Positions 1-64,000 of a DNA stretch of 64,000 nucleotides are shown here, piece after piece (positions within the stretch are counted from its first letter, which is position 1; each line of letters starts with the position of its first letter). The translations under genes and the position numbers were made by a program. Below the pieces are notes generated by a model. It saw only the letters and a list, made by a program, of their open reading frames with translations, was not told the DNA's origin and made no database searches. The DNA lies in NCBI RefSeq assembly GCF_021631985.1, contig NZ_CP070225.1, positions 1,302,001 to 1,366,000 on the forward strand, given 5' to 3'. The DNA comes from Sandaracinus amylolyticus (GTDB lineage: Bacteria; Myxococcota_A; Polyangia; Polyangiales; Sandaracinaceae).

Positions 1-1378
1 CGCGCAGCCAGTACGCGGTCACGAACGGCCACTCCGCGCGGTTGTGATAGATGCGCGTCAGCTGCTGCTGCGGGTGCACCACCGGCGCGGCGCCCGGGCC
101 GAGGTGCGGATAGCTCGAGAGGATGCGATCCGCCTCGTCGCTCGTCGCGACGTCGCCGAGGATCGCGAGCGACTCGCCGAGCAGATCGAAGCGACGCACC
201 GGCGAGGGATCGAGCTCGGTGGTGACGTAGGTCGAGAACATCCCTTCGTCGGCGAGCCAGAAGCGCGCGTGGATCGCGGCGCGCAGATCGCTCGCCCAGC
301 CGCGCCATCGTGATGCGCTCGTGGTGTCGCCGGCGTCCTCGGCGAGCGCGGCCGCGAGCTCGATCGCGCGCAGGTGCAGCACGTTCGTCGAGAGCGTCTT
401 GCTCATGCCGATGTGCGCGAGCGCGGGCGCGCCCGGCGCGTTGACCCATGCGGGATAGGTCTGCTCGCGCCAGTCGAGGAACGACTGCTCGCCGCGGTAG
501 AGCCCGTCCTCGGGGTCGAAGATCGTGCCGCGATCGCGCTCGATGGTGCCGCGCAGCGCGCGCAGCGTGGTCTCCGCGAACGCGTCGTGATCGCCGGGCG
601 TGATCCAGCGGAGCAGCTCCTCGGCGCCGAGCGCCCACGCGACGCGATCGGTCGAGATCGGCCACGAGCCGCCGGTGCCGGTGTCCTGCACGATCTCGGT
701 GCGGCCACCGGCGCGGCGATCCGATACTTTGAACAGCAACGAGTTGCGCGCGCGGAGCGGATCGATCGCCGCGAGCCCGAGATCGACCGAGTACGCGGTG
801 TCGCGGGTCCAGACGTAGTTCCAGATGCGCCCGGTCTCGAAGCAGCCCTCGGCACCGCAGGGCACCGAGGCGCCGTCGTCGAACGCGTAGTCGCGGATCG
901 AGTCGACCGCGTTCTCGCGTGCCTCGTCGATCGCGAGCGCGTGCAGCGCGTCGAAGAGGTCGTTGCCGGTGCGCACCGAGGGCGAGGCTTCGCGCTCGGT
1001 GATCGTGCGCGGGCTCGGGATCGGCGGCGCGGCGGGCGAGTTGTCGCGGCGCACCGCGGTCGACGAGAGGTAGTACGTGCGCAGGCACGCATCGCGATCT
1101 TCGATCGTCACGCGCGCGGTGCCGAGCGTGTCGGTGAGCGAGGTGACGGTCTCGTCGCTCTCGAGCTCGGCGGTGAGGCAGCCGGGCGGTCCTGCGTCGA
1201 GCGGTCCGCCGTCGGTGCCCGCATCGAGCATCTCGATCGGTGCGTCGATCTGCGCGTCGCGTGGGACGCGCGCGTCGGGCGCGCCGGCGTCGCGCGCCGG
1301 CGCATCGTCATCGCCGCACGCGGCGAGGATCGCCAGCAAGACGATCGGTGGGAGGACGCGCGCGCTCGACAGCATCAT
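1..1378 (-). CDS. Secreted lipoprotein with six-hairpin glycosidase-like domain (3' end off window)
   Basis: Open from an ATG at 1378 to the window edge, about 459 residues without a stop. The N-terminus is a lipoprotein signal (lipobox ILAAC, Cys21) followed by an Asp/Ala/Pro-rich linker to about residue 65, so the protein is probably anchored on the cell surface. From about residue 135 it contains the segment RIWNYVWTRDTAYSVDLG (184-201) and further Trp/Asp-rich helices, resembling the (alpha/alpha)6 barrel of glycogen-debranching and MGH1-like glycoside hydrolases. The substrate cannot be read from the sequence. A second ATG lies at 1375. It diverges from the small membrane protein at 1481. 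The class call is from recognised sequence style only; the C-terminus is not visible. Confidence 0.7.
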   Translation of the reverse strand, partial: MMLSSARVLPPIVLLAILAACGDDDAPARDAGAPDARVPRDAQIDAPIEMLDAGTDGGPLDAGPPGCLTAELESDETVTSLTDTLGTARVTIEDRDACLRTYYLSSTAVRRDNSPAAPPIPSPRTITEREASPSVRTGNDLFDALHALAIDEARENAVDSIRDYAFDDGASVPCGAEGCFETGRIWNYVWTRDTAYSVDLGLAAIDPLRARNSLLFKVSDRRAGGRTEIVQDTGTGGSWPISTDRVAWALGAEELLRWITPGDHDAFAETTLRALRGTIERDRGTIFDPEDGLYRGEQSFLDWREQTYPAWVNAPGAPALAHIGMSKTLSTNVLHLRAIELAAALAEDAGDTTSASRWRGWASDLRAAIHARFWLADEGMFSTYVTTELDPSPVRRFDLLGESLAILGDVATSDEADRILSSYPHLGPGAAPVVHPQQQLTRIYHNRAEWPFVTAYWLR

Positions 1379-1480
1379 GGGCTCACCTCACGAACGGGAC
1401 GGCGCTGGTGACTCAGGTGATCGTGACGGCGTCGAGCCTGCATGTTTCCGCGATGTTGCGCAAGCGATAGGCTCCTCGTG

Positions 1481-1795
1481 ATGAGCCCACGGGATCAGGC
1501 CATCTGCGTGTTGCTGGTGCCGGCGATGGTCGCGCCGCTCGTCCCCATCGTGCTCGGGCGGATGCGCGATCGAACGCGCGGCGCGACCCGCGCAGCGTGG
1601 ATGGGCGTGGCGTGGATCTGGTTCTTCTCGTGGCTGCTCGGGGACGCGACGGTGTTCGTGCTCTGGGGCCGCGAGATCGCGCTCCTCGCGATCGGGGGCA
1701 CGATGGTCGCGCTCGACGCCGTGTGCGTGGTGCTCTGGGCGCAGCTCGTCGTGGCATCGGCGTGGATCGCGCGACGCGTCGTGTTCGACCGCTGA
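1481..1795 (+). CDS. Small hydrophobic membrane protein, unknown function
   Basis: 104 residues, almost entirely hydrophobic. Likely membrane segments are residues 5-24, 36-56 and 62-90, separated by short Arg-rich loops and followed by a basic C-terminus (RRVVFDR), which suggests an inner-membrane protein with a cytoplasmic tail. The start is chosen at ATG 1481, just before the first hydrophobic stretch; an upstream in-frame ATG at 1442 would add 13 poorly hydrophobic residues. No clear ribosome binding site is seen. It is convergent with greB (stop codons about 10 bases apart). I do not recognise the family. Confidence 0.55.
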   Translation: MSPRDQAICVLLVPAMVAPLVPIVLGRMRDRTRGATRAAWMGVAWIWFFSWLLGDATVFVLWGREIALLAIGGTMVALDAVCVVLWAQLVVASAWIARRVVFDR

Positions 1796-1804
1796 GACGC
1801 GTGC

Positions 1805-2314
1805 TCAGCGATAGATGACTTCGACGATCGTGAGCTTGCGGCGGCCGCGCGGGGTGTCGACCACGACCTCGTCGTCGACGCTCTTGCGCAGAAGCGCCGC
1901 GCCGATCGGCGAGCGATACGAGATGCGGCCGCGCTGCGCGTCGGTCTCGTGCTCGCCGACGAGCTGGTACGTGAGCGTCTCGCCCGCATCGTCCTCGAGC
2001 ACCACGGTCGCGCCGAAGAACACGGTGTCGCCACGATCGACCGCGGGATCGACGACCATCGCGGCCTCGAGGATCTTGCGCAGGAAGCGCATGCGCCGAT
2101 CGATCTCGCGCAGCCGCTTCTTGCCGTAGATGTACTCGGCGTTCTCCGAGCGATCGCCCTCCGCCGCGGCATCGGACACGCCCTGCACGACGCGCGGCCG
2201 CTCGACCCCGCCGAGGTGCTCGTACTCGCTCTTCAGCCGCGCGAAGCCCTCGGGCGTCGTGTAGACCGGACCGGCGGGCTTCTTCTCGTCGTCGTCTTCG
2301 CTCGACGCGTTCAC
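1805..2314 (-). CDS. greB: Transcription elongation factor GreB/GreA family
   Basis: 169 residues. GreA/GreB proteins insert a coiled coil into the RNA polymerase secondary channel and stimulate cleavage of backtracked RNA. The N-terminal coiled-coil domain is visible (about residues 18-90, with TPEGFARLKSEYEHL and the acidic tip region SDAAAEGDRSENAEY), followed by the C-terminal FKBP-like domain (about 95-169, with GDTVFFGATVVLED and YRSPIGAALLRK). An extra acidic N-terminus (about 15 residues) precedes the first helix. The start is GTG at 2314. It lies 10 bases after the response regulator stop on the same strand, so it is probably the last gene of the kinase/prenyl-synthase cluster, perhaps only by read-through. 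Confidence 0.9.
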   Translation of the reverse strand: MNASSEDDDEKKPAGPVYTTPEGFARLKSEYEHLGGVERPRVVQGVSDAAAEGDRSENAEYIYGKKRLREIDRRMRFLRKILEAAMVVDPAVDRGDTVFFGATVVLEDDAGETLTYQLVGEHETDAQRGRISYRSPIGAALLRKSVDDEVVVDTPRGRRKLTIVEVIYR

Positions 2315-2323
2315 GACCTGATC

Positions 2324-2959
2324 CTAGCGGCGTTCGGGCACCGTGCCCGGCGCGAGCGGCAGGCCCACCGCGCGCTCGAGCACCGCCCGCGCGACCGCCT
2401 CGAGCGAGGCCGCGCGCGCCTTGTGCAGCAGGCTTCGCGTCTGGCTCTTCAGCGTGTTCTCGGTGACCCCGAGGATCACCATCACCCCATCGCGCGAGTG
2501 CCCCGCGACGACGAGGGTCACGATCTCGCGCTCGCGCGGCGTGAGCCCCCACGCGGTCGCGAGCTCGTCGATCACCTGCGCGACGCGCGCGTCAGGATCG
2601 CGCGCGATCGCGCTCTCGACGAAGTGCAGCACGTTGTCCGCGCCGAACGGCTTGAACGCGAACTCCGCGCGCAGCGCCTGGGCGCGGTTCGCGAGCGCGC
2701 GGCTGTCCTGCCCGGTGACGACGAGCGCTGGAAGATCGTCCCAGCGCGCGCGGATGTCCGCGAGCAGCTCGAGCCCCGATCCGTCGGCGAGCCCGACGTC
2801 GATGATCACCGCGATCCAACCGTCGCGGCCCACGCGGTCGAGCTCCGCGAGCGCGTCCGCGCGTGTGCTGTGTATGACGACCTCGGCGTGTCGGCGCACG
2901 ACTCGCGCGACGGCCTCGGCCCCATGAGGATCGTCCTCCACCACCAACACGCGTTTCAT
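2324..2959 (-). CDS. Response regulator, receiver plus LuxR-type HTH (NarL/FixJ type)
   Basis: 211 residues. The N-terminal receiver domain (1-120) has the acidic pair D9/D10, phospho-acceptor D54 (in VIIDVG), T82 and K103 (AFKPFG). The C-terminal HTH (about 138-195) has the LuxR signature LTPREREIVTLVVAGHS, so it should be a phosphorylation-controlled DNA-binding regulator. ATG 2959 is chosen because it opens the receiver fold; an in-frame upstream start would overlap the methyltransferase. It sits 37 bases after the methyltransferase in the same cluster as the six-TM kinase at 4594-5907, which is its likely partner. Its class is the same as Bacillus ComA. Confidence 0.9.
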   Translation of the reverse strand: MKRVLVVEDDPHGAEAVARVVRRHAEVVIHSTRADALAELDRVGRDGWIAVIIDVGLADGSGLELLADIRARWDDLPALVVTGQDSRALANRAQALRAEFAFKPFGADNVLHFVESAIARDPDARVAQVIDELATAWGLTPREREIVTLVVAGHSRDGVMVILGVTENTLKSQTRSLLHKARAASLEAVARAVLERAVGLPLAPGTVPERR

Positions 2960-2996
2960 GATCGCGTCGAGAGTAGACGATGCGCGCGCGCCGTCA

Positions 2997-3869
2997 TCAC
3001 CCCTTTCGACGCCACACGAGCCAGCGATAGCGGATCGCTCCGCGCTCGAGGGCATCGCGCAGATGTGCGTGCTCGCGCGCGTGGTGCTCCGCTTCGCCGC
3101 GATCGGCGGCGGTCGCGCGGATCCACGCGATGCTGAGATCCCAGAAGCGCCGCGCGCGGGGTGCCAGATCTTCGTCGTGCACGAGCTCGAGCCCGACGCG
3201 CCCGGCCGCTCGTGTGTACTCCTGCTCGGGTCCGATGCGCGTGCGCCATCGCGCGTCGAACCACGCGCGCTCCGACTCGTCGCCGAGGAAGCAGTCGACG
3301 ACGTGCAGCACGCCTCCGGGACGCAGGCTCGCGCGCGTCGCGCGCATCCAGCGCGCGCGATCGAAGTAGCAGGACGACTCGATGGCGATCGCCGCGTCGA
3401 AGCGCTCGTCGGGCGGCCTGTGCGCGTCGCGGTGCTCGACGCGGACGCGATCGGCGAGCCCCGCGTCGCGCGCGAATCGCAGCGCGAGCCCGACGTGAGA
3501 GCGCTCGTTCGTGATCGCGACGACCCGGTGCCCCTCGTTCGCGAAGAAGATCGCGCCGCCTCCGAGCCCGCAGCCGACGTCGAGGATGCGCGCCGGGCTC
3601 GGCGCGAGCCGGTCCCGGACGTGCTCGAGCAGGCGCTCCTGCGCGCGCGTCATCGCCGCGCGGATCGCGTCCGGATCGTGCTCGTGGATCTCGTGATCGA
3701 CGAGCCCGGTGTGGAAGTGCACGCGCGGGCCGGGGCCGTACTTGCGCAGGATGCTCTCGGTCTTGTCGCGGTAGTACGCGGCGACGGGATCGCTCGGTCG
3801 CGTCGATCGCAGCGCGCGCGGACGATCGCTCGGTCTCGGAGGTGGAGCGCTGCGCGCCGCCGCGCTCAC
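2997..3869 (-). CDS. SAM-dependent methyltransferase (isoprenoid/small-molecule type)
   Basis: 290 residues from GTG 3869, which overlaps the upstream stop as GTGA, indicating translational coupling; an ATG at 3905 would lengthen the overlap. The SAM-binding Rossmann fold is clear: motif I ILDVGCGLGGGAIFFA, then AITNERSHVGLAL, HRDAHRPP and SLRPGGVLHVVD. The N-terminal segment (YYRDKTESILRKYGPGPRVH) and overall layout recall methyltransferases acting on isoprenoid diphosphates, such as geranyl-diphosphate C-methyltransferase, and cyclopropane-synthase relatives. That resemblance is by eye. Its position beside an isoprenoid-synthase-like gene supports an isoprenoid or prenylated substrate, but the substrate is unproven. 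Confidence 0.82.
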   Translation of the reverse strand: MSAAARSAPPPRPSDRPRALRSTRPSDPVAAYYRDKTESILRKYGPGPRVHFHTGLVDHEIHEHDPDAIRAAMTRAQERLLEHVRDRLAPSPARILDVGCGLGGGAIFFANEGHRVVAITNERSHVGLALRFARDAGLADRVRVEHRDAHRPPDERFDAAIAIESSCYFDRARWMRATRASLRPGGVLHVVDCFLGDESERAWFDARWRTRIGPEQEYTRAAGRVGLELVHDEDLAPRARRFWDLSIAWIRATAADRGEAEHHAREHAHLRDALERGAIRYRWLVWRRKG

Positions 3870-4597
3870 GCGATCGACCTCAGGCGCTCGGTGATCGGCG
3901 CGCATGCGCCGGTGATCGAGGGCAGCTCGAGCGCGCGTGCGCTCTCGAGGATTGCATCGGCCCATCGCGCGAGCGCGCGTCGATCGTCCGGCGCGAGCGT
4001 GGTCACGCGCGCATCGTCGCTGCGGAAGTCCTCGGCGACGAAGCCCGCGGTCCCGAGCGCGGCACCGATCTCGGCGGCGCGCGGCGCGAGCGCGGTGCCG
4101 GCCCACGCCGCGCGAAGGTAGGCCGCGTACTGCAGCCCGCCCATCGCCTCGGCGATGCGCTGGGTCGTCGCGAGATCGAAGCGCTCGGTGCGCACCTCGA
4201 CGTGCTGCATCGACGCGGCGCGCACCAGATCGCGACCGATCGCGCGCAGCGTGTCGCGATCGACGTCGCCCGCGCCCGACCACATCGACCACGCCGCGTT
4301 CTGCAGCGCGAACTGTGCGCACGGCCCGACGCGCGGCGCGGGCTCGAGGTACGTGCAGTCGCCGTCCGCGAGATCGTCGGCGAGGTTGCCCGCGGCGAAC
4401 GAGAAGAACGCGCCGGCCGCACGTGCTCGCGCGCGCGCCGCGTCCACGCCCGCCTCGACGCACGCCGCGTAGAGGAAGGCGAGCGGCCCGGTCCGCCCCG
4501 CGTCGAGGCACCACACGAGATCGCGCTCGGTCGCCGGATCGAGCTCGAGCGCGACGATCCACGCGAGCGCCTCGCGATACACCGCGCCTTCGCTCAT
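3866..4597 (-). CDS. Isoprenoid-synthase-fold protein with DDxxD motif (ComQ/polyprenyl synthase-like)
   Basis: 243 residues, mostly helical. The first aspartate-rich motif of class I isoprenoid synthases is visible at D74-D75-x-x-D78 (NLADDLADGD), where Mg-diphosphate would bind. A second acidic cluster (GFVAEDFRSDD, 185-195) lies where the second Asp-rich motif is expected but is degenerate. It is shorter than ordinary polyprenyl diphosphate synthases (about 290-350 residues). The ATG at 4597 overlaps the kinase stop (ATGA) and its own stop overlaps the methyltransferase start (GTGA), so the three genes are co-translated. It could make or transfer a prenyl chain as ComQ does, or be a small terpene synthase. 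The fold call is fairly secure; the reaction is inferred. Confidence 0.72.
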   Translation of the reverse strand: MSEGAVYREALAWIVALELDPATERDLVWCLDAGRTGPLAFLYAACVEAGVDAARARARAAGAFFSFAAGNLADDLADGDCTYLEPAPRVGPCAQFALQNAAWSMWSGAGDVDRDTLRAIGRDLVRAASMQHVEVRTERFDLATTQRIAEAMGGLQYAAYLRAAWAGTALAPRAAEIGAALGTAGFVAEDFRSDDARVTTLAPDDRRALARWADAILESARALELPSITGACAPITERLRSIA

Positions 4598-5907
4598 GCG
4601 CTCGCTCCGTTCTGCGTGGTCGCGCGGGGCAGCACGATGCGCACGATCGCGCCACCGGTGCGCGCGTTGGATCGCTCGATCCATCCGCCGCTCGCGCCCG
4701 CGAGCCGATCGACGGTGAACAGCCCGAGCCCGGTGCCCTCGGGCTTGGTCGACTTGAACCCGGTGATCGGCGCGTCGAGGTGCTCCTTCGCGAAGCCCGG
4801 GCCGTCGTCCTCGACGCACACGATCGCCATCGCGGGATCGGTGAGCTCCTCGACGATCACCCGCACCCGCCCCGCGCTGTTCGTGCCGTCGCCCTCGCAC
4901 GCGTTGACGAGGACGTTCGAGAGCATGCGCTCGAGCGAGGGCACACCACCCTCGACCTCGACGACCGCGTGCTCGCGACCGTTCGCCACGATCGCGAGAT
5001 CGACGTGCCGGAAGCGCCCGCCCACCAGATCGATCGCGCGCTCGAGCACGGGCCGGAGCACGACCGGCTCGCGGCTCGGCGACGACGTGAGCGTGGGGCG
5101 CGTGATGTCGATCGCCGAGCGCAGCGCGCCGCGCGCACGATCGAGCTCCCGCGCGCTGTCGGCCGACACGCGATAGCCCTCTGCCGCGCTCTCGAGCGCG
5201 GAGAGCGCGCCCATCAGCGCGTTGCGCACGTCGTGGGCGCGCGCGTGGGCGTCGACGAGGATGCCGCGGACCTCGTCGGCACGTCGCGCACGCTCGCGCG
5301 CGAGCTGCGCCTCGAGCGCTTGGCGCAGTCGCTCGCGCTCGGCGCGCAGCCGATCGCTGCGCACCGTGGCCCACCCGATCATCATCCCGCTGAGCACGCC
5401 CGCGGGGCCGGTGATCGAGAGCACCAGGAGCTGCGTCTTGCTGGTCGCGAGCGTCGCCGCGAGCGCGAACGCGAAGGTGTCGGCGATCGCGATGAACGGA
5501 TGCCGCAGCGTCGAGCGCGCCTGGTATCCGTGCGCCATCGCGGTGGTCACGACCATCGCGCCGAACACCGGCGCAGCGCGATCCGAGGCGAACACGACGA
5601 GCGCGGCGGCGACGAAGCCCACGCACCACGTGCCGACGAGCAGGCCGATCGGCGCCGCACGTCCGGCGAGCGAGCCACGCACCCACGCGAACGAGAGCGC
5701 GAGCAGGAGCAGCAGCACCGGGCCGACCGCGGCGAGCAGCGCACCGCCGCGCAGCTCGAGGAACGCATGCATGCCCGGCGAGAGCGCGTCGAGCGCGACC
5801 AGGCCGAGCACCCACAGCGCGACGACCGCGACCTGTCCCGGTGAGAACGCGGCGCGCAGCAGCTCGGGGTCGAGCTGTTTCGACCACTCGTCGAGGCGAC
5901 GGAGCAT
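4594..5907 (-). CDS. Membrane sensor histidine kinase, six TM segments
   Basis: 437 residues. The N-terminal half has about six hydrophobic segments (roughly 24-44, 55-77, 86-108, 112-126, 138-155, 158-182) with almost no periplasmic domain, so the ligand is likely met in or at the membrane. An Arg-rich coiled linker (183-215) leads to the phospho-acceptor motif HDVRN (His225), the N box (N331/N335, LSNVLVNACEG), the G1 box DDGPG (367-371) and the G2 box GTGLG (391-395). The ATG at 5907 lies three bases after the upstream stop (TGACCATG). It pairs naturally with the LuxR-type regulator three genes downstream. A multi-TM sensor with little periplasmic mass suits a lipidic signal, as in ComP. 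Confidence 0.9.
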   Translation of the reverse strand: MLRRLDEWSKQLDPELLRAAFSPGQVAVVALWVLGLVALDALSPGMHAFLELRGGALLAAVGPVLLLLLALSFAWVRGSLAGRAAPIGLLVGTWCVGFVAAALVVFASDRAAPVFGAMVVTTAMAHGYQARSTLRHPFIAIADTFAFALAATLATSKTQLLVLSITGPAGVLSGMMIGWATVRSDRLRAERERLRQALEAQLARERARRADEVRGILVDAHARAHDVRNALMGALSALESAAEGYRVSADSARELDRARGALRSAIDITRPTLTSSPSREPVVLRPVLERAIDLVGGRFRHVDLAIVANGREHAVVEVEGGVPSLERMLSNVLVNACEGDGTNSAGRVRVIVEELTDPAMAIVCVEDDGPGFAKEHLDAPITGFKSTKPEGTGLGLFTVDRLAGASGGWIERSNARTGGAIVRIVLPRATTQNGASA

Positions 5908-5909
5908 GG

Positions 5910-6245
5910 TCAGGTGATCGTCACGTACCAGCCGCTCTTCGCGTTGATCGCGTTCGCGTCGGCGGCGGCTTGCTCGTAGCGCGCCTGCAGCTCGCGCATC
6001 GTGTCGGGGTGACCGCGGCGCACCACGTCGATCTTCACCTCGCCGCCCGCGAGCACGACGTGCATCGCGTCGAACACCGGTCGCAGCGCCTCGGCGACGG
6101 CCATCTTGCCGAGCGGGCCCTCCATCACGCCGAGCGACATCAGTCGACGCAGGTAGTCGAACGTCGAGTGCGTGAGTGGATAGTTGACGAGCTGCGCTCC
6201 ACCGCTCGCGGGCGAGCCTGGATTCGCGGGATCTCCGTACGACAT
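5910..6245 (-). CDS. Small protein upstream of the kinase; candidate prenylated-pheromone precursor
   Basis: 111 residues with no recognised domain, no signal peptide and no cysteine. It has an N-terminal Gly/Pro/Ser-rich stretch, an amphipathic middle (VNYPLTHSTFDYLRRLMSLG, 20-39), a Val-rich stretch, a helical Ala/Gln-rich stretch (83-103), and ends GWYVTIT with the only Trp at position 106. A good ribosome binding site (GGAGGGG) precedes ATG 6245. It is the first gene of the cluster, followed directly by the kinase. Bacillus ComX precursors are 50-75 residues with a near-C-terminal Trp that is prenylated by ComQ. The analogy is positional plus the lone Trp; homology is not shown. It could instead be an unrelated cytosolic regulator of the kinase. 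Confidence 0.6.
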   Translation of the reverse strand: MSYGDPANPGSPASGGAQLVNYPLTHSTFDYLRRLMSLGVMEGPLGKMAVAEALRPVFDAMHVVLAGGEVKIDVVRRGHPDTMRELQARYEQAAADANAINAKSGWYVTIT

Positions 6246-6272
6246 GAGGGCCCCTCCGGCTTTCAGAGAAGA

Positions 6273-6289
6273 CGTGATCGAACATCACG
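6273..6289. promoter_or_regulatory. Inverted repeat between divergent promoters (candidate operator)
   Basis: CGTGAT, five bases, then ATCACG: a perfect 6-base dyad in the 104-base gap between the small-protein gene (start 6245) and the peroxidase gene (start 6350). Spacing and position fit a dimeric regulator, possibly the cluster's own LuxR-type response regulator. No consensus was matched. Confidence 0.3.
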
Positions 6290-6349
6290 ACGGTAGTCGC
6301 GTGGTATCGCCCTGCGGGGTGATTGCCGGCCGATTGCTGCGGAGGGCAC

Positions 6350-7174
6350 GTGGATCGAGTGCGCGATCCACGTCCCCAGCCCGCGCTCTTCCACGGACCC
6401 GGGGCGCACGCGGCGCTCGTCGTGTGGCGCGCGCGAGAGGGCGTGTCGCCGGCGTTCCTGCGAATGCGCGCGACGTCGTTGATCGATCGCGGGGTGCTCG
6501 TCGCGATCGCACCATCGCTGCTCGATGCGCGCGAGCGGGAGGCGATGCCCGTGGAGCGTGTGCTCCCGCGAGCGCACGCCGGGCGCTCGATGCCGTCGAC
6601 GCGCGGGTCGGTGCTCGTGCAGATCGCGAGCGACGAGCGCGAAGTGGTGATCGAGACGCTGCGGCGCGCCGACGCGCTGCTCGGGACGATCGCGGATCGC
6701 GACGAGGAGATCGAAGGAGGCTGGCCGCTCGATCGCCGCGAGCCGTTCGGGTTCCGCGAGCCGCGCGTGCCGACACACGACGACGTGCGTGCCGCATTGG
6801 TCCCCGAGGGCCCGCTCGAGGGCGCGACGTTCCTGCTGCACCAGCGGTACGTGCAGGACCGCGCGCGCTTCCTCGCGCGTCGCGAGCGCGATCGCGAGCG
6901 CGTCGTCGGACGCACGACCGAGGGCGTCGTGGTCCCCGACGCACCGGAGCGCGCCCACGTCCGCCGCGTGACCGGGAGCGCGATCGTGCGCCGTGGGTTC
7001 CCGTATCGCGCTTCGGGCGACGAGGGGCTCGTGTACCTCGCGATCGCGCGCGCACCCGAGCGCCTCGCGGACGCGCTCGACGCGATGCTCGGTGCGCGAG
7101 ACGGGATCGCCGACGCGATGCTCGACTACGTCGAGGCGATCGGCGGCGGGCTCTACGTCGTGCCGCCGCTCTGA
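6350..7174 (+). CDS. DyP-type heme peroxidase, divergent catalytic motif
   Basis: 274 residues. The C-terminal half matches the DyP family: candidate proximal heme ligand His203 in ERAHVRRVTG, then RRGFPY (Arg215 region), GLVYLAIARAPERL and the closing GGGLYVVPP. Family members use heme and H2O2 to oxidise dyes, phenolics or other compounds. The usual GxxDG motif carrying the distal Asp reads GFREP (134-138), so Asp is replaced by Glu and the last Gly by Pro, which may alter activity. No Tat signal is seen, so it is probably cytoplasmic. GTG 6350 lies just after GGAGGG; GTG 6359 is an alternative. Its end overlaps the convergent pxpC by 22 bases. Confidence 0.8.
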   Translation: MDRVRDPRPQPALFHGPGAHAALVVWRAREGVSPAFLRMRATSLIDRGVLVAIAPSLLDAREREAMPVERVLPRAHAGRSMPSTRGSVLVQIASDEREVVIETLRRADALLGTIADRDEEIEGGWPLDRREPFGFREPRVPTHDDVRAALVPEGPLEGATFLLHQRYVQDRARFLARRERDRERVVGRTTEGVVVPDAPERAHVRRVTGSAIVRRGFPYRASGDEGLVYLAIARAPERLADALDAMLGARDGIADAMLDYVEAIGGGLYVVPPL

Positions 7175-8004
7175 CGCAGCAGCGCGCGCGCTTCGTCGAT
7201 CGTGATCGTGGTGAAGCGCACGTCGCGTCCCAGCGGGATCGCGTGGAACCGATCGAGGTCGACCCCCGCGACCAGCGCGACGACGGGATAGCCACCGGTG
7301 GTCGGATGATCGACGCCCAGCACGATGGGCTCACCACCCGGCGGGAGCTCGATCGCGCCCGCGATCATCGGCGTGGTGCGCGCAGCCGGAGCGTCGTCGC
7401 GCCAAGGGATCGCCGGGGCCTCGAGGCGCGTTCCGGTGCGATCGCTGCGCGTCGAGAGCCGCCATGCGCGTGACGTGAGCGCATCGATCGCGCTCGGCGC
7501 GTAGACGTCGAGATCGGGCCCTGCGACCAGACGGATCGCGCCTTGGTGCGGCGTCCATGCGAGCGCGTGCGCCGTGGTGATCGGCTCGCTCGCGGTCCGG
7601 AGCACGTCGCCGCGTCGCAGCGGACGACCCTCGAGCCCGCCGATGCGCGCCGCGACGAGCGTGCCTCGACCACCGAGCACGCGCGGCACGTCGATGCCCC
7701 CCTGCAGTGCGACGAAGCGCGCGCGACGCGCGCCGTCCCACGCGAGCTCGATGCGCTCTCCGTCGTGCAGCGTCCACACGCGCGCGTCGTCGTCCGCGAC
7801 GGTCACGTCGCCGCGCGCGACGATCGTGATCGCGCCGTAGCGCTCGATCCCCGCCGCGTGCTCCGGATTGCCGACCGCGCGATTCGCCGCTGCGAGCGCG
7901 CTCGGGATCAGCGCGCCTCCACGCGGCACGCCCTCGCGCAGCAGCCCCGGTCGTCCTCCGTCCTGCACGAACGCGAGGCCCACGACGCGCTCGAGCTCGA
8001 TCAT
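7153..8004 (-). CDS. pxpC: 5-oxoprolinase subunit PxpC (KipA/allophanate hydrolase subunit 2 family)
   Basis: 283 residues. Together with PxpA and PxpB it forms the ATP-dependent prokaryotic 5-oxoprolinase that opens pyroglutamate to glutamate. Family features: GLAFVQDGGRPGLLREGVPRGG near the N-terminus, NRAVGNPEHAAGIE, VWTLHDGERIEL, and the C-terminal GVDHPTTGGYPVVALV motif with the conserved TGGYP. The ATG at 8004 overlaps the pxpB stop as ATGA. It is the last gene of the pxpABC operon. Confidence 0.93.
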   Translation of the reverse strand: MIELERVVGLAFVQDGGRPGLLREGVPRGGALIPSALAAANRAVGNPEHAAGIERYGAITIVARGDVTVADDDARVWTLHDGERIELAWDGARRARFVALQGGIDVPRVLGGRGTLVAARIGGLEGRPLRRGDVLRTASEPITTAHALAWTPHQGAIRLVAGPDLDVYAPSAIDALTSRAWRLSTRSDRTGTRLEAPAIPWRDDAPAARTTPMIAGAIELPPGGEPIVLGVDHPTTGGYPVVALVAGVDLDRFHAIPLGRDVRFTTITIDEARALLRQSGGTT

Positions 8005-8594
8005 CCGACGCGCTCGAAGCGCACGCGATCGCCGATCGCGAGACGAACGTGATCGCCCTCGAGCGGCTCGAAGCGCGGGGCGTGACCGAGCAGGCGCCAG
8101 CCGCCGGGCGAGCTCCACGGGTACACGCCGGTGAAACCGCCTGCGATCGCGACCGCGCCCGCGGGCACGCGCGGACGCGGCGACGCGCATCGCGGGATCC
8201 CGGCGAGCGCGGGATCGAGCCCCCGCAAGTATCCGAAACCGGGCAGGAATCCGACGAAGCTCACGTCGTACGCGGCGCGCGCGTGGCGCGCGATCACCTC
8301 GTCGCGATCGAGCCCCGAGAGCGAGGCGACCTCGTCGAGATCCTCGCCGTCGTAGATCACCTCGATCACGTGCTCGCGCGGCTCGCGACGCGCGGCCCGC
8401 TCCACCCGCGACGCGAGATCGTCGAGCGACGGAGGTGTGCCCTCGAAGCGCACGCACACGTGCGACTCGCTCGCGTGCGCATCGAGCACGCCGGGGATCG
8501 TGACGAGCGCATCGAGCAGCGCGCGTCGATCGCTCGTCGCCGGCACCTCGATGCGCAGCGCGCTCTCGCCGAAGGGCTCGATCACGAAGCTCAC
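8001..8594 (-). CDS. pxpB: 5-oxoprolinase subunit PxpB (KipI/allophanate hydrolase subunit 1 family)
   Basis: 197 residues from GTG 8594, which overlaps the pxpA stop as GTGA. Typical motifs: GESALRIEV at the N-terminus, VIEVIYDGEDLDEVA, the very characteristic SFVGFLPGFGYLRGLDP, then PRPRVPAGAVAIAGGFTGVYP and SPGGWRLLGHAP. It provides the ATP-dependent carboxylation/phosphorylation part of the 5-oxoprolinase with PxpC. The cluster organisation supports the assignment over KipI-type sporulation regulators. Confidence 0.93.
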   Translation of the reverse strand: MSFVIEPFGESALRIEVPATSDRRALLDALVTIPGVLDAHASESHVCVRFEGTPPSLDDLASRVERAARREPREHVIEVIYDGEDLDEVASLSGLDRDEVIARHARAAYDVSFVGFLPGFGYLRGLDPALAGIPRCASPRPRVPAGAVAIAGGFTGVYPWSSPGGWRLLGHAPRFEPLEGDHVRLAIGDRVRFERVG

Positions 8595-9286
8595 GTCGCG
8601 AGCGCGTCGAGGGTCTCGCGCACCGCACGTGCGATCGCGAGCGCGCCCGGGGTGTCGCCGTGCACGCAGATCGTGTCGACCTCGCCCGAGGTCGCGAGCA
8701 CGCGCGCTTGCGCCGCGGCGCGCGCGGGGTCCTCGATCAGCGCGCCCGGCTGTCCACGCGGGATCAGCGATCCGTCGGGGCGAGTGCCGCGATCGGCGAA
8801 CCCCTCGCGCTCGTACCGGCATCCCGCCGCGCGCGCCGCGCGCTCGAGCGCGCTGTCCTTCGGACCGAGGATCGCGACCGGGCCGAGCTCGCCGCGGATC
8901 GCGCGCACGCACGCCTCGGCGATCGACGGATCGTTCGCCGCGTCGTGGTAGAGCGCGCCGTGCAGCTTCGCGTGCTCGATCGCGATGCCGACGCGCTCCG
9001 CGACCATCCGCAGCGCGCGGCACTGCGCCGCGATCGAGGTCTCGAGCGCCTCGATCGCGAGCGCGACGCGACGCCGCCCGAATCCCTCGCGATCGGGATA
9101 CGCGGGATGCGCGCCCGCCCGCACGTGGTGCTCGCGGCACGCGCGGAGCACGCGCTCCATCGAGCGCGCATCGCCCGCGTGCCCGCCGCATGCGACGTTG
9201 AGCGCGTGCGCGAGCGCCCAGAGCGCCTCGGGCTCGCTCTCCATCTCACCGGCGTCGACGTTCAGCAGCGGGCGCATCGCCGGCAT
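8591..9286 (-). CDS. pxpA: 5-oxoprolinase subunit PxpA (LamB/YcsF family)
   Basis: 231 residues from ATG 9286 (a second ATG at 9277 is equally possible; neither has a strong ribosome binding site). LamB/YcsF signatures: NVDAGE, NVACGGHAGDARSM, GAHPAYPDREGFGRR, HAKLHGALYHDA and TICVHGDTPGA. It is the first gene of pxpABC; the three genes overlap by four bases each, so the subunits are probably made in fixed ratio. Role: recycling of 5-oxoproline formed spontaneously from glutamine/glutamate. Confidence 0.93.
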   Translation of the reverse strand: MPAMRPLLNVDAGEMESEPEALWALAHALNVACGGHAGDARSMERVLRACREHHVRAGAHPAYPDREGFGRRRVALAIEALETSIAAQCRALRMVAERVGIAIEHAKLHGALYHDAANDPSIAEACVRAIRGELGPVAILGPKDSALERAARAAGCRYEREGFADRGTRPDGSLIPRGQPGALIEDPARAAAQARVLATSGEVDTICVHGDTPGALAIARAVRETLDALAT

Positions 9287-9376
9287 TCTACGCGCTTCGC
9301 ACGTGAGTTTTTGCATGGCCGTCGCTCCGTCGCGGGCGGCAGGCTCCACGGCCCCGATCAGGCGGCGGAGGACGAG

Positions 9377-10921
9377 ATGATCACGCTGAAGAGCTATCTG
9401 CGCGGCGAGTGGGTCGCGGGCACCGGGCGCGGCACCGCGCTCGTGAACCCCACGACCGAGGAGCCGATCGCGGAGGCGAGCACGCAGGGCCTCGATCTCG
9501 GCGCCGCGCTCGAGTTCGCGCGCACCAAGGGCGGTCCGGCGCTGCGCGCCGCGACCTTCGCGCAGCGTGGCGCGTGGCTCGACGCGATCTCGAAGGCGCT
9601 GCACGCACGTCGCGACGCGCTGCTCGACGAGTCGATTGCGAGCTGCGGCACCACGCGCTCGGACGCGAAGTTCGACGTCGACGGCGCGATCGGCACGCTC
9701 GCCTACTACGCGGGCCTCGGCAAGAAGCTCGGCGAGACCACGACGATTCTCGAGCCCGCCGAGCAGCTCACGAAGAGCGCGCGTTTCTTCGGCGCGCACG
9801 TGTGGACGGCGCGCGAGGGCGTCGCGGTGCACGTGAACGCGTTCAACTTCCCGGCGTGGGGCCTCGGCGAGAAGCTCGCGGTCGCGCTGCTCGCAGGCGT
9901 GCCGGTGATCAGCAAGCCCGCGACGTCGACCGCGCTGCTCGCGATGCGCGTCGCCGAGGCGATCGTCGACGCGAACGTGCTCCCGCCCGGCGCGTTCCAA
10001 TTCGTCGCCGGCAGCACCGGGGATCTGCTCGACAAGCTCGGCCCCCAGGACGTGCTCGCGTTCACCGGCTCGGCCGACACCGGCGCGAAGCTGCGCGGCG
10101 GCAAGGGCCCGGTGGAGCGCTCGGTGCGCGTGAACATCGAGGCCGACAGCCTGAACAGCGCGGTGCTCGCGCCCGACGTCGAGCCCGGCAGCGACGTGTA
10201 CGCGACGTTCCTCCGCGACGTGGTGCGCGAGATGACGCAGAAGACGGGGCAGAAGTGCACCGCGACGCGCCGCATCTTCGTGCCCGCCGCGGTGATCGAT
10301 CGGGTGCAGGAGGATCTCGCGGAGCAGCTCGGCGCGATCAAGGTCGGCGACCCCGCGCGCGACGACGTGCGCATGGGTCCGCTCGCGACGAAGCAGCAGC
10401 ACGAGGACTTCCGGAGCGGCATCGCGAAGCTCGTCGCGTCGGGCGCGCGCGTGGTGCACACGCGCGAGGTGAGCGAGCCGAAGGGCTACTTCGTCGCGCC
10501 GACGCTGCTGCGCGCGGATGCGCCCGCGAGCGCGACCGCGGTGCACGCGCACGAGGTGTTCGGCCCGAGCGCGACGCTCATGCCGTACGCGCAGATCGCG
10601 GAGTGCGTGAAGCTCGTCGCGATGGGCGAGGGTGGTCTGGTCGCGAGCGTGTACGGCGACGATCGCGCGCTCCTGCGCGAGCTCGTGCTCGGCATCGCGC
10701 CGTGGCACGGCCGTGTCGTGATCGCGTCGAGCAAGGTCGCGGATCAGTCGATCGCGCCGGGCATGGTGCTGCCGTCGTGCGTGCACGGCGGCCCCGGTCG
10801 CGCCGGCGGCGGCGAGGAGCTCGGCGGCGAGCGCGGGCTGCGCTTCTACATGCAGCGCACCTCGATCCAGGCGGATCGCGCGCTGATCGACAAGCTGTTC
10901 GAGCAGGCCAAGGCCGAATGA
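9377..10921 (+). CDS. PaaZ/BoxD-type aldehyde dehydrogenase
   Basis: 514 residues, the length of a stand-alone aldehyde dehydrogenase of the PaaZ N-terminal/BoxD type and lacking the PaaZ MaoC hydratase part. Catalytic landmarks: Glu in NIEADSLN, the nucleophile Cys in KTGQKCTATRR, and the signature HVNAFNFPAWGLGEKLA. Relatives oxidise 3,4-dehydroadipyl-CoA semialdehyde or oxepin-CoA-derived semialdehyde during benzoate/phenylacetate breakdown via CoA epoxides. GGAGGA at 9367 precedes ATG 9377. No other paa or box genes are visible nearby, so the physiological aldehyde is open. The next gene starts inside its stop (ATGA). Confidence 0.88.
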   Translation: MITLKSYLRGEWVAGTGRGTALVNPTTEEPIAEASTQGLDLGAALEFARTKGGPALRAATFAQRGAWLDAISKALHARRDALLDESIASCGTTRSDAKFDVDGAIGTLAYYAGLGKKLGETTTILEPAEQLTKSARFFGAHVWTAREGVAVHVNAFNFPAWGLGEKLAVALLAGVPVISKPATSTALLAMRVAEAIVDANVLPPGAFQFVAGSTGDLLDKLGPQDVLAFTGSADTGAKLRGGKGPVERSVRVNIEADSLNSAVLAPDVEPGSDVYATFLRDVVREMTQKTGQKCTATRRIFVPAAVIDRVQEDLAEQLGAIKVGDPARDDVRMGPLATKQQHEDFRSGIAKLVASGARVVHTREVSEPKGYFVAPTLLRADAPASATAVHAHEVFGPSATLMPYAQIAECVKLVAMGEGGLVASVYGDDRALLRELVLGIAPWHGRVVIASSKVADQSIAPGMVLPSCVHGGPGRAGGGEELGGERGLRFYMQRTSIQADRALIDKLFEQAKAE

Positions 10922-11538
10922 CCACCGCGCCGCAGGAGATCACCGATCTCCGCGAGCGCCCAGCGCTCGTCGGGCACTACACGTTGGAGCTCGCCGACCT
11001 CGAGGCCGCGTACCGCGCGCACCCGCAGATGGGACGGCTCGCGTACACGACGTGGTACGGAGGGTTCGCGCTCCTCGTCGGCGTGGGGCGTGTCGCGTTC
11101 GGCGCGCTCGACGGACCGACGTTCTTCGCGCTGATCTTCGGCGCGCTCATGATGCTCGCGGAGCTCCTGCGAAGGCTCACGCCGCGCCGGCAGATCGCGC
11201 GCATGAGCGAGGCGCAGCGCGCGATCACCATCGAGATCGACGAGCACGGCTATCGGGTGCGCGACGCACGAGGCGAAGGCGCGAACATCGTCTGGCCGAG
11301 CGTGCGCGAGGTGATCGTGCGCGATGCCTCCGCGTTCTTCTGCCTGCCCAACTTCGTGCACGTCGTGCCGTGCCGCGCGTTCGCAGGACGTGACTACGAG
11401 ACCGTGCTCGCGATCGCGAACGAGAAGGTCCCGCCCGCGAAGCACCGCCGCTTCGGCATGGCGAAGCCCGTCTTTCTGATCTGGCTCGTGCTGATCGTCG
11501 TGATGTTCGCGATGTACCTGGTGATCTCGCGGCGCTGA
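10918..11538 (+). CDS. YcxB-like membrane protein
   Basis: 206 residues. The N-terminal cytosolic segment contains GHYTLELADLEAAYRAHP, followed by two membrane segments (about 46-85), a soluble YcxB-like beta domain (about 100-170, HGYRVRDARGEGANIVWPSVREV) and a last membrane segment at the extreme C-terminus (about 184-203). The YcxB C-terminal domain has no known activity. The ATG overlaps the dehydrogenase stop (ATGA), so translation is coupled, but a functional link is not evident. Confidence 0.75.
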   Translation: MTTAPQEITDLRERPALVGHYTLELADLEAAYRAHPQMGRLAYTTWYGGFALLVGVGRVAFGALDGPTFFALIFGALMMLAELLRRLTPRRQIARMSEAQRAITIEIDEHGYRVRDARGEGANIVWPSVREVIVRDASAFFCLPNFVHVVPCRAFAGRDYETVLAIANEKVPPAKHRRFGMAKPVFLIWLVLIVVMFAMYLVISRR

Positions 11539-11560
11539 GCGCAGTGCTACGATCGCGAGC

Positions 11561-12139
11561 ATGGAGCCTGCTCGCAAGACGCGTTTCACCGAGGACGAGT
11601 ACCTCGCGATCGAGCGCGCGAGCGAGCAGAAGCACGAGCTCATCGACGGCGAGATCTACGCGATGGCGGGAGGCACTCCCCGCCACGCGCTGGTCTCCGT
11701 GAACGTCGCGGCAGCGCTGAGCAATGCGCTGCGGGATCGGCCGTGCATCGTGCTCTCCAGCGACCAGCGCGTCGCGGTGCGCTCGACCGGCATGTACACG
11801 TACCCCGACGTGACCGTCGTGTGCGGGCCTGCGCGCTTCCACGAGAAGGACGCGAACACGCTCGTGAACCCGACGCTGATCGTCGAGGTGCTCAGCAGCG
11901 GGACGGAGACGCACGATCGCGGCGCGAAGCTCGCGCACTATCGACGGCTCGACTCCGTGAAGGAGGTCCTGCTCGTCGTGCCGGAGGAGCGTCGCGTCGA
12001 GACGCATCGGCGCATCGACGGCGGTCAGTGGATCTCGTCACCGCTCGATCCGACGAGCGCGCCGCGCATCGAGCTCGCGAGCATCGATGTCGCGCTCGCG
12101 TGGGACGACGTCTACGCGAAGGTCGATCTGCTCGGGTGA
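11561..12139 (+). CDS. Uma2-family (DUF820) putative restriction-endonuclease-fold protein
   Basis: 192 residues. The fold signature is clear: FTEDEYLAIERASEQKHELIDGEIYAMAGG, later YTYPDVTVVCGP and NPTLIVEVLSSGTETHDRGAKLAHYRRLDSVKE. The catalytic acidic residues and Lys of the PD-(D/E)xK type are in place (E, D in YPDV, E-V-L). These proteins are abundant in cyanobacteria, actinobacteria and myxobacteria, with mostly unknown roles. It may start a new unit, 22 bases after the YcxB-like gene. A strong bidirectional terminator follows. Confidence 0.88.
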   Translation: MEPARKTRFTEDEYLAIERASEQKHELIDGEIYAMAGGTPRHALVSVNVAAALSNALRDRPCIVLSSDQRVAVRSTGMYTYPDVTVVCGPARFHEKDANTLVNPTLIVEVLSSGTETHDRGAKLAHYRRLDSVKEVLLVVPEERRVETHRRIDGGQWISSPLDPTSAPRIELASIDVALAWDDVYAKVDLLG

Positions 12140-12148
12140 CGAAACGAA

Positions 12149-12184
12149 AAGAGCCCACGGCGCATGCATGCGCCGTGGGCTCTT
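12149..12184. terminator. Bidirectional intrinsic terminator between convergent genes
   Basis: An 18-base perfect self-complementary stem (AAGAGCCCACGGCGCATG and its complement) centred between the Uma2-like gene (+) and the POT transporter (-). A T-rich run follows on the minus strand (TTTTCGTTTCG), so it mainly serves the transporter. Confidence 0.85.
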
Positions 12185-12198
12185 CGTCCTCTTCGCTC

Positions 12199-14100
12199 TC
12201 AGCGCTTCTCGGGCACCGGCTCGTGCTCGTGCATCCACTTCTTCACGAGCGGCGTCAGCGCCGCGAGGATCGCCGCCGCGACGAACGACGCGATCGCGAT
12301 CTTCACGAACACGTCGCCGTAGACGTGCAGCGTCTCGCTCGGCGGCGGGATCACCTGCGCGCCCTCCGCGCCCTCCTCGTGGCTCACGCCCGTGAGCATC
12401 GCGATCAGGCCCGCGAGGTACTGCGAGAACGCGGTCGCGAGGTACCACGCGCCCATCATCGTCGCGACCATGCGCTGCGGCGCCATCTTGCTGACCATCG
12501 AGAGCCCGACCGGCGACAGGCACAGCTCGCCCGTCGTGTGCAGCAGGTACGCGAGCACGAGCCACGTCATGCCGACCATCCCGCGCCCGTCCGCGCTCTG
12601 CGTGCCGAACCACAGCACCGCGAAGCCCGCGCCGAGCTGCACCAGACCGAGCACGAACTTCGCGGGCGTCGAGGGCTCGATGTGCCGCTTCGCGAGGAAG
12701 CCCCAGAGCGCGGTGAACACGAGGCCGAAGATCAGGATGAAGATCGGGTTCGCCGCCTGGAACACCGAGGCCGGCACCTCACCGCCGTTCACGCCCATCC
12801 CGACGTGCTCGTCGGTCATCGTCCACGTCGCGCGCACCTCGGTCTCGTCGCGCTCCTGCGCCGCCTGACGCGCCGCCGCGAGCTGATCGAGCGTGAACAC
12901 GCGGCCGTCCTGCGGGTACCCGACCTGCTCCTGCGTGAGCACGAGCTCCATCGGGCGCCCGACGTCCTCCTGCGTGACGACGCGCTCCTCGCTGACGCGA
13001 TCGATGTTGCGGTCGGTGAAGAGGTTGATCGAGCTCCCGGCCTGCTCGAAGAAGGCCCAGAAGAGCATCGAGAACACGCACATGATCAGGATGACGAAGA
13101 GACGCTCGCGCTCGATCTTCGTCACGCGGAACGCCTCGAAGAGGACGTATCCGAGCGCGATCACGCCGACGACCGAGAGCACGTACCCCGCGATCGACGG
13201 GTTCGACGTGAGCCACGCGAACACCGGCACCACCAGCGCGATCACGCCGAGCACCATCGCGACGTTGCGGCCGTACGCGACCTTCGAGCGCGGCTGGCCC
13301 ACGTGCTTCGGCAGCGCGCCGTTCGCGAGCGCCCAGAGCGCGAGGCCCATCGCGACGAGCAGCGCGATCGCGACGAACACGTTCGGGCCGAGGATCCAGA
13401 TCGACTGCTGCGATCCGACGAAGAGCAGCGCGCCCGCCGACCCGAGCGCGCCGAGGCCGATCATCACCTGCGTCACGATGGTCGGCGCGACGAAGATCGC
13501 GAGGCCCACCATCATGCCGATCGTCGCGAGGCCGAACCCGTAGTGCCAGCCGTAGGTCTGCCCGATGTAGCCGCAGAGCAGCGGCGCCATCGCGGCACCG
13601 AGGTTCACGCCCATGTAGAAGATCGTGAACGCGCCGTCGCGGTTGGGGTCGAGGCGCGGCACCGAGTAGAGCGAGCCGAGGATCGTGCCGATGTTCGGCT
13701 TGAAGAAGCCGTTGCCGACGATCAGCAGCGCGAGCGCGCAGAAGAACGCGTACTGATCCTCGACGGCCATCACGAGGTGACCGAGCGCCATCAGCGAGCC
13801 GCCGATGATCACCGCGGCGCGCTGGCCGATCAGCTTGTCGGCGACGATGCCGCCGACGAACGGCGTCATGTAGACGAGCGCGGTGTACGCGCCGTAGACG
13901 CCGAACGCGCGGTTGTCGTCGTACCGGAGGAAGCCCGACAACATGTACAGCACGAGCAGCGCGCGCATGCCGTAGTACGAGAAGCGCTCCCACATCTCCG
14001 CGAAGAACAGGACGAACAGCGCGGGGTGATGGCCGACTCGCTTCTCGAACGGGGTGATCGGCGTCTCGATCGCCTCCGCTCCGGTTGCCTGCACGCTCAT
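12199..14100 (-). CDS. Proton-dependent oligopeptide transporter, POT/PTR2 family
   Basis: 633 residues with about 14 membrane segments. The family signature ExxERFxYY is present (EMWERFSYYGMRALLVLY, about 35-52), as are FYMGVNLGAAMAPLLCGYIG and GELCLSPVGLSMVSKMAP. POT proteins import di- and tripeptides with protons. A hydrophilic, charged insertion (about residues 350-440, RNIDRVSEERVVTQEDVGRP onwards) lies in the middle of the transporter. GGAGGA precedes ATG 14100. Uptake of peptides fits a proteolytic lifestyle; substrate range is not readable. Confidence 0.93.
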   Translation of the reverse strand: MSVQATGAEAIETPITPFEKRVGHHPALFVLFFAEMWERFSYYGMRALLVLYMLSGFLRYDDNRAFGVYGAYTALVYMTPFVGGIVADKLIGQRAAVIIGGSLMALGHLVMAVEDQYAFFCALALLIVGNGFFKPNIGTILGSLYSVPRLDPNRDGAFTIFYMGVNLGAAMAPLLCGYIGQTYGWHYGFGLATIGMMVGLAIFVAPTIVTQVMIGLGALGSAGALLFVGSQQSIWILGPNVFVAIALLVAMGLALWALANGALPKHVGQPRSKVAYGRNVAMVLGVIALVVPVFAWLTSNPSIAGYVLSVVGVIALGYVLFEAFRVTKIERERLFVILIMCVFSMLFWAFFEQAGSSINLFTDRNIDRVSEERVVTQEDVGRPMELVLTQEQVGYPQDGRVFTLDQLAAARQAAQERDETEVRATWTMTDEHVGMGVNGGEVPASVFQAANPIFILIFGLVFTALWGFLAKRHIEPSTPAKFVLGLVQLGAGFAVLWFGTQSADGRGMVGMTWLVLAYLLHTTGELCLSPVGLSMVSKMAPQRMVATMMGAWYLATAFSQYLAGLIAMLTGVSHEEGAEGAQVIPPPSETLHVYGDVFVKIAIASFVAAAILAALTPLVKKWMHEHEPVPEKR

Positions 14101-14232
14101 GGATCCTCCGGGAGAAGTGCCGGAAGTATCGCGGCGTCCGAGGTTTCACAAGCCTCGCTGTGATCAACCGAACGGGCAGGGTCGTCGCCGGCGTCGATGG
14201 ATAAAAACGCTGGCGCGCGCGTAGGATGCGGC

Positions 14233-16623
14233 ATGCACAGCCTCGTCGGGCGCGCCTCGGCCCTCGCGTCGGTGTTCTTGGTCGTCGCGTGTGGCAGCCG
14301 AGGCGACGCGGGGAGCCCGCCACCGCCGCCGACGCCGCCCGTCGCGACCGCGCCCACCGGCGACGTCCTGCTCGACCGTGACGGCGCGCTCGAGCCCACC
14401 GACACGCGCGGCACCATCTCGTTCGTCGATCGCTTCGACGTCCCGGTCGCACCCGGCGAGCACGTGCGCGTCACGCTCACCTCGAGCGCGTTCGATCCCG
14501 TCCTCGAGGTGACGCCGCCGCGCGGCGCGCCGCTGACGAACGACGATCTGCGCGGCGACCGCACGCGCTCCGAGATCGAGCTCGTCGCGACCGAGGCCGG
14601 CGCGCTCAAGGTGCAGGTGACGAGCTTCGCGCCGAGCGCGCAGGGCGCCTATCACGTGCACGTCGCGCGCGTTCGCGTGCCGAGCACGCCGGCCGCACCG
14701 GCGGTCGCGGCGGCCGAGCCCACGCGCCGTCATCACGTGCTCGCGGGCGTGCTCTCGTCGCTCGCGCGCCCGCCCCAGACCGCGGCCCGGACGCCGATGC
14801 CGCTGCGCGTCGGGGATCGCGCGAGCGGGACGCTCGCCGCGGGCGACACCACGCTCGACAGTGGCGAGCTCGCCGACGTCTACGTGCTCGACGTGAGCGC
14901 AGCGACGGACCTCACGATCCAGATGCAGTCGACGACGCTCGACGCGTACCTGGTGGTGCGCGGTCCCGGCGATCGCGAGTGGGAGAACGACGACAGCGGC
15001 GGCACGCGCGACGCGTCGGTGTCGATCCCCCAGGCCGCGCCCGGGCAGTACCGCGTGTTCGCGACGACGTTCCGCGCGGGCATGACCGGCGCGTACGAGC
15101 TCAAGGTGCTGAGCGCGCGCGACGCCGCGAGCGCGGGCACGACCGCGGCGGCCGAGCAGGTGATCGCGGGCGAGCTCGCGACGGGCGATCGCACGCTGGT
15201 GAGCGGCGAGCTCGTAGGCGAGCACCGCTTCACGTGGCCGGTGGGCACCGGAGTGCACCTCGAGGCGCGCTCCAGCGCGTTCGACACGTACCTCATCCTC
15301 CACACGCCCGGCGGGCAGCAGCGCGACAACGACGATCAGTCGCCGGGCGTGCTGAACGCGGCGATGGACTTCGTGGTGCAGGAGCCCGGTGAGCACCGCG
15401 TGCTGGTCACGAGCTATCGCCCCGGCGAGACCGGTCGCTACGAGCTCGTCGTGCGCGGAGGCGGCACTGCGACCCCGCCGAGCGCACCGCCGCCGACCGT
15501 CACGTCGCAGCCGAGCGCACCCGCGGGCCAGCCGATCCGCGGCGCGCTCGCCGCCGGTGATGCGACGCTCTCGAGCGGCGAATTCGCCGACACGCACCGC
15601 ATGACGTTCACGGCGGGCCAGCCGGTGAGCATCCGCGTCGAGTCGAGCGCGTTCGACACGTACCTCATCGTGCGCTCGCCGAGCGGACGCCAGCAGGACA
15701 ACGACGACGTCTCGCCCGGCGTGCTGAACAGCGGCATCGACATCCCCGCGGCCGAGGCCGGCGAGTACCAGGTGATCGTCACGAGCTACCGCCCCGGCGA
15801 GACCGGCGCGTACGTGCTCACGACCTCCGCGGGCACCACGACGACGCCGCAGCCCGGCCCCGGCACGCCGCCCGCGGCGCCCGGCGTCGGATCGGGATCG
15901 CGCGTCTGGGTGCTCAGCGTCGGCATCAGCGACTACCCCGGCGGCGCGAACGATCTGCCGGAGTGCGCGAACGACGCGGTGAAGATCGCGGAGGCGCTGC
16001 GCAACCAGGGCCTCACCGCGCCCGATCGCGAGTTCCTCCTCACCGACGGCCGCGCGACCACCGCCGCGATCCGCGACGCGATGCAGCGCATCACCGCGCA
16101 GATCCGGCCCGACGACACGTTCGTGTTCTTCTACTCGGGCCACGGCGGACAGAACGAGTCGCGCAGCGGCGACTCGCGCGAGCTCGACGCGATCGACGAG
16201 TACCTCTTCGTGCACGACGGGCCGCTCTTGGACGACGAGCTCGGCCGCTTGATGGACGGAGTGCGCGCGCGCACCGCGCTCGTCGCGATCGACGCGTGCT
16301 TCGCGGGCGGGTTCGCGAAGGACGTCATCACGCGCCCCGGCGTGGTCGGTCTCTTCTCGTCGGAGGAGGACGTGACGAGCGCGGTCGCCTCGCAGTTCCA
16401 GGCGGGCGGATACCTCTCGCACTTCCTGCGGCTCGGCATCCAGGGCGAAGCGGATCACGATCCGCGCGACCGGGTGATGACGGTCGGCGAGCTGACGCAC
16501 TACGTGTGGCAGCAGTACGGCCGACACGCGAGCGACGTGCGGATGGGCATGGGCTACCAGCAGCTCGTCGTCGATCGCGGCGCAGTGCGCGCGACCCAGG
16601 AGCTCTGGCGCAACAACCGCTGA
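14233..16623 (+). CDS. Caspase-like (C14/orthocaspase) lipoprotein with four PPC-like domains
   Basis: 796 residues. It starts at ATG 14233, giving a lipoprotein signal with lipobox VVAC; an earlier ATG at 14197 adds 12 residues. Four beta-rich repeats resembling bacterial pre-peptidase C-terminal domains follow (about 40-155, 190-295, 305-410, 430-530), the last two nearly identical in FDTYLI and SYRPGETG motifs. After a Pro/Thr linker, the C-terminal caspase fold (about 555-796) carries catalytic His637 (SGHGGQ) and Cys689 (DACFAGG) with an acidic S1-type neighbourhood, so it should cleave after Arg/Lys. It is likely an exported, surface-anchored protease. Confidence 0.88.
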   Translation: MHSLVGRASALASVFLVVACGSRGDAGSPPPPPTPPVATAPTGDVLLDRDGALEPTDTRGTISFVDRFDVPVAPGEHVRVTLTSSAFDPVLEVTPPRGAPLTNDDLRGDRTRSEIELVATEAGALKVQVTSFAPSAQGAYHVHVARVRVPSTPAAPAVAAAEPTRRHHVLAGVLSSLARPPQTAARTPMPLRVGDRASGTLAAGDTTLDSGELADVYVLDVSAATDLTIQMQSTTLDAYLVVRGPGDREWENDDSGGTRDASVSIPQAAPGQYRVFATTFRAGMTGAYELKVLSARDAASAGTTAAAEQVIAGELATGDRTLVSGELVGEHRFTWPVGTGVHLEARSSAFDTYLILHTPGGQQRDNDDQSPGVLNAAMDFVVQEPGEHRVLVTSYRPGETGRYELVVRGGGTATPPSAPPPTVTSQPSAPAGQPIRGALAAGDATLSSGEFADTHRMTFTAGQPVSIRVESSAFDTYLIVRSPSGRQQDNDDVSPGVLNSGIDIPAAEAGEYQVIVTSYRPGETGAYVLTTSAGTTTTPQPGPGTPPAAPGVGSGSRVWVLSVGISDYPGGANDLPECANDAVKIAEALRNQGLTAPDREFLLTDGRATTAAIRDAMQRITAQIRPDDTFVFFYSGHGGQNESRSGDSRELDAIDEYLFVHDGPLLDDELGRLMDGVRARTALVAIDACFAGGFAKDVITRPGVVGLFSSEEDVTSAVASQFQAGGYLSHFLRLGIQGEADHDPRDRVMTVGELTHYVWQQYGRHASDVRMGMGYQQLVVDRGAVRATQELWRNNR

Positions 16624-16724
16624 CGCGGTCGTCGCGACCACACGAGCGAGCGACACGTCACGTCACGACGGTCGCGCGCCGCGATCGAGCAGTCGCGCGC
16701 GGCGCTCGGGTGGTCGGGGCACGC

Positions 16725-16774
16725 CGTTCGAGCGGTCGAGGGGCACCGCTCGAACGGTCGGATCCGACCGTTCG
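16725..16774. repeat. Two mutually exclusive hairpins
   Basis: CGTTCGAGCGGT (16725-16736) pairs with ACCGCTCGAACG (16745-16756), but the last six bases of the latter also begin a perfect 24-base palindrome (16751-16774, CGAACGGTCGGA and complement). Both structures cannot form at once. A short A-run follows (GTGAAAA). It could be a terminator for the caspase-like gene or a protein-binding dyad. Confidence 0.6.
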
Positions 16775-16838
16775 TGAAAACGTGCCGAATTGTCCGAGGA
16801 TCTGCAGGATCTCGCGCACGGATTCGCGCTCGGAATCG

Positions 16839-16962
16839 GAATTTCCTCTGAGGAGAGCAGGAATGCAGGAGGGAGAGACGGAGCGAGGGGTTCGATCACG
16901 CGGCAGTGCGACGACGGAGCTCTCTCTCTCCTGAACCTCCTGCTCTCCTTAGCGGAATCTCC
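16839..16962. repeat. Long imperfect inverted repeat
   Basis: Arms of about 40 bases (16839-16880 and 16919-16962), rich in GGAGAGCAGGA/TCCTGCTCTCC, separated by about 38 bases. Pairing is nearly continuous with a few mismatches and single-base offsets. Unusual purine/pyrimidine composition for this genome. No transposase is associated. Confidence 0.55.
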
Positions 16963-16970
16963 TCTCCTCC

Positions 16971-18977
16971 TCATCCCGGGGTCCACCACACCGGCGAGGT
17001 CCACGCCCGCTCGCGGATGACGTGGCGCGCGCGATCACCGCAGCACACCGCGAGCGGATCGTCGGTGCCGACCGTCGCGCAGTCGACGCCCGACTCCGCG
17101 CACACGTAGTGGCTCCATCGGCAGGTCGGCACCTCGAGCACGCGCGCATAGACGAACGCAGGGCGCGTCGGATCGAGCTCGGTGAGCGCGTGCACCGCGC
17201 AGAGCTGATCCGATCCGCCCGCGGGCGGCGCGCACGTCGTCGCGTCGGGGCCCTCGGTGAGCTCGGTGCCCGCGACGTCGATCACGCGCTCGCGCGTCGT
17301 GCCGTCCGACTCGAGCGTGCCGATCACGATCTGGATGCGCTCGAGCGGCGCGCCCATCGGATCACGCTGCGCGGCGATCACGATCCGCGGCGTGCCCGCG
17401 CTCGGGTCGACGTTCCCGCCCATCGGCACCCCGTGGTCGTAGCCGAGCTGCGCGAGCTCGGTGCTCGCGCACGCGTCCTCGGGGATCTCCGCGCCCGCGA
17501 ACGTGCGCACCACGATGCGCGTGCCGCTCGTCGCATAGGTCTCGCGACGTCGCAGCGCCGCGAAGATCGCGTCGCGCGAGTTCTCCTCGGCCCACACCAC
17601 CGCGAGCCCGCCGGGCGACACCGTGAGGCCGCGGATCAGCACGCCGGGATCGACGTCGAGCTGCTCGCTCGCGGTGTCCTCGGAGTCACCGAGGTGCCCG
17701 CGGAAGCTCGACTCCTCGACGCCGCCCGCGAGCGACTGATGGGTGTCGGTGCTCCCGAGGAAGCCGACCTCGAACGGGTTCGCGCCGACACGCGCGCGCT
17801 CCCTCAGTCCGGTGCGCAGCGCGCCGCGCGCGAAGTCGCCGCCCGACACGCATCCGCCGAGGAACCCGATGCCGCCGCCCTCGCTGCAGCTCTCGGTGCA
17901 GTCCTCGGGATCGTCGGGCAGCCCGCGGCACACCGAGGGATGCAGCTCCTCGAAGCGACAGAGCTCGTCCTCGCTGCCCAGCGGATCGCCGCGCGTGTCG
18001 AGGCACTCCGAGCTGCCCTTGTGCTGGTAGAGCTCGATCAGCGGCTCGAGGCGCGCGCGTCGCTCGGCGTCTTCGCGATCGTAGGGCGTGCCGTCGTCGC
18101 GCACCGGCACGAACATCGAGCCTGCGCCGAGGTTGCCGTTGTGCGGGATCGCGAGCACGTCGCAGGGCGCGGTGCCCTCGGGTGTCGACTGCGCGAGACA
18201 GCCCGCTTCGAGCGCGTCCCAGAGCCGCTCCGGCGTCCACGCCTCGACGTAGCTCACCGGCAGGCGCGGCACCGATCGCGTGCGGAAGAGGACGTTGCGA
18301 TGGATGTTGTCGCCGCCCGCCGAGCCGGTCCATTCGTACGCGACGAAGCTCGTGAACGAGCACGCTTCGCTGCGATCGTAGACCTCCTCCGCGGCGTCGT
18401 TCATCTCCTGCCACACGTCGCCGAGCGCGCTGGTGCAGAGCGCGGGATCGCTCCCGCACACGCTCGGACGTCGCGGCGGCGCGAGCGCGAGCGATGCGGT
18501 GAGCTCGCCGTAGTGCCCGCCGCGCCCGCGCCCTTCGCGCCAGGTGTTGCAGGTGCGCGACGAGAAGCCCGGCGAGGTGGGATCGGTGCAGATCGAGATC
18601 TCGCCGAGGAACTCCGAGTGGTCGGTGATCGCCGCGAAGTCGAGCGGGCGGGCGAGCTGGAGCGTGCGCATCGGGCGGCCCTCGGCGTCGTAGGGCGGCA
18701 GGCCGATCGGGCGGCCGCGCGCGAAGTCGTACGCGTCGCGCGGCCCGGTGCGCACGTCGTACGCGGCGGCGTCGAACGAGCGCGCGGTGTGCACGTGCAG
18801 GTCGCCGAAGAGCGGGCGGCGCAGCGGGTCGCGCAGCGCGCAGGGTGCGCGCTCGTCGGGCAGCGCGATCAGCGCCGGACCGGCGTCGGGTGGGCCCGCG
18901 TCGTGCGTGGTGACGTCATCGTCGTCGCCGCACGCGGCGAGCGCGAGCACCAGCACCGTCGAGATCCATGTGCGCAT
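16971..18977 (-). CDS. DUF3604 family lipoprotein (PHP-like metal-dependent domain)
   Basis: 668 residues with a lipoprotein signal (LALAACG, Cys16) and an Asp/Pro linker. The DUF3604 core begins with FGDLHVHTARSFDA (metal-binding HVH at 61-63), followed by ITDHSEFLGEI, AIPHNGN, LIELYQHKGSSEC and GFLGSTDTHQSLAGG, the histidine/aspartate set of a PHP-like hydrolase. Many cysteines suggest disulphides in an exported protein. The substrate is unknown. Its ATG at 18977 overlaps the HupE stop by one base (TGATG), so it is translated with the HupE-like and parvulin genes upstream. Confidence 0.88.
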   Translation of the reverse strand: MRTWISTVLVLALAACGDDDDVTTHDAGPPDAGPALIALPDERAPCALRDPLRRPLFGDLHVHTARSFDAAAYDVRTGPRDAYDFARGRPIGLPPYDAEGRPMRTLQLARPLDFAAITDHSEFLGEISICTDPTSPGFSSRTCNTWREGRGRGGHYGELTASLALAPPRRPSVCGSDPALCTSALGDVWQEMNDAAEEVYDRSEACSFTSFVAYEWTGSAGGDNIHRNVLFRTRSVPRLPVSYVEAWTPERLWDALEAGCLAQSTPEGTAPCDVLAIPHNGNLGAGSMFVPVRDDGTPYDREDAERRARLEPLIELYQHKGSSECLDTRGDPLGSEDELCRFEELHPSVCRGLPDDPEDCTESCSEGGGIGFLGGCVSGGDFARGALRTGLRERARVGANPFEVGFLGSTDTHQSLAGGVEESSFRGHLGDSEDTASEQLDVDPGVLIRGLTVSPGGLAVVWAEENSRDAIFAALRRRETYATSGTRIVVRTFAGAEIPEDACASTELAQLGYDHGVPMGGNVDPSAGTPRIVIAAQRDPMGAPLERIQIVIGTLESDGTTRERVIDVAGTELTEGPDATTCAPPAGGSDQLCAVHALTELDPTRPAFVYARVLEVPTCRWSHYVCAESGVDCATVGTDDPLAVCCGDRARHVIRERAWTSPVWWTPG

Positions 18978-19921
18978 CACGTCCCCAGCGCGGCGAGCCG
19001 CTCGAAGAAGAAGAACGAAGCGAGCGCGCCCATCCCGAGCGCGCACGCGAGGCGCGCGCGCTCCACGCGCACCACGAGACCGATCGCGAGCACGATCGCG
19101 ACGAACCCGAGCTGACCGAGCTCCACGCCCACGTTGAAGCCGAGCAGCGCCGGCACGATCGCGTCGCGCGGCAGCCCGACCTCGGCGAGCGCGCCCGCGA
19201 ACCCGAGCCCGTGCAGCAGCCCGAGCCCACCCGCCGCGATCCACGGCGCACGGCGCACGATGGATGTGTCGTCGGGCCGCGCGACCTCGCGCGCGAGGAG
19301 GACGATCGAGAGCGCGATGCACGCCTCGACCGGCGCGGCGCGCACCGTGACGACGTCGAGCGCCGCGAGCGCGAGCGTGATGCTGTGCCCGATCGTGAAG
19401 CTCGTGATCGCCGCGATCATCGCGCGTCGCGAGCGCACCACGAGCAGGAGGCCGAGCACGAAGAGCAGGTGATCGATCCCACCCGCGATGTGCTCGACGC
19501 CGAGCCGCAGGTACGTCGTGATCCCCGTGTCGCGCGCGTCGACCCGCACCTCGCGTGTCCCGTCGTCGAGCCGTGCGCGCACGATCGAGCCATCGGCGCG
19601 CTCGATGCGCACCGCGATCTGCACGCCGGTGCCCTCCATCCCCCGCACCGCGATCGTCTCGCCCGCGAGCCCGCCACACCCGAAGCGCATCGCGCGGCTC
19701 TCGCCACCCGCGATCGCCGACACGACCTCGCCGCGCGCGACGCAGCGCGGCGGCATCACCACCTCGGCGCCGGTCGTGCGCGCCTCGGTGCCCGAGAAGC
19801 GGAACGACACGTCGACCTCACCGCGCGCGTCCTCGCGCACGTCGAGCACCCCGAACGAGAGCGGATGCGCGTGCGCCGTCGACCCGACCGCGAGGATCGC
19901 GATCACGATCGCGGCTCTCAC
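18977..19921 (-). CDS. HupE/UreJ-family membrane protein
   Basis: 314 residues from GTG 19921 (GTGA overlap with the parvulin gene stop). A signal peptide ends at AHAHPLSFG; an extracytoplasmic domain (about 20-135) precedes a seven-ish TM HupE/UreJ core with HIAGGIDHLLFVLGLLL, FTIGHSITLALAAL and LLHGLGFAGAL, whose His/Asp residues are typical of the family thought to handle nickel or other metals. Here it is linked to DUF3604 and a parvulin rather than hydrogenase or urease genes, so a nickel role is not implied by context. Confidence 0.88.
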   Translation of the reverse strand: MRAAIVIAILAVGSTAHAHPLSFGVLDVREDARGEVDVSFRFSGTEARTTGAEVVMPPRCVARGEVVSAIAGGESRAMRFGCGGLAGETIAVRGMEGTGVQIAVRIERADGSIVRARLDDGTREVRVDARDTGITTYLRLGVEHIAGGIDHLLFVLGLLLVVRSRRAMIAAITSFTIGHSITLALAALDVVTVRAAPVEACIALSIVLLAREVARPDDTSIVRRAPWIAAGGLGLLHGLGFAGALAEVGLPRDAIVPALLGFNVGVELGQLGFVAIVLAIGLVVRVERARLACALGMGALASFFFFERLAALGT

Positions 19922-20730
19922 TCGACCACCACGCCGTAGCTCGCCACGATGCGCGCGATCTCCGCCTCGACGAGCGCGGCGCGTCGCTCCTCGGTCCACG
20001 CCGCGATCACACGCGCCCGCGCCTCGTCGAGCGCCGGCATCCGCGCTTCGTCGCGCGCGATCACCCGGACCAGGTGCGCGCCGTACGTGCTCGCGATCGG
20101 CCCGATCCATCCCTGCTCGGGCGTGATCGTGATGACCGCGCGCGCGAAGGCCGGGCCCATCTCCGCGGCGATCCGCGACTCGCTCGCCGGTCCGATCGCG
20201 CGCCCGCGCACGAAGGGATCGCCGCGCTCGGTCGCGCCCGCGAGCAGCGCCGCACGCGCGTCGTCCTCGGCGCGCGCGCCTCGCACGTCGCGCGCGAACA
20301 GCACGTGCTCGAGCGTCACCCGCGCCGGCGTCCGGAGCTCGTCCTCGTGCGCGCGCATCCACGCCTCGAGCGCCGCGTCGTCGGGCTCGGGCACGTGGAC
20401 CGATCCCGCGAGCATCAGCTCGATCTTCTGCACCAGACGGCGCCGCACGATCGCGTCGCCGTCGTCGAGGCCCGCCGCGCGTGCCTCGCGCGAGAGCGCC
20501 TCGTCGCGCACGAAGTCGCGCACCAGTGCGTCCTCTTCGCGCGCATCGGGCGGGCGCCCGTGACGCTCCACGAAGCGCGCGCGCAGGCCCGCGACGAACG
20601 CATCGTCGATCACGATCGCGCGCGCTGGATCCTCGTCCCGCGCCAGCGCGCGATCGATCGCGAAGATCACCGCCCCCGCCGCGACGAACCACACCAAGGG
20701 CTCGCGCGCCCACCGCCGCCACCGCTCCAC
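19918..20730 (-). CDS. Membrane-anchored parvulin-type peptidyl-prolyl isomerase
   Basis: About 270 residues from GTG 20730, just before the N-terminal membrane segment (WAREPLVWFVAAGAVIFAI); an upstream frame to 20835 is open and cannot be excluded. A SurA/PpiD-like helical region (30-130, with FVERHGRPPDAREEDALVRDFV) leads to the parvulin core (RVTLEHVLFARD, GWIGPIASTYGAHLVRV). It probably assists folding of exported proteins. It is the first gene of the parvulin-HupE-DUF3604 operon and may be a dedicated foldase for the other two. Confidence 0.82.
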   Translation of the reverse strand: MERWRRWAREPLVWFVAAGAVIFAIDRALARDEDPARAIVIDDAFVAGLRARFVERHGRPPDAREEDALVRDFVRDEALSREARAAGLDDGDAIVRRRLVQKIELMLAGSVHVPEPDDAALEAWMRAHEDELRTPARVTLEHVLFARDVRGARAEDDARAALLAGATERGDPFVRGRAIGPASESRIAAEMGPAFARAVITITPEQGWIGPIASTYGAHLVRVIARDEARMPALDEARARVIAAWTEERRAALVEAEIARIVASYGVVVE

Positions 20731-20757
20731 GGCGGCGAGACTAACCTCAAAGACTGT

Positions 20758-20852
20758 CGAAACATCGGCTCGCCCGCCGGTCCCTACCGTGCGCGCGCTT
20801 CGCGCGCTCCCGTCCGGGACCTGCGGGACGAGCACTCCGGCAGGGACTCAGC
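20758..20852 (-). repeat. Dispersed structured element, copy A
   Basis: Read on the minus strand, about 95 bases sharing AGTCC, GGAGTGCTCG, CGGGAGCG, CGGGCGAGCCGAT and a final TTTCG with the element at 41049-41138. It contains the hairpin GCGCGC-GAA-GCGCGC and a longer pairing of GTCCCTGCC with GGTAGGGAC. It lies at the 3' end of the CarH-like gene, whose stop codon is inside it, so a terminator-like role is likely. Confidence 0.75.
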
Positions 20853-21819
20853 TCTGCGCGCGCGAGAACCGATGCGCGAGCTCGGCGTCGACCTCGTCGA
20901 AGTCGTGGAACACCCGCACCCGTCGATCCGCGCTCGCGCTCGGATGTCCCTCGGGCGCGCCGACCCACACCTCGAATTCATCCGCGAGGCTGCGCAGCTC
21001 GTCGACGCAGCGACGCGCCTCCTGGCGCTCGAGATCGCGCGCGAACCCCAGCAGCAGAACGTCCGCCCCGGCGCGCCGCACCGCACCGCGCAGCTCCGAC
21101 CACGGCACGTCGGATCCCAGATGGACCGGCACCACGCCGCGCGTCGATGCGAGCACACCTGCGATCAGCGCGCCGAGCTCGTGGTGGTGCGCCTCGGCCG
21201 CCGCGGTGACGATCCGAGGCGCGCCGGCGTCGGTCGCGCCCGCGCGCAGCAAGGTCCCGAGCAGGCTCTTGGCCTGCCCCGAGATCACGTGCTCCTGCGC
21301 GATCGACATCGCGCCGTGCTGCCATCGATCGCCGACCTCGCGCAGCATCGGCGCGACGACCTCGAGCGCCAGCTCGCGCGGGCTCGTGAGCACCGCCGTG
21401 CGTGTGAGGATCTCGTCGGCGCGCCGCAGGTCGTAGCGCTCGACCGCCTCGAGGTACGACTCGATGATCGGCCACCACCGTCCGCGCCGGCTCGCGCTCT
21501 CGCTCGGCTCGTCCTCGCGCGGCGTGCTCGAGAGCTTCTCGAGCTCGTCGTCGGGGAGCGCACCGATCTCGCCGATCGCGTGCCCGCGCGACACCGCCTC
21601 GCGCAGCAGCGTGAGCCGGCGGATCTCGCCGCTCGAGTAGCGCCGCACGTTGCCCTGCGTGCGCTCGGGCCGCACCGCGCCGTAGCGCCGCTCCCACACC
21701 CGGATCGTGTCCGCGGTGAGCCCCGTCAGGCGTGTCACCACGCGCATCGGGTACGTCGCGGCACCTTCGCGATCCTCGTTGCTCACCGGCCTCAGGCGAC
21801 GTCCGTCACGGCTCGACAC
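20848..21819 (-). CDS. CarH/LitR-like MerR regulator with B12-binding module
   Basis: 323 residues. The N-terminal MerR-type HTH (about 22-95, MRVVTRLTGLTADTIRVWER) is followed by the helical cap and cobalamin domain. The cap motif W-x9-E-H is exact (W166, E176, H177 in WQHGAMSIAQEH). The lower-ligand region reads HHHELG (His213 as H-x-x-G), with the acidic residue of the usual E/DxHxxG replaced by His. Family members use adenosylcobalamin as a light sensor: they bind DNA in the dark and release it in light. The start GTG 21819 has GAGGAGGG just upstream. The probable target lies in the divergent gap 21820-22089. Confidence 0.87.
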   Translation of the reverse strand: MSSRDGRRLRPVSNEDREGAATYPMRVVTRLTGLTADTIRVWERRYGAVRPERTQGNVRRYSSGEIRRLTLLREAVSRGHAIGEIGALPDDELEKLSSTPREDEPSESASRRGRWWPIIESYLEAVERYDLRRADEILTRTAVLTSPRELALEVVAPMLREVGDRWQHGAMSIAQEHVISGQAKSLLGTLLRAGATDAGAPRIVTAAAEAHHHELGALIAGVLASTRGVVPVHLGSDVPWSELRGAVRRAGADVLLLGFARDLERQEARRCVDELRSLADEFEVWVGAPEGHPSASADRRVRVFHDFDEVDAELAHRFSRAQS

Positions 21820-21998
21820 GTGCCCTCCTCGATCTCGCGCGCGCCTCGCGCACGCGCGCGACGCTGGGGTCGCTCCCACCGGCTCGTCGAGGGGAATTCG
21901 ACGACGAAGAAGACCCCTTTACACGCGCCGAGGGTCGCCCCACGGATTGTCGTAGGTCTCTCTCCCAACGTGCCATCCCAACGCAGTGCTCCGTGAGT

Positions 21999-22056
21999 GA
22001 GCTCCGTCGCCGCGCTCGCAAACCCTTCCGAGCGCGGCGGCGGAGCTCTGTTTTTT
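21999..22056 (+). terminator. Strong intrinsic terminator in front of the metalloprotease gene
   Basis: A 20-base stem (21999-22018 with 22029-22048, one G-U pair) with a 10-base loop and a T6 tract at 22051-22056. It is oriented on the plus strand, 33 bases before the ATG at 22090, with no plus-strand gene upstream. Either it ends a small RNA or it is an attenuator in the leader of the protease gene. Confidence 0.88.
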
Positions 22057-22089
22057 CGCCTGCGCGTCGCGATCCATAGTCGGCTCACC

Positions 22090-22905
22090 ATGAGCCGACT
22101 CCGCGTGCTCGCTGCGATGCTGCTGATGGCGTGTGATCCAGGTCCAGCGCCCGCGTCGATCGGGCTCACGTGCGCGATGCTCGACGAGGCACCGACGTTG
22201 GTCGATCTCGATCTGCGCTTCGCGACCGCCGACGACGCGCGCGACTACCTCGAGCACGGCTCGGGCGAGACGCCACGCGAGCACCTGATCGTCGCGACCG
22301 ACGGACCTTCGATCGCGACCCTGCCGCTCGAGGTCCGCGACGACCTCACGTACTGCGTGAGCGACGAGCTCGGCGCGTCGCGCGACGCCGTGATCGCGGC
22401 GACCGAGCGCGCGGCCGCGATGTGGGCATCGGTCGCGGACGTCCGCTTCCGCTTCGTCACACCCGCGCGCTGCGCGGAGCGCGGCGTCGACGCGCACCTC
22501 GTGATCATCCCCGAGTGCGGCGCGTCGCGCGTCGTCGCGAACGCGATGTTGCCGTGGCGCTCGGGGCGCGAGGGCCAGGAGCTCGCGATCAACACCTGCT
22601 ACTGGGATCACGACGCGATCATCGCGAGCGAGGACGCGCTCGCGCGCACGTTGCTGCACGAGCTCGGGCACGTGCTCGGCCTCGTGCACGCGTGGAACAC
22701 CGCGGACTACGTCGGCCCGTGCGAGTGCGCGAGCTCGACGTCGTTCCTCGCGCTCGCGCCCTACGATCCCGCGTCGATCATGAACTACCCGGACTGCGGC
22801 GCGACGTGGTCGCTCTTCGATCCGCCCGCGCTGAGCGACGCGGATCGAGCTGGCGCCGAGGAGCTCTACTGCGCTCCCGGTGCCGGCCCGCCTCCCTGTG
22901 ATTGA
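22090..22905 (+). CDS. Matrixin-like zinc metalloprotease lipoprotein
   Basis: 271 residues, starting at ATG 22090 with a lipoprotein signal (AAMLLMAC). The extended zinc motif HELGHVLGLVH is complete, and a Met-turn-like IMNYPDC follows about 55 residues later, typical of metzincins of the matrixin type. Several cysteine pairs suggest an exported disulphide-bonded enzyme. There is no obvious propeptide cysteine switch. An orphan terminator sits in its leader, so expression may be controlled by attenuation. Its TGA directly abuts the stop of the convergent pyruvate carboxylase (TGATCA). Confidence 0.87.
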   Translation: MSRLRVLAAMLLMACDPGPAPASIGLTCAMLDEAPTLVDLDLRFATADDARDYLEHGSGETPREHLIVATDGPSIATLPLEVRDDLTYCVSDELGASRDAVIAATERAAAMWASVADVRFRFVTPARCAERGVDAHLVIIPECGASRVVANAMLPWRSGREGQELAINTCYWDHDAIIASEDALARTLLHELGHVLGLVHAWNTADYVGPCECASSTSFLALAPYDPASIMNYPDCGATWSLFDPPALSDADRAGAEELYCAPGAGPPPCD

Positions 22906-25900
22906 TCAGGCTTGGGCGACCGCGGCTTCGACGACCTGCACCTCGACCAGCAGATCGCCCGCCTTGAGCGCGTCGTCCTTCGCGACCGCGACGCGCTTCA
23001 CGACGCCACTCACCGGCGACGCGACCACGGTCTCCATCTTCATCGCCGAGAGCACGACGAGGGGATCGCCCTTCGCGATCTTCGCGCCCGCGGTCACGCG
23101 CACGTCGACCACCGAGCCCGGCATCGGCGCGCCGACCGATCCCGGATCGCTCGTGCTCGCGCGCTCGCGCTGCTTGGTCGCGGTCTTCGCCGAACGATCG
23201 ACGACGCTGATCGCGCGCGGCTGACCGTTGAGCTCGAAGAACACGCGGCGATTGCCCTCGTCGTCGAGCTCGCCCACCGCGCGCAGCACCACGACCAGCG
23301 TCTTGCCGCGCTCGATGTCGAAGTGGAGCTCCTCGCCCTTCTGCAGCGGCGCGAGGAAGTGGCGCGTCGGGAGCACCGACACGTCGCCGTTCTTCGTGCG
23401 GAAGCGGCGGTACTCGCGGAAGACCTGGGGGTACATCGCGGCGCTCATCACGTCGTGATCGCGGATCGCGACGTCGCCGTGCTCTTCGACGAGCGACTTC
23501 TTGAGCGCGTCGAGATCGAGCGGCGCCAGCGTCGCGCCCGGGCGCTCGTCGATCGGCTTGCGACCGCGCAGCACCTTCGTTCGCAGCGGCTCGGGGAACC
23601 CGCCGTGGGGCTGACCGAGACGGCCCTCGAGGAACTCGACGACGCTGGTCGGGAACGAGAGCGTGTCCGCCTGCTCCTCGACCATCTTCGCGTCGAGATC
23701 GTTCTGCACCATGAACTGCGCGAGGTCGCCGACGACCTTGCTGCTCGGCGTGACCTTGATGATGTCGCCGAGCAGGTGGTTCGCCTCGCGATACGCGCGC
23801 TTGATCGAGGTCCAGCGATCGCCGAGCCCGTTCTGCTGCGCCTGGAAGAGCAGGTTGGTGTACTGCCCGCCCGGCATCTCGTGCTCGTAGAGATCGGGCG
23901 CGTAGCCGGTCTGTCCGCTCTCGAACGGCGCGTAGAGCGAGCGCGTCTGCTCCCAGTAGCCGTTGAGCTTGCGGATCGAGTCGGTGGTGAGCGAGGTGTC
24001 GCGCGTCGTGCCCGCGAGCGCCGCGACCACCGCGCTCATCGTCGGCTGGGAGGTGAGGCCGGCCATCGCGGGGAGCGCGAGATCGACCACGTCCGCATCG
24101 GCCTCGGCGCACGCGATCATCGACGCGACGCCGGTGCCCGCGGTGTCGTGCGTGTGCACGTGGATCGGCAGCTCGGGATACGCGCGGCGCAGCGCGCCGA
24201 CGAGCATCGACGCGGCGCGCGGCTTGAGCAGGCCCGCCATGTCCTTGATCGACAGGACGTGGATGCCGAGCTTCACGAGCTCGCCCGCGAGGTCCACGTA
24301 GTATTGCAGCGAGTACTTCTTGCGCGTGGGATCGCTGACGTCGCCCGTGTAGCAGATCGCCGCCTCGATCACGCCGCCCGCACTGCCGACCGCGTCGATG
24401 CCGAGCTTCATGTTCTCGACGTAGTTGAGCGAGTCGAAGATGCGGAAGACGTCGACGCCCTTGTCCTTCGCCATCTTCGCGAAGGCGTGCACGACGTTGT
24501 CGGGATAGCTCGTGTAGCCGACCGCGTTCGCGCCGCGGAAGAGCATCTGGAACGGGATGTTCGGCACCGCGTCGCGCAGCCGCTCGAGGCGATCCCACGG
24601 GCACTCGTGGAGGAAGCGCAGCGACACGTCGAACGTCGCGCCGCCCCAGCACTCCAGCGAGAAGAGCGGCGCCATCAAGCGCGCGGTCGCGGGCGCGATC
24701 GCGAGCAGATCACGGGTGCGCACGCGCGTCGCGAGCAGCGACTGGTGCGCGTCGCGCCACGTGGTGTCGGTGACGAGCAGCCCGCGATGCTTGCGCACCG
24801 CCTTCGCGAACGCGGCGGGCCCGAGGTGCACGAGGATGTCGCGCCAGCCCTGCGGCGGCGGCGACTTCAGTGCGATCTCGGGCACGACCGGCTCGATGCG
24901 CGCGGGCGGCTGCGCGCCCATGCCCGGAATGCCGGGCCCGTTGACCACGACGTCGCCGAGGTAGTGCAGCAAGCGCTGACCGCGGTTCTTGCGCAGCGGG
25001 AAGTCGAAGAGCGCGCGCGTGTCGTCGACCCACGAGGTCCACACGTTCGCCGACTCGAAGTCGGGGTGGCGCAGCACGTTCGAGAGGAACGGGATGTTCG
25101 TGCTCACGCCGCGCACGCGGAACTCGGCGAGCGCGCGCGAGAGCTTGTGCACCGCCCCCTCGAAGGTGAGCGCGTGCGCGGTGCACTTCACGAGCATCGA
25201 GTCGTAGTCGGGGCTGATCTGCGCGCCCGCGTAGCCGCTGCCCGCGTCGAGCCGGATGCCCATGCCCTCGCCGGCGCGGAACACCTCGATGCGCCCGGTG
25301 TCGGGCTGGAAGCTCTTCCGCGGATCTTCGGTCGTGACGCGGCACTGGATCGCGACGCCGCGGATCGACACCGCGTCCTGCGAGAGCCCGAGGTCCGCGA
25401 ACGTCGCGCCCCCCGCGATGCGGATCTGCGACTGCACGAGGTCGATGCCGGTCACTTCCTCGGTGACCGTGTGCTCGACCTGGATGCGCGGATTGACTTC
25501 GATGAAGTAGTGACGCCCCTCGCGATCGACGAGGAACTCGACGGTGCCCGCGTTGCGATATCCGGTCGCGCGCGCCAGCGCGACGGCGTCGCGGCACAGC
25601 GCCTCGCGCACGCCCGCCGGCAGGTTCTGCGCGGGCGCCATCTCGACGACCTTCTGGTGCCGTCGCTGCACGCTGCAGTCGCGCTCGAAGAGGTGGATCA
25701 CCTCGCCCGCCGCGTCCGCGAGGATCTGCACCTCGACGTGGCGCGGCTTGTCGACGTAGCGCTCGATGAAGACCGTGCCGTCGCCGAACGCCGCGAGCGC
25801 CTCGCTCTGCGCGCGCGAGAACGACTCCGCGAGGTCCTCCTCGCGTCGCACCACGCGCATGCCGCGACCGCCGCCGCCCATCGCGGCCTTCACGATCACC

Positions 25901-26397
25901 GGGAACCCCGCGCGCCCGCAGAACTCGCGCGCCTGATCGAGCGTGCTCACCGGCCCGTCGGTGCCGGGCACCATCGAGACGCCGATCTCCTTCGCGAGCG
26001 AGCGCGCCGCGGTCTTGTCGCCGAAGCGCCGCAGCACCTCGGGCGAGGGGCCGACGAACGCGATGCCGGCCTCGCGGCACGCCTCGCTCAACCCCGCGTT
26101 CTCCGACAGGAAGCCGTAGCCCGGGTGGATGCCGTCGGCGCCGCACGCGAGCGCGACGTCGATGATCTCCTCGATGCCGAGGTAGGCCGCGACCGCGCTC
26201 TTGCCCTTGCCGACGAGGTACGCCTCGTCCGCCTTGTAGCGATGGAGGTGGACGCGATCCTGGTGCGAGTAGACCGCGACCGTCGGGATGCCGAGCTCGG
26301 TCGCGGCGCGGAACACGCGGATCGCGATCTCGCCGCGATTGGCGCAGAGCAGCTTGGTGATCGGTCTCGGTCGCCTGGTCGCCAGCTCGGTGGACAC
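22906..26397 (-). CDS. pyc: Pyruvate carboxylase
   Basis: About 1163 residues, full length for the single-chain enzyme that carboxylates pyruvate to oxaloacetate. Domains in order: biotin carboxylase (about 10-460; GGGGRGMRVV ATP loop, ERDCSVQRRHQKVVE), carboxyltransferase (about 540-810; DTTWRDAHQSLLATRVRT, LECWGGATFDVS, HTHDTAGTG), allosteric/PC tetramerisation region, and a C-terminal biotinyl domain with AMKMET. The start is placed at GTG 26397, seven bases after GGAGG; GTG 26403 is the longer alternative. It is monocistronic by context. Confidence 0.96.
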   Translation of the reverse strand: MSTELATRRPRPITKLLCANRGEIAIRVFRAATELGIPTVAVYSHQDRVHLHRYKADEAYLVGKGKSAVAAYLGIEEIIDVALACGADGIHPGYGFLSENAGLSEACREAGIAFVGPSPEVLRRFGDKTAARSLAKEIGVSMVPGTDGPVSTLDQAREFCGRAGFPVIVKAAMGGGGRGMRVVRREEDLAESFSRAQSEALAAFGDGTVFIERYVDKPRHVEVQILADAAGEVIHLFERDCSVQRRHQKVVEMAPAQNLPAGVREALCRDAVALARATGYRNAGTVEFLVDREGRHYFIEVNPRIQVEHTVTEEVTGIDLVQSQIRIAGGATFADLGLSQDAVSIRGVAIQCRVTTEDPRKSFQPDTGRIEVFRAGEGMGIRLDAGSGYAGAQISPDYDSMLVKCTAHALTFEGAVHKLSRALAEFRVRGVSTNIPFLSNVLRHPDFESANVWTSWVDDTRALFDFPLRKNRGQRLLHYLGDVVVNGPGIPGMGAQPPARIEPVVPEIALKSPPPQGWRDILVHLGPAAFAKAVRKHRGLLVTDTTWRDAHQSLLATRVRTRDLLAIAPATARLMAPLFSLECWGGATFDVSLRFLHECPWDRLERLRDAVPNIPFQMLFRGANAVGYTSYPDNVVHAFAKMAKDKGVDVFRIFDSLNYVENMKLGIDAVGSAGGVIEAAICYTGDVSDPTRKKYSLQYYVDLAGELVKLGIHVLSIKDMAGLLKPRAASMLVGALRRAYPELPIHVHTHDTAGTGVASMIACAEADADVVDLALPAMAGLTSQPTMSAVVAALAGTTRDTSLTTDSIRKLNGYWEQTRSLYAPFESGQTGYAPDLYEHEMPGGQYTNLLFQAQQNGLGDRWTSIKRAYREANHLLGDIIKVTPSSKVVGDLAQFMVQNDLDAKMVEEQADTLSFPTSVVEFLEGRLGQPHGGFPEPLRTKVLRGRKPIDERPGATLAPLDLDALKKSLVEEHGDVAIRDHDVMSAAMYPQVFREYRRFRTKNGDVSVLPTRHFLAPLQKGEELHFDIERGKTLVVVLRAVGELDDEGNRRVFFELNGQPRAISVVDRSAKTATKQRERASTSDPGSVGAPMPGSVVDVRVTAGAKIAKGDPLVVLSAMKMETVVASPVSGVVKRVAVAKDDALKAGDLLVEVQVVEAAVAQA

Positions 26398-26497
26398 GCG
26401 CACGCCTCCCGCTCGGAGCCCGCATCCTGCGGCGAGTCTCCGCGCGGCGACGCTATATGGCGCAGTGCGTCATCACACAAGTCGATCGTGAGCGGAT

Positions 26498-26974
26498 CTA
26501 CGCCGGGCGACCGAGCGGCTCGCGGTAGGGCACGCCGCCCTCGGGCTCGCGCCGGTGTCGCGCGCGACCACGCATCATCGCGTCCACGCTGTACGGCCCG
26601 GGCCCGCGCAGCAGGAAGAACAGCGCGACGGTCGCCATGAGCAGCGGGTACTCGAACCCGCCCTCCTGCGCGAAGAACCCGTTGGGCAGGTGCACCGCGG
26701 TGATCGCGACGATCATCACCCCGAGCACGCCCAGCGCCGAGAGCGGCGTCAGCAGCCCGAGGGCGAGACCGATCCCGCCCCCGAGCTCGCCGACCACCGC
26801 GAGCACCGCGAGGACGTCGGCCCCGGGCACGCCCATCGACTCGACGGTGCCGCGCCACCCATCGAACCCCACGACCTTCTGCCAGCCGTGTGCGGCCATC
26901 GTCACGCCCGCGACCAGCCGGAGCAGCGTGAGCGCGACCGGATCGAGTCGCGTCCCGAGCCTTCGAGTGTCCAT
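26498..26974 (-). CDS. DoxX family membrane protein
   Basis: 158 residues with four membrane helices (about 18-36, 54-75, 80-100, 110-128). DoxX hallmarks: LRLVAGVTMAAHGWQKVVGFDG at the N-terminus and VVGELGGGIGLALGLLTPLSA in the middle. The family is linked to thiosulphate:quinone oxidoreductase subunits and to redox stress complexes, but most members are uncharacterised. ATG 26974 follows GGAGG at five bases. No partner oxidoreductase is adjacent. Confidence 0.88.
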   Translation of the reverse strand: MDTRRLGTRLDPVALTLLRLVAGVTMAAHGWQKVVGFDGWRGTVESMGVPGADVLAVLAVVGELGGGIGLALGLLTPLSALGVLGVMIVAITAVHLPNGFFAQEGGFEYPLLMATVALFFLLRGPGPYSVDAMMRGRARHRREPEGGVPYREPLGRPA

Positions 26975-27035
26975 CTCGACCTCCACGCGCGCGGGCTGCA
27001 AGCGGCACGCCCCCGACGTTGCGCGAGGCAGCGGA

Positions 27036-27704
27036 TCACACGAAGAGCCGGCAGAGCCACGCGTAGAGCCACCACTGCAGCTCCTTGCGTCGCTTGTAGC
27101 CGGGGATCTGCCCCCACGTCGCGAACGCCTCGTCGAGCGACTTCTTCGCCGCGCCCTCGTCCTTGATCGCGCGGAACGCGAGGGCGAGCTTCACGTGCCC
27201 CTCGATCGAGCTCGAGTTCGTCGACACGAAGCGCTCGTACGCGTCGATCGCCTCTTCGTGTCGCCCGAGCTTCCGCAGCGCATCACCGGCGACGAGATAG
27301 GGCTCGCCGAAGCGCACGCGCGGATCGATCTGCACCGACTTCACGAGCGGCTCGAGCGCCTTCTCGTAGTCGCGCCGCTTGAACTGCGCGAGCCCCGAGA
27401 GATAGAGCAGCTCCGCATCGTCCGGGAAGCGCCTGCGCGCCTCGTCGAGCAGCTCGAGCGCGCGCCCCGGGCGCAGCCGCTCGACGTAGACCATCGCGAG
27501 ATCGCGGCGCGCCGTCACGTTCGCGGGGTTCGCCTCGATCTGCCGCCGCAGCGCCTGGATGCGCCCCATCGTGCGGAAGAGCACCCAGGGATCCGGGACG
27601 AAGCGCCGCAGCACGAAGAGCACCACGAGGCCCACGAGCAGCGGCGGGTACTGCACGAGGTACGTCAGCAGGATCCAGCCGAGGTAGTACGAGAAATATC
27701 CCAT
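27036..27704 (-). CDS. TPR-repeat protein with N-terminal membrane anchor
   Basis: 222 residues. The N-terminal hydrophobic segment (about 8-34, GWILLTYLVQYPPLLVGLVVLFVL) anchors a cytosolic or periplasmic TPR solenoid of at least four repeats (about 55-205; AELLYLSGLAQFKRRDYEKA, AGDALRKLGRHEEAIDAYER). It ends in a Trp-rich tail (ELQWWLYAWLCRLF). It likely serves as a protein-interaction scaffold. It diverges from the gene at 27780. Confidence 0.8.
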   Translation of the reverse strand: MGYFSYYLGWILLTYLVQYPPLLVGLVVLFVLRRFVPDPWVLFRTMGRIQALRRQIEANPANVTARRDLAMVYVERLRPGRALELLDEARRRFPDDAELLYLSGLAQFKRRDYEKALEPLVKSVQIDPRVRFGEPYLVAGDALRKLGRHEEAIDAYERFVSTNSSSIEGHVKLALAFRAIKDEGAAKKSLDEAFATWGQIPGYKRRKELQWWLYAWLCRLFV

Positions 27705-27779
27705 CGAGAGCTGCGGCTCATACGGCCCGCGCCCGCGCGATCATCCTCCGAACGCGCCAGAGCCGAACCCGCCCCGCCG

Positions 27780-29291
27780 ATGCATGCTACCAGGGTGTCG
27801 TTGCGCGTGCGTGACGCCGATTCGTCCGAGCCTGCGTCCTCACGCGCCGTCGTGATCGCCCGCGTCCTCGTGCCCATCGCGCTCGCGGTGGTCGGGTACG
27901 CGGTGCTGATCTCGGAGCGCTGGGAGGTCGATCACGAGCTCCAGCTCGTCGCGCCCGATCGCGTGCGGCCCGGCGATCCGATCCCGCTTCGGGCGTTCGT
28001 GTTCGACGGCATCGAGGATCCCGACGGCGGCGAGCTCGTCCCCGCGAGTGTCGAGGTCGAGCTCCGCGACGGCGATCGTGTGCTCGCGCGAGCCACGCTC
28101 GACACGTCTCGCGCGCGCTCCTCCGAGGGCGCGTTGCCTCCTCCGGACGACGCTCCCGATCGCCGGCTCGCACTGTTCGCGTCGGCGCGCGACGACGACG
28201 GCGATCTCCTCGCGACCGTCACGCGTCCGCTCACGATCGAGCCCGGCGCGCCGCCCGCACCACTCCGCGGCCGCGTCGGCCTCCCTCTGCAGCAGATCGA
28301 CGTCGGGCCGGTGATCGCGGAGGCCACCGGCATCCCGCTGCCGCCCCTCGACGTGCGCGTCGCGGGCGGCGCGTGCGTGCCCGAGGAGCGCTGCGCGTTG
28401 TGGGTCGACGCGGGCGACGCGGACGCGATCACGATCGAGGAGACGCCCGCCGCGTCGGTCGGCGAGCGCAGCACGCGCGACGGAGCATTGGTGCGCCTCG
28501 TCGTCGTCCCGCACGGGCCCGAGGCATCGATCGAGCTCGTCGCATCGCAGCTGGGACAGCCGCTCGCGCGTCGCACGGTGCGCCTGCCCATCGCGCTCGC
28601 GACTCCGTGGATCGACGTGCCCCGCGTGGTCTCCTCGGTGCCGATCCCGATCGAGGCGCGCCCTCCGGTGGGCCGCGAAGTGCTCCTCGCCGATCTCTTC
28701 TACGAAGGCCGGTGGATCGCGACCGCGACCCTCGATCCCGCCCACCCCGAGCTCCCCTTCGACGTCGGCCCCGGTCTGTATCGCGTCGAGGTCCGCTCCG
28801 ATCCCTTCGGCGGAGAGCGCGCCGCAGCGCGATACGTCCTGGTCGCGCCCGAGGGCTCCGGTCTCGCGCTCGACGACACACGCGAGCTGCTGCGCCGCGA
28901 GGACGTCGAGCTCACCGATCGTGAAGGCACCGAGCCGCGGCTCCTGCTCGCGGGCGCCGAAGAAGAAGTCCGCACCTTGCCCAGCGCGATCTCCGGGCTC
29001 GAGGACGATCGCCGCATGGTCGCGGAGCGCCGGCGTCGCCTGCACTTCGTGGCAGGGCTCGCGCTCGGGCTCGGGATCGCGGTGCTCGCGATGTCTCTCC
29101 TGCGACGCGGTCTGTTCGCGGCCGCCGAGGCCCGCGAAGTGATGCACGAGGCAGGAGATCCCGAGGCGCGGAGCGTCCGTGTGCGCGCTCGCAACACCGC
29201 GGCGGTCATCGCGATCGTGGGCGCGGTGGCGGTCGCGCTGCTCGCCGGTGCGGCACTGATCCTCGCTCGCGCGGCGCTGGTCACCGGCTGA
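27780..29291 (+). CDS. Membrane-anchored protein of unknown function
   Basis: 503 residues. One membrane segment near the N-terminus (about 24-42, RVLVPIALAVVGYAVLI), a large soluble region (about 50-420) rich in beta-strand-like, Pro/Asp-containing stretches that resemble immunoglobulin-type or MG2-like modules (DRVRPGDPIPLRAFVFDG), then two C-terminal membrane helices (about 421-441 and 475-498). It recalls exported bacterial macroglobulin-like or surface scaffold proteins, but I do not recognise a family. ATG 27780 is used; GTG 27795 is an alternative. It diverges from the TPR gene and is followed by a hairpin before secA. Confidence 0.7.
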   Translation: MHATRVSLRVRDADSSEPASSRAVVIARVLVPIALAVVGYAVLISERWEVDHELQLVAPDRVRPGDPIPLRAFVFDGIEDPDGGELVPASVEVELRDGDRVLARATLDTSRARSSEGALPPPDDAPDRRLALFASARDDDGDLLATVTRPLTIEPGAPPAPLRGRVGLPLQQIDVGPVIAEATGIPLPPLDVRVAGGACVPEERCALWVDAGDADAITIEETPAASVGERSTRDGALVRLVVVPHGPEASIELVASQLGQPLARRTVRLPIALATPWIDVPRVVSSVPIPIEARPPVGREVLLADLFYEGRWIATATLDPAHPELPFDVGPGLYRVEVRSDPFGGERAAARYVLVAPEGSGLALDDTRELLRREDVELTDREGTEPRLLLAGAEEEVRTLPSAISGLEDDRRMVAERRRRLHFVAGLALGLGIAVLAMSLLRRGLFAAAEAREVMHEAGDPEARSVRVRARNTAAVIAIVGAVAVALLAGAALILARAALVTG

Positions 29292-29365
29292 GCTCGGAGC
29301 CCCGGATCCGACCGAATAGCACGGGGGTTCCCCGCGTTGCGCCCCCACGACCGGCGCCTTAGTCT

Positions 29366-29390
29366 GCCCCGCCTACCTTCTCGGCGGGGC
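29366..29390 (+). terminator. GC-rich hairpin upstream of secA
   Basis: GCCCCGCC (29366-29373) pairs with GGCGGGGC (29383-29390), 9-base loop, followed by TATTCG. It lies 75 bases after the preceding stop and 53 before secA, so it may terminate the upstream gene or be part of the secA leader. Confidence 0.45.
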
Positions 29391-29442
29391 TATTCGCTCG
29401 CCCACTACCGCGTCTTCCCTCCGCGCCCGAGGCCTCTCTCGA

Positions 29443-32823
<3,381 letters not shown>

Positions 32824-32825
32824 GC

Positions 32826-33809
32826 TCAGCGGCTCGCGCCGACCACGAGGCGCGGCCAGGCGGCGAGCACGACGACGACGCAGGCGCGCCCTGCGTCGTC
32901 GGTCGCGATGCCCGCGCCGGCGTCGGTGAAACGGCGATCGACGAGCGCGCTCCGGTGCGAGGGGCTCCGGGTGAGCGCGAGGAACGCGCCCGCCACGTCG
33001 GCGCCGCGCGCGATCACCTCGCCGACGTGGCGCGCCTCGATCCCGCGCTCGCGCGCCCGAGCCCGCGGATCGCGCCCCCGCTCGAGCTCGTGGGCCGCGC
33101 GTCTCGCCTGGCACACCGCTTCGGCGTGTGCCTGCGCGACCGACGCGAGCACGCGATGCGGGCGCAGCGGAGACACCTGCGCCTGGGTGCGCAGTGCCTC
33201 GATTCGCGCGTCGAGCGGCTCGTCATCCCCCGACACTCGGCGCCGCGTGTCCTCCTCGCCGCCGATCCGGCGCTCGGCGACCGGACGCGGCCCGTCCGGC
33301 CCCCGCGCGACCAGCTGCACGCGCACCGGCCGCTGGAGATCCGAGGGCACGTCGGCGCGCCCCTCGAAGGGCTCCACCCGCTCGACGTTCCCGTGGGGAT
33401 CTTCGACGAACACCATCGGATCCGCGAACCCTGGGCCGAGCTCGATGCGGAAGCGCTCGTTCCCCTCGTCGACCAGCCGACCCGCGCGCGGCGCCGCGAT
33501 CACGAGCCAGCGCTCGTCGCGCCGCGCTTCGCCGCAGACCACCGGCGCGCGCAACCGCTCGCCGAGCCGTTCCAGCCAGGGCCCGACGCGACCCTCGTCG
33601 CCGTCGTGGATCGCGAGCGCATGCACCGTCGGCGCATCCGAGCCCGCGTCGCGCGCCGCTGCGAGCAGCTCTGCGCCGGTCGGATCGCCACCGTGCATCA
33701 GCACCGACGCCGCGGCTTCCGCGAGCACGTCGTCCTCGCAGCGCTGCGCGCTGGCGAGAGCAGGAGCCGCGAGCATCACGACGATCGAGCAGGCGAGGGC
33801 GGCGCGCAT
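32826..33809 (-). CDS. Secreted CAP-domain (SCP/PR1-like, YkwD-type) protein
   Basis: 327 residues with a cleavable signal peptide (ACSIVVMLAAPALASAQ). The N-terminal 200 residues are a beta-rich region of unknown type. The CAP domain occupies about 205-325, with HRVLASVAQAHAEAVCQARRAAHEL, VGEVIARGADVAGAFLALTRSPSHRSALVDRRFTDAGAG and VVVVLAAWP, the usual YkwD pattern of His and Glu around a groove. The bacterial family is of uncertain function, possibly cell-wall or lipid binding. The protein is probably periplasmic or secreted. Confidence 0.85.
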   Translation of the reverse strand: MRAALACSIVVMLAAPALASAQRCEDDVLAEAAASVLMHGGDPTGAELLAAARDAGSDAPTVHALAIHDGDEGRVGPWLERLGERLRAPVVCGEARRDERWLVIAAPRAGRLVDEGNERFRIELGPGFADPMVFVEDPHGNVERVEPFEGRADVPSDLQRPVRVQLVARGPDGPRPVAERRIGGEEDTRRRVSGDDEPLDARIEALRTQAQVSPLRPHRVLASVAQAHAEAVCQARRAAHELERGRDPRARARERGIEARHVGEVIARGADVAGAFLALTRSPSHRSALVDRRFTDAGAGIATDDAGRACVVVVLAAWPRLVVGASR

Positions 33810-33854
33810 CCGTCGATGCTCGTCCGGTGTCGAGCCCCACGCCAGAAAAGCGCT

Positions 33855-35132
33855 CTAGCCGTCGCCCTTCGCGCGCCCGCTCTCGCGTCCGAGGCCTGGC
33901 GTGGTCGCCCAGACCTGCATCCAGCCGACCGCCGCGACCGCGGCGAAGAGCGGCGTGGTCGCCGCGCCCACCGCGCTCCACGCGGGGCCGGCGACGCTCG
34001 ACACGATGCCGTCGAGCGCGCTCCACCCGAGCACCACCCACGGCCACACGCGGCACCCGCTGTCGCTCGAATCGTCGACGAACCCGAGCAGCGAGAGCGC
34101 GAGCACGACGAGCATCAGCGCGCGCACCGCCGGCCCGAGCCACGCCACGACGTCGCTGCTGCGCACGACCATCGCGTCGAGCCCACCGTCGAGGATCAGC
34201 CACGACGCGCTCACCGCGATGCCCACGCCCATCGCGACCCGCGCGAAGCGCGAGCCCCGGTTCTGCCAGCGCAGCAGCTGCGCGGCCGCGAGCAGCGTGG
34301 TGCCCATCGTCGCGAGCCCCTCGACGCCGTCGGGCCCGCTGCGCGCCATCGTCGCCACCACGAGCCCGACCGATGCGAGCACCGCGAACGCCCCGGCCCG
34401 CATCGCGAACCGGAGCGGCGCGATCGCCGCGAGCCCCATCGCCGCGCCCAGCCCCGCGAGCCCGAGGTGGATCGTCTCTCCGGCGCCGAGCGTCATCGCG
34501 GCCGTGACCACTCCGGCCCCGGCGACCAGCGCCAGCGCGCGCGATGTCCACGCCATCGGCTCGGCGGCCGGCCGCTCGCGCAGCAGCTCCGACGCGAGCC
34601 ACTGCGGCGGCCCCACCGGCGCGCTCTGCGCCCGCATCCCCGAGCTCGACGCGCTCGCGCTCTGGACGGGCGTGGCATCCGCCGCCCGCGTGGGGAACGC
34701 CACCACCCGCGCCGCCGGCCGCGCCGGCTCGTCGCTCCGGTCCTGCTCTTCTTCCGCCGCCGTGGCGATCGCGAGCCCGCGAGCACGACCTCGCGCTGCC
34801 GCTTCCCCGCGCATCCGCCGCACCGGGCGCGACGCCTCGCGCGCGGCCGCCGCGGCCGGCTCGGGCTCGGGGCTCGCCTCCTGCTCGCGCGAGATCTTCC
34901 GGATCCGCCGGGTGTCGGGATCCCCGGTGCTGCGCAGCGGCGAGGGCGGCGGCTCGCTCTCGATCTCGCTCGTGCTCGCCCACGTCCCCGCGGGCACCGG
35001 CGGGGGCTCGTCCGACTCGGCGGCGTCGCGCGGCGGCGGCTCGGACTCCACCGGCACGCGCAGAGCCCCGCAGGAGGGACATCGCTCGTCCCCCACGCTC
35101 AACGAGGCGCGGCACTGCGTGCACGTCTCCAT
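33855..35132 (-). CDS. Zinc-ribbon plus multi-TM membrane protein, unknown function
   Basis: 425 residues. The N-terminus holds a CxxC...CxxC zinc ribbon (METCTQCRASLSVGDERCPSCGALRVP). A long low-complexity, Glu/Pro/Ala-rich disordered segment (about 25-185) with basic patches (RRIRKISREQE, RRMRGEAAARGRARG) follows. The C-terminal half (about 195-410) has seven or eight hydrophobic helices. Zinc-ribbon plus long linker plus membrane domain is a layout common in myxobacterial proteins of unknown role. It diverges from the cyclic-nucleotide-binding gene at 35272. Confidence 0.75.
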   Translation of the reverse strand: METCTQCRASLSVGDERCPSCGALRVPVESEPPPRDAAESDEPPPVPAGTWASTSEIESEPPPSPLRSTGDPDTRRIRKISREQEASPEPEPAAAAAREASRPVRRMRGEAAARGRARGLAIATAAEEEQDRSDEPARPAARVVAFPTRAADATPVQSASASSSGMRAQSAPVGPPQWLASELLRERPAAEPMAWTSRALALVAGAGVVTAAMTLGAGETIHLGLAGLGAAMGLAAIAPLRFAMRAGAFAVLASVGLVVATMARSGPDGVEGLATMGTTLLAAAQLLRWQNRGSRFARVAMGVGIAVSASWLILDGGLDAMVVRSSDVVAWLGPAVRALMLVVLALSLLGFVDDSSDSGCRVWPWVVLGWSALDGIVSSVAGPAWSAVGAATTPLFAAVAAVGWMQVWATTPGLGRESGRAKGDG

Positions 35133-35271
35133 CGGGTCGCGGTGCCCTCTCTCGGGTCGCTCATGTTACCCGCTTCCGCGTCGCGCTCCCAGCGGTCCCG
35201 TTGATGCCCCTGAACGGTGACGTTCGCTGAGCCCACCGCCTCGCCGCGCTGCGCGTTACCATCGCGCCCGC

Positions 35272-36606
35272 ATGCGAACGCTCCGCGACCTCCGCGCCCA
35301 CGCCGACGCTCGCCTCCTCGCCGGCGATGCCCACGCCGCGCTCCACGCGTACTGCGCGCTGGTGCAGCTGCAGCCCGTCGATCTCGACGCCCGGCTTCGC
35401 GTCGCCGACAGCCTCCTGGCGCTCGGGGAGGTACAGCGCGCCGCCGTCGTCTACACCGCGCTCGCCCGCTACGCGACGCACGCCGGCTACCCGCTCCGTG
35501 CGCTGGTCGCGCTCAAGGTGCTCACCGCGCTCGAGCCGCAGCTCGAGGCGCTGCTCGCCCCGCTCGCGGAGCTCTACTCGGTCGACTCGCCCCGCCTCGG
35601 CCGCGGCGTGCGCCTCGCGCCCGGCGACCCCGACCAGCTGGTCCCCGAGACGCTCGACCTCGCGCGACAGATCCCGCTCGACCAGCTCGCGCCCCACGCC
35701 GAGCGCGTGGCCGCCGACACTGCAGGCGCCGCGTTCCCCGAGCGCCTGCCGCCGATTCCGCTCTTCAGCGAGCTCCGCGGCGATGCGTTCCGGGCGCTCC
35801 TCCCCGCGCTCAAGCTGCGCCGCGTCCGCCCCGGCGAGGTCGTCCTCGCGGAGGGCGAGCCCGGCCAGAGCTTCTTCGTCATCGCCCGCGGCGAGGTCCA
35901 GGTCACGAAGAAGCTCGCGCAGCACCCCGAAGCAGGCGGCGGCGACACCGTGCTCGCGACGCTCCACGAGGGCGCGATCTTCGGCGAGATGGCGCTCGTC
36001 TCGGCGGCGCCCCGCTCCGCGACCGTGCGCGCGTCCACCGACGCCGATCTCCTCGAGTTCGACCGCGACGCGCTCGCCGCGCTCTCCCGCGACGTCGCCA
36101 CCCTCGCGGTCGCCCTCGACAAGTTCACGCGCGAGCGCCTGCTCCAGAACCTCCTCCAGACCTCGCCGCTGTTCCGTCCGCTCGACCGCAAGCAGCGCAT
36201 GGACCTGGTGCGTCGCTTCACCGCGCACGACGTCGGGCCCGGTGTGCCGATCATCACCGAGGGCCAGCCCGGCCGCGGCCTCTTCGTGCTGCTCTCGGGC
36301 GAGGTCGACGTCTCGAAGATCGACGGCGACAGCAAGATCCTCCTCGCCACGCTCAAGCCCGGCGACGTGTTCGGCGAGATCTCGCTGCTCAACGACGAGC
36401 CCGCGACCGCGACCGTCACCGCTGCGCGCCAGAGCACCGTGCTCTTCCTCGGACGCGACATCTTCCAGCGCCTCGTCGCCGCGTTCCCCGAGATCCGCGA
36501 GTACATCAGCCAGCTCGGCGAGGAGCGCCAGCTCGACACGCGCCTCCTGCTCGAGACGAGCGAAGGGACCGAGGAGCTCGACCTCGAGGATCTCGTCCTG
36601 GTGTGA
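35272..36606 (+). CDS. TPR and tandem cyclic-nucleotide-binding protein
   Basis: 444 residues. N-terminal TPR-like helices (about 5-90, AGDAHAALHAYCALVQLQPVDLDARLRVADSLLALG), then two cNMP-binding domains (about 165-285 and 300-425). Both phosphate-binding cassettes are recognisable: FGEMALVSAAPRSATVRA and FGEISLLNDEPATATVTA, each with Gly-Glu and Arg/Thr in place; the second has Thr where the first has Arg. No DNA-binding or catalytic domain is present, so it is likely a regulatory or scaffold subunit sensing cAMP or cGMP, similar to other myxobacterial double-CNB proteins. The acidic C-terminus is ELDLEDLVLV. Confidence 0.87.
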   Translation: MRTLRDLRAHADARLLAGDAHAALHAYCALVQLQPVDLDARLRVADSLLALGEVQRAAVVYTALARYATHAGYPLRALVALKVLTALEPQLEALLAPLAELYSVDSPRLGRGVRLAPGDPDQLVPETLDLARQIPLDQLAPHAERVAADTAGAAFPERLPPIPLFSELRGDAFRALLPALKLRRVRPGEVVLAEGEPGQSFFVIARGEVQVTKKLAQHPEAGGGDTVLATLHEGAIFGEMALVSAAPRSATVRASTDADLLEFDRDALAALSRDVATLAVALDKFTRERLLQNLLQTSPLFRPLDRKQRMDLVRRFTAHDVGPGVPIITEGQPGRGLFVLLSGEVDVSKIDGDSKILLATLKPGDVFGEISLLNDEPATATVTAARQSTVLFLGRDIFQRLVAAFPEIREYISQLGEERQLDTRLLLETSEGTEELDLEDLVLV

Positions 36607-36726
36607 CGCGCGTGGCGTCACGCCACGGGTAGGCCGTGCGCCCACTCGCCAATGCGTGAAACAGTATGAAGGTCCCAGTCGTCGTGTAGCGAGCGTCGCT
36701 CCGCGGCGCCCATACTGGAGATCATC

Positions 36727-38616
36727 ATGCCGTCCACCCGCACGCTCCCTTGGGCCAAGGTGATCTTCGGGATCGCCGTCGTCGCGCTGGTGCTCGCGTC
36801 CGTGCTCGCGCGTTCCGGAATGCGGTGCCCCGCGGCCGCGGGGTGCCCGTCGCAGCGGGCCGCGCTCCCGAGCGCGCATCCCTTCGTCGCGGACCCCGCG
36901 ACGGGCGCGCTGCTGGTGGACCTCGAGGACGATGCGTCGCTCGAGGATCGCGAGGCCGTCGCGCGCGAGCTCGCGAGCGCGATCGCGCCGTTCGCATGGG
37001 GCCAGGGCCTCGGCGAGATGCTGAGCGACGACGCGGAGCTCTTCCGGGTGCGCGCGCCCGAGAGCGAGGTGAGCGACGTGCTCGCGCGCCTCGGCCGCAA
37101 CGAGCTCGTCGAGGGCGTCGAGGTGGAGCGCACGTGGTCGCTCCCCGAGACCGAGCTGGGCTTCATCCCCAGCAACCAGGCGCCGCCCGCGGCGACCGAC
37201 GGCGAGCGCCGCTTCACGCCCGACGACCCCTATTACCGCTTCCAGTGGCACCTCGATCAGATCGGGATGCCCGAGGCGTGGACGCGTGCGCGCGGCGCGG
37301 GCGTCGTGGTCGCGGTGATCGACACCGGTGTCGCGTACCGCGATGGCGATCGCTTCCTCCGCGCGCCCGATCTCGCGCGCACCCGCTTCGTCGAGGGCTG
37401 GGACTTCGTCGACGACGACGCGCAGCCCGACGACGAGCACGGCCACGGCACGCACGTCGCGGGCACGATCGCGCAGAGCACGCACAACGCGCTCGGCGTC
37501 GCGGGCGTCGCGCCCGAGGCGGCGATCATGCCGCTCCGCGTGCTCGACCGGAACGGCGCGGGCGGGTGGGGCGCGATCGCGGCGTCGATCCGCTGGGCCG
37601 CCGATCACGGCGCGAACGTGATCAACATGTCGCTCGGCGGCGGCATGCGCTCGCGCACCGTCGAGCGCGCGATCGAGTACGCGCACGAGAAGGGTGTCGT
37701 GGTCGTCGCGGCGGCGGGCAACGCGTCGCGCAGCACCGTCGAGTACCCGGCGCGCCACGACCACGTGATCGCGGTCGGCGCGGTGCGCTTCGATCGCACG
37801 CTCTCGTTCTACTCGTCGTACGGCCGCGGCCTCGACGTGGTCGCGCCCGGCGGCGACACCCGCGTCGATCAGAACGGCGACGGCATGCCCGACGGTGTGC
37901 TGCAGAACACGCTCGTCGGCCGCGATCCGCGCCGCTTCGACTACGTCGCGTACCAGGGGACGTCGATGGCGGCGCCGCACGTCGCGGGTGTCGCGGCGCT
38001 CATCGTCGGCGCCGGCGTGACCGATCCCGACGCGGTCGAGCGCGTGCTGACCTCGACCGCGACGGACCTCGGTGATCGCACCCGCTACGCGGCCGGCCTC
38101 GTCCAGGCGAACGCGGCGCTCGCGCGCGCGTCGCAGGAGACCGGCGCAGCGCGGGGTGCGCTCGCGGCCCTGCTCGGTCTCGGCGTGCTCGTCGGGCTCC
38201 GCCGGCGCGGCAAGCTCGGTGTCGGCATCGCCGGCGCCACGATGCTCGCGGTCGTCCTCGCGGGCGGCCTGGGCGCGCTGCCGTGGCACCTCGTGCCCGG
38301 CCTCGGTGGGCTCGAGTCGCTGCTCGCCGGTGGCGGCCCCGGCACCGCGGCGCACCTCGGCGGTCGCTGGACCGCGCTGCTCGCGATGAGCGCGCTGGTG
38401 CCGCTCGCGGCGGTCGCGCTGATGCTGCACTTCCGCAAGATGCAGCCGCTGCTCGTCGGTCTGTGCCTCGGCACCGCCGCGTTCCTGCTCGTCGAGGCGC
38501 TCGCTCCGACGACTGCGATCGCGCTGCTCCCCGGCTGGCTCGCGGGCCCCTGGCTCGTGCTCAACGCCGGTGTCGCGCTCTGGCTCGGTCGTCAGGTCGC
38601 GCGCCAGTCTCGCTGA
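36727..38616 (+). CDS. Subtilisin-like serine protease (S8) with C-terminal membrane domain
   Basis: 629 residues. An N-terminal membrane segment (about 10-30) precedes an I9-like propeptide region (about 50-140) and the S8 catalytic domain (about 165-470) with catalytic Asp199 (VIDTGVA), His240 (HGTHVAGT) and Ser413 (GTSMAAPHVAG). After the protease come four or five hydrophobic helices (about 485-625), an unusual tail for a subtilase, so the enzyme is probably membrane-embedded with its protease domain outside. An EF-hand-like Ca site may be in VDQNGDGMPDG. A strong terminator follows about 65 bases downstream. Confidence 0.9.
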   Translation: MPSTRTLPWAKVIFGIAVVALVLASVLARSGMRCPAAAGCPSQRAALPSAHPFVADPATGALLVDLEDDASLEDREAVARELASAIAPFAWGQGLGEMLSDDAELFRVRAPESEVSDVLARLGRNELVEGVEVERTWSLPETELGFIPSNQAPPAATDGERRFTPDDPYYRFQWHLDQIGMPEAWTRARGAGVVVAVIDTGVAYRDGDRFLRAPDLARTRFVEGWDFVDDDAQPDDEHGHGTHVAGTIAQSTHNALGVAGVAPEAAIMPLRVLDRNGAGGWGAIAASIRWAADHGANVINMSLGGGMRSRTVERAIEYAHEKGVVVVAAAGNASRSTVEYPARHDHVIAVGAVRFDRTLSFYSSYGRGLDVVAPGGDTRVDQNGDGMPDGVLQNTLVGRDPRRFDYVAYQGTSMAAPHVAGVAALIVGAGVTDPDAVERVLTSTATDLGDRTRYAAGLVQANAALARASQETGAARGALAALLGLGVLVGLRRRGKLGVGIAGATMLAVVLAGGLGALPWHLVPGLGGLESLLAGGGPGTAAHLGGRWTALLAMSALVPLAAVALMLHFRKMQPLLVGLCLGTAAFLLVEALAPTTAIALLPGWLAGPWLVLNAGVALWLGRQVARQSR

Positions 38617-38628
38617 CATTGGTGTCAA

Positions 38629-38657
38629 GCCCGGCCACGCCCTGTGCGAGGCCGGGC
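38629..38657. terminator. Hairpin after the subtilase gene
   Basis: GCCCGGCC (38629-38636) pairs with GGCCGGGC (38650-38657). It is the first of three hairpins downstream of the subtilase gene; no T-tract, so it is more likely an RNA-stabilising or processing structure. Confidence 0.5.
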
Positions 38658-38682
38658 CGACCGCGACAGGGATGTCATGCAT

Positions 38683-38718
38683 CGAGCCCCGGTGACCATT
38701 CGGCGTCACCGGGGCTCG
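38683..38718 (+). terminator. Intrinsic terminator-like hairpin after the subtilase gene
   Basis: A 14-base perfect stem (CGAGCCCCGGTGAC and complement) with an 8-base loop, followed by GCGCATTTCG. It begins about 65 bases after the subtilase stop. Confidence 0.75.
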
Positions 38719-38810
38719 CGCATTTCGTCGAGGAAAACACGTGGTGTCGAGCGCGCCGTGAAAACGTCCGCGCGCTGGCAGGCTCTCTGCTAGCACGCCT
38801 CGGACGACGA

Positions 38811-38838
38811 CGGGAGCGAGCCCGAAGACTCGCTCCCG
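38811..38838 (+). terminator. Third hairpin in the gene-poor region
   Basis: CGGGAGCGAG (38811-38820) pairs with CTCGCTCCCG (38829-38838), 8-base loop, followed by the pyrimidine-rich CCCTTCTGCTTC. Confidence 0.65.
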
Positions 38839-38839
38839 C

Positions 38840-39340
38840 CCTTCTGCTTCACGTTCCGCCGCGCTTCGTTCCTTCGACTCGACTGCCGTTCCTTCGATTC
38901 GTTCCGGCTCTCGACTGCTCGCGGCTTCCAGCTTCGTCCGACTCGCGGTTCCTCGGCTGTTCCGCGCGAGACGGCTCCTTCGATCGATCTCGCTGGCGTT
39001 CGGGTTCGCGGTTCGAGCCTCTCGCGCCGAGCTCCTCGACGTCTGCTTCACGTTCCGTTCGCGACCGCTGCTCTGGCCGGCGGGGTCGCGCCCGGTGGCT
39101 CGCTTCGCTTCGCCTTTCCTTCTACTGCGTTCGCTCTTCGCTTGCGGCTCTTCTTGCTTCGGAACCGTCTTGATTTGCTTCGCGTCGATGTCCGACGCGC
39201 CTTTTTCCTTCGCTGATTTCGCTCTTCTTCTTCGCTCGCGTCTCTTCTTCCGAGCGCGGGGCCGTGGCAGCGGCTCCGCGCTCTTTCTCTTCGTGCTCTC
39301 CGCGCTTCGAGCGCACGCGCGGATTGCGTTGTCCCTGAGA
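38840..39340. other. Gene-poor TTC/GAA-rich region, no convincing gene
   Basis: Part of an 824-base gap (38617-39440). The plus strand is rich in TTC, CTTC and TTCG; the phrase CTGCTTCACGTTCCG occurs twice (near 38844 and 39046), as do variants of CCTTCGATTCGTTCC. Open frames on both strands use AGA, AAA, CAA and GAA codons unlike neighbouring genes; those on the minus strand would encode Lys/Arg/Glu-rich low-complexity proteins. It might be a degraded gene, an RNA, or a coding gene for a disordered basic protein. Confidence 0.5.
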
Positions 39341-39440
39341 TTGTATGCTTCTGCTGCTCCGGTGCCAAGACCGTGTCGAGGGCTGCAACGTGGCCTCGGG
39401 ATCGCGCATTCCCCCCGTGCTCGGGTATGCTCCGCGCGCG

Positions 39441-39821
39441 ATGCGACGCTCTCTCGCCGTGATCCTGGCGCTCGCGCTCGGCGCGTGTGCCGCGACCTCA
39501 TCCGAGATGCGGCGCGCCGAGGAGGCGTACGACCAGGCTCGCTTCGACGCCGCGCGCACCTGGCTCGTCGACCTCGAGGACGTCGCGCCTTCGATGGACG
39601 AGCCGATGCGCGCTCGGTACTTCTACCTCCGCGGCATGGCCGAGTACCGGCTCGGGCACCGGCTCGAAGCGCTTCACTACCTCGAGGTCGCGCAGGAAGT
39701 CGCGGGCGAGAACGGACGCGGGTTGCGCGAGGAGCAGCGCGAGCTGCTCGCCCGCACGCGCGCCGAGCTCGAGCCCGTCGACCCGCTGAGCCATCGCCCC
39801 CCGCCCGTCGCCGCGGACTGA
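39441..39821 (+). CDS. Small lipoprotein with TPR-like helices
   Basis: 126 residues from ATG 39441, giving a clean lipoprotein signal (SLAVILALALGACAATS). The mature part is helical with TPR-like pattern (AEEAYDQARFDAARTWLVDLEDVAP, ARYFYLRGMAEYRLGHRLEALHYLEVAQE). It is probably anchored in the inner or outer membrane as an adaptor. Function not recognised. A hairpin follows at 39837. Confidence 0.75.
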   Translation: MRRSLAVILALALGACAATSSEMRRAEEAYDQARFDAARTWLVDLEDVAPSMDEPMRARYFYLRGMAEYRLGHRLEALHYLEVAQEVAGENGRGLREEQRELLARTRAELEPVDPLSHRPPPVAAD

Positions 39822-39836
39822 CGAGCGAAAAACGAA

Positions 39837-39869
39837 AGGGCCCGCGGCATCTGCAGGATGCGGCGGGCC
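39837..39869. terminator. Bidirectional terminator between lipoprotein and YdcH-like genes
   Basis: GGGCCCGCxGCATC and its complement form a GC-rich stem (39837-39869) with a TGCAG-type loop. The minus-strand side is followed by TTTCGTTTTTCG, so it is a good terminator for the YdcH-like gene and also separates the lipoprotein gene. Confidence 0.8.
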
Positions 39870-39943
39870 CGGTTCTCCTCGCGAACGCGTCTGTCTCGTC
39901 GGCTCCGAGCCCTTCGTCCTCGGGGCCCGGGTGCGTCAGTCAG

Positions 39944-40150
39944 TCAGCTCGACGGGACCCGTAGGTTCTCCATCGCATCCTTGGTCGCGAGCTTCTGCTT
40001 CTTGAGCTTCGCCAGGTCGAGCTGCTCGGTGTTGGTGAGGAACATCCGAGCCTCGTACTCAGCGACGCGCTCCTTGAGCTTCTTATGACGCCTCTCGAGG
40101 CGGTCCAGCTCCTTGAGGGGATCGACCTGACGCGACTGCGACCTCGCCAT
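39944..40150 (-). CDS. YdcH/DUF465 family small protein
   Basis: 68 residues, highly charged and helical: LKELDRLERRHKKLKERVAEYEARMFLTNTEQLDLAKLKKQKLATKDAMENL. This is the DUF465/YdcH pattern of a short coiled-coil hairpin found widely in proteobacteria, with no assigned function. A ribosome binding site (GGAGGT) precedes ATG 40150. It diverges from the LolA-like gene. Confidence 0.87.
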   Translation of the reverse strand: MARSQSRQVDPLKELDRLERRHKKLKERVAEYEARMFLTNTEQLDLAKLKKQKLATKDAMENLRVPSS

Positions 40151-40355
40151 GGGACCTCCATGTAACGGTGATCACGAACCTCTAAGGAAGAGCTTCGAGC
40201 ACACGAGCGAGCAGCGGAACCCGGCTGGCAGCGACAGTAGGACCGGCGCACAAAGAACAGGCGAACCGATCGCACATCCTACTGGCCGTCACGCGCCGGA
40301 TCAACAAGCCCCTCCGACGTTTCTCGCGCATCTTCACGGAAACAATCGCGTCATC

Positions 40356-41048
40356 GTGTCGACACGCCCCGGGCCCAAGTTCCTCGTCTCGTTCGCGCTC
40401 GCGGCGCTGCTCGCGACCGCGGGAATCGCCCGCGGGCAGTCCGGCGATGCCGACGAGGCGACCGTGGTGCTCGCAGAGGTGCGGGCTCGCTACGGCGCGC
40501 TGCGTGGGCTGCGCGCGCGCTTCGAGCAGCGCTTCCATCATCGATTCCACGAGCGCGACGATCGCTGGCGTGGGCGCATCGCGCTGCAGCGTCCCGGTCG
40601 ACTGCGCATCGACTACGACGTGCCGCGAGGGCGCGTGCTCGCGAGCGATGGGACGCGGATCGTCTCGTACGAGCCCGAGCCCGCGCCGGGGCAGTACTAC
40701 GAGCAAGCGGCGTCCGAGGACGCGATGCCGATCGCGCTGGGGCTGCTGATGGGCGTCGACCTGCCCGAGGACGCGGTGCAGGCGCGGCTCGTCGATGCGC
40801 GCCAGACGGGCTTCGTCGGCAGCGTGATCGAGCTGCGGCCGAGCGCGCCGGTCGCGCACTACGAGCGCGTGTGGCTCTACGTCGATCGCGCCGAGGGGCG
40901 GCGCGGGCGCGTGCATCGCGTGATGATCATCGACCACGCGGGGAACACGAACCGCTTCGATCTGATCGCTCAGGTCGAGAATCCGCCGCTCGCGGAGTCG
41001 ACGTTCGTGTTCCGTCCGCCCGCGTCGGCGCGCCGCATCGAGCCCTGA
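40356..41048 (+). CDS. Outer-membrane lipoprotein carrier LolA-like
   Basis: 230 residues. GTG 40356 opens a signal peptide (LVSFALAALLATAGIARGQ), so the protein is periplasmic. The LolA fold is visible: AEVRARYGALRGLRARFEQRF, RWRGRIALQRPGRLRIDYDVPRGRVLASDGTRIVSYEP, and the C-terminal VMIIDHAGNTNRFDLIAQVENPPLAESTFVF. LolA shuttles lipoproteins across the periplasm, which suits the many lipoproteins in this window. It could also be a LolA-like paralogue tied to glycolipid or polysaccharide export. It ends right at the repeat element (41049-41138). Confidence 0.87.
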   Translation: MSTRPGPKFLVSFALAALLATAGIARGQSGDADEATVVLAEVRARYGALRGLRARFEQRFHHRFHERDDRWRGRIALQRPGRLRIDYDVPRGRVLASDGTRIVSYEPEPAPGQYYEQAASEDAMPIALGLLMGVDLPEDAVQARLVDARQTGFVGSVIELRPSAPVAHYERVWLYVDRAEGRRGRVHRVMIIDHAGNTNRFDLIAQVENPPLAESTFVFRPPASARRIEP

Positions 41049-41138
41049 CGAAAAATCGGCTCGCCCGCTCAGGGCCCTGCCGTCCGCGTGCTCCGCACGC
41101 TCCCGTGCGCCGGCGAGCACTCCCCGCTGGACTGAGCC
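41049..41138 (-). repeat. Dispersed structured element, copy B
   Basis: Read on the minus strand, 90 bases homologous to the element at 20758-20852: AGTCC, GGAGTGCTCG, CGGGAGCG, hairpin GCGTGC-GGA-GCACGC, CAGGG, GGGCGAGCCGATTTTTCG. Compared with copy A the hairpin changes C-G to T-A at one pair, keeping the stem, and ends in a T5 tract. It lies at the 3' end of the glycosyltransferase gene, whose frame runs into it. Confidence 0.75.
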
Positions 41139-42268
41139 AAGAGCGCTTCGAAGCGCGGCGCGAGCGCGGACCAGGTGCGCGACGAGGCGGAGCGCGATGC
41201 GTGATCGGAGAGGCGCGCGCGGAGCGCGGGATCGTCTCGCAGACGTGCGATCGCAGCGCGCAGCGCCCAGACGTCGTCGGGCGGAACGAGCAGGCCGTCG
41301 TGCTCGTGGGTGACGAGCTCGCGTGCACCTCCGACGTCGCTCGCGATCACCGGCAGCGCGGCGTTCATCGCCTCGATCAGCGCGGTGGGCGCGCCCTCGG
41401 TGCGTCCGCTCGGGAGCACGATCGAAGGCGCGACGAGCGCATCGGCGGCCGCGAGCCAGCGCGCCTTCTCGTCGCCGGTGATGATGCCGAGGAAGCGCAC
41501 GTTCGCGTCGAGGGCTCGCGCGGTCTGCTCGAGGCGCGCGCGCTCGGGCCCCTCGCCGCCGATCACGAGCTCGACGTCGGGCATCGTCGCGATCGCACGG
41601 ATGGCGCGATCGAGGCCCTTCACCGGTACGAGGCGCGCGAGCACGAGCAGCGTGAAGCGCTCGCGTCGCGACATCGCGAGTGTCGGAGCGGGATCGACGC
41701 CCATCGCGATCACGTGCGATCGATCGTGTGCATCGGGCGCGAGCGCGAGGAATCGATCGCGCAATCGCTCGCTCACGAACACCAGCGCGTCGCTGCGATC
41801 GGCGATCGCGCGAGCGAGGGCGCGCGGTGCGCGAGAGAGAACGTGCACGTCGGCCGAGTGGAAGAACGCGACGTGCCGCGCCGCGCCGCGCATCGCGCCC
41901 GCGACCAGCCCGCAGGGCACGCCCCAGTGGCTCGCGATCGCGTCCCATCGCCTCGACGACATCGCCGCGGCGAGCGCGATCGGGAACGATGCCGCGCCGA
42001 TCCACGCGAGCGGATCGCGCGCGAGGTTGTCGGGCGCGCCGGCGCGATGGAACGTGCGCTGGAGCGTGCGAGGTCGTGCGTAGTCGATCCATCGCACGCG
42101 TACGCCGGGTGCGGGATCGGTCCACGGATCGCCACGATCGGGCGCGGGCGCGATCACTTCGATCTCGTGCCCGCGTGCCGCGAGCGCGCGCGCCATGCCG
42201 AGCACGAAGAGCCCCGAGACGTCGCGCTCCGACGTCGGGAAGCTCGTCGCGGGCATCGCGACGATCAC
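41069..42268 (-). CDS. Family 4 glycosyltransferase
   Basis: 399 residues from GTG 42268 (GTGA overlap with the upstream GT2 stop). GT-B fold of the GT4 type: N-terminal TSERDVSGLFVLGMARALAARGH, C-terminal nucleotide-sugar site with RFTLLVLARLVPVKGLDRAI, GEGPERARL and the E-x7-E-like EGAPTALIEAMNAALPVIASDVGG. It likely transfers a sugar from a nucleotide donor in lipopolysaccharide, exopolysaccharide or glycolipid synthesis. The last about 22 residues (after LLAQS) are encoded within the dispersed repeat and are probably not conserved. Confidence 0.87.
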   Translation of the reverse strand: MIVAMPATSFPTSERDVSGLFVLGMARALAARGHEIEVIAPAPDRGDPWTDPAPGVRVRWIDYARPRTLQRTFHRAGAPDNLARDPLAWIGAASFPIALAAAMSSRRWDAIASHWGVPCGLVAGAMRGAARHVAFFHSADVHVLSRAPRALARAIADRSDALVFVSERLRDRFLALAPDAHDRSHVIAMGVDPAPTLAMSRRERFTLLVLARLVPVKGLDRAIRAIATMPDVELVIGGEGPERARLEQTARALDANVRFLGIITGDEKARWLAAADALVAPSIVLPSGRTEGAPTALIEAMNAALPVIASDVGGARELVTHEHDGLLVPPDDVWALRAAIARLRDDPALRARLSDHASRSASSRTWSALAPRFEALLAQSSGECSPAHGSVRSTRTAGP

Positions 42269-42975
42269 GAGAGGTGCCGCGTGATCGCGGTGCGCGCGAG
42301 GAGCAGCGGGATCACGATGAGCCCGTGATGGATGCCGATGCCGCTCTCCTCGTCGGCGTAGATCGGGCGCACCGTGACCTCGCCGACGCGCAGCCCTGCG
42401 GCCGCGGCGCGTCCCAGCAGATCGTTCGGATAGCCGTAGCCCGGCCACATGCGCTCGAGCTCGATGCGGCGCGCCGCGGTCCGCGAGATCGCGGCGTAGC
42501 CGCACTGCGAGTCGCGCACCGGGATCCCCGTGGCGAGGTGCGTGAGCCGCGAGAGCACGTGGTTCGCGATCCAGCGATGCGGCGGCATCGTTCGGCGCAC
42601 GCTCGGGTGCGAGAGCCGATCACCTTTGCAGTAGTCGACCTCGCCGCGCGCGACCGGCGCGACGACGCGCTCGAGATCCGAAGGATCCATCTGCGCGTCG
42701 CCCGCCATCACTGCAGCGACGTCGGCGCCGCGATCGAACGCGATGCGCGTGCCCGTCGCGATCGCAGCGCCCACACCGCGGTTGCGCGCGTGACGGACGA
42801 CCTCGACGCGTGCATCGCCGGTGCGCGCTGCTTCGCGCGCGGTGGCATCCGTCGACGCGTCGTCCACGACGACGACGCGATCGACGAACGACGGGATCCC
42901 GGAGAGCGCTCGCGCGATGAGGCGCGCCTCGTTGTACGCCGGGACGACGACTGCGACGTTTGCGCTCTCCAGCAC
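42265..42975 (-). CDS. Family 2 glycosyltransferase (polyprenyl-phosphate type)
   Basis: 236 residues. GT-A fold: VVVPAYNEARLIARAL, VVVVDDASTDATAREA, AVMAGDAQMDPSDLERVV (DxD-type metal site) and the QCGYAAISR region. Closest in style to dolichol/undecaprenyl-phosphate sugar transferases without the C-terminal GtrA-type membrane domain; the C-terminus has only one hydrophobic stretch (LIVIPLLLARTAI). It forms a coupled pair with the downstream GT4 gene, 16 bases after glmS on the same strand. Confidence 0.88.
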   Translation of the reverse strand: MLESANVAVVVPAYNEARLIARALSGIPSFVDRVVVVDDASTDATAREAARTGDARVEVVRHARNRGVGAAIATGTRIAFDRGADVAAVMAGDAQMDPSDLERVVAPVARGEVDYCKGDRLSHPSVRRTMPPHRWIANHVLSRLTHLATGIPVRDSQCGYAAISRTAARRIELERMWPGYGYPNDLLGRAAAAGLRVGEVTVRPIYADEESGIGIHHGLIVIPLLLARTAITRHLS

Positions 42976-42991
42976 GACTACGGCGCGCGAA

Positions 42992-44827
42992 TTACTCGAC
43001 GGTCACCGTCTTCGCCAGGTTGCGCGGCTGGTCGACGTCGGTGCCCTTGAAGTCGGCGACGTAGTACGAGTAGAGCTGCATCGGCAGCACGGTGAGGAAC
43101 GGCGTGATCGCCTCGGGCACGTCGGGCACCTCGATCACGTCCTGCGAGAGCGAGTGCGCGGACTCGTCGCCCTCGGTCGCGACCGCGATGACCTGACCCT
43201 CGCGCGCCTTCGCCTCCTGCAGGTTGCCGTGGGTGCGCTCGTACCAGCGATCCTTCGGCATCAGCACGAACACCGGGACCGCGCTGTCGATCAGCGCGAT
43301 CGGGCCGTGCTTCATCTCGCCCGCCGCGTAGCCCTCGGCGTGCACGTACGAGATCTCCTTCAGCTTGAGCGCGGCCTCGAGCGCGATCGGGTAGTTGAGG
43401 CCGCGGCCGAGGAAGAGCACGTCGCGCGCGTCGCGATAGCGCTTCGCGAGGTTGCACACGAGCTGGCGCGTGCCCTGGATGACGTCGCGCATCAGCAGCG
43501 GCAGGCGCGCCATCGCCTCGACCAGATCGCGCGCCTTCGCCTCGTCGAGCGTGCCGCGGCGCTTGCCGAGCCAGATCGAGAGCATCATCAGGTTCGCGAG
43601 CTGCGTCGAGAAGCACTTCGTCGACGCGACGCCGATCTCCGGGCCCGCGTGCGTGTAGAACGCCGCGTCGGCCATGCGCGGGATCGCGCTGCCGATCACG
43701 TTCGCGATCGCGAGGATCTTCGCGCCGCGCTCCTTCGCCTCGCGCGCCGCGATCAGCGTGTCGATCGTCTCGCCGCTCTGGCTCACCGCGACGACGAGAT
43801 CGCCCTCGCCGATCATCGGCTCGCGACCGCGGAACTCGCTCGCGAGCTCGACCGAGGTCGGGATGCGCGCGATCGACTCGAGGTAATAGCGGCCCGTCAT
43901 CGCCGCGTGGTGGCTCGTGCCGCACGCGAGCAGGAACACGCGCTTGATGCTGCGCGCGTCGTCGTCGCTCAGGCCGATCTCGTGGCCGTGCACGTCGCCG
44001 TGCTCGCGATCCAGGCGGCCGCGCAGCGTGTCCTCGATGGCGCGCGGCTGCTCGTGGATCTCCTTGAGCATGAAGTGCTTGAAGCCGGCCTTCTCGGCCA
44101 TCACGGGCGACCAGTCGATCACCTTGATGGCGCGCTCGACGACGGTGCCGTCGAGGCGCGTGATCCGGACCGAGCCTTTCTCGAGCACGGCCATGTCGCC
44201 GTCCTCGAGGAAGATCATCTTGCGCGTGTACGGCAGCAGCGCGGGGATGTCGCTGCCCGCGTAGCTCGCGTCGTCCGCGATGCCGATCACGAGCGGCGAG
44301 CTCGCCTTCGCGACGACGATTCGCCCCGGCTCGTCCTTGCTCAGCACCGCGAGCGCGTACGCGCCGTGGATCTCGCGCAACGCGCTGCGCACCGCGTCCT
44401 CGAGGCCCTTGCCGTTCTCGCGCAGCTTCTCGTGCACGAGGTGCGCGGCGATCTCGGTGTCGGTGTCGCTGACGATCTTCGCGCCACGCTCGACCAGGCG
44501 GGTGCGCAGCGAAAGGTGGTTCTCGATGATGCCGTTGTGCACCAGCGCGATCGGGCCCGACTGGTGGGGGTGCGCGTTCACCTCGGTGGGGCGTCCGTGC
44601 GTCGCCCAGCGCGTGTGGCCGATGCCCGTCGTGCCCGCGAGCGGCTTCTCCTCGAGCGCTTTCTCGAGGTTGCGCAGCTTGCCCACCGCGCGCGCGATCT
44701 TGATCTCGCCGTTGCTGTGGATCGCGACGCCGGCCGAGTCGTAGCCGCGGTACTCGAGACGGCGCAGGCCGTCGAGGAGAATGGGAGCCGTGTCGTCGTC
44801 ACCGACGTAACCCACGATGCCGCACAT
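42992..44827 (-). CDS. glmS: Glutamine-fructose-6-phosphate aminotransferase (isomerising)
   Basis: 611 residues, full length. It makes glucosamine-6-phosphate from fructose-6-phosphate and glutamine, the entry to UDP-GlcNAc. N-terminal class II glutaminase with nucleophile Cys2 (MCGIVGYVG), HTRWATHG and HNGIIEN; two SIS domains (about 290-425 and 460-590) with GTSHHAAM, SQSGETIDTL and the C-terminal QPRNLAKTVTVE. No glmS ribozyme was noticed upstream. The two glycosyltransferases follow, suggesting a cell-envelope sugar unit. Confidence 0.97.
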   Translation of the reverse strand: MCGIVGYVGDDDTAPILLDGLRRLEYRGYDSAGVAIHSNGEIKIARAVGKLRNLEKALEEKPLAGTTGIGHTRWATHGRPTEVNAHPHQSGPIALVHNGIIENHLSLRTRLVERGAKIVSDTDTEIAAHLVHEKLRENGKGLEDAVRSALREIHGAYALAVLSKDEPGRIVVAKASSPLVIGIADDASYAGSDIPALLPYTRKMIFLEDGDMAVLEKGSVRITRLDGTVVERAIKVIDWSPVMAEKAGFKHFMLKEIHEQPRAIEDTLRGRLDREHGDVHGHEIGLSDDDARSIKRVFLLACGTSHHAAMTGRYYLESIARIPTSVELASEFRGREPMIGEGDLVVAVSQSGETIDTLIAAREAKERGAKILAIANVIGSAIPRMADAAFYTHAGPEIGVASTKCFSTQLANLMMLSIWLGKRRGTLDEAKARDLVEAMARLPLLMRDVIQGTRQLVCNLAKRYRDARDVLFLGRGLNYPIALEAALKLKEISYVHAEGYAAGEMKHGPIALIDSAVPVFVLMPKDRWYERTHGNLQEAKAREGQVIAVATEGDESAHSLSQDVIEVPDVPEAITPFLTVLPMQLYSYYVADFKGTDVDQPRNLAKTVTVE

Positions 44828-44989
44828 GAACGTCGTTCCTCCGTTGGCCGTCCTGTGCTGCGGGACGGCGAGAGAACAGATAGGCCCCCACGAGACGAAC
44901 GAGCCGGGGCATGCGATTCCGCACCCCCGGCCCGTGTAGCACGCGCGAAGCGAACGCGCCGATCGCGGCGGATTCGTGCGCTGTCCGCG

Positions 44990-46519
44990 TTATTCGGCGG
45001 GCGTCGCGCCCTCCGCGGGGAACGACGAGATCTCGCGCCCGTCGGGATCGACGACGCGCACCGGGCCCCACCGGCGCATGGGCTGCGCGATGACTTCCGC
45101 GTCACCGACGATCACGACGAGCGCCTGATCGGGTCGGATGTGGGCGCGCGCCGCCTCGAGCGCCTGGTCCGGCGTGACGTTGCGGATGTCCGAGCGGTAC
45201 GTGTCGAAGTAGTCGTCGGCCAGCCCGTAGAGGCGAAGGTCCGAGACCATGCCCGCGATGCGACCCGCAGTGTCGATCTGCAGCGGGAACGAGTCCGACA
45301 GATAGCGCTGTGCGTTGTTCACTTCTTCCTGCGGCGGCGCCTCGGTGACGATGCGCTGCAGGTGCTCCATGAACGCGTCCATCGCGGCCGGCGTGCGATC
45401 GACGTCGGGATGCTCGGGGTCGCGTCCCACCGAGCCACGCGCGCGGAACGGTCCCGGGATCGGCAGCTCGTCGACGCTCGAGTAGGCGCCGTACGTGAGG
45501 CTGCGCCGCTCGCGCAGATCGCTGAAGAGGCGCGACGCGGCCGAGCCTCCGAGCACCTGGTTCGCGACCTCGAGCGGCACCCAGTCCGGATGCGAGCGCG
45601 CGATCGCGAGGTTGCCCACCGCGATCACCGACTGCGCCGAGCCCGGGCGATGCACGATCAGCACTTCGCGCTGCGTGCGCTGCGGCACGTCGGGCAGCTG
45701 CGCCTGCGCGACCTCGCGACGACGCCACCGACCGAACGCGCGCTGCGCCGCGGCCTGCACCTGCTCCGGCGTCACGTCGCCGGCGACCACGAGGAACGCG
45801 TTGTTCGGCACGAAGTGATCGCGATGCCAGTTCGCGAGATCGGTGCGCCGCGCGCGCTCGAGCGTCTGCGGCGTGAGATCGACGTTCGCGTACGGATGCG
45901 AGCCGTACGCCGCCTGATAGAAGGCGCGCCGCGCGAGCGTCGCCGCGTCCGCGTACTCGACGCGCAGGCGATCGGCCTCGCGCGCCTTGAGGCGACGCAG
46001 CTCCTGCTCGTCGAAGCGCGGGTTCTGCGCGATGTCCGCGAGCAGATCCATCACGGTGTCGAGGTGCTCCGAGAGCGCGCGGACCTGCAGCACCACCTGG
46101 GCCTGATCGTCGCCCACGAAGAGATCGGCGCCGAGGTACTCGATCTGCTCGGCGAGCTGCGCGCTCGTGCGCCGGCGCGTGCCTTCCTTGAGCATCTTCG
46201 CGACGAGGCGCGAGAGGCCCGGCAGCTGCTCGGGCGACGACGCGAGACCGCTGCGCACCACGAGCCGCACGTAGACGAGCGGCAGCGCGTTGGTGCGCAC
46301 GGTGTTCACCTCGAGGCCGTTCGCGAGCGTGGTGCGCGCGATCGGCGGGAGGTGCACGTCACGCGCGGGGCCCGACGGAGGCGGCGGAACGCGCGGCGTC
46401 TCGGCCTGCGCCTGCTCGGCGCCTTCGCCACCGGCGCCCGGCTCGGGCGTCGTGGTCTGCGCGCTCGGTCCGCACGCGACGAGCGAGAGCGCGATGGCGA
46501 GCGACGTCAGCTTCCTCAT
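44990..46519 (-). CDS. M16-family lipoprotein lacking the zinc site (non-catalytic partner)
   Basis: 509 residues with a lipoprotein signal (AIALSLVACGPS) and a Gly/Glu/Ala linker. Two M16 halves are visible (about 65-280 and 285-500: LANGLEVNTVRTNALPLVYVRLVVRSG; YGSHPYANVDLTPQTL; LVVAGDVTPEQVQ). The HxxEH zinc site is absent: the corresponding helix reads PGLSRLVAKML. Such inactive subunits form heterodimers with an active M16 partner, as in mitochondrial MPP. Its ATG at 46519 overlaps the active partner's stop (ATGA). Confidence 0.88.
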   Translation of the reverse strand: MRKLTSLAIALSLVACGPSAQTTTPEPGAGGEGAEQAQAETPRVPPPPSGPARDVHLPPIARTTLANGLEVNTVRTNALPLVYVRLVVRSGLASSPEQLPGLSRLVAKMLKEGTRRRTSAQLAEQIEYLGADLFVGDDQAQVVLQVRALSEHLDTVMDLLADIAQNPRFDEQELRRLKAREADRLRVEYADAATLARRAFYQAAYGSHPYANVDLTPQTLERARRTDLANWHRDHFVPNNAFLVVAGDVTPEQVQAAAQRAFGRWRRREVAQAQLPDVPQRTQREVLIVHRPGSAQSVIAVGNLAIARSHPDWVPLEVANQVLGGSAASRLFSDLRERRSLTYGAYSSVDELPIPGPFRARGSVGRDPEHPDVDRTPAAMDAFMEHLQRIVTEAPPQEEVNNAQRYLSDSFPLQIDTAGRIAGMVSDLRLYGLADDYFDTYRSDIRNVTPDQALEAARAHIRPDQALVVIVGDAEVIAQPMRRWGPVRVVDPDGREISSFPAEGATPAE

Positions 46520-47964
46520 CGCGCACCTCCTTCCGCGCTCTCTTCGGCCTGCGGCGCAGGCACCACGTCGAGCACGGTGCGGTTCGTCTCCGCGAAGTAG
46601 CGACCCGCGACGCGCTTGATGTCGTCGCTCGTCACCGCGAGATAGCGATCGAGCTCGGCGCGGATGAGCTCCGCGTCGCCCCAGTACATCTCGAACTCCG
46701 CGAGGTTCTTCGCGCGATCGAGGTTGCTCTGGAGGCCGAACACGAACGACGCGCGCACGCGATTGCGCAGCTTCTCGAGCTCGCGCTCGGGAATGCCCTC
46801 GCGCGCGATGCGCTCGATCGCCGAGTAGATGAACGGCCGCACCTCGGCGCCGGTGTGTCCTTCCGCGACGAGCGCGAAGATCGACAGCAGATCGGGCCCG
46901 CGGCGATCGTCGGTCGCGACGTAGATCTCCGAGACCAGCTCGCGCTGCTTCACGAGCTCCTGGTAGAGGCGCGACGACTCGCCATCGCCGAGCGCGAGCG
47001 CGAGCATCTCGAGCGGATAGTGATCGGCCTCGCGCGACTGCGGGATGTGGAACGCGACGTGGAACGCGGGAAGGTCCGCGAGCATGTCCTGCATCGTGTC
47101 GGTGCGCTCCGCGGTCTGCGGCGCGATGTCGCCGGGCGCGTAGGGCGGCACCTCGCGCGACGGGATGTTCCCGAAGTAGCGCCGCACGAGCTCCATCGCC
47201 TGATCGGGATCGAAGTCGCCGGCGATCGAGAGCACCGCGTTGTTCGGCGCGTAGTGCGTCTGCCAGAACTCCTGCACCGCCGAGAGCGGCGCGTCGACGA
47301 GGTCCTGCGTGTCGCCGATCGTCGAGTGCGCGTAGGGCCAGTAGTCGCCGTACGCGAGCTCGTTGATGCGCAGGAACGAGAGCGCGTAGGGCCGGTTCTC
47401 GTAGCTCTGCTGGCGCTCCTGGATGACGACCTGCGTCTGGTTGTCGAAGTTGAACTCGTTGACCGCGAGCGAGCGCATGCGATCCGACTCGAGGAAGAGC
47501 CCGAGCTCGAGCTCGTTCGCGGGCAGCGTCTCGAAGTAGTTCGTGCGGTCCTCGCTCGTCGTGCCGTTGAGCGATCCACCGCGGTTCATGATCAACGAGA
47601 AGTGCTCGCCGCGTGCCACGTTCGCCGAGCCCTGGAACATCATGTGCTCGAACAGGTGCGCGAACCCCGAGCGCCCTCGGACCTCGTTGCGCGAGCCCAC
47701 GTCGTAGTAGACCGCGATCGCGACGGTGGGCACCGTCGGGTCGGGGTTCAGCACCACGCGCAGCCCGTTGTCGAGTCGCTCGCGGCGGATCGCGAGGCGC
47801 GACAGCGGAGAGCTCGCCGCCGCAGCCGGCGCGGCGTCGGCCTGCGCGCTCGTCGGGCGATCCTGCGCATCGACCTGGGTCAGATGCGACGCCGTTCCCA
47901 CCAGCGCGGCCGTCGCGCCGAGGAACGCGACCGCCATCGCGGCGCGCTTCGGTCGTTCGGTCAT
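46516..47964 (-). CDS. M16 zinc metallopeptidase (insulinase/pitrilysin type, exported)
   Basis: 482 residues with an N-terminal signal-like segment (AMAVAFLGATAALVGTASHLTQVDAQ). The inverted zinc motif HxxEH is intact (SGFAHLFEHMMFQGS) and the downstream Glu region NFDNQTQVVIQERQQSYENRPY follows. The C-terminal M16 half includes YGDYWPYAHSTIGD and HYAPNNAVLSIAGDFDPDQ. It is probably periplasmic, degrading peptides, working with the inactive partner encoded next. GAGGAGGAGC precedes ATG 47964. Confidence 0.9.
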   Translation of the reverse strand: MTERPKRAAMAVAFLGATAALVGTASHLTQVDAQDRPTSAQADAAPAAAASSPLSRLAIRRERLDNGLRVVLNPDPTVPTVAIAVYYDVGSRNEVRGRSGFAHLFEHMMFQGSANVARGEHFSLIMNRGGSLNGTTSEDRTNYFETLPANELELGLFLESDRMRSLAVNEFNFDNQTQVVIQERQQSYENRPYALSFLRINELAYGDYWPYAHSTIGDTQDLVDAPLSAVQEFWQTHYAPNNAVLSIAGDFDPDQAMELVRRYFGNIPSREVPPYAPGDIAPQTAERTDTMQDMLADLPAFHVAFHIPQSREADHYPLEMLALALGDGESSRLYQELVKQRELVSEIYVATDDRRGPDLLSIFALVAEGHTGAEVRPFIYSAIERIAREGIPERELEKLRNRVRASFVFGLQSNLDRAKNLAEFEMYWGDAELIRAELDRYLAVTSDDIKRVAGRYFAETNRTVLDVVPAPQAEESAEGGAR

Positions 47965-48066
47965 CAAGGCTCCTCCTCTTCGCGGCCTACCTAACACCCG
48001 CGCGCACGATTTGCCCACGAGGCTTGACCCAACCGCTCGGACGCTGGAGTCTTCCCGGTCCCTCAA

Positions 48067-49314
48067 ATGACCGCAGCCGTCCTCTCGATCGGGACCGAGC
48101 TCACCCGCGGCGAGCTGGTGAACACCAACGCGAGCTGGCTCGCGGAACGCCTCACGCTGCTGGGCTTCGAAGTGCAGGAGCTGCGCGTCGTCGACGACGA
48201 CGTCCCGCGCATCGTCGAGGTGCTGAAGGCGCTCGCGTCGAAGCATCGCGTGATCATCTCGACCGGAGGCCTCGGGCCGACCACCGACGATCTCACGACG
48301 ATCGCCGCGGCCCAGGCGCTCGGAGTCGGGCTCGAGCGACACGATCCCTCGCTCGACGCGATCCGTCGGCGCTTCGCGAAGCTCGGTCGCGAGATGTCGA
48401 AGACGAACGAGAAGCAGGCGGACTTCCCGATCGGCGCGACGGTCCTGCCCAACTCGGTGGGCACCGCGCCGGGCTTCGCGATCGAGCTCGACGGCGCGCG
48501 CATCTTCTTCCTGCCGGGCGTTCCCGTCGAGATGCGACGCATCGTCGAGGATCACGTCGAGCCCGCGATCGCGTCGCTCGCCGAGCGCACGACGCATCAG
48601 ATCCGACTGCGCACGTTCGGGCTGCCCGAGTCGGTCGTCGGCGAGAAGCTCGCGGGCATCGAGGACAACGAGCCCGCGGTGACGCTCGGCTATCGCGCGT
48701 CGTTCCCCGAGATCGAGGTGAAGGTGCTCGCGCGTGCGGGCAATCACGCCGAGGCCGAGGGCATCGCGCGCCGCGTCGCGCAGACGGTGCGCGATCGGCT
48801 CGGCGACGCGGTGTTCGGCGAGACCGACGACACGTTCGCGGGCTACGTCGGACAGACGCTGCGCGATCGCGGGCTCACGCTGGCGATCGCGGAGTCGTGC
48901 ACCGGCGGGATGATCGGCGCGATGGTCACGAGCGTGCCCGGCAGCTCCGAGTACCTGCTGCTCGATGCGGTCACGTACTCGAACGCGGCGAAGCACGATC
49001 TGCTCGGCGTCGACATGGAGCTGATGCGGCACCACGGCGCGGTGAGCGGGGAGGTCGCGGGCGCGATGGCCGAAGGCGCGCTCGCGCGCGCCGACGCGCA
49101 CCTCGGCGTGGCGGTCACGGGGATCGCCGGCCCGGGCGGCGGCACCGACGCGAAGCCGGTCGGCACGGTGTGGTTCGCGCTCGCGCAGCGTGGCGGTCCC
49201 ACGATCACGCGCACGATGAACCTGCCCGGCGATCGCGAGCGCATCCGGACGCTCGCGTCGTACGTCGCGCTGAAGCTGGTCGCCGACGCGGCGATCTCGC
49301 GCGGCCGCAGCTGA
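48067..49314 (+). CDS. cinA: CinA family protein (NMN deamidase / ADP-ribose pyrophosphatase)
   Basis: 415 residues. N-terminal molybdopterin-binding-like COG1058 domain (1-170: [46 protein letters not shown]) and C-terminal CinA/PncC domain (about 265-415: [42 protein letters not shown]). It recycles NAD breakdown products, nicotinamide mononucleotide and ADP-ribose. It sits directly upstream of recA, a common arrangement, but 190 bases with a separate SOS promoter lie between them. Confidence 0.94.
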
Positions 49315-49380
49315 GCCGCGTCAGTCGTCGCCCATCCGCGACGTCAGGCGTTCCGTTCGGGGCCGGAGTGGTTCGGCCTC

Positions 49381-49409
49381 TGGACAATCCATACTGAACA
49401 AGATATCAG
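49381..49409 (+). promoter_or_regulatory. Putative recA promoter
   Basis: TGGACA (49381-49386), 17 bases, TATCAG (49404-49409). The downstream half overlaps the LexA-type site, so LexA would block polymerase. Approximate consensus match only; leader to ATG 49509 is about 95 bases. Confidence 0.5.
49394..49409. promoter_or_regulatory. LexA (SOS) operator upstream of recA
   Basis: CTGAACAAGATATCAG, whose complement CTGATATCTTGTTCAG fits most positions of the LexA motif reported for Myxococcus (CTRHAMRYBYGTTCAGS). Position within the recA promoter supports the call. Confidence 0.75.
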
Positions 49410-49508
49410 CATGGGCGCGCGGCCCCGCCCGAATGGCGGGTCGCGCGCACCGGGCACTGCATGGCCAGCGGCATCGCAGAGGATGCCGCGAAGGGAAGGC
49501 ACGACGAG

Positions 49509-50600
<1,092 letters not shown>

Positions 50601-50602
50601 GC

Positions 50603-51598
50603 GTGGTGATCGCCGCGCTCGCGATGTCGATCGCGAGCGCGTGCGGCGCGTCTTCGTCGACGGGCCGCGCGGTCCCTGCGCCGGAGCGCGCTCGTTGGGA
50701 CGGTGCGCTCGTGGACCTCGCTCCGCGCGACGCGTCGGTCGTCGTGATCGCGCGGCCCGAGGAGATGCTCCGCGAGCGCGCTGCGCGCGACGTGCTCGAC
50801 GCGATCGCGCCCGACGAGCACCTCGAGCGATATCGCCAGCACACCGGGATCGATCCTCGGCGCATCGAGGAGTTGGTCTGGGCGGAGAGCAACGAGGGCT
50901 CGCTGTTGCTCGTGCGAGGACCATTCTCCGCGCCGCTCGCAGTGGCGGAGATGGGCCACCGCATGCTGCCGATCGAGTCGAGCACCGACGAGCCGTTCGT
51001 GCGCCGCGTCGGTCACTACCAGGGCGCGCGGCGCGACCTCGTCGCGCTCGCGGATCACGTGCTCGCGGTGATCAGCGGATCACCGGAGCTCGCCGACGAC
51101 ATCCTCGGTCGCGCCCGACGTGGCGAAGCGGGAGGGGCGCTCGCGGACGAGCCGGTCGCATCGCTCGTGATGGCGCACCGGGGCGCACCGTTGGTCGTCG
51201 TCGCGCCGCGACCTCTGGCGCTCCCGCCGGGATCGGGGGTGGCGCTGCTGCTTGCGCGCGAGCGGGCGATGCTCGTCACCGGTACGCCCCGGGGCGATGC
51301 GGACATCGGGGTCGTCGCCGAGCTGCGCGGGGAGTTCCCGCCGGGCGCCGATCAGAATTTCCGGGCTCTCTTCGAATCGGTCGCGTCGAGTGATCTCGGC
51401 GTTGCGATCGGAATGAGCGCGGCGCTCGAGACGTTCACGGTCGACGCGGACGCCGAGCACGTCGTGCTCCGCGCGACGATCCCCGCTCCGACCCTGGCGG
51501 CGGGGCTCCGAGTGCTGTTCGAGGCCGAGATCGCCGAGCTCGTCGACGGGACGCCGGAGCACGCCGGCACCCCGACGGGTGCTCGGACGAGTCCATAA
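50603..51598 (+). CDS. Putative lipoprotein following recA, unknown function
   Basis: 331 residues. The start is probably GTG 50603 or 50606, giving a lipoprotein signal (IAALAMSIASACG) just after the recA stop. The mature protein resembles a solute-binding or adhesion-type alpha/beta fold with no recognised family (LVDLAPRDASVVVIARPEEML, FVRRVGHYQGARRDLVALADHVLAVISGSPEL, GVAIGMSAALETFTVDAD). No TM segments after the signal. It is co-transcribed with recA by position, so it may be SOS-induced. The evidence for coding is the length and typical codon use. Confidence 0.7.
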   Translation: MVIAALAMSIASACGASSSTGRAVPAPERARWDGALVDLAPRDASVVVIARPEEMLRERAARDVLDAIAPDEHLERYRQHTGIDPRRIEELVWAESNEGSLLLVRGPFSAPLAVAEMGHRMLPIESSTDEPFVRRVGHYQGARRDLVALADHVLAVISGSPELADDILGRARRGEAGGALADEPVASLVMAHRGAPLVVVAPRPLALPPGSGVALLLARERAMLVTGTPRGDADIGVVAELRGEFPPGADQNFRALFESVASSDLGVAIGMSAALETFTVDADAEHVVLRATIPAPTLAAGLRVLFEAEIAELVDGTPEHAGTPTGARTSP

Positions 51599-51636
51599 GT
51601 GCGCGAAATCGCAGGATGTTTTGCGAAACTAGCCGA

Positions 51637-51665
51637 TTGACCGGAGAGCCGGATTCTGCTATCCA
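51637..51665 (+). promoter_or_regulatory. Putative cdnL promoter
   Basis: TTGACC (51637-51642), 17 bases, TATCCA (51660-51665) preceded by TGC (extended -10). It gives a leader of about 165 bases to ATG 51835, in which no hairpin was evident. Confidence 0.55.
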
Positions 51666-51834
51666 TGGCGCCTCTCGCGGTCTGCCCTCACGTACCGTGA
51701 GGCTCTCCGCGGGGTCGCACCCGGGAATGCCCGACCTGCGCCTACGCCCACCGGCTGACGCGCAGGCGCCCGGTCGAAGGGGCGCACGGCCGCCCTCGGT
51801 CGTGGTTCGGGATGGGTGCCGAGGAGGTCATCGA

Positions 51835-52320
51835 ATGGATTTCAAGGTCGGCGAGAAGGCGGTCCATCCCTATCACGGCGTCGGTGAGGTGACGGCTGTC
51901 GAGACCAAGGAGATCGCCGGTCACAAGAAGACCTTCTACATCCTCCGGATCGTCGAGAGCGGCATGAAGGTGATGGTCCCGACCGACGCCGCGCAGCGCA
52001 TCGGTCTCCGCGCCGTGATCTCGAAGAAGGAGGCGGACAAGGTCCTCGCCGTCCTCAAGGACACGAAGTTCGCCGTCACCGCGCAGCCGTGGAACCGCCG
52101 CCAGCGCGAGTACGTCGAGATGCTGAAGAGCGGATCGCCGGTCGAGGTGGCGAAGGTGCTGCGCGACCTGACGCGCCTGAAGTCGGACAAGGATCTCTCG
52201 TTCGGCGAGCGCCGCCTGCTCGATCAGGCGCGCAGCCTCCTCGTGACCGAGCTCGCGCTCGCGCGGCGCTGCAAGGAAGATCGCGTCGAGGCGGAGATCC
52301 AGGGGATCCTGGCGAGCTGA
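51835..52320 (+). CDS. cdnL: CdnL/CarD-type RNA polymerase-interacting regulator
   Basis: 161 residues, the size of CdnL. The N-terminal Tudor-like RNA polymerase beta-subunit interaction domain (about 1-65: KVGEKAVHPYHGVGEVTAVETKEIAGHKKTFYILRI) is followed by a basic helical domain with the conserved promoter-contact Trp region (AQPWNRRQREYVEML) and SDKDLSFGERRLLDQARSLLVTELALA. CdnL stabilises open complexes at rRNA and other promoters and is essential in Myxococcus. A GAGGAGG site precedes ATG 51835. A good terminator follows. Confidence 0.93.
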   Translation: MDFKVGEKAVHPYHGVGEVTAVETKEIAGHKKTFYILRIVESGMKVMVPTDAAQRIGLRAVISKKEADKVLAVLKDTKFAVTAQPWNRRQREYVEMLKSGSPVEVAKVLRDLTRLKSDKDLSFGERRLLDQARSLLVTELALARRCKEDRVEAEIQGILAS

Positions 52321-52343
52321 TCGTCGAGCGCTCCGAAACGCAG

Positions 52344-52375
52344 AACGCCCACGGACCATGCGGTCCGTGGGCGTT
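52344..52375 (+). terminator. Intrinsic terminator after cdnL
   Basis: A 14-base perfect stem (AACGCCCACGGACC and complement) with loop ATGC, followed by TCTCTTTCTC. It also separates the convergent gene at 52395. Confidence 0.88.
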
Positions 52376-52394
52376 TCTCTTTCTCGCGGCGCGA

Positions 52395-52985
52395 TCAGCC
52401 GAGGTTCAGCGTCACGCCGAACGAGATGTACGGATTGCCGACGCGCAGCGTGAGCGAGACGACGTCGCCGAGGTGCAGGCTCCCGCCCACTGCCGCGATG
52501 ACCCACGCGCCGACGTGATCGCCGTAGTCGACGTAGCCGCGATAGAAGAGCGAAGGCGGCAGGTACACCTGGAAGCCCAGCTCCGCGAACGCGCTCCACG
52601 TGTCGGAGAAGTAGAACTCCCAGTGCAGCGCGACCGGGAAGCCCATCGCGAAGCGGTACTCGTGGCCCGCGCAGGGATCTCCCGGATCGTTGCGGTAACA
52701 GCCCCAGTCGTCGACGAAATAGAAGTCGCCGCCGAAGTTGATGTAGACGGCGTTGTCGATCGACGGAACGAAGCCGTTGTGCAGGATGGGGATGCCGAAG
52801 CGCGCACCGCCTGCGAAGCCGAAGCCGTACCACGCGAGGCCGCCGTGGAACTCGAGCTGGAACGGGCGCGTGCCCGTGAACGGTTGGTCGATGCGATGAT
52901 CGGCGCGGGCTGCGGGCGCCGCTGACGCCAGCGTCGCCACGCCGAGCGCGAGCGCGACGAGCCACGCGTTCCTGCGAGATGTCAT
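52395..52985 (-). CDS. Exported beta-barrel-like protein
   Basis: 196 residues with a signal peptide (WLVALALGVATLASAAPAARA). The mature part is rich in aromatic and glycine residues alternating in beta-strand fashion (FQLEFHGGLAWYGFGFAGGARFGIPIL, AVYINFGGDFYFVDDWGCYRND, AMGFPVALHWEFYFSDTWSAFAELGFQVYLP) and ends in SFGVTLNLG. It looks like a small outer-membrane barrel. No family is recognised. GGAGGA lies upstream of ATG 52985. Confidence 0.72.
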   Translation of the reverse strand: MTSRRNAWLVALALGVATLASAAPAARADHRIDQPFTGTRPFQLEFHGGLAWYGFGFAGGARFGIPILHNGFVPSIDNAVYINFGGDFYFVDDWGCYRNDPGDPCAGHEYRFAMGFPVALHWEFYFSDTWSAFAELGFQVYLPPSLFYRGYVDYGDHVGAWVIAAVGGSLHLGDVVSLTLRVGNPYISFGVTLNLG

Positions 52986-53107
52986 GCGTCGTCTCCTCCT
53001 TCGGCCCGGAGACTAGGCCGACGGCCCATGCATGGCCAAATGCCGACCGACCTTCATCGGGGACCTCGCGCCCTTGCGCCGACACGTGCGCGCGCTACGT
53101 GCGGCCC

Positions 53108-53773
53108 ATGGATGCAAGCGCGCTCGCGTACGACGCGAAGGGGCTCGTCACCGTCGTCGTGCAGGATCGACTCACCGGCGAAGTGAGGATGCTCGCGCAC
53201 GCGAACGAGGACGCCATCCGCGCGACGATGGCGAGCGGCGAAGGGCACTTCTGGTCGCGCTCGCGCAGCGCGTTGTGGAAGAAGGGCGAGACGAGCGGGC
53301 ACGTGCTGCGCGTGCACGAGGTCTGGGCCGACTGCGATCGCGATGCGGTCGTGTACCTCGTCGATCCCGAAGGGCCGAGCTGCCACACCGGCGCGCAGAG
53401 CTGCTTCTTCGATCGCGCGCTGGGCGGCGTCGAAGGGCGCGCGCTGCCGATGCTGGTGCGCCTCGAGGACGCGCTCGAGGCGCGCGCGCAGTCGAGCGGC
53501 GACAAGAGCTACACGAAGTCGCTGCTCGAGAAGGGCGCGCCGAAGATCGTCGCGAAGATCCGCGAAGAAGCCGACGAGCTCTCGCGCGCGATCGAGAGCG
53601 AGAGCGACGAGCGCGTCGTCAGTGAAGCGGCCGACGTGCTCTATCACGTGATGGTCGGTCTGCTGCACCGGCGCGTCCCGCTGCGCGCGGTGCTCGCCGA
53701 GCTCGCGAAGCGCTTCGGCACCTCGGGGCACGACGAGAAGGCGAGCCGCGGAGCGCGCACGGGCTCGGCTTGA
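53108..53773 (+). CDS. hisIE: Bifunctional HisIE (phosphoribosyl-AMP cyclohydrolase / phosphoribosyl-ATP pyrophosphohydrolase)
   Basis: 221 residues. It catalyses steps 2 and 3 of histidine synthesis. HisI domain (about 1-105) with SRSRSALWKKGETSGH, DCDRDAVVYLVDPEGPSCHTGAQSCFF (zinc/magnesium-binding Cys/Asp set). HisE domain (about 120-210) with YTKSLLEKGAPKIVAKIREEADELSRAIESESDERVVSEAADVLYHVMVGL, the MazG-like EExxE and D motif. It is an orphan: no other his gene is in the window, and an enoyl-reductase-like gene follows after 58 bases. ATG 53108 opens the HisI fold. Confidence 0.94.
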   Translation: MDASALAYDAKGLVTVVVQDRLTGEVRMLAHANEDAIRATMASGEGHFWSRSRSALWKKGETSGHVLRVHEVWADCDRDAVVYLVDPEGPSCHTGAQSCFFDRALGGVEGRALPMLVRLEDALEARAQSSGDKSYTKSLLEKGAPKIVAKIREEADELSRAIESESDERVVSEAADVLYHVMVGLLHRRVPLRAVLAELAKRFGTSGHDEKASRGARTGSA

Positions 53774-53831
53774 CCCTCCGTCCGGCACGGCAGTAGGGTG
53801 CCCGCCCCGTTTCACGAGGAGACTCTCGAAC

Positions 53832-54647
53832 ATGAAAGACGCGCACCTCTACACGCTCGACGGCTGGGCACTCGTGCTCGGTGCCTCGAGCGGGTTCGGC
53901 GAGGCGACGAGCATCGCGCTCGCGCGCGCGGGCATGAACATCATCGGCGTGCACCTCGATCGTCGCGCGGGCATGGCGCACGTCGAGGAGATCAAGCGCG
54001 CGATCCAGGACGCGGGGCGCGAGGCGCTCTTCTTCAACGTCAACGCGGCGGACGAGACGAAGCGCAACGAGACGCTCGACGAGATCAAGCGACAGCTCGA
54101 CGCGAAGGGCGGCAAGATCCGCGTGCTGCTCCACTCGCTCGCGTTCGGGACGCTGAAGCCGTACTGGTCGGGCTCCGAGGATCCGGCCTCGAACATCAAC
54201 AAGGCGAACATGGACATGACGCTCGACGTCATGGCCCACAGCCTCGTGTACTGGACGCAGGACACGCTGCGTCGCGGGCTCTTCGGCGATGACGCGCGCA
54301 TCTACGGCATGACGTCGGCGGGCAACACGACGGTGTGGAGCGGCTACGGCGCGGTGAGCGCGGCGAAGTGCGCGCTCGAGTCGCACCTTCGTCAGCTCGC
54401 GATCGAGCTCGCGCCGCACGGCATCAGCGCGAACGCGATCGAAGCGGGCGTGACCGACACGCCGGCGCTCGCGAAGATCCCCGGCAGCGACGTGATGAAG
54501 CAGCAGGCGATCGCGCGGAACCCGAGCAAGCGCCTCACGACGGTGCAGGACGTCGCGCAGTGCATCGTCGCGCTCTCGATGCCGGCGACGCGCTGGATGA
54601 CGGGCAACGTCATCCGCGTCGACGGCGGCGAGAAGATCGCGGGCTGA
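53832..54647 (+). CDS. SDR oxidoreductase, FabL/FabI-like enoyl-ACP reductase
   Basis: 271 residues. Rossmann cofactor motif GASSGFGEA near residue 17 and the active-site pair Tyr172-x6-Lys179 (SGYGAVSAAK), the spacing of enoyl-ACP reductases rather than classical SDRs (Yx3K). The substrate loop ANAIEAGVTDTPALAKIPGSDVM and C-terminus MTGNVIRVDGGEKIAG fit. The long insert after the cofactor domain is FabL-like. Likely role: last reduction in fatty-acid elongation using NAD(P)H. A ketoreductase is the alternative. Its TGA abuts the stop of the convergent Nudix gene (TGATCA). Confidence 0.85.
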   Translation: MKDAHLYTLDGWALVLGASSGFGEATSIALARAGMNIIGVHLDRRAGMAHVEEIKRAIQDAGREALFFNVNAADETKRNETLDEIKRQLDAKGGKIRVLLHSLAFGTLKPYWSGSEDPASNINKANMDMTLDVMAHSLVYWTQDTLRRGLFGDDARIYGMTSAGNTTVWSGYGAVSAAKCALESHLRQLAIELAPHGISANAIEAGVTDTPALAKIPGSDVMKQQAIARNPSKRLTTVQDVAQCIVALSMPATRWMTGNVIRVDGGEKIAG

Positions 54648-55496
54648 TCAACCCGAGACGAAGCGGCCGTCGCGCAGCGTGAAGCGCGTCGGGCCGGGCA
54701 GCGACGCGTGGGCCTCGGGGTGCTCGGGATCGCCGGGCAGCGCGAGGATCCACGTGCCGTCGCCGAGGTCGCGGAACACCGGGCGCACGAGCGGCGGCTT
54801 GCGCGCCCGGGCCGCCGCGAGCGCGCTCGTCGCGTCGCGATGCGTCGCGAGCTCTTCGAGCGTGCGCAGCGTGGGCGGGGGCAGATCGATGCGCGCGGCG
54901 AGATGCGCGTCGATCGCCGCGCGCGGCGTCAGCCACGTCGAGGTGATCGTCTCCGCGTCGTCGTGGCGCGCGTCGTGATCGGGCGGCGCGATCGCGAGGA
55001 AGAAGCGCGCATCGAAGCGACGCTGCTCGACGACGGGCGTGACCCAGCGCGCGAAGGGCACCATCGCGCTCGCGTCGAGCGCGAGATCGAGGTCCTCGCA
55101 GAGCGCGCCGAACGCGACACCCGACGCGATGCGCGCGCGTGCCTCGGGCAGATCGATCGCGCGCGGGCTCGTCGCGAGCAGCACGCCGGACTCCTCGAAC
55201 GTCTCGCGCATCGCGGCGACGAAGAGCGAGAGCGCGAGGTCGGGATCGATCTGCTCGTCGAGCGTGCGCGCGGCGCTCTCGCCATCGAGACCGCTCACGC
55301 GCGCGAGCAGCGCAGGCGCGCGATCCGCGTCGTCGAGCTTGCCGCCCGGGAAGACGTACGCGCCGCCCATGAACGCCGCGCCCTTGGTGCGACGCACGAG
55401 GAACACCTCGAGGCCGTCGGGGGCATCGCGCAGGAGGATCACGGTCGCAGCGGCGCGAGGAGGCGGGCCTTCGCGAAGCGGATCGATGTCGAGCAT
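54648..55496 (-). CDS. Nudix hydrolase (NUDT7/8/19-like long form)
   Basis: 282 residues. The Nudix box is split by a long insertion as in NUDT19-type coenzyme A diphosphatases: AYVFPGGKLDDADRAP, then about 45 residues later AAMRETFEESGVLL (RExxEExGV). The flanking FLVRRTKGAAFMGG and FARWVTPVVEQRRFDARFFLA also match that subfamily. It probably cleaves acyl-CoA or another nucleoside diphosphate derivative. ATG 55496 is chosen over an upstream in-frame start. Confidence 0.88.
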   Translation of the reverse strand: MLDIDPLREGPPPRAAATVILLRDAPDGLEVFLVRRTKGAAFMGGAYVFPGGKLDDADRAPALLARVSGLDGESAARTLDEQIDPDLALSLFVAAMRETFEESGVLLATSPRAIDLPEARARIASGVAFGALCEDLDLALDASAMVPFARWVTPVVEQRRFDARFFLAIAPPDHDARHDDAETITSTWLTPRAAIDAHLAARIDLPPPTLRTLEELATHRDATSALAAARARKPPLVRPVFRDLGDGTWILALPGDPEHPEAHASLPGPTRFTLRDGRFVSG

Positions 55497-55542
55497 CGCG
55501 CTATTTACGCGTGCGCGCGTCGTGCGGCGCAACGAAAACGCG

Positions 55543-55575
55543 CGAGGCCGGCACGCTCATCGGCGGCCGGCCTCG
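55543..55575 (-). terminator. Hairpin between XRE regulator and Nudix genes
   Basis: CGAGGCCGG (55543-55551) pairs with CCGGCCTCG (55567-55575), 15-base loop. It lies 26 bases after the regulator stop; the minus-strand side is followed by CGCGTTTTCG, so it can terminate the regulator gene. Confidence 0.7.
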
Positions 55576-55601
55576 ATGGGCTCGATCGATGCGCGCGCCG
55601 A

Positions 55602-56486
55602 TCAGTCGCCGGTGAGCACGCGCGTCGTGGGCACGCCGATCGCGGCCGCGAGACGCGCGAGCGTCTCGAGCGAGGGCGTGTGCCGTCCCGCTTCGACGCG
55701 CGCGATGTTCGGACGGTGGATCCCGGTGCGGCGCGCGAGCTCCGCCTGCGTGAGCCCCGCCGCGAGGCGTAGCGCACGGATGCGCGCGCCGAGGCGCTGC
55801 CCGTCGATCTCGCCGAGCCCGCCGCCGTTCACCGCGACCGCGACCACCGCACCGTTGCTCGAGCCCGTCGCGTGCGCTCCGTTCGTCGCCGCGCCGGTCA
55901 CGCGCACGACGATGTCGTCCGCCGCGAGCTCGAACTGCGCACCGCTCACGAGCTCGAGCGCAGCGCGATGCGCGTCGTCGGTCAGCGTGATCGACGCGAC
56001 GTCGCTGCGATCGTCCGACGGATGCGCGGGGCGCGGCACGAGCATCGCCGAGCCATCGGCGAGGATCGCGAGCAGCTCACCACCGCGCGGCGAGACCGTG
56101 AGGTACTCGAAGCGGCGCGAGCGACGCGCGCCCGCACGACGCGCGAGCACCGCGGACACACGCGGCACGTCGTCGGCGCTGCGCGCCACGAGCCCCACGC
56201 AGAGATCGTCGACGAGATCGTCCACCGACGACATCGCGTCGTTCGGGGGCAGCATCACCGCCGGCATCGCGCCCACGGCGCGCGCGAGGCCGAGGTGCGC
56301 GAGCAGCTCGTCCTCGTCGTACACGCCCGCCGCGGCATCCACGACGATCGCGGAGTCGCGCTCGAGGCGCTCTGGGAGCTGCTCCGGTCGTGCCGTCGAG
56401 ACGCCGAGGCCGAGGCTTTCCAGCACCGGCTTCCATGCGGTCTCGAACGAGGAACGATCGGTGAACAGCGTGACGCTCGCCGACAT
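55602..56486 (-). CDS. XRE-family regulator with receiver-like N-terminal domain
   Basis: 294 residues. The C-terminal HTH (about 235-294; LGARIRALRLAAGLTQAELARRTGIHRPNIARVEAGRHTPSLETLARLAAAIGVP) is a textbook Cro/XRE domain. The N-terminal about 150 residues resemble a receiver-type alpha/beta fold (SASVTLFTDRSSFETAWKPVLESLG, AIVVDAAAGVYDEDELLAHLG, GAMPAVMLPPNDAM), but the phospho-Asp set is incomplete, so it may sense something else. A middle beta-rich region (about 155-225) follows. ATG 56486 is preceded by GGAGGAG. Confidence 0.82.
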   Translation of the reverse strand: MSASVTLFTDRSSFETAWKPVLESLGLGVSTARPEQLPERLERDSAIVVDAAAGVYDEDELLAHLGLARAVGAMPAVMLPPNDAMSSVDDLVDDLCVGLVARSADDVPRVSAVLARRAGARRSRRFEYLTVSPRGGELLAILADGSAMLVPRPAHPSDDRSDVASITLTDDAHRAALELVSGAQFELAADDIVVRVTGAATNGAHATGSSNGAVVAVAVNGGGLGEIDGQRLGARIRALRLAAGLTQAELARRTGIHRPNIARVEAGRHTPSLETLARLAAAIGVPTTRVLTGD

Positions 56487-56748
56487 CGGTGCTTCCACTC
56501 CTCCAGGACCCGAGGTTCGCTCGGGCCGTCCTTCATCCGCGCGCGCACACGGGTCGATCCCCCGTGGCGCGCACGCGCGTGCCGACGACACGTGTGCGTC
56601 GTGTGTCATGCCGATCCGACGGGGATCGCTGCGTCGTTCGCGGGCTGATCCGCGTGGTGCGATAGGCCGCCGGGTCCATGGCGCGGGTCACGATGGAGCC
56701 ACACGATGCGGCTCTCCGCAAGTCGCGCGATGCACCATCGTTCAGTCT

Positions 56749-58017
56749 TCACGCAGCAGCGCGCACACGCGTGAGATCACGCCGCGGAGCGCGCTCGATC
56801 GCATGCGAGAGCGCGAGCATCGCGCCGACGAGGAGCGCGAATCCGAGCGCCCACGCAGCGAATCCGAGCGTGCGCTGCAGCGGGATTCCGGCGAGGCCGT
56901 ACGCGAATTCGAGGTGCACCGCGTACACGACCAGCGAGTGTCGGCCGAGGAGCGCGAGCGCGCGCGTGGCCCCGAGCGCACGTGGCGCGAACGTCGCGAT
57001 CAGCGCCGCGCCCGCAGTGATCATCGACGCGTTGAACACGAGCCGCCCGAGGCTGCGCAGCGAGGGCGCGACCGCGAGCAGCGCGCGAGAGACGGGCCAC
57101 GGCTCCCACGCGAGCGCGGCGATCACGAGCGCAGCGAGGGCGACGAGCGCAGGACGCGACACGTTCGGCATCGCCCACGCGTGATCGAGACGCATCGCGG
57201 TCGCGCGCACGCGCAGCGCGACCGCAGCACCGAGCAGCGAGTACGCGAGCCACGGGAAGAGCGGGAACCCGTGCGGACGGACCGCGTCGCGCGCGATCCA
57301 GTCGGCGATCGCATCCGGCATCACGCGCTGCGGCACGCCGGCCACGCTCCACGCGAGCGATGCGACCGCGACCGCGCCCGCACCGAAGATCCATGCGCGC
57401 GTGCGCAGCGGCAGCGCGCGTACCGCATGCAGTGCGAGCGACGTGATCGCGAGCGCGGCGCCGATGCCGTGCAGCACGTCGATCCGCGGCAAGAGCGACG
57501 CGCCGTCGCGCGTGACGTGATCGAGCTGCGACGCGACGAAGCGCGCCGCGACGACACCCGCGAGCGCGAGCCCGATGCGCACCTGCGTGCTGCGCTTCCG
57601 ATCGTCGATCGCGAGCGCGAAGAGCCCGAGGGCGAGCGCCATCGCGACCGCGGTCGGCACGTTCCGCAGCTGCAGCACCGCCGCGCGATCGACGCACCAC
57701 GCGTAGAGCGAGAGCGCGTACCCGGCGAGCGCGATGCGCACCCCACGGCGCACGCCCGCCCACGTCTGCGCCGCGGTGGGCTGGAGCGGCGACGCGAGCG
57801 CGCTCGAGACGCCGGCGAGCAGCAGGAACGCCGGCGCGGCGAGACCCCCGATCAGCTCCGCGGCCACGAAGCCACCGCGCTCGCGCGCGCTCGCGGAGAG
57901 CCACGCGTCGGCGGTGTGCCACTCGATCATCGCGAGCACCGCGAGGCCGCGCACCGCGTCGACCACACCGATCCTCGGCGCTCTGGTCGGCGCATTCACA
58001 ACAGGCGCGGAACTCAT
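56749..58017 (-). CDS. Multi-TM acyltransferase-like protein (DUF1624/YeiB/HGSNAT type)
   Basis: 422 residues with about ten membrane helices. The N-terminus RIGVVDAVRGLAVLAMIEWHTADAWL matches the heparan-alpha-glucosaminide acetyltransferase/DUF1624 family, with the conserved D-x-x-RG and the active-site His in EWH. Further family-like segments: FPLFPWLAYSLLGAAVAL and LGRHSLVVYAVHLEF. It probably moves acetyl groups across the membrane onto a sugar or other acceptor. ATG 58017 is chosen; GTG 58041 is an alternative. It diverges from prs. Confidence 0.82.
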   Translation of the reverse strand: MSSAPVVNAPTRAPRIGVVDAVRGLAVLAMIEWHTADAWLSASARERGGFVAAELIGGLAAPAFLLLAGVSSALASPLQPTAAQTWAGVRRGVRIALAGYALSLYAWCVDRAAVLQLRNVPTAVAMALALGLFALAIDDRKRSTQVRIGLALAGVVAARFVASQLDHVTRDGASLLPRIDVLHGIGAALAITSLALHAVRALPLRTRAWIFGAGAVAVASLAWSVAGVPQRVMPDAIADWIARDAVRPHGFPLFPWLAYSLLGAAVALRVRATAMRLDHAWAMPNVSRPALVALAALVIAALAWEPWPVSRALLAVAPSLRSLGRLVFNASMITAGAALIATFAPRALGATRALALLGRHSLVVYAVHLEFAYGLAGIPLQRTLGFAAWALGFALLVGAMLALSHAIERAPRRDLTRVRAAA

Positions 58018-58063
58018 CGAATTCTCGTCGTTTCGTGACACGAGAGCAGGGCCGGGGCGATCG

Positions 58064-58092
58064 TTGACACTCGTTTTGCCCTCTGCTACCCC
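58064..58092 (+). promoter_or_regulatory. Putative prs promoter
   Basis: TTGACA (58064-58069), 17 bases, TACCCC (58087-58092) preceded by TGC. Perfect -35 hexamer and the same extended -10 pattern as the cdnL promoter. The leader to prs is about 125 bases. Confidence 0.7.
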
Positions 58093-58223
58093 ACGCCACC
58101 CTTCGGGGCCCCCGACCGCACGGCAATCGCATTGCGGCCTGGTTCTCGCGGCCGTTCTCGCGTGCTCTCCCTGGTCGTTGCGGGGTGCGCGAGCGCGGCG
58201 GAACGTGACAGTGGAGGCGGGTG

Positions 58224-59165
58224 GTGTTCAAGTCGATCTGCATCTTCTCCGGTCATGCGAACCCCAGGCTGGCCGAGTCGATCGCCGACTACCTCCAGAT
58301 CCCCGTGGGTCGGGTGAAGATCTCGAACTTCTCCGACGGTGAGGTGTTCTCCGAGATCCAGGAGAACGTGCGCGGCGTCGACGTCTACGTCGTCCAGCCG
58401 ACCTGCGCGCCGGTGAACGACAACCTCATGGAGCTGCTCGTCACGGTCGACGCGCTCAAGCGCGCCTCGGCGGGCTCCATCACCGCGGTCATTCCTTACT
58501 ACGGCTACGGGCGCCAGGACCGGAAGGTCGCGCCGCGCACGCCGATCACCGCGAAGCTCGTCGCGGACCTGCTCACGAGCGCGGGCGTCTCGCGCGTGGT
58601 CTCGATGGACCTCCACGCCGGCCAGATCCAGGGCTTCTTCAACGTGCCCTTCGATCACCTCTACTCGATGCCGGTGTTCCTCGACTACCTGCGCCCGCGC
58701 CTCAACGAGGGCACGGTGTTCGTCTCGCCCGACGCGGGCGGTGTCGAGCGCGCGCGCGCCTATGCGAAGCGCCTCAAGGGCGACCTCGCGATCATCGACA
58801 AGCGTCGCGCGAAGGCGAACGTCAGCGAGGTGATGAACATCGTCGGCGACGTCGACGGGCACGACTGCGTGATCGTCGACGACATGATCGACACCGCGGG
58901 CACGCTGACGAACGCCGCGGCTGCGCTCAAGGAGCGCGGCGCCAAGCGCATCTTCGCGACCGCGACGCACCCCGTGCTCTCGGGCCCCGCGGTGAAGCGC
59001 ATCGCGGAGTCGGTGATCGAAGAGGTCGTCGTGACCGACACGATCCCGCTGCGCGAAGAGGCGAAGTCCTCGGGCAAGTTCACCCAGCTCTCGGTCGCGC
59101 GCCTGCTCGGCGAGGCGATCAAGCGCATCCACAACAGCGACTCCGTGAGCTCTCTGTTCGTTTGA
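58224..59165 (+). CDS. prs: Ribose-phosphate pyrophosphokinase
   Basis: 313 residues. Makes PRPP from ribose-5-phosphate and ATP for nucleotide, His and Trp synthesis. Motifs: [17 protein letters not shown], the PP loop region [23 protein letters not shown], the flexible RRAKAN, and the PRPP loop [15 protein letters not shown] 58224 lies six bases after GGAGG; GTG 58221 is closer. It heads the run prs-rplY-pth. Confidence 0.96.
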
Positions 59166-59251
59166 GCTCCAACGATTCGCTTCGTGGCGCGACGGCGCGA
59201 GGCGTGATCGAGAACTGACACGCACCGCCGCATCGGATCGAGGAAAGAGAC

Positions 59252-59914
59252 ATGGATTCCCAGACGCTGAAGGCTGAGGTCCGCAATACGAGCGGAAAGG
59301 GGCCGGCGCGTCAGCTCCGTATGAAGGGGCTGATCCCGGCGGTGTTCTACGGACCGGGCAAGACCCCCACGAACCTCGCGGTGTCGCCCGAGTCGCTCGC
59401 CAAGGTGCTGAGCGGCGCGTACGGCCGGAACCAGCTCGTCGAGCTGGACATCGCTGGCAAGAAGGAGCTGACGCTCGTCCGGGACCTCGAGGTCGAGCCG
59501 GTCACGCGCGAGCTGCTGCACGCCGACTTCTACGCCGTCTCGAAGGACCGTGAGGTCCGCGCGCGCGTTCCCTTCACCACGACCGGCCGCGCGGTCGGCG
59601 TGCAGAAGGGCGGCAAGCTCCGCGTCGTCTACCGCGACCTGCCGGTCGTGGGCGCGCCCGACAAGATCCCGGCGAGCATCGAGATCGACGTGTCGGCGCT
59701 CGACACCGCGCAGTCGTACCGCGTGAAGGAAGTCGCGATGCCCGCGGGCGTCCGCATCGACTTCCCGGCCGAGCGCGTCGTCGCGTCGATCGAGAGCAAG
59801 GAGAAGGAGCTTCCGGAGGAGGGCGCCGAGGGTGGCGCGCCCGCCGCGGCGGCTGCGGCTCCTGCAGCGGCGGCCAAGGCTGCGCCCGCGAAGGACGACA
59901 AGAAGAAGAAGTGA
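59252..59914 (+). CDS. rplY: 50S ribosomal protein L25/general stress protein Ctc
   Basis: 220 residues, the long (CTC/TL5) form. N-terminal 5S rRNA-binding domain (about 1-95: VRNTSGKGPARQLRMKGLIPAVFYGPGKTPTNLAV, LVRDLEVEPVTRELLHADFYAVS), C-terminal CTC domain (about 95-185), and a low-complexity Ala/Lys tail (AAAAAPAAAAKAAPAKDDKKKK). Binds 5S rRNA in the large subunit. A GAGGAAAGAGAC site precedes ATG 59252. The gene order prs-rplY-pth is widely conserved. Confidence 0.95.
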   Translation: MDSQTLKAEVRNTSGKGPARQLRMKGLIPAVFYGPGKTPTNLAVSPESLAKVLSGAYGRNQLVELDIAGKKELTLVRDLEVEPVTRELLHADFYAVSKDREVRARVPFTTTGRAVGVQKGGKLRVVYRDLPVVGAPDKIPASIEIDVSALDTAQSYRVKEVAMPAGVRIDFPAERVVASIESKEKELPEEGAEGGAPAAAAAAPAAAAKAAPAKDDKKKK

Positions 59915-59958
59915 TCGGGCGCGCCGCCTGATCCTTCACCTCCTCGAAGGCTCCGCCG

Positions 59959-60543
59959 ATGTGGCTGATCGTCGGGCTCGGGAATCCCGGGCCGAAGTAC
60001 CGGAACACCCGGCACAACGTCGGCTTCATGGTCGTCGATCGGCTCGCCGATCGCGCGTCGGCGGGGCCCTTCAAGGAGAAGTTCAAGGGCGAGTGGTGCA
60101 AGGCGACGGTCGCGGGACGCGACGTCGTGCTGCTCAAGCCCCTGACGTTCATGAACCTGTCCGGAGAGTCGCTGCAGCAAGCGATGGCGTTCTTCAAGAC
60201 GCCGCTCTCCGAGGTGCTCGTGATCCACGACGAGCTCGACCTCGCGTACCGCGACGTGCGCGTGAAGGTCGGCGGTGGCGCCGCGGGGCACAACGGCCTC
60301 AAGTCGATCGTGCAGCACTGCGGCGGGCCCGACTTCGCGCGGGTGCGCATCGGGATCGGCAGGCCCCCCAAGGGATCCACCGAATCGTGGGTGCTCGGCG
60401 AATTCGACACGATGGAGAGCGCCGAGCTTCCTGATGTGCTACAGGCAGCGACCCTCGCGGCCGAAGCGGTCGTGAAGGACGGGGCCCAAGCGGCCCAGAA
60501 CAAGTTCAACGCGCGCCCGAAGGCGCCTTCCGAGAAGGCCTGA
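59959..60543 (+). CDS. pth: Peptidyl-tRNA hydrolase
   Basis: 194 residues. Releases tRNA from peptidyl-tRNA that falls off ribosomes. Signature VGLGNPGPKYRNTRHNVGFMVVD with catalytic His20-equivalent in RHNVG, LLKPLTFMNLSGES, VIHDELDL and GGGAAGHNGLKSI are all present. It lies 44 bases after rplY. Confidence 0.96.
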   Translation: MWLIVGLGNPGPKYRNTRHNVGFMVVDRLADRASAGPFKEKFKGEWCKATVAGRDVVLLKPLTFMNLSGESLQQAMAFFKTPLSEVLVIHDELDLAYRDVRVKVGGGAAGHNGLKSIVQHCGGPDFARVRIGIGRPPKGSTESWVLGEFDTMESAELPDVLQAATLAAEAVVKDGAQAAQNKFNARPKAPSEKA

Positions 60544-60559
60544 CGGGAACGCGGTGAAG

Positions 60560-60590
60560 AGACGGCGAGCGCATGGTGCGCCCGCCGTCT
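60560..60590 (+). terminator. Hairpin between pth and rpsF
   Basis: AGACGGCG-A-GCGCA, loop TGG, TGCGC-C-CGCCGTCT: a 13-base stem with one mismatch, followed by TCCTCGCTCC. It is a terminator or processing site; the remaining leader (60591-60657) could carry the S6:S18 autoregulatory structure, which I could not establish. Confidence 0.65.
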
Positions 60591-60657
60591 TCCTCGCTCC
60601 GGGCGGAAGCACGAAGCCGACGACCCGGGGCCTCAGCCCGAGAGGAACCCACACCGA

Positions 60658-61200
60658 ATGCAGCAGTCCGCAGCAGCGACGAGCAAGCGTCTCGCCCGCG
60701 AGTACGAGCTCGTCTACATCCTCACGCCGAACGTCGATCCCGACGACGCCGACAAGGTCGCGACCCGTATCCAGGAGGTCGTCGCGCGCCTCGGCGGCAA
60801 GATCACGAAGGTCGACTCGTGGGGCCGCCGTCGCCTCGCGTACCCGATCAAGAAGAGCTCGCGCGGCGTCTTCGTGTACGTCCGCTACATCGGCTTCAAC
60901 GACCTCGTCGCGGAGCTCGAGCGCAATCTGCGCAACGCCGACGCGGTCATCCGCTTCCAGACCGTTCGCCGCGAGGGCGTGTTCGACCTCGCCGAGGTGA
61001 CCGTCGATCCGGAAGAGGCGAAGTTCTCGCGCATCGAGGCGGCGCCGCTCGAGGAAGAGCCGGAGCCGAGCTTCGAGGAGCGCCTCGGCCTCACGCAGAA
61101 GCCGCGTGAGCGCGAAGAGGAAGACTTCCTCGACATGAGCGACGAGGACGACGTGGTGCCGGGCGCTGCGGCCGCCCCGGACAGCACGGACGAGAAGTGA
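60658..61200 (+). CDS. rpsF: 30S ribosomal protein S6, acidic C-terminal extension
   Basis: 180 residues against about 100-135 usual. S6 fold: REYELVYILTPNVDPDDADKVATRIQEVVARLGGKITKVDSWGRRRLAYPIKKSSRGVFVYVRYIGFNDLVAELERNLRNADAVIRFQTVR. The last about 70 residues are highly acidic (EEAKFSRIEAAPLEEEPEPSFEERL, EREEEDFLDMSDEDDVVPG). S6 pairs with S18 in the 30S platform. First gene of rpsF-rpsR-rplI-dnaB. Confidence 0.95.
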   Translation: MQQSAAATSKRLAREYELVYILTPNVDPDDADKVATRIQEVVARLGGKITKVDSWGRRRLAYPIKKSSRGVFVYVRYIGFNDLVAELERNLRNADAVIRFQTVRREGVFDLAEVTVDPEEAKFSRIEAAPLEEEPEPSFEERLGLTQKPREREEEDFLDMSDEDDVVPGAAAAPDSTDEK

Positions 61201-61229
61201 TCCGCATCGGACGAAAGGAGCGCTGAGAC

Positions 61230-61562
61230 ATGAAGTTCTATGCACGTCCGATGATGGACGACGATCGTCGTGGTGGTCGTGACGACGGTGGCAGCCAGCC
61301 GCCGCCGGGGCGTGGTGGTTCGGACGATCCGCTCGGGCTGCGCCGTCGCGCGGGCCGCAAGCGCGCGCCCGCGTTCACCGCGGATCCCGACTTCTCGTTC
61401 GACTACAAGGACCCGCAGACGCTGAAGCACTTCATCACGGAGCGCGGCAAGATCGTGCCCCGTCGCATCAGCGGTCTCTCGGCCAAGCAGCAGCGCGACC
61501 TCACGCGCGCGATCAAGCTCGCGCGCAAGATCTCGCTGCTCCCGTACACCGGAGTGAAGTGA
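61230..61562 (+). CDS. rpsR: 30S ribosomal protein S18, N-terminal extension
   Basis: 110 residues. The conserved S18 core is the last about 60 residues: [53 protein letters not shown]. The first about 45 residues are an Asp/Arg/Gly-rich extension ([27 protein letters not shown]), unusually long. No ssb gene lies between rpsF and rpsR, unlike many bacteria. Confidence 0.95.
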
Positions 61563-61565
61563 GCC

Positions 61566-62021
61566 ATGGCCGCGCACATCCAGGTCGTCCTGAAGGACGA
61601 CGTCGAGAACCTGGGCAAGAGCGGTGAGCTGGTGCGCGTGCGCCCCGGCTACGCGCGCAACTACCTCCTTCCGCGTGGCCTCGCCGCGCTCGCCACGCGC
61701 GGCAACATCGCGCAGATCGAGCACGAGAAGGCCGTCGCGACGGCGCGTGCCGCGAAGCTGAGGGGCGACGCGGAGGCCGTCTCGAAGACGCTCTCGGGCA
61801 TCAAGGTCGAGATCGCGGTGCAGGCAGGCGAGGGCGACAAGCTCTTCGGCTCGGTCGGCACCAAGGACATCGCCGAGGCGCTCGAGAAGAAGGGCCAGAA
61901 GGTCGATCGCAAGAAGATCGTCCTCGCCGACAACATCAAGACCATCGGCGACCACGACGTGGCCATCAAGCTCGGCTACGACGTCACGGCCACCATCAAG
62001 GTGAGCGTCGTCAAGGCGTGA
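61566..62021 (+). CDS. rplI: 50S ribosomal protein L9
   Basis: 151 residues, standard length. N-terminal rRNA-binding domain IQVVLKDDVENLGKSGELVRVRPGYARNYLLPRGLA is near-perfect, then the long connecting helix and C-terminal domain (GEGDKLFGSVGTKDIAEAL). Only three bases separate it from rpsR. A terminator hairpin follows. Confidence 0.96.
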   Translation: MAAHIQVVLKDDVENLGKSGELVRVRPGYARNYLLPRGLAALATRGNIAQIEHEKAVATARAAKLRGDAEAVSKTLSGIKVEIAVQAGEGDKLFGSVGTKDIAEALEKKGQKVDRKKIVLADNIKTIGDHDVAIKLGYDVTATIKVSVVKA

Positions 62022-62054
62022 GCCGAACGCGCGCGTCAGTGCGCGTGAAATGAG

Positions 62055-62088
62055 GAAGCCGACGATCGCGGATGCGGTCGTCGGCTTC
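62055..62088 (+). terminator. Intrinsic terminator after rplI
   Basis: An 11-base perfect stem (GAAGCCGACGA and complement) with a 12-base loop, followed by GTCGCTTAGTGTTTG. It separates the ribosomal-protein unit from dnaB. Confidence 0.75.
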
Positions 62089-62144
62089 GTCGCTTAGTGT
62101 TTGCTGCTTCGCGGACTCACCGCCGCGAATCTCGGCGGTCCTGC

Positions 62145-63584
62145 ATGACGGCGATGTTCGACGAGGCGGGCAGCGGGGAGCGCAGCTTCTCGCGAGGTGA
62201 CTCGGGCGCAGCCGGAGGACGTGTTCCTCCACACTCGCTCGAGGCCGAGCGCGCCGTGCTCGGCGGCGTGCTGCTCGAGAACAGCGCGCTCAACACGGTC
62301 ACCCAGATCCTGAGCGGCGACGACTTCTACTCGCGCGCGAACGGGCTGGTGTTCGACGCGATGTGCGAGCTCTTCCGGCGCGGTCAGCCGGTCGACACGG
62401 TCACGCTGCGCGCGTGGTTGGTCGATCGCGGTCAGCACCAGAAGGCGGGCGGCGACGAGCACCTGCTCGGGCTCACGAACACGATCCCGACCGTCGCGAA
62501 CATCGAGCACTACTCGCAGATCGTTCGCGAGAAGGCGACGGTGCGCCGGCTCATCACCGCGTGCCACGAGATCGCGGCGCAGGGATACGGCGACTACGGC
62601 GAGCCCGCGGAGTACCTCGATCAGGCCGAGAAGCGCGTCTTCGAGGTCGGCAAACAGCACGGCTCGGCGCCCTACGAGCACATCAAGGACGTCGTGCTGC
62701 GCACCTTCGAGCAGGTGCAGGAAGCCGCGCGTCGCAAGGAAGCGATCACGGGTCTGCCCACCGGGCTCCACAAGCTCGACGAGATGACGGCGGGCCTCAA
62801 GGGCGGCGAGCTGATCATCATCGCGGGCCGCCCCGGCATGGGCAAGACCGCGTTCGCGCTGAACGTCGCGATCGCGGCGTGTCAGCAGCGCGGCGTGCCG
62901 ATCGCGGTGTTCTCGCTCGAGATGCGCAAAGAAGAGCTCGTCCGTCGTCTGCTGTGCAGCGAGGCGAAGGTCGACGGCGGTCGCATGCGCACCGGCATGC
63001 TGAGCCGCGAGGACTGGGCGCGCCTCGCGGGCACCGCGGGCCCGCTCACCGAGATGCCGTTCTTCATCGACGACACGCCCGCGATCACGCTGATGCAGCT
63101 GCGCGGCAAGGCGCGCCGACTGAAGTCCGAGAACCACGGCAAGCTCGGGATGATCGTCATCGACTACCTCCAGCTGATGCGCTCGGGCGTGAAGAACGAC
63201 TCGCGCGAGCAGGAGATCAGCGAGATCAGCCGATCGCTGAAGGGCCTGAGCAAAGAGCTCGACTGCCCGGTGATCGCGCTCTCGCAGCTCAACCGCGGCG
63301 TCGAGACGCGCCCCGGCAAGGACAAGCGCCCTCAGCTCGCCGACCTGCGCGAGTCGGGCGCCATCGAGCAGGACGCGGACGTGATCATGTTCGTGTACCG
63401 GCCCGAGGTGTACGCGAAGGACGAAGAGCGCGCGCAGCTGCGCGGCCTCGCGGAGATCATCGTCGGCAAGCAGCGCGCGGGCCCGACCGGCATCGTGCGC
63501 TGTCGCTTCTTCCACGAGTTCACCCGCTTCGAGAACCTCGCCGAGGGTGAGTTCGAGGACTACGACGGCGGCGGCGACGAATAG
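62145..63584 (+). CDS. dnaB: Replicative DNA helicase DnaB
   Basis: 479 residues from ATG 62145 (ATG 62154 also possible). Hexameric helicase that unwinds DNA at the fork. N-terminal primase-interacting domain (about 20-140: PPHSLEAERAVLGGVLLENSALNTV, LTNTIPTVANIEHYSQIVREKA), linker, then the RecA-like motor with Walker A GRPGMGKT (228-235), Walker B region MIVIDYLQLMR and the arginine-finger loop. Its position after rplI matches the conserved rpsF-rpsR-rplI-dnaB order. Confidence 0.97.
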   Translation: MTAMFDEAGSGERSFSRGDSGAAGGRVPPHSLEAERAVLGGVLLENSALNTVTQILSGDDFYSRANGLVFDAMCELFRRGQPVDTVTLRAWLVDRGQHQKAGGDEHLLGLTNTIPTVANIEHYSQIVREKATVRRLITACHEIAAQGYGDYGEPAEYLDQAEKRVFEVGKQHGSAPYEHIKDVVLRTFEQVQEAARRKEAITGLPTGLHKLDEMTAGLKGGELIIIAGRPGMGKTAFALNVAIAACQQRGVPIAVFSLEMRKEELVRRLLCSEAKVDGGRMRTGMLSREDWARLAGTAGPLTEMPFFIDDTPAITLMQLRGKARRLKSENHGKLGMIVIDYLQLMRSGVKNDSREQEISEISRSLKGLSKELDCPVIALSQLNRGVETRPGKDKRPQLADLRESGAIEQDADVIMFVYRPEVYAKDEERAQLRGLAEIIVGKQRAGPTGIVRCRFFHEFTRFENLAEGEFEDYDGGGDE

Positions 63585-63598
63585 CGCGCGAACACGAA

Positions 63599-63614
63599 TG
63601 TCGCGATCGCGACA
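63599..63614. promoter_or_regulatory. Perfect 16-base palindrome upstream of the FadL-like gene
   Basis: TGTCGCGATCGCGACA lies 15 bases after dnaB and about 75 before the ATG at 63690. GCGATCGC is very common in this genome, so the operator reading is tentative. Confidence 0.35.
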
Positions 63615-63623
63615 ATCACCCCC

Positions 63624-63653
63624 TTCAAAGCAACTGAATCGCGCGGTTATGCT
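63624..63653 (+). promoter_or_regulatory. Putative promoter of the FadL-like gene
   Basis: TTCAAA (63624-63629), 18 bases, TATGCT (63648-63653). It lies in the only AT-richer stretch of the gap, 36 bases before the ATG. Confidence 0.45.
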
Positions 63654-63689
63654 CGCGCGCCTCGGGGAAGCTCGGAAGGGGAGAGCGGG

Positions 63690-64000
63690 ATGTCCTTTCT
63701 TCGCGCGTCGTGTTCGATTTTGTTGTGCGCGCTCGTGCTGATGATCCCAGCGGGCGCTTCGGCGGGAGGGTTCGAATTCGCGGCGCACGGCACGCGCCAG
63801 CTCGGGCGCGGTGGCGCCTGGGCGGCGCGCGCCGACGATCCGCTCGCGCTCTACTACAACCCCGCGATGCTCGCGGACCTGCCGGACTCGCAGGTGCTCG
63901 CGAACGTGCACGTGGCGTTCTGGGATGCGTGCGTCGATCGTCCCGGCACCTACGCGAGCGCGATCGCGGCGGGCCGTACCGGCGGCGCGAACCTCTTCGA
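63690..64000 (+). CDS. Outer-membrane OMPP1/FadL-like protein, 3' end off window
   Basis: About 103 residues visible. A signal peptide (ILLCALVLMIPAGASA) is followed by GGFEFAAHGTRQLGRGGAWAARADDPLALYYNPAMLADLPDSQVLANVH, the FadL/OmpP1 N-terminal pattern (GARALGRGGA and DDPLALYYNPA). FadL-type barrels move hydrophobic compounds across the outer membrane. GGAAGGGGAG precedes ATG 63690. Confidence 0.8.
   Translation, partial: MSFLRASCSILLCALVLMIPAGASAGGFEFAAHGTRQLGRGGAWAARADDPLALYYNPAMLADLPDSQVLANVHVAFWDACVDRPGTYASAIAAGRTGGANLF

Follow-up and report, generated by a model that had tools for sequence, protein, structure and literature searches.

Can prenyl-peptide signalling of the kind encoded by comQXPA in Bacillus also occur outside the Firmicutes? 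The question is raised by a compact group of genes in the window, the 64,000-nucleotide stretch of Sandaracinus amylolyticus DNA analysed here, for which a preliminary description proposed a prenylated-peptide or isoprenoid signalling system. In a 2014 census, no ComQXPA-like loci are reported outside Firmicutes (PMC4008528), and our literature search, in which subscription papers were incompletely covered, turned up no account of a myxobacterial module of this kind.

The six minus-strand open reading frames, closely spaced or overlapping as first described, are all present. They encode a small protein of 111 residues (5910..6245), a putative precursor with a conserved part and a C-terminal tail; a membrane histidine kinase of 437 residues (4594..5907); a trans-IDS-like enzyme of 243 residues (3866..4597); a SAM methyltransferase (2997..3869); a response regulator of the FixJ/LuxR type (2324..2959); and GreB (1805..2314; NCBIfam match above the cut-off). 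The kinase and enzyme frames overlap by 4 bases, as do those of the enzyme and the methyltransferase. Divergent from the small gene, on the plus strand, lies a gene for a DyP-type peroxidase (6350..7174, start uncertain; Dyp_perox_C, 6.1e-16 in Pfam). A genome of the same genus, G002, delimits a presence/absence unit to which no strand applies (2264..7228): at the matching place about 4.9 kb is missing, the response regulator with it, and roughly 89 bases stand in place of 2264-7228. By blastn, window positions 1803-2263 and 7229-10080 match L084 at 7757-8217 and 8307-11149. The inclusion of greB in the gene set was not borne out; it is a flank, because the empty site of G002 has greB directly next to pxpC, and it is found in 10/10 family genomes.

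The 243-residue enzyme was described earlier as a short isoprenoid-synthase-fold protein with a DDxxD motif. As a single sequence it gave nothing useful against Pfam, NCBIfam or PDB (phmmer), and the isoprenoid fold went undetected. A profile built from 10 enzyme sequences matched polyprenyl synthases among PDB sequences, and hhalign comparison, invariant residues and a predicted structure likewise support an isoprenoid-synthase fold, with VIA Z scores of up to 19.9 for the model against such folds. The predicted fold thus holds by profile and model, and no comparison pointed to a non-prenyl fold. With matches admitted up to E 0.5, PF00348 was detected in three of the 10 members; even the strongest match (4.9e-5) fell under Pfam's cut-off. 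In Foldseek the model had no match at E ≤ 0.001; its first match, at about 20% identity and a best E of only 1.2e-3, was MoeN5. MoeN5, the moenomycin prenyltransferase, has the IDS fold and prenylates an acceptor that is not an isoprenoid; its gene context is unrelated to the cassette described here. The Ord1 prenyltransferase is also among the fold matches (VIA Z 18.6), and no chain named ComQ appears among those listed, which does not tell against a ComQ-like fold. The first Asp-rich motif, DDxxD (residues 74-78 in the window enzyme), is kept in all 10 enzymes and the canonical second DDxxD in none. This motif state and the matches to MoeN5 and Ord1 count in favour of a prenylated-peptide module.

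The small protein, kinase and enzyme genes are adjacent in 10/10 loci, in three gene orders, one of which (enzyme-small protein-kinase) is the order of comQ-comX-comP. The neighbourhood of this trio, with the small protein beside the kinase, is therefore conserved, but the gene order varies and the methyltransferase is not in all loci. A strong enzyme match occurs in nine of 317 genomes of the class. The small-protein profile matches eight of these nine, and the ninth on re-scan; the nine enzyme genomes and 10 small-protein genomes have eight in common (hypergeometric 1.7e-13, a value that ignores relatedness). Pairwise distances of the three proteins are correlated (r 0.87-0.92). Adjacency, co-occurrence and correlated distances all favour a module in which the three proteins act together. 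A 4-row enzyme profile matched one of 90 genomes in the class of G314, namely G314 itself, and tblastn against plasmids gave no match. Scanning genome contigs with the small protein, a search that may omit records very near the window's genome, produced 178 pattern matches, of which only L024 and L025 were confirmed; these are the G314 and G383 loci. Weaker matches were left out as members: seven of 11 at E ≤ 0.01 (2.4e-4 to 0.01); G049, G106 and G352 (0.006-0.009) of eight; G013, G231 and G251 (2e-8 to 4e-5) of 12 in the 317-genome enzyme search; and 13 of 18 (1.2e-17 to 8.6e-7), below a gap from five strong matches (≤2.3e-89). Such matches are possibly polyprenyl synthases of the common kind, or fusions of greater length.

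Is the kinase a sensor of the product, or does it merely control the pathway? The histidine kinase assignment stands (HATPase_c, 5.2e-16; no HisKA family), but of the six transmembrane segments ascribed to it a simple hydropathy scan recovers five clearly and perhaps a sixth. HisKA_3 (PF07730) was absent, and HATPase_c present, in the three of 10 kinases scanned (the window, G383 and the partial G314). The window regulator is of the LuxR type as described, with Response_reg (1.3e-11) and GerE (2.9e-5, just above the cut-off) in Pfam. Its counterparts have HTH_8 (Fis-like) in G314 and G543, whereas those of G383 and G462 lack any known output domain, and no regulator was identified among the partly scanned neighbours in G491, G524, G465 and G236. 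Such variation in regulator type would suit a two-component-regulated pathway whose kinase responds to another cue and whose prenylated or terpenoid product serves defence or the membrane, as would the DyP-type peroxidase, which lies inside the unit here and, in G543, between the regulator and the small gene. A role as encapsulin cargo, which would link DyP with terpenoid enzymes, was considered as well but not adopted. However, the kinase adjoins the enzyme in every locus and its divergence tracks that of the enzyme and of the small protein (0.92 each), and we consider a pathway of this kind quite improbable.

The methyltransferase bears on what would be sensed. Pfam agrees with its identification as a SAM methyltransferase, and it matches 9TB4 (3.7e-43), a C6-FPP-methyltransferase, and 7FBH (2.2e-42), the C6-GPP-methyltransferase BezA; by sequence it belongs with the prenyl-diphosphate C6-methyltransferases rather than with housekeeping enzymes. 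Glu164 and Phe242-Trp243 align with the catalytic Glu165 and Phe243-Trp244 of the C6-FPP-methyltransferase, the roles of which are described in PMC12929941. The FPP-pocket residues His194, Met47 and Tyr209 of that enzyme correspond to Cys193, Thr54 and Trp208 in the window enzyme, and BezA carries Val at the His194 site. A PADLOC search returned a generic methyltransferase match for this protein and a weak match for the regulator, both of which we took as shared domains. According to the same paper, known C6-FPP-methyltransferases supply neighbouring terpene synthases (PMC12929941), which favours a small homoterpenoid signal, an alternative already raised in the preliminary description and carried on here. 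The IDS-like enzyme would hydrolyse or cyclise a C6-methylated prenyl diphosphate, the kinase would sense the terpenoid, and the small protein would have an auxiliary role, such as partner of the enzyme or regulator of the kinase. In contrast to the known methyltransferase loci, the partners here are an IDS-like enzyme and a kinase, with no canonical terpene synthase. Against this reading, the enzyme is by profile and fold nearest to trans-IDS that elongate chains or transfer prenyl groups, and the small protein is present in all 10 enzyme loci, including some without a methyltransferase of the window type. We therefore regard the homoterpenoid signal as unlikely, though a serious competitor.

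The small protein itself gives evidence in both directions. It has no family match in Pfam, NCBIfam or PDB, and its predicted structure (pLDDT 49.9) is unusable, giving support neither to a folded domain nor to a disordered leader. Among 12 small proteins no ComX match was found at E ≤ 0.5; a whole-genome ComX search with Pfam gave nothing over the cut-off either and carries little weight, as the B. subtilis control also failed. The 10 enzyme-linked proteins are 94-114 residues long and extend 23-30 residues past a conserved Leu, versus 10 and 16 in the two tailless homologues without the enzyme that form the whole comparison. Together with Pro at the end of seven of the 10 tails and the prenyl-diphosphate type of the methyltransferase, these longer tails support a modified peptide. 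Against it, no nucleophile residue is conserved across the 10 tails, as a terpenoid signal would also allow. Trp, sixth from the end in the window and G001, is missing in the other eight; Tyr is present in seven, and G491, G465 and G524 have neither. Conservation drops little from the rest (0.48-0.54) to the tail (0.40), which also tells against a peptide signal. In the one close species pair compared (window and G001), dN/dS is 0.09 for the small protein, whose tail is identical, versus 0.29 for the enzyme, 0.31 for the kinase and 0.41 for the methyltransferase; this conservation beside partners that diverge together would fit an accessory protein in a terpenoid system. In the same pair the divergence of the kinase's membrane part does not exceed that of its catalytic part, and neither a protease nor an exporter was recognised among the genes of the unit, both further points against a peptide signal.

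How close, then, is the cassette to ComQXPA? Both combine an adjacent IDS-fold enzyme, a small protein and a membrane kinase, in the window also with a LuxR-type regulator, and the kept first and missing second Asp-rich motif is the state reported for ComQ in PMC10853753 and PMC13290415. ComX (PF05952), in contrast, has 52-73 residues, with its Trp within the last 5-10, and ComP combines HisKA_3 with HATPase_c. The cassette also adds a prenyl-diphosphate methyltransferase or a radical-SAM gene, lies outside Firmicutes and, in the species pair, has a strongly conserved rather than diversifying small protein. Judged by sequence, it is not a ComQXPA member, because ComX matches are absent, as are HisKA_3 matches in the three kinases scanned, and Trp occurs in only two of 10 tails. 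PalQ/PalX, ComQ, the ChrPC P domain and Ord1 share the superfamily fold, the first motif and a degenerate second motif with the window enzyme. According to PMC13290415, all characterised trans-IDS-like peptide enzymes act on Trp, whereas here both the tail Trp and the Trp-linked Gln upstream of the second motif are unconserved, the latter being Gln in four enzymes, His in four and Phe in two, the window included. Replacement of this Gln in six of 10 enzymes weighs against peptide prenylation, and the kinase as a fixed neighbour sets the cassette apart from these systems.

The direct support comprises the gene content, enzyme fold and motif state, methyltransferase family, fixed partnership, correlated divergence and presence/absence unit, and the best explanation for it is a ComQXP-like module outside Firmicutes in which the kinase senses a (methyl)prenylated peptide. 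We judge this reading to be evenly poised: the enzyme fold, the 10/10 partnership and the prenyl-type methyltransferase uphold the original proposal, but not its close likeness to ComX and ComP. The small protein would serve as precursor, its conserved part being recognised by the trans-IDS-like enzyme as a putative substrate. In this branch the adjoining methyltransferase would first methylate C6 of GPP or FPP, and the enzyme would ionise the prenyl diphosphate at DDxxD and attach the methylated prenyl group to the C-terminal tail, with acceptor atom and donor presumed. After release of the modified tail, possibly by export, the membrane kinase would sense it and pass the signal to the response regulator. 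Somewhat more doubtful is the fuller proposal of a new class of peptide pheromone, with a leader-tail precursor, prenylation of a non-Trp residue or the C-terminus, prior methylation of the prenyl group at C6 (or, in sister loci, some other methylation by a B12/radical-SAM enzyme), sensing by a cognate kinase, and gain and loss of the cassette as a unit.

The cassette is rare and may be an independent version of the lipid-peptide signalling of Bacillus. If so, prenyl-peptide signalling would have arisen a second time or would have a distant branch here, methylation of prenyl diphosphates would gain a part in cell signalling, and the trans-IDS-like enzymes would include a family that may act on residues besides Trp.

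All six ORFs that a preliminary description had read as a ComQXPA-like cluster (1805-6245) are real. On the minus strand they run in the order small protein (111 aa, 5910-6245), histidine kinase (437 aa), a 243-aa protein (3866-4597), methyltransferase (290 aa), response regulator (211 aa), and GreB, and the ORF of the 243-aa protein overlaps those of the kinase and the methyltransferase by 4 bases each. Pfam matches in the set are to HATPase_c, methyltransferase domains, Response_reg with GerE, and GreA/GreB; Pfam also recognises a DyP-type peroxidase (6350-7174), encoded on the plus strand and located upstream of the small gene. Among loci from other genera, a peroxidase was seen only in genome G543 (L046:3431-4348, 40% identical). 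At the aligned site that we take to be the DyP motif, the window copy has GFREP and the G543 copy GFVDG, a change that may have altered the activity of the window enzyme.

As a single query, the 243-aa protein had no meaningful match in Pfam, NCBIfam, or the PDB. PF00348 (polyprenyl_synt) is matched at E ≤ 0.5 by 3 of 10 members of this enzyme family, and the G383 homologue reaches 4.9e-5, below the curated cut-off. A 10-member profile searched against the PDB returned 21 sequences at E ≤ 10, mostly polyprenyl, geranyl, and farnesyl diphosphate synthases (best 1.5e-5), and hhalign against five polyprenyl synthases from the same genome gave a probability of 93.3 over 151 columns. The AlphaFold2 model (4-row alignment; pLDDT 74, pTM 0.75; residues 1-36 and 80-93 poor) is all helical. 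Foldseek ranked MoeN5 first, followed by FPP and GGPP synthases (best E 1.2e-3, TM 0.68), with no match below 1e-3; the 50 matches listed by VIA include trans-IDS chains at Z 17.9-19.9, one of which is the Trp farnesyltransferase Ord1 (Z 18.6). All 10 members retain D74, D75, and D78 (DDxxD), E134, G154, Q156, Y160, G182, D190, D195, and R197, and none has a canonical second DDxxD. Passages in PMC10853753 and PMC13290415 describe ComQ as having the first Asp-rich motif and lacking the second. A 644-aa protein of genome G013 (L052:5099-7033) has an N-terminal IDS-like domain (PF00348, 5.4e-4) and, by eye, a C-terminal DADDTG stretch; it is perhaps a prenyl enzyme-cyclase fusion, and it had no cyclase family match at E ≤ 0.01.

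In a phylum sample of 377 genomes, a two-row enzyme profile matched G000, G001, and G314 strongly, G383 more weakly (7.5e-6), and seven more at 2.4e-4 to 0.01. With the small-protein profile, all four named genomes gave strong matches, G226 gave a partial one (5e-7), and three others scored 0.006-0.009. Across 317 class genomes, a four-row enzyme profile matched 12 at E ≤ 1e-4, nine of them at E ≤ 1.8e-22 (G000, G001, G383, G543, G491, G462, G465, G524, and G236). The small-protein profile matched 10 at E ≤ 1e-4: G523, G226, and all of the nine except G236, whose small protein was recovered by re-scanning its locus (8.6e-6). A last phylum search with a 10-row profile gave five genomes at ≤ 2.3e-89, G236 being the new one, and 13 weaker at ≥ 1.2e-17. 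With G314, from another class, the nine provide 10 enzyme loci, and small protein and kinase adjoin the enzyme in every one (read across two contigs in G314).

greB is present in 10/10 family genomes. In the same-genus genome G002, neither enzyme nor small protein was found; greB is followed directly by pxpC, pxpB, and pxpA, the genes that lie past the other end of the set in the window. Positions 2264-7228 of the window are represented there by about 89 bases, and none of the unit's proteins was found in the 11-kb contig. The pxp genes are not adjacent to greB in G004, G005, and G007. Outside G001, the closest relative of the regulator in the family genomes shares 42% identity with it and lies on a different contig from greB. 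Given the empty site in G002 and the location of the regulator's closest relative away from greB, the regulator, methyltransferase, enzyme, kinase, small protein, and DyP peroxidase are one presence/absence unit here.

The 10 enzyme-linked small proteins extend 23-30 residues beyond a conserved Leu (Leu 86 in the window), and seven end in Pro, whereas the two enzyme-free homologues (L020:939-1262 in G226 and L061:6549-6857 in G523) extend 10 and 16 residues (Fisher p 0.015, with only two tailless comparators). By eye, an ORF resembling a Ser/Thr protein kinase follows the G226 homologue. The tail pattern fits a leader-tail precursor, but conservation is 0.40 in the tail and 0.48-0.54 elsewhere, not a large gap. 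We give even odds that the set makes a prenylated-peptide signal. Trp lies near the end of the small protein in 2/10 and Tyr in 7/10; G491, G465, and G524 have neither. Unlike the hypervariable ComX, the small protein is conserved, at 97% identity and dN/dS 0.09 in the single species pair compared (window and G001). Between these two, dN/dS is 0.06 for the regulator, 0.05 for greB, 0.41 for the methyltransferase, 0.31 for the kinase, 0.29 for the enzyme, and 0.24 for the peroxidase, and the membrane part of the kinase is as conserved as the catalytic part.

The solved relatives nearest to the methyltransferase are C6-FPP-methyltransferase 9TB4 (3.7e-43) and BezA 7FBH (2.2e-42), with the next at 1.1e-16; the next match in the window's genome is at 7.7e-8. 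The alignment retains the catalytic Glu and Phe-Trp pair and has Cys at the His194 site, where BezA has Val; PMC12929941 presents His194 as needed in the C6-FPP-methyltransferase. These relatives and retained residues point to a prenyl diphosphate, either GPP or FPP, as the probable substrate. A free methylated terpenoid acting as the signal is a possible but less favoured reading. The G491 homologue (L047:239-1060) may not methylate, because it has lost the catalytic Glu (FGAT where IESS is expected).

Gene order is small protein-kinase-enzyme in the window, G001, G314, G491, and G543, small protein-enzyme-kinase in G383, G462, G465, and G236, and enzyme-small protein-kinase in G524. In the window, G001, G314, and G491, the methyltransferase comes next after the enzyme; the G543 contig stops about 0.3 kb past the enzyme. 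No C6-type methyltransferase was seen in the G383 and G465 loci, where a radical-SAM/B12-binding gene lies beside the set (L015:875-2419 and L049:3887-5650, respectively), possibly an alternative means of methylating donor or peptide. The G465 kinase (L049:7110-9080, 656 aa) shows its hydropathy segments in two consecutive groups, which looks like a duplication of the membrane sensor. A response regulator adjoins the set in the window, G001, G314, G543, G383, and G462, and none was identified in the other four loci. That the set is a regulated pathway without self-sensing appears improbable.

Over the 10 loci, protein distances for the small protein, the enzyme, and the kinase are correlated at 0.87-0.92 (Mantel p 1e-4), with G001 a near-duplicate of the window, the G314 kinase partial, and the G465 kinase cut to its last 440 residues. 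The correlation shows joint inheritance and not contact, since shared ancestry alone can produce it. All three proteins give the same two clades. G543 and G524 belong to one family and carry different clades of the set, which suggests transfer between species. Judged by sequence, the set is not a member of ComQXPA, because it departs from that system in ComX, ComP, and Trp; on this evidence it would nevertheless work most like ComQXP(A).
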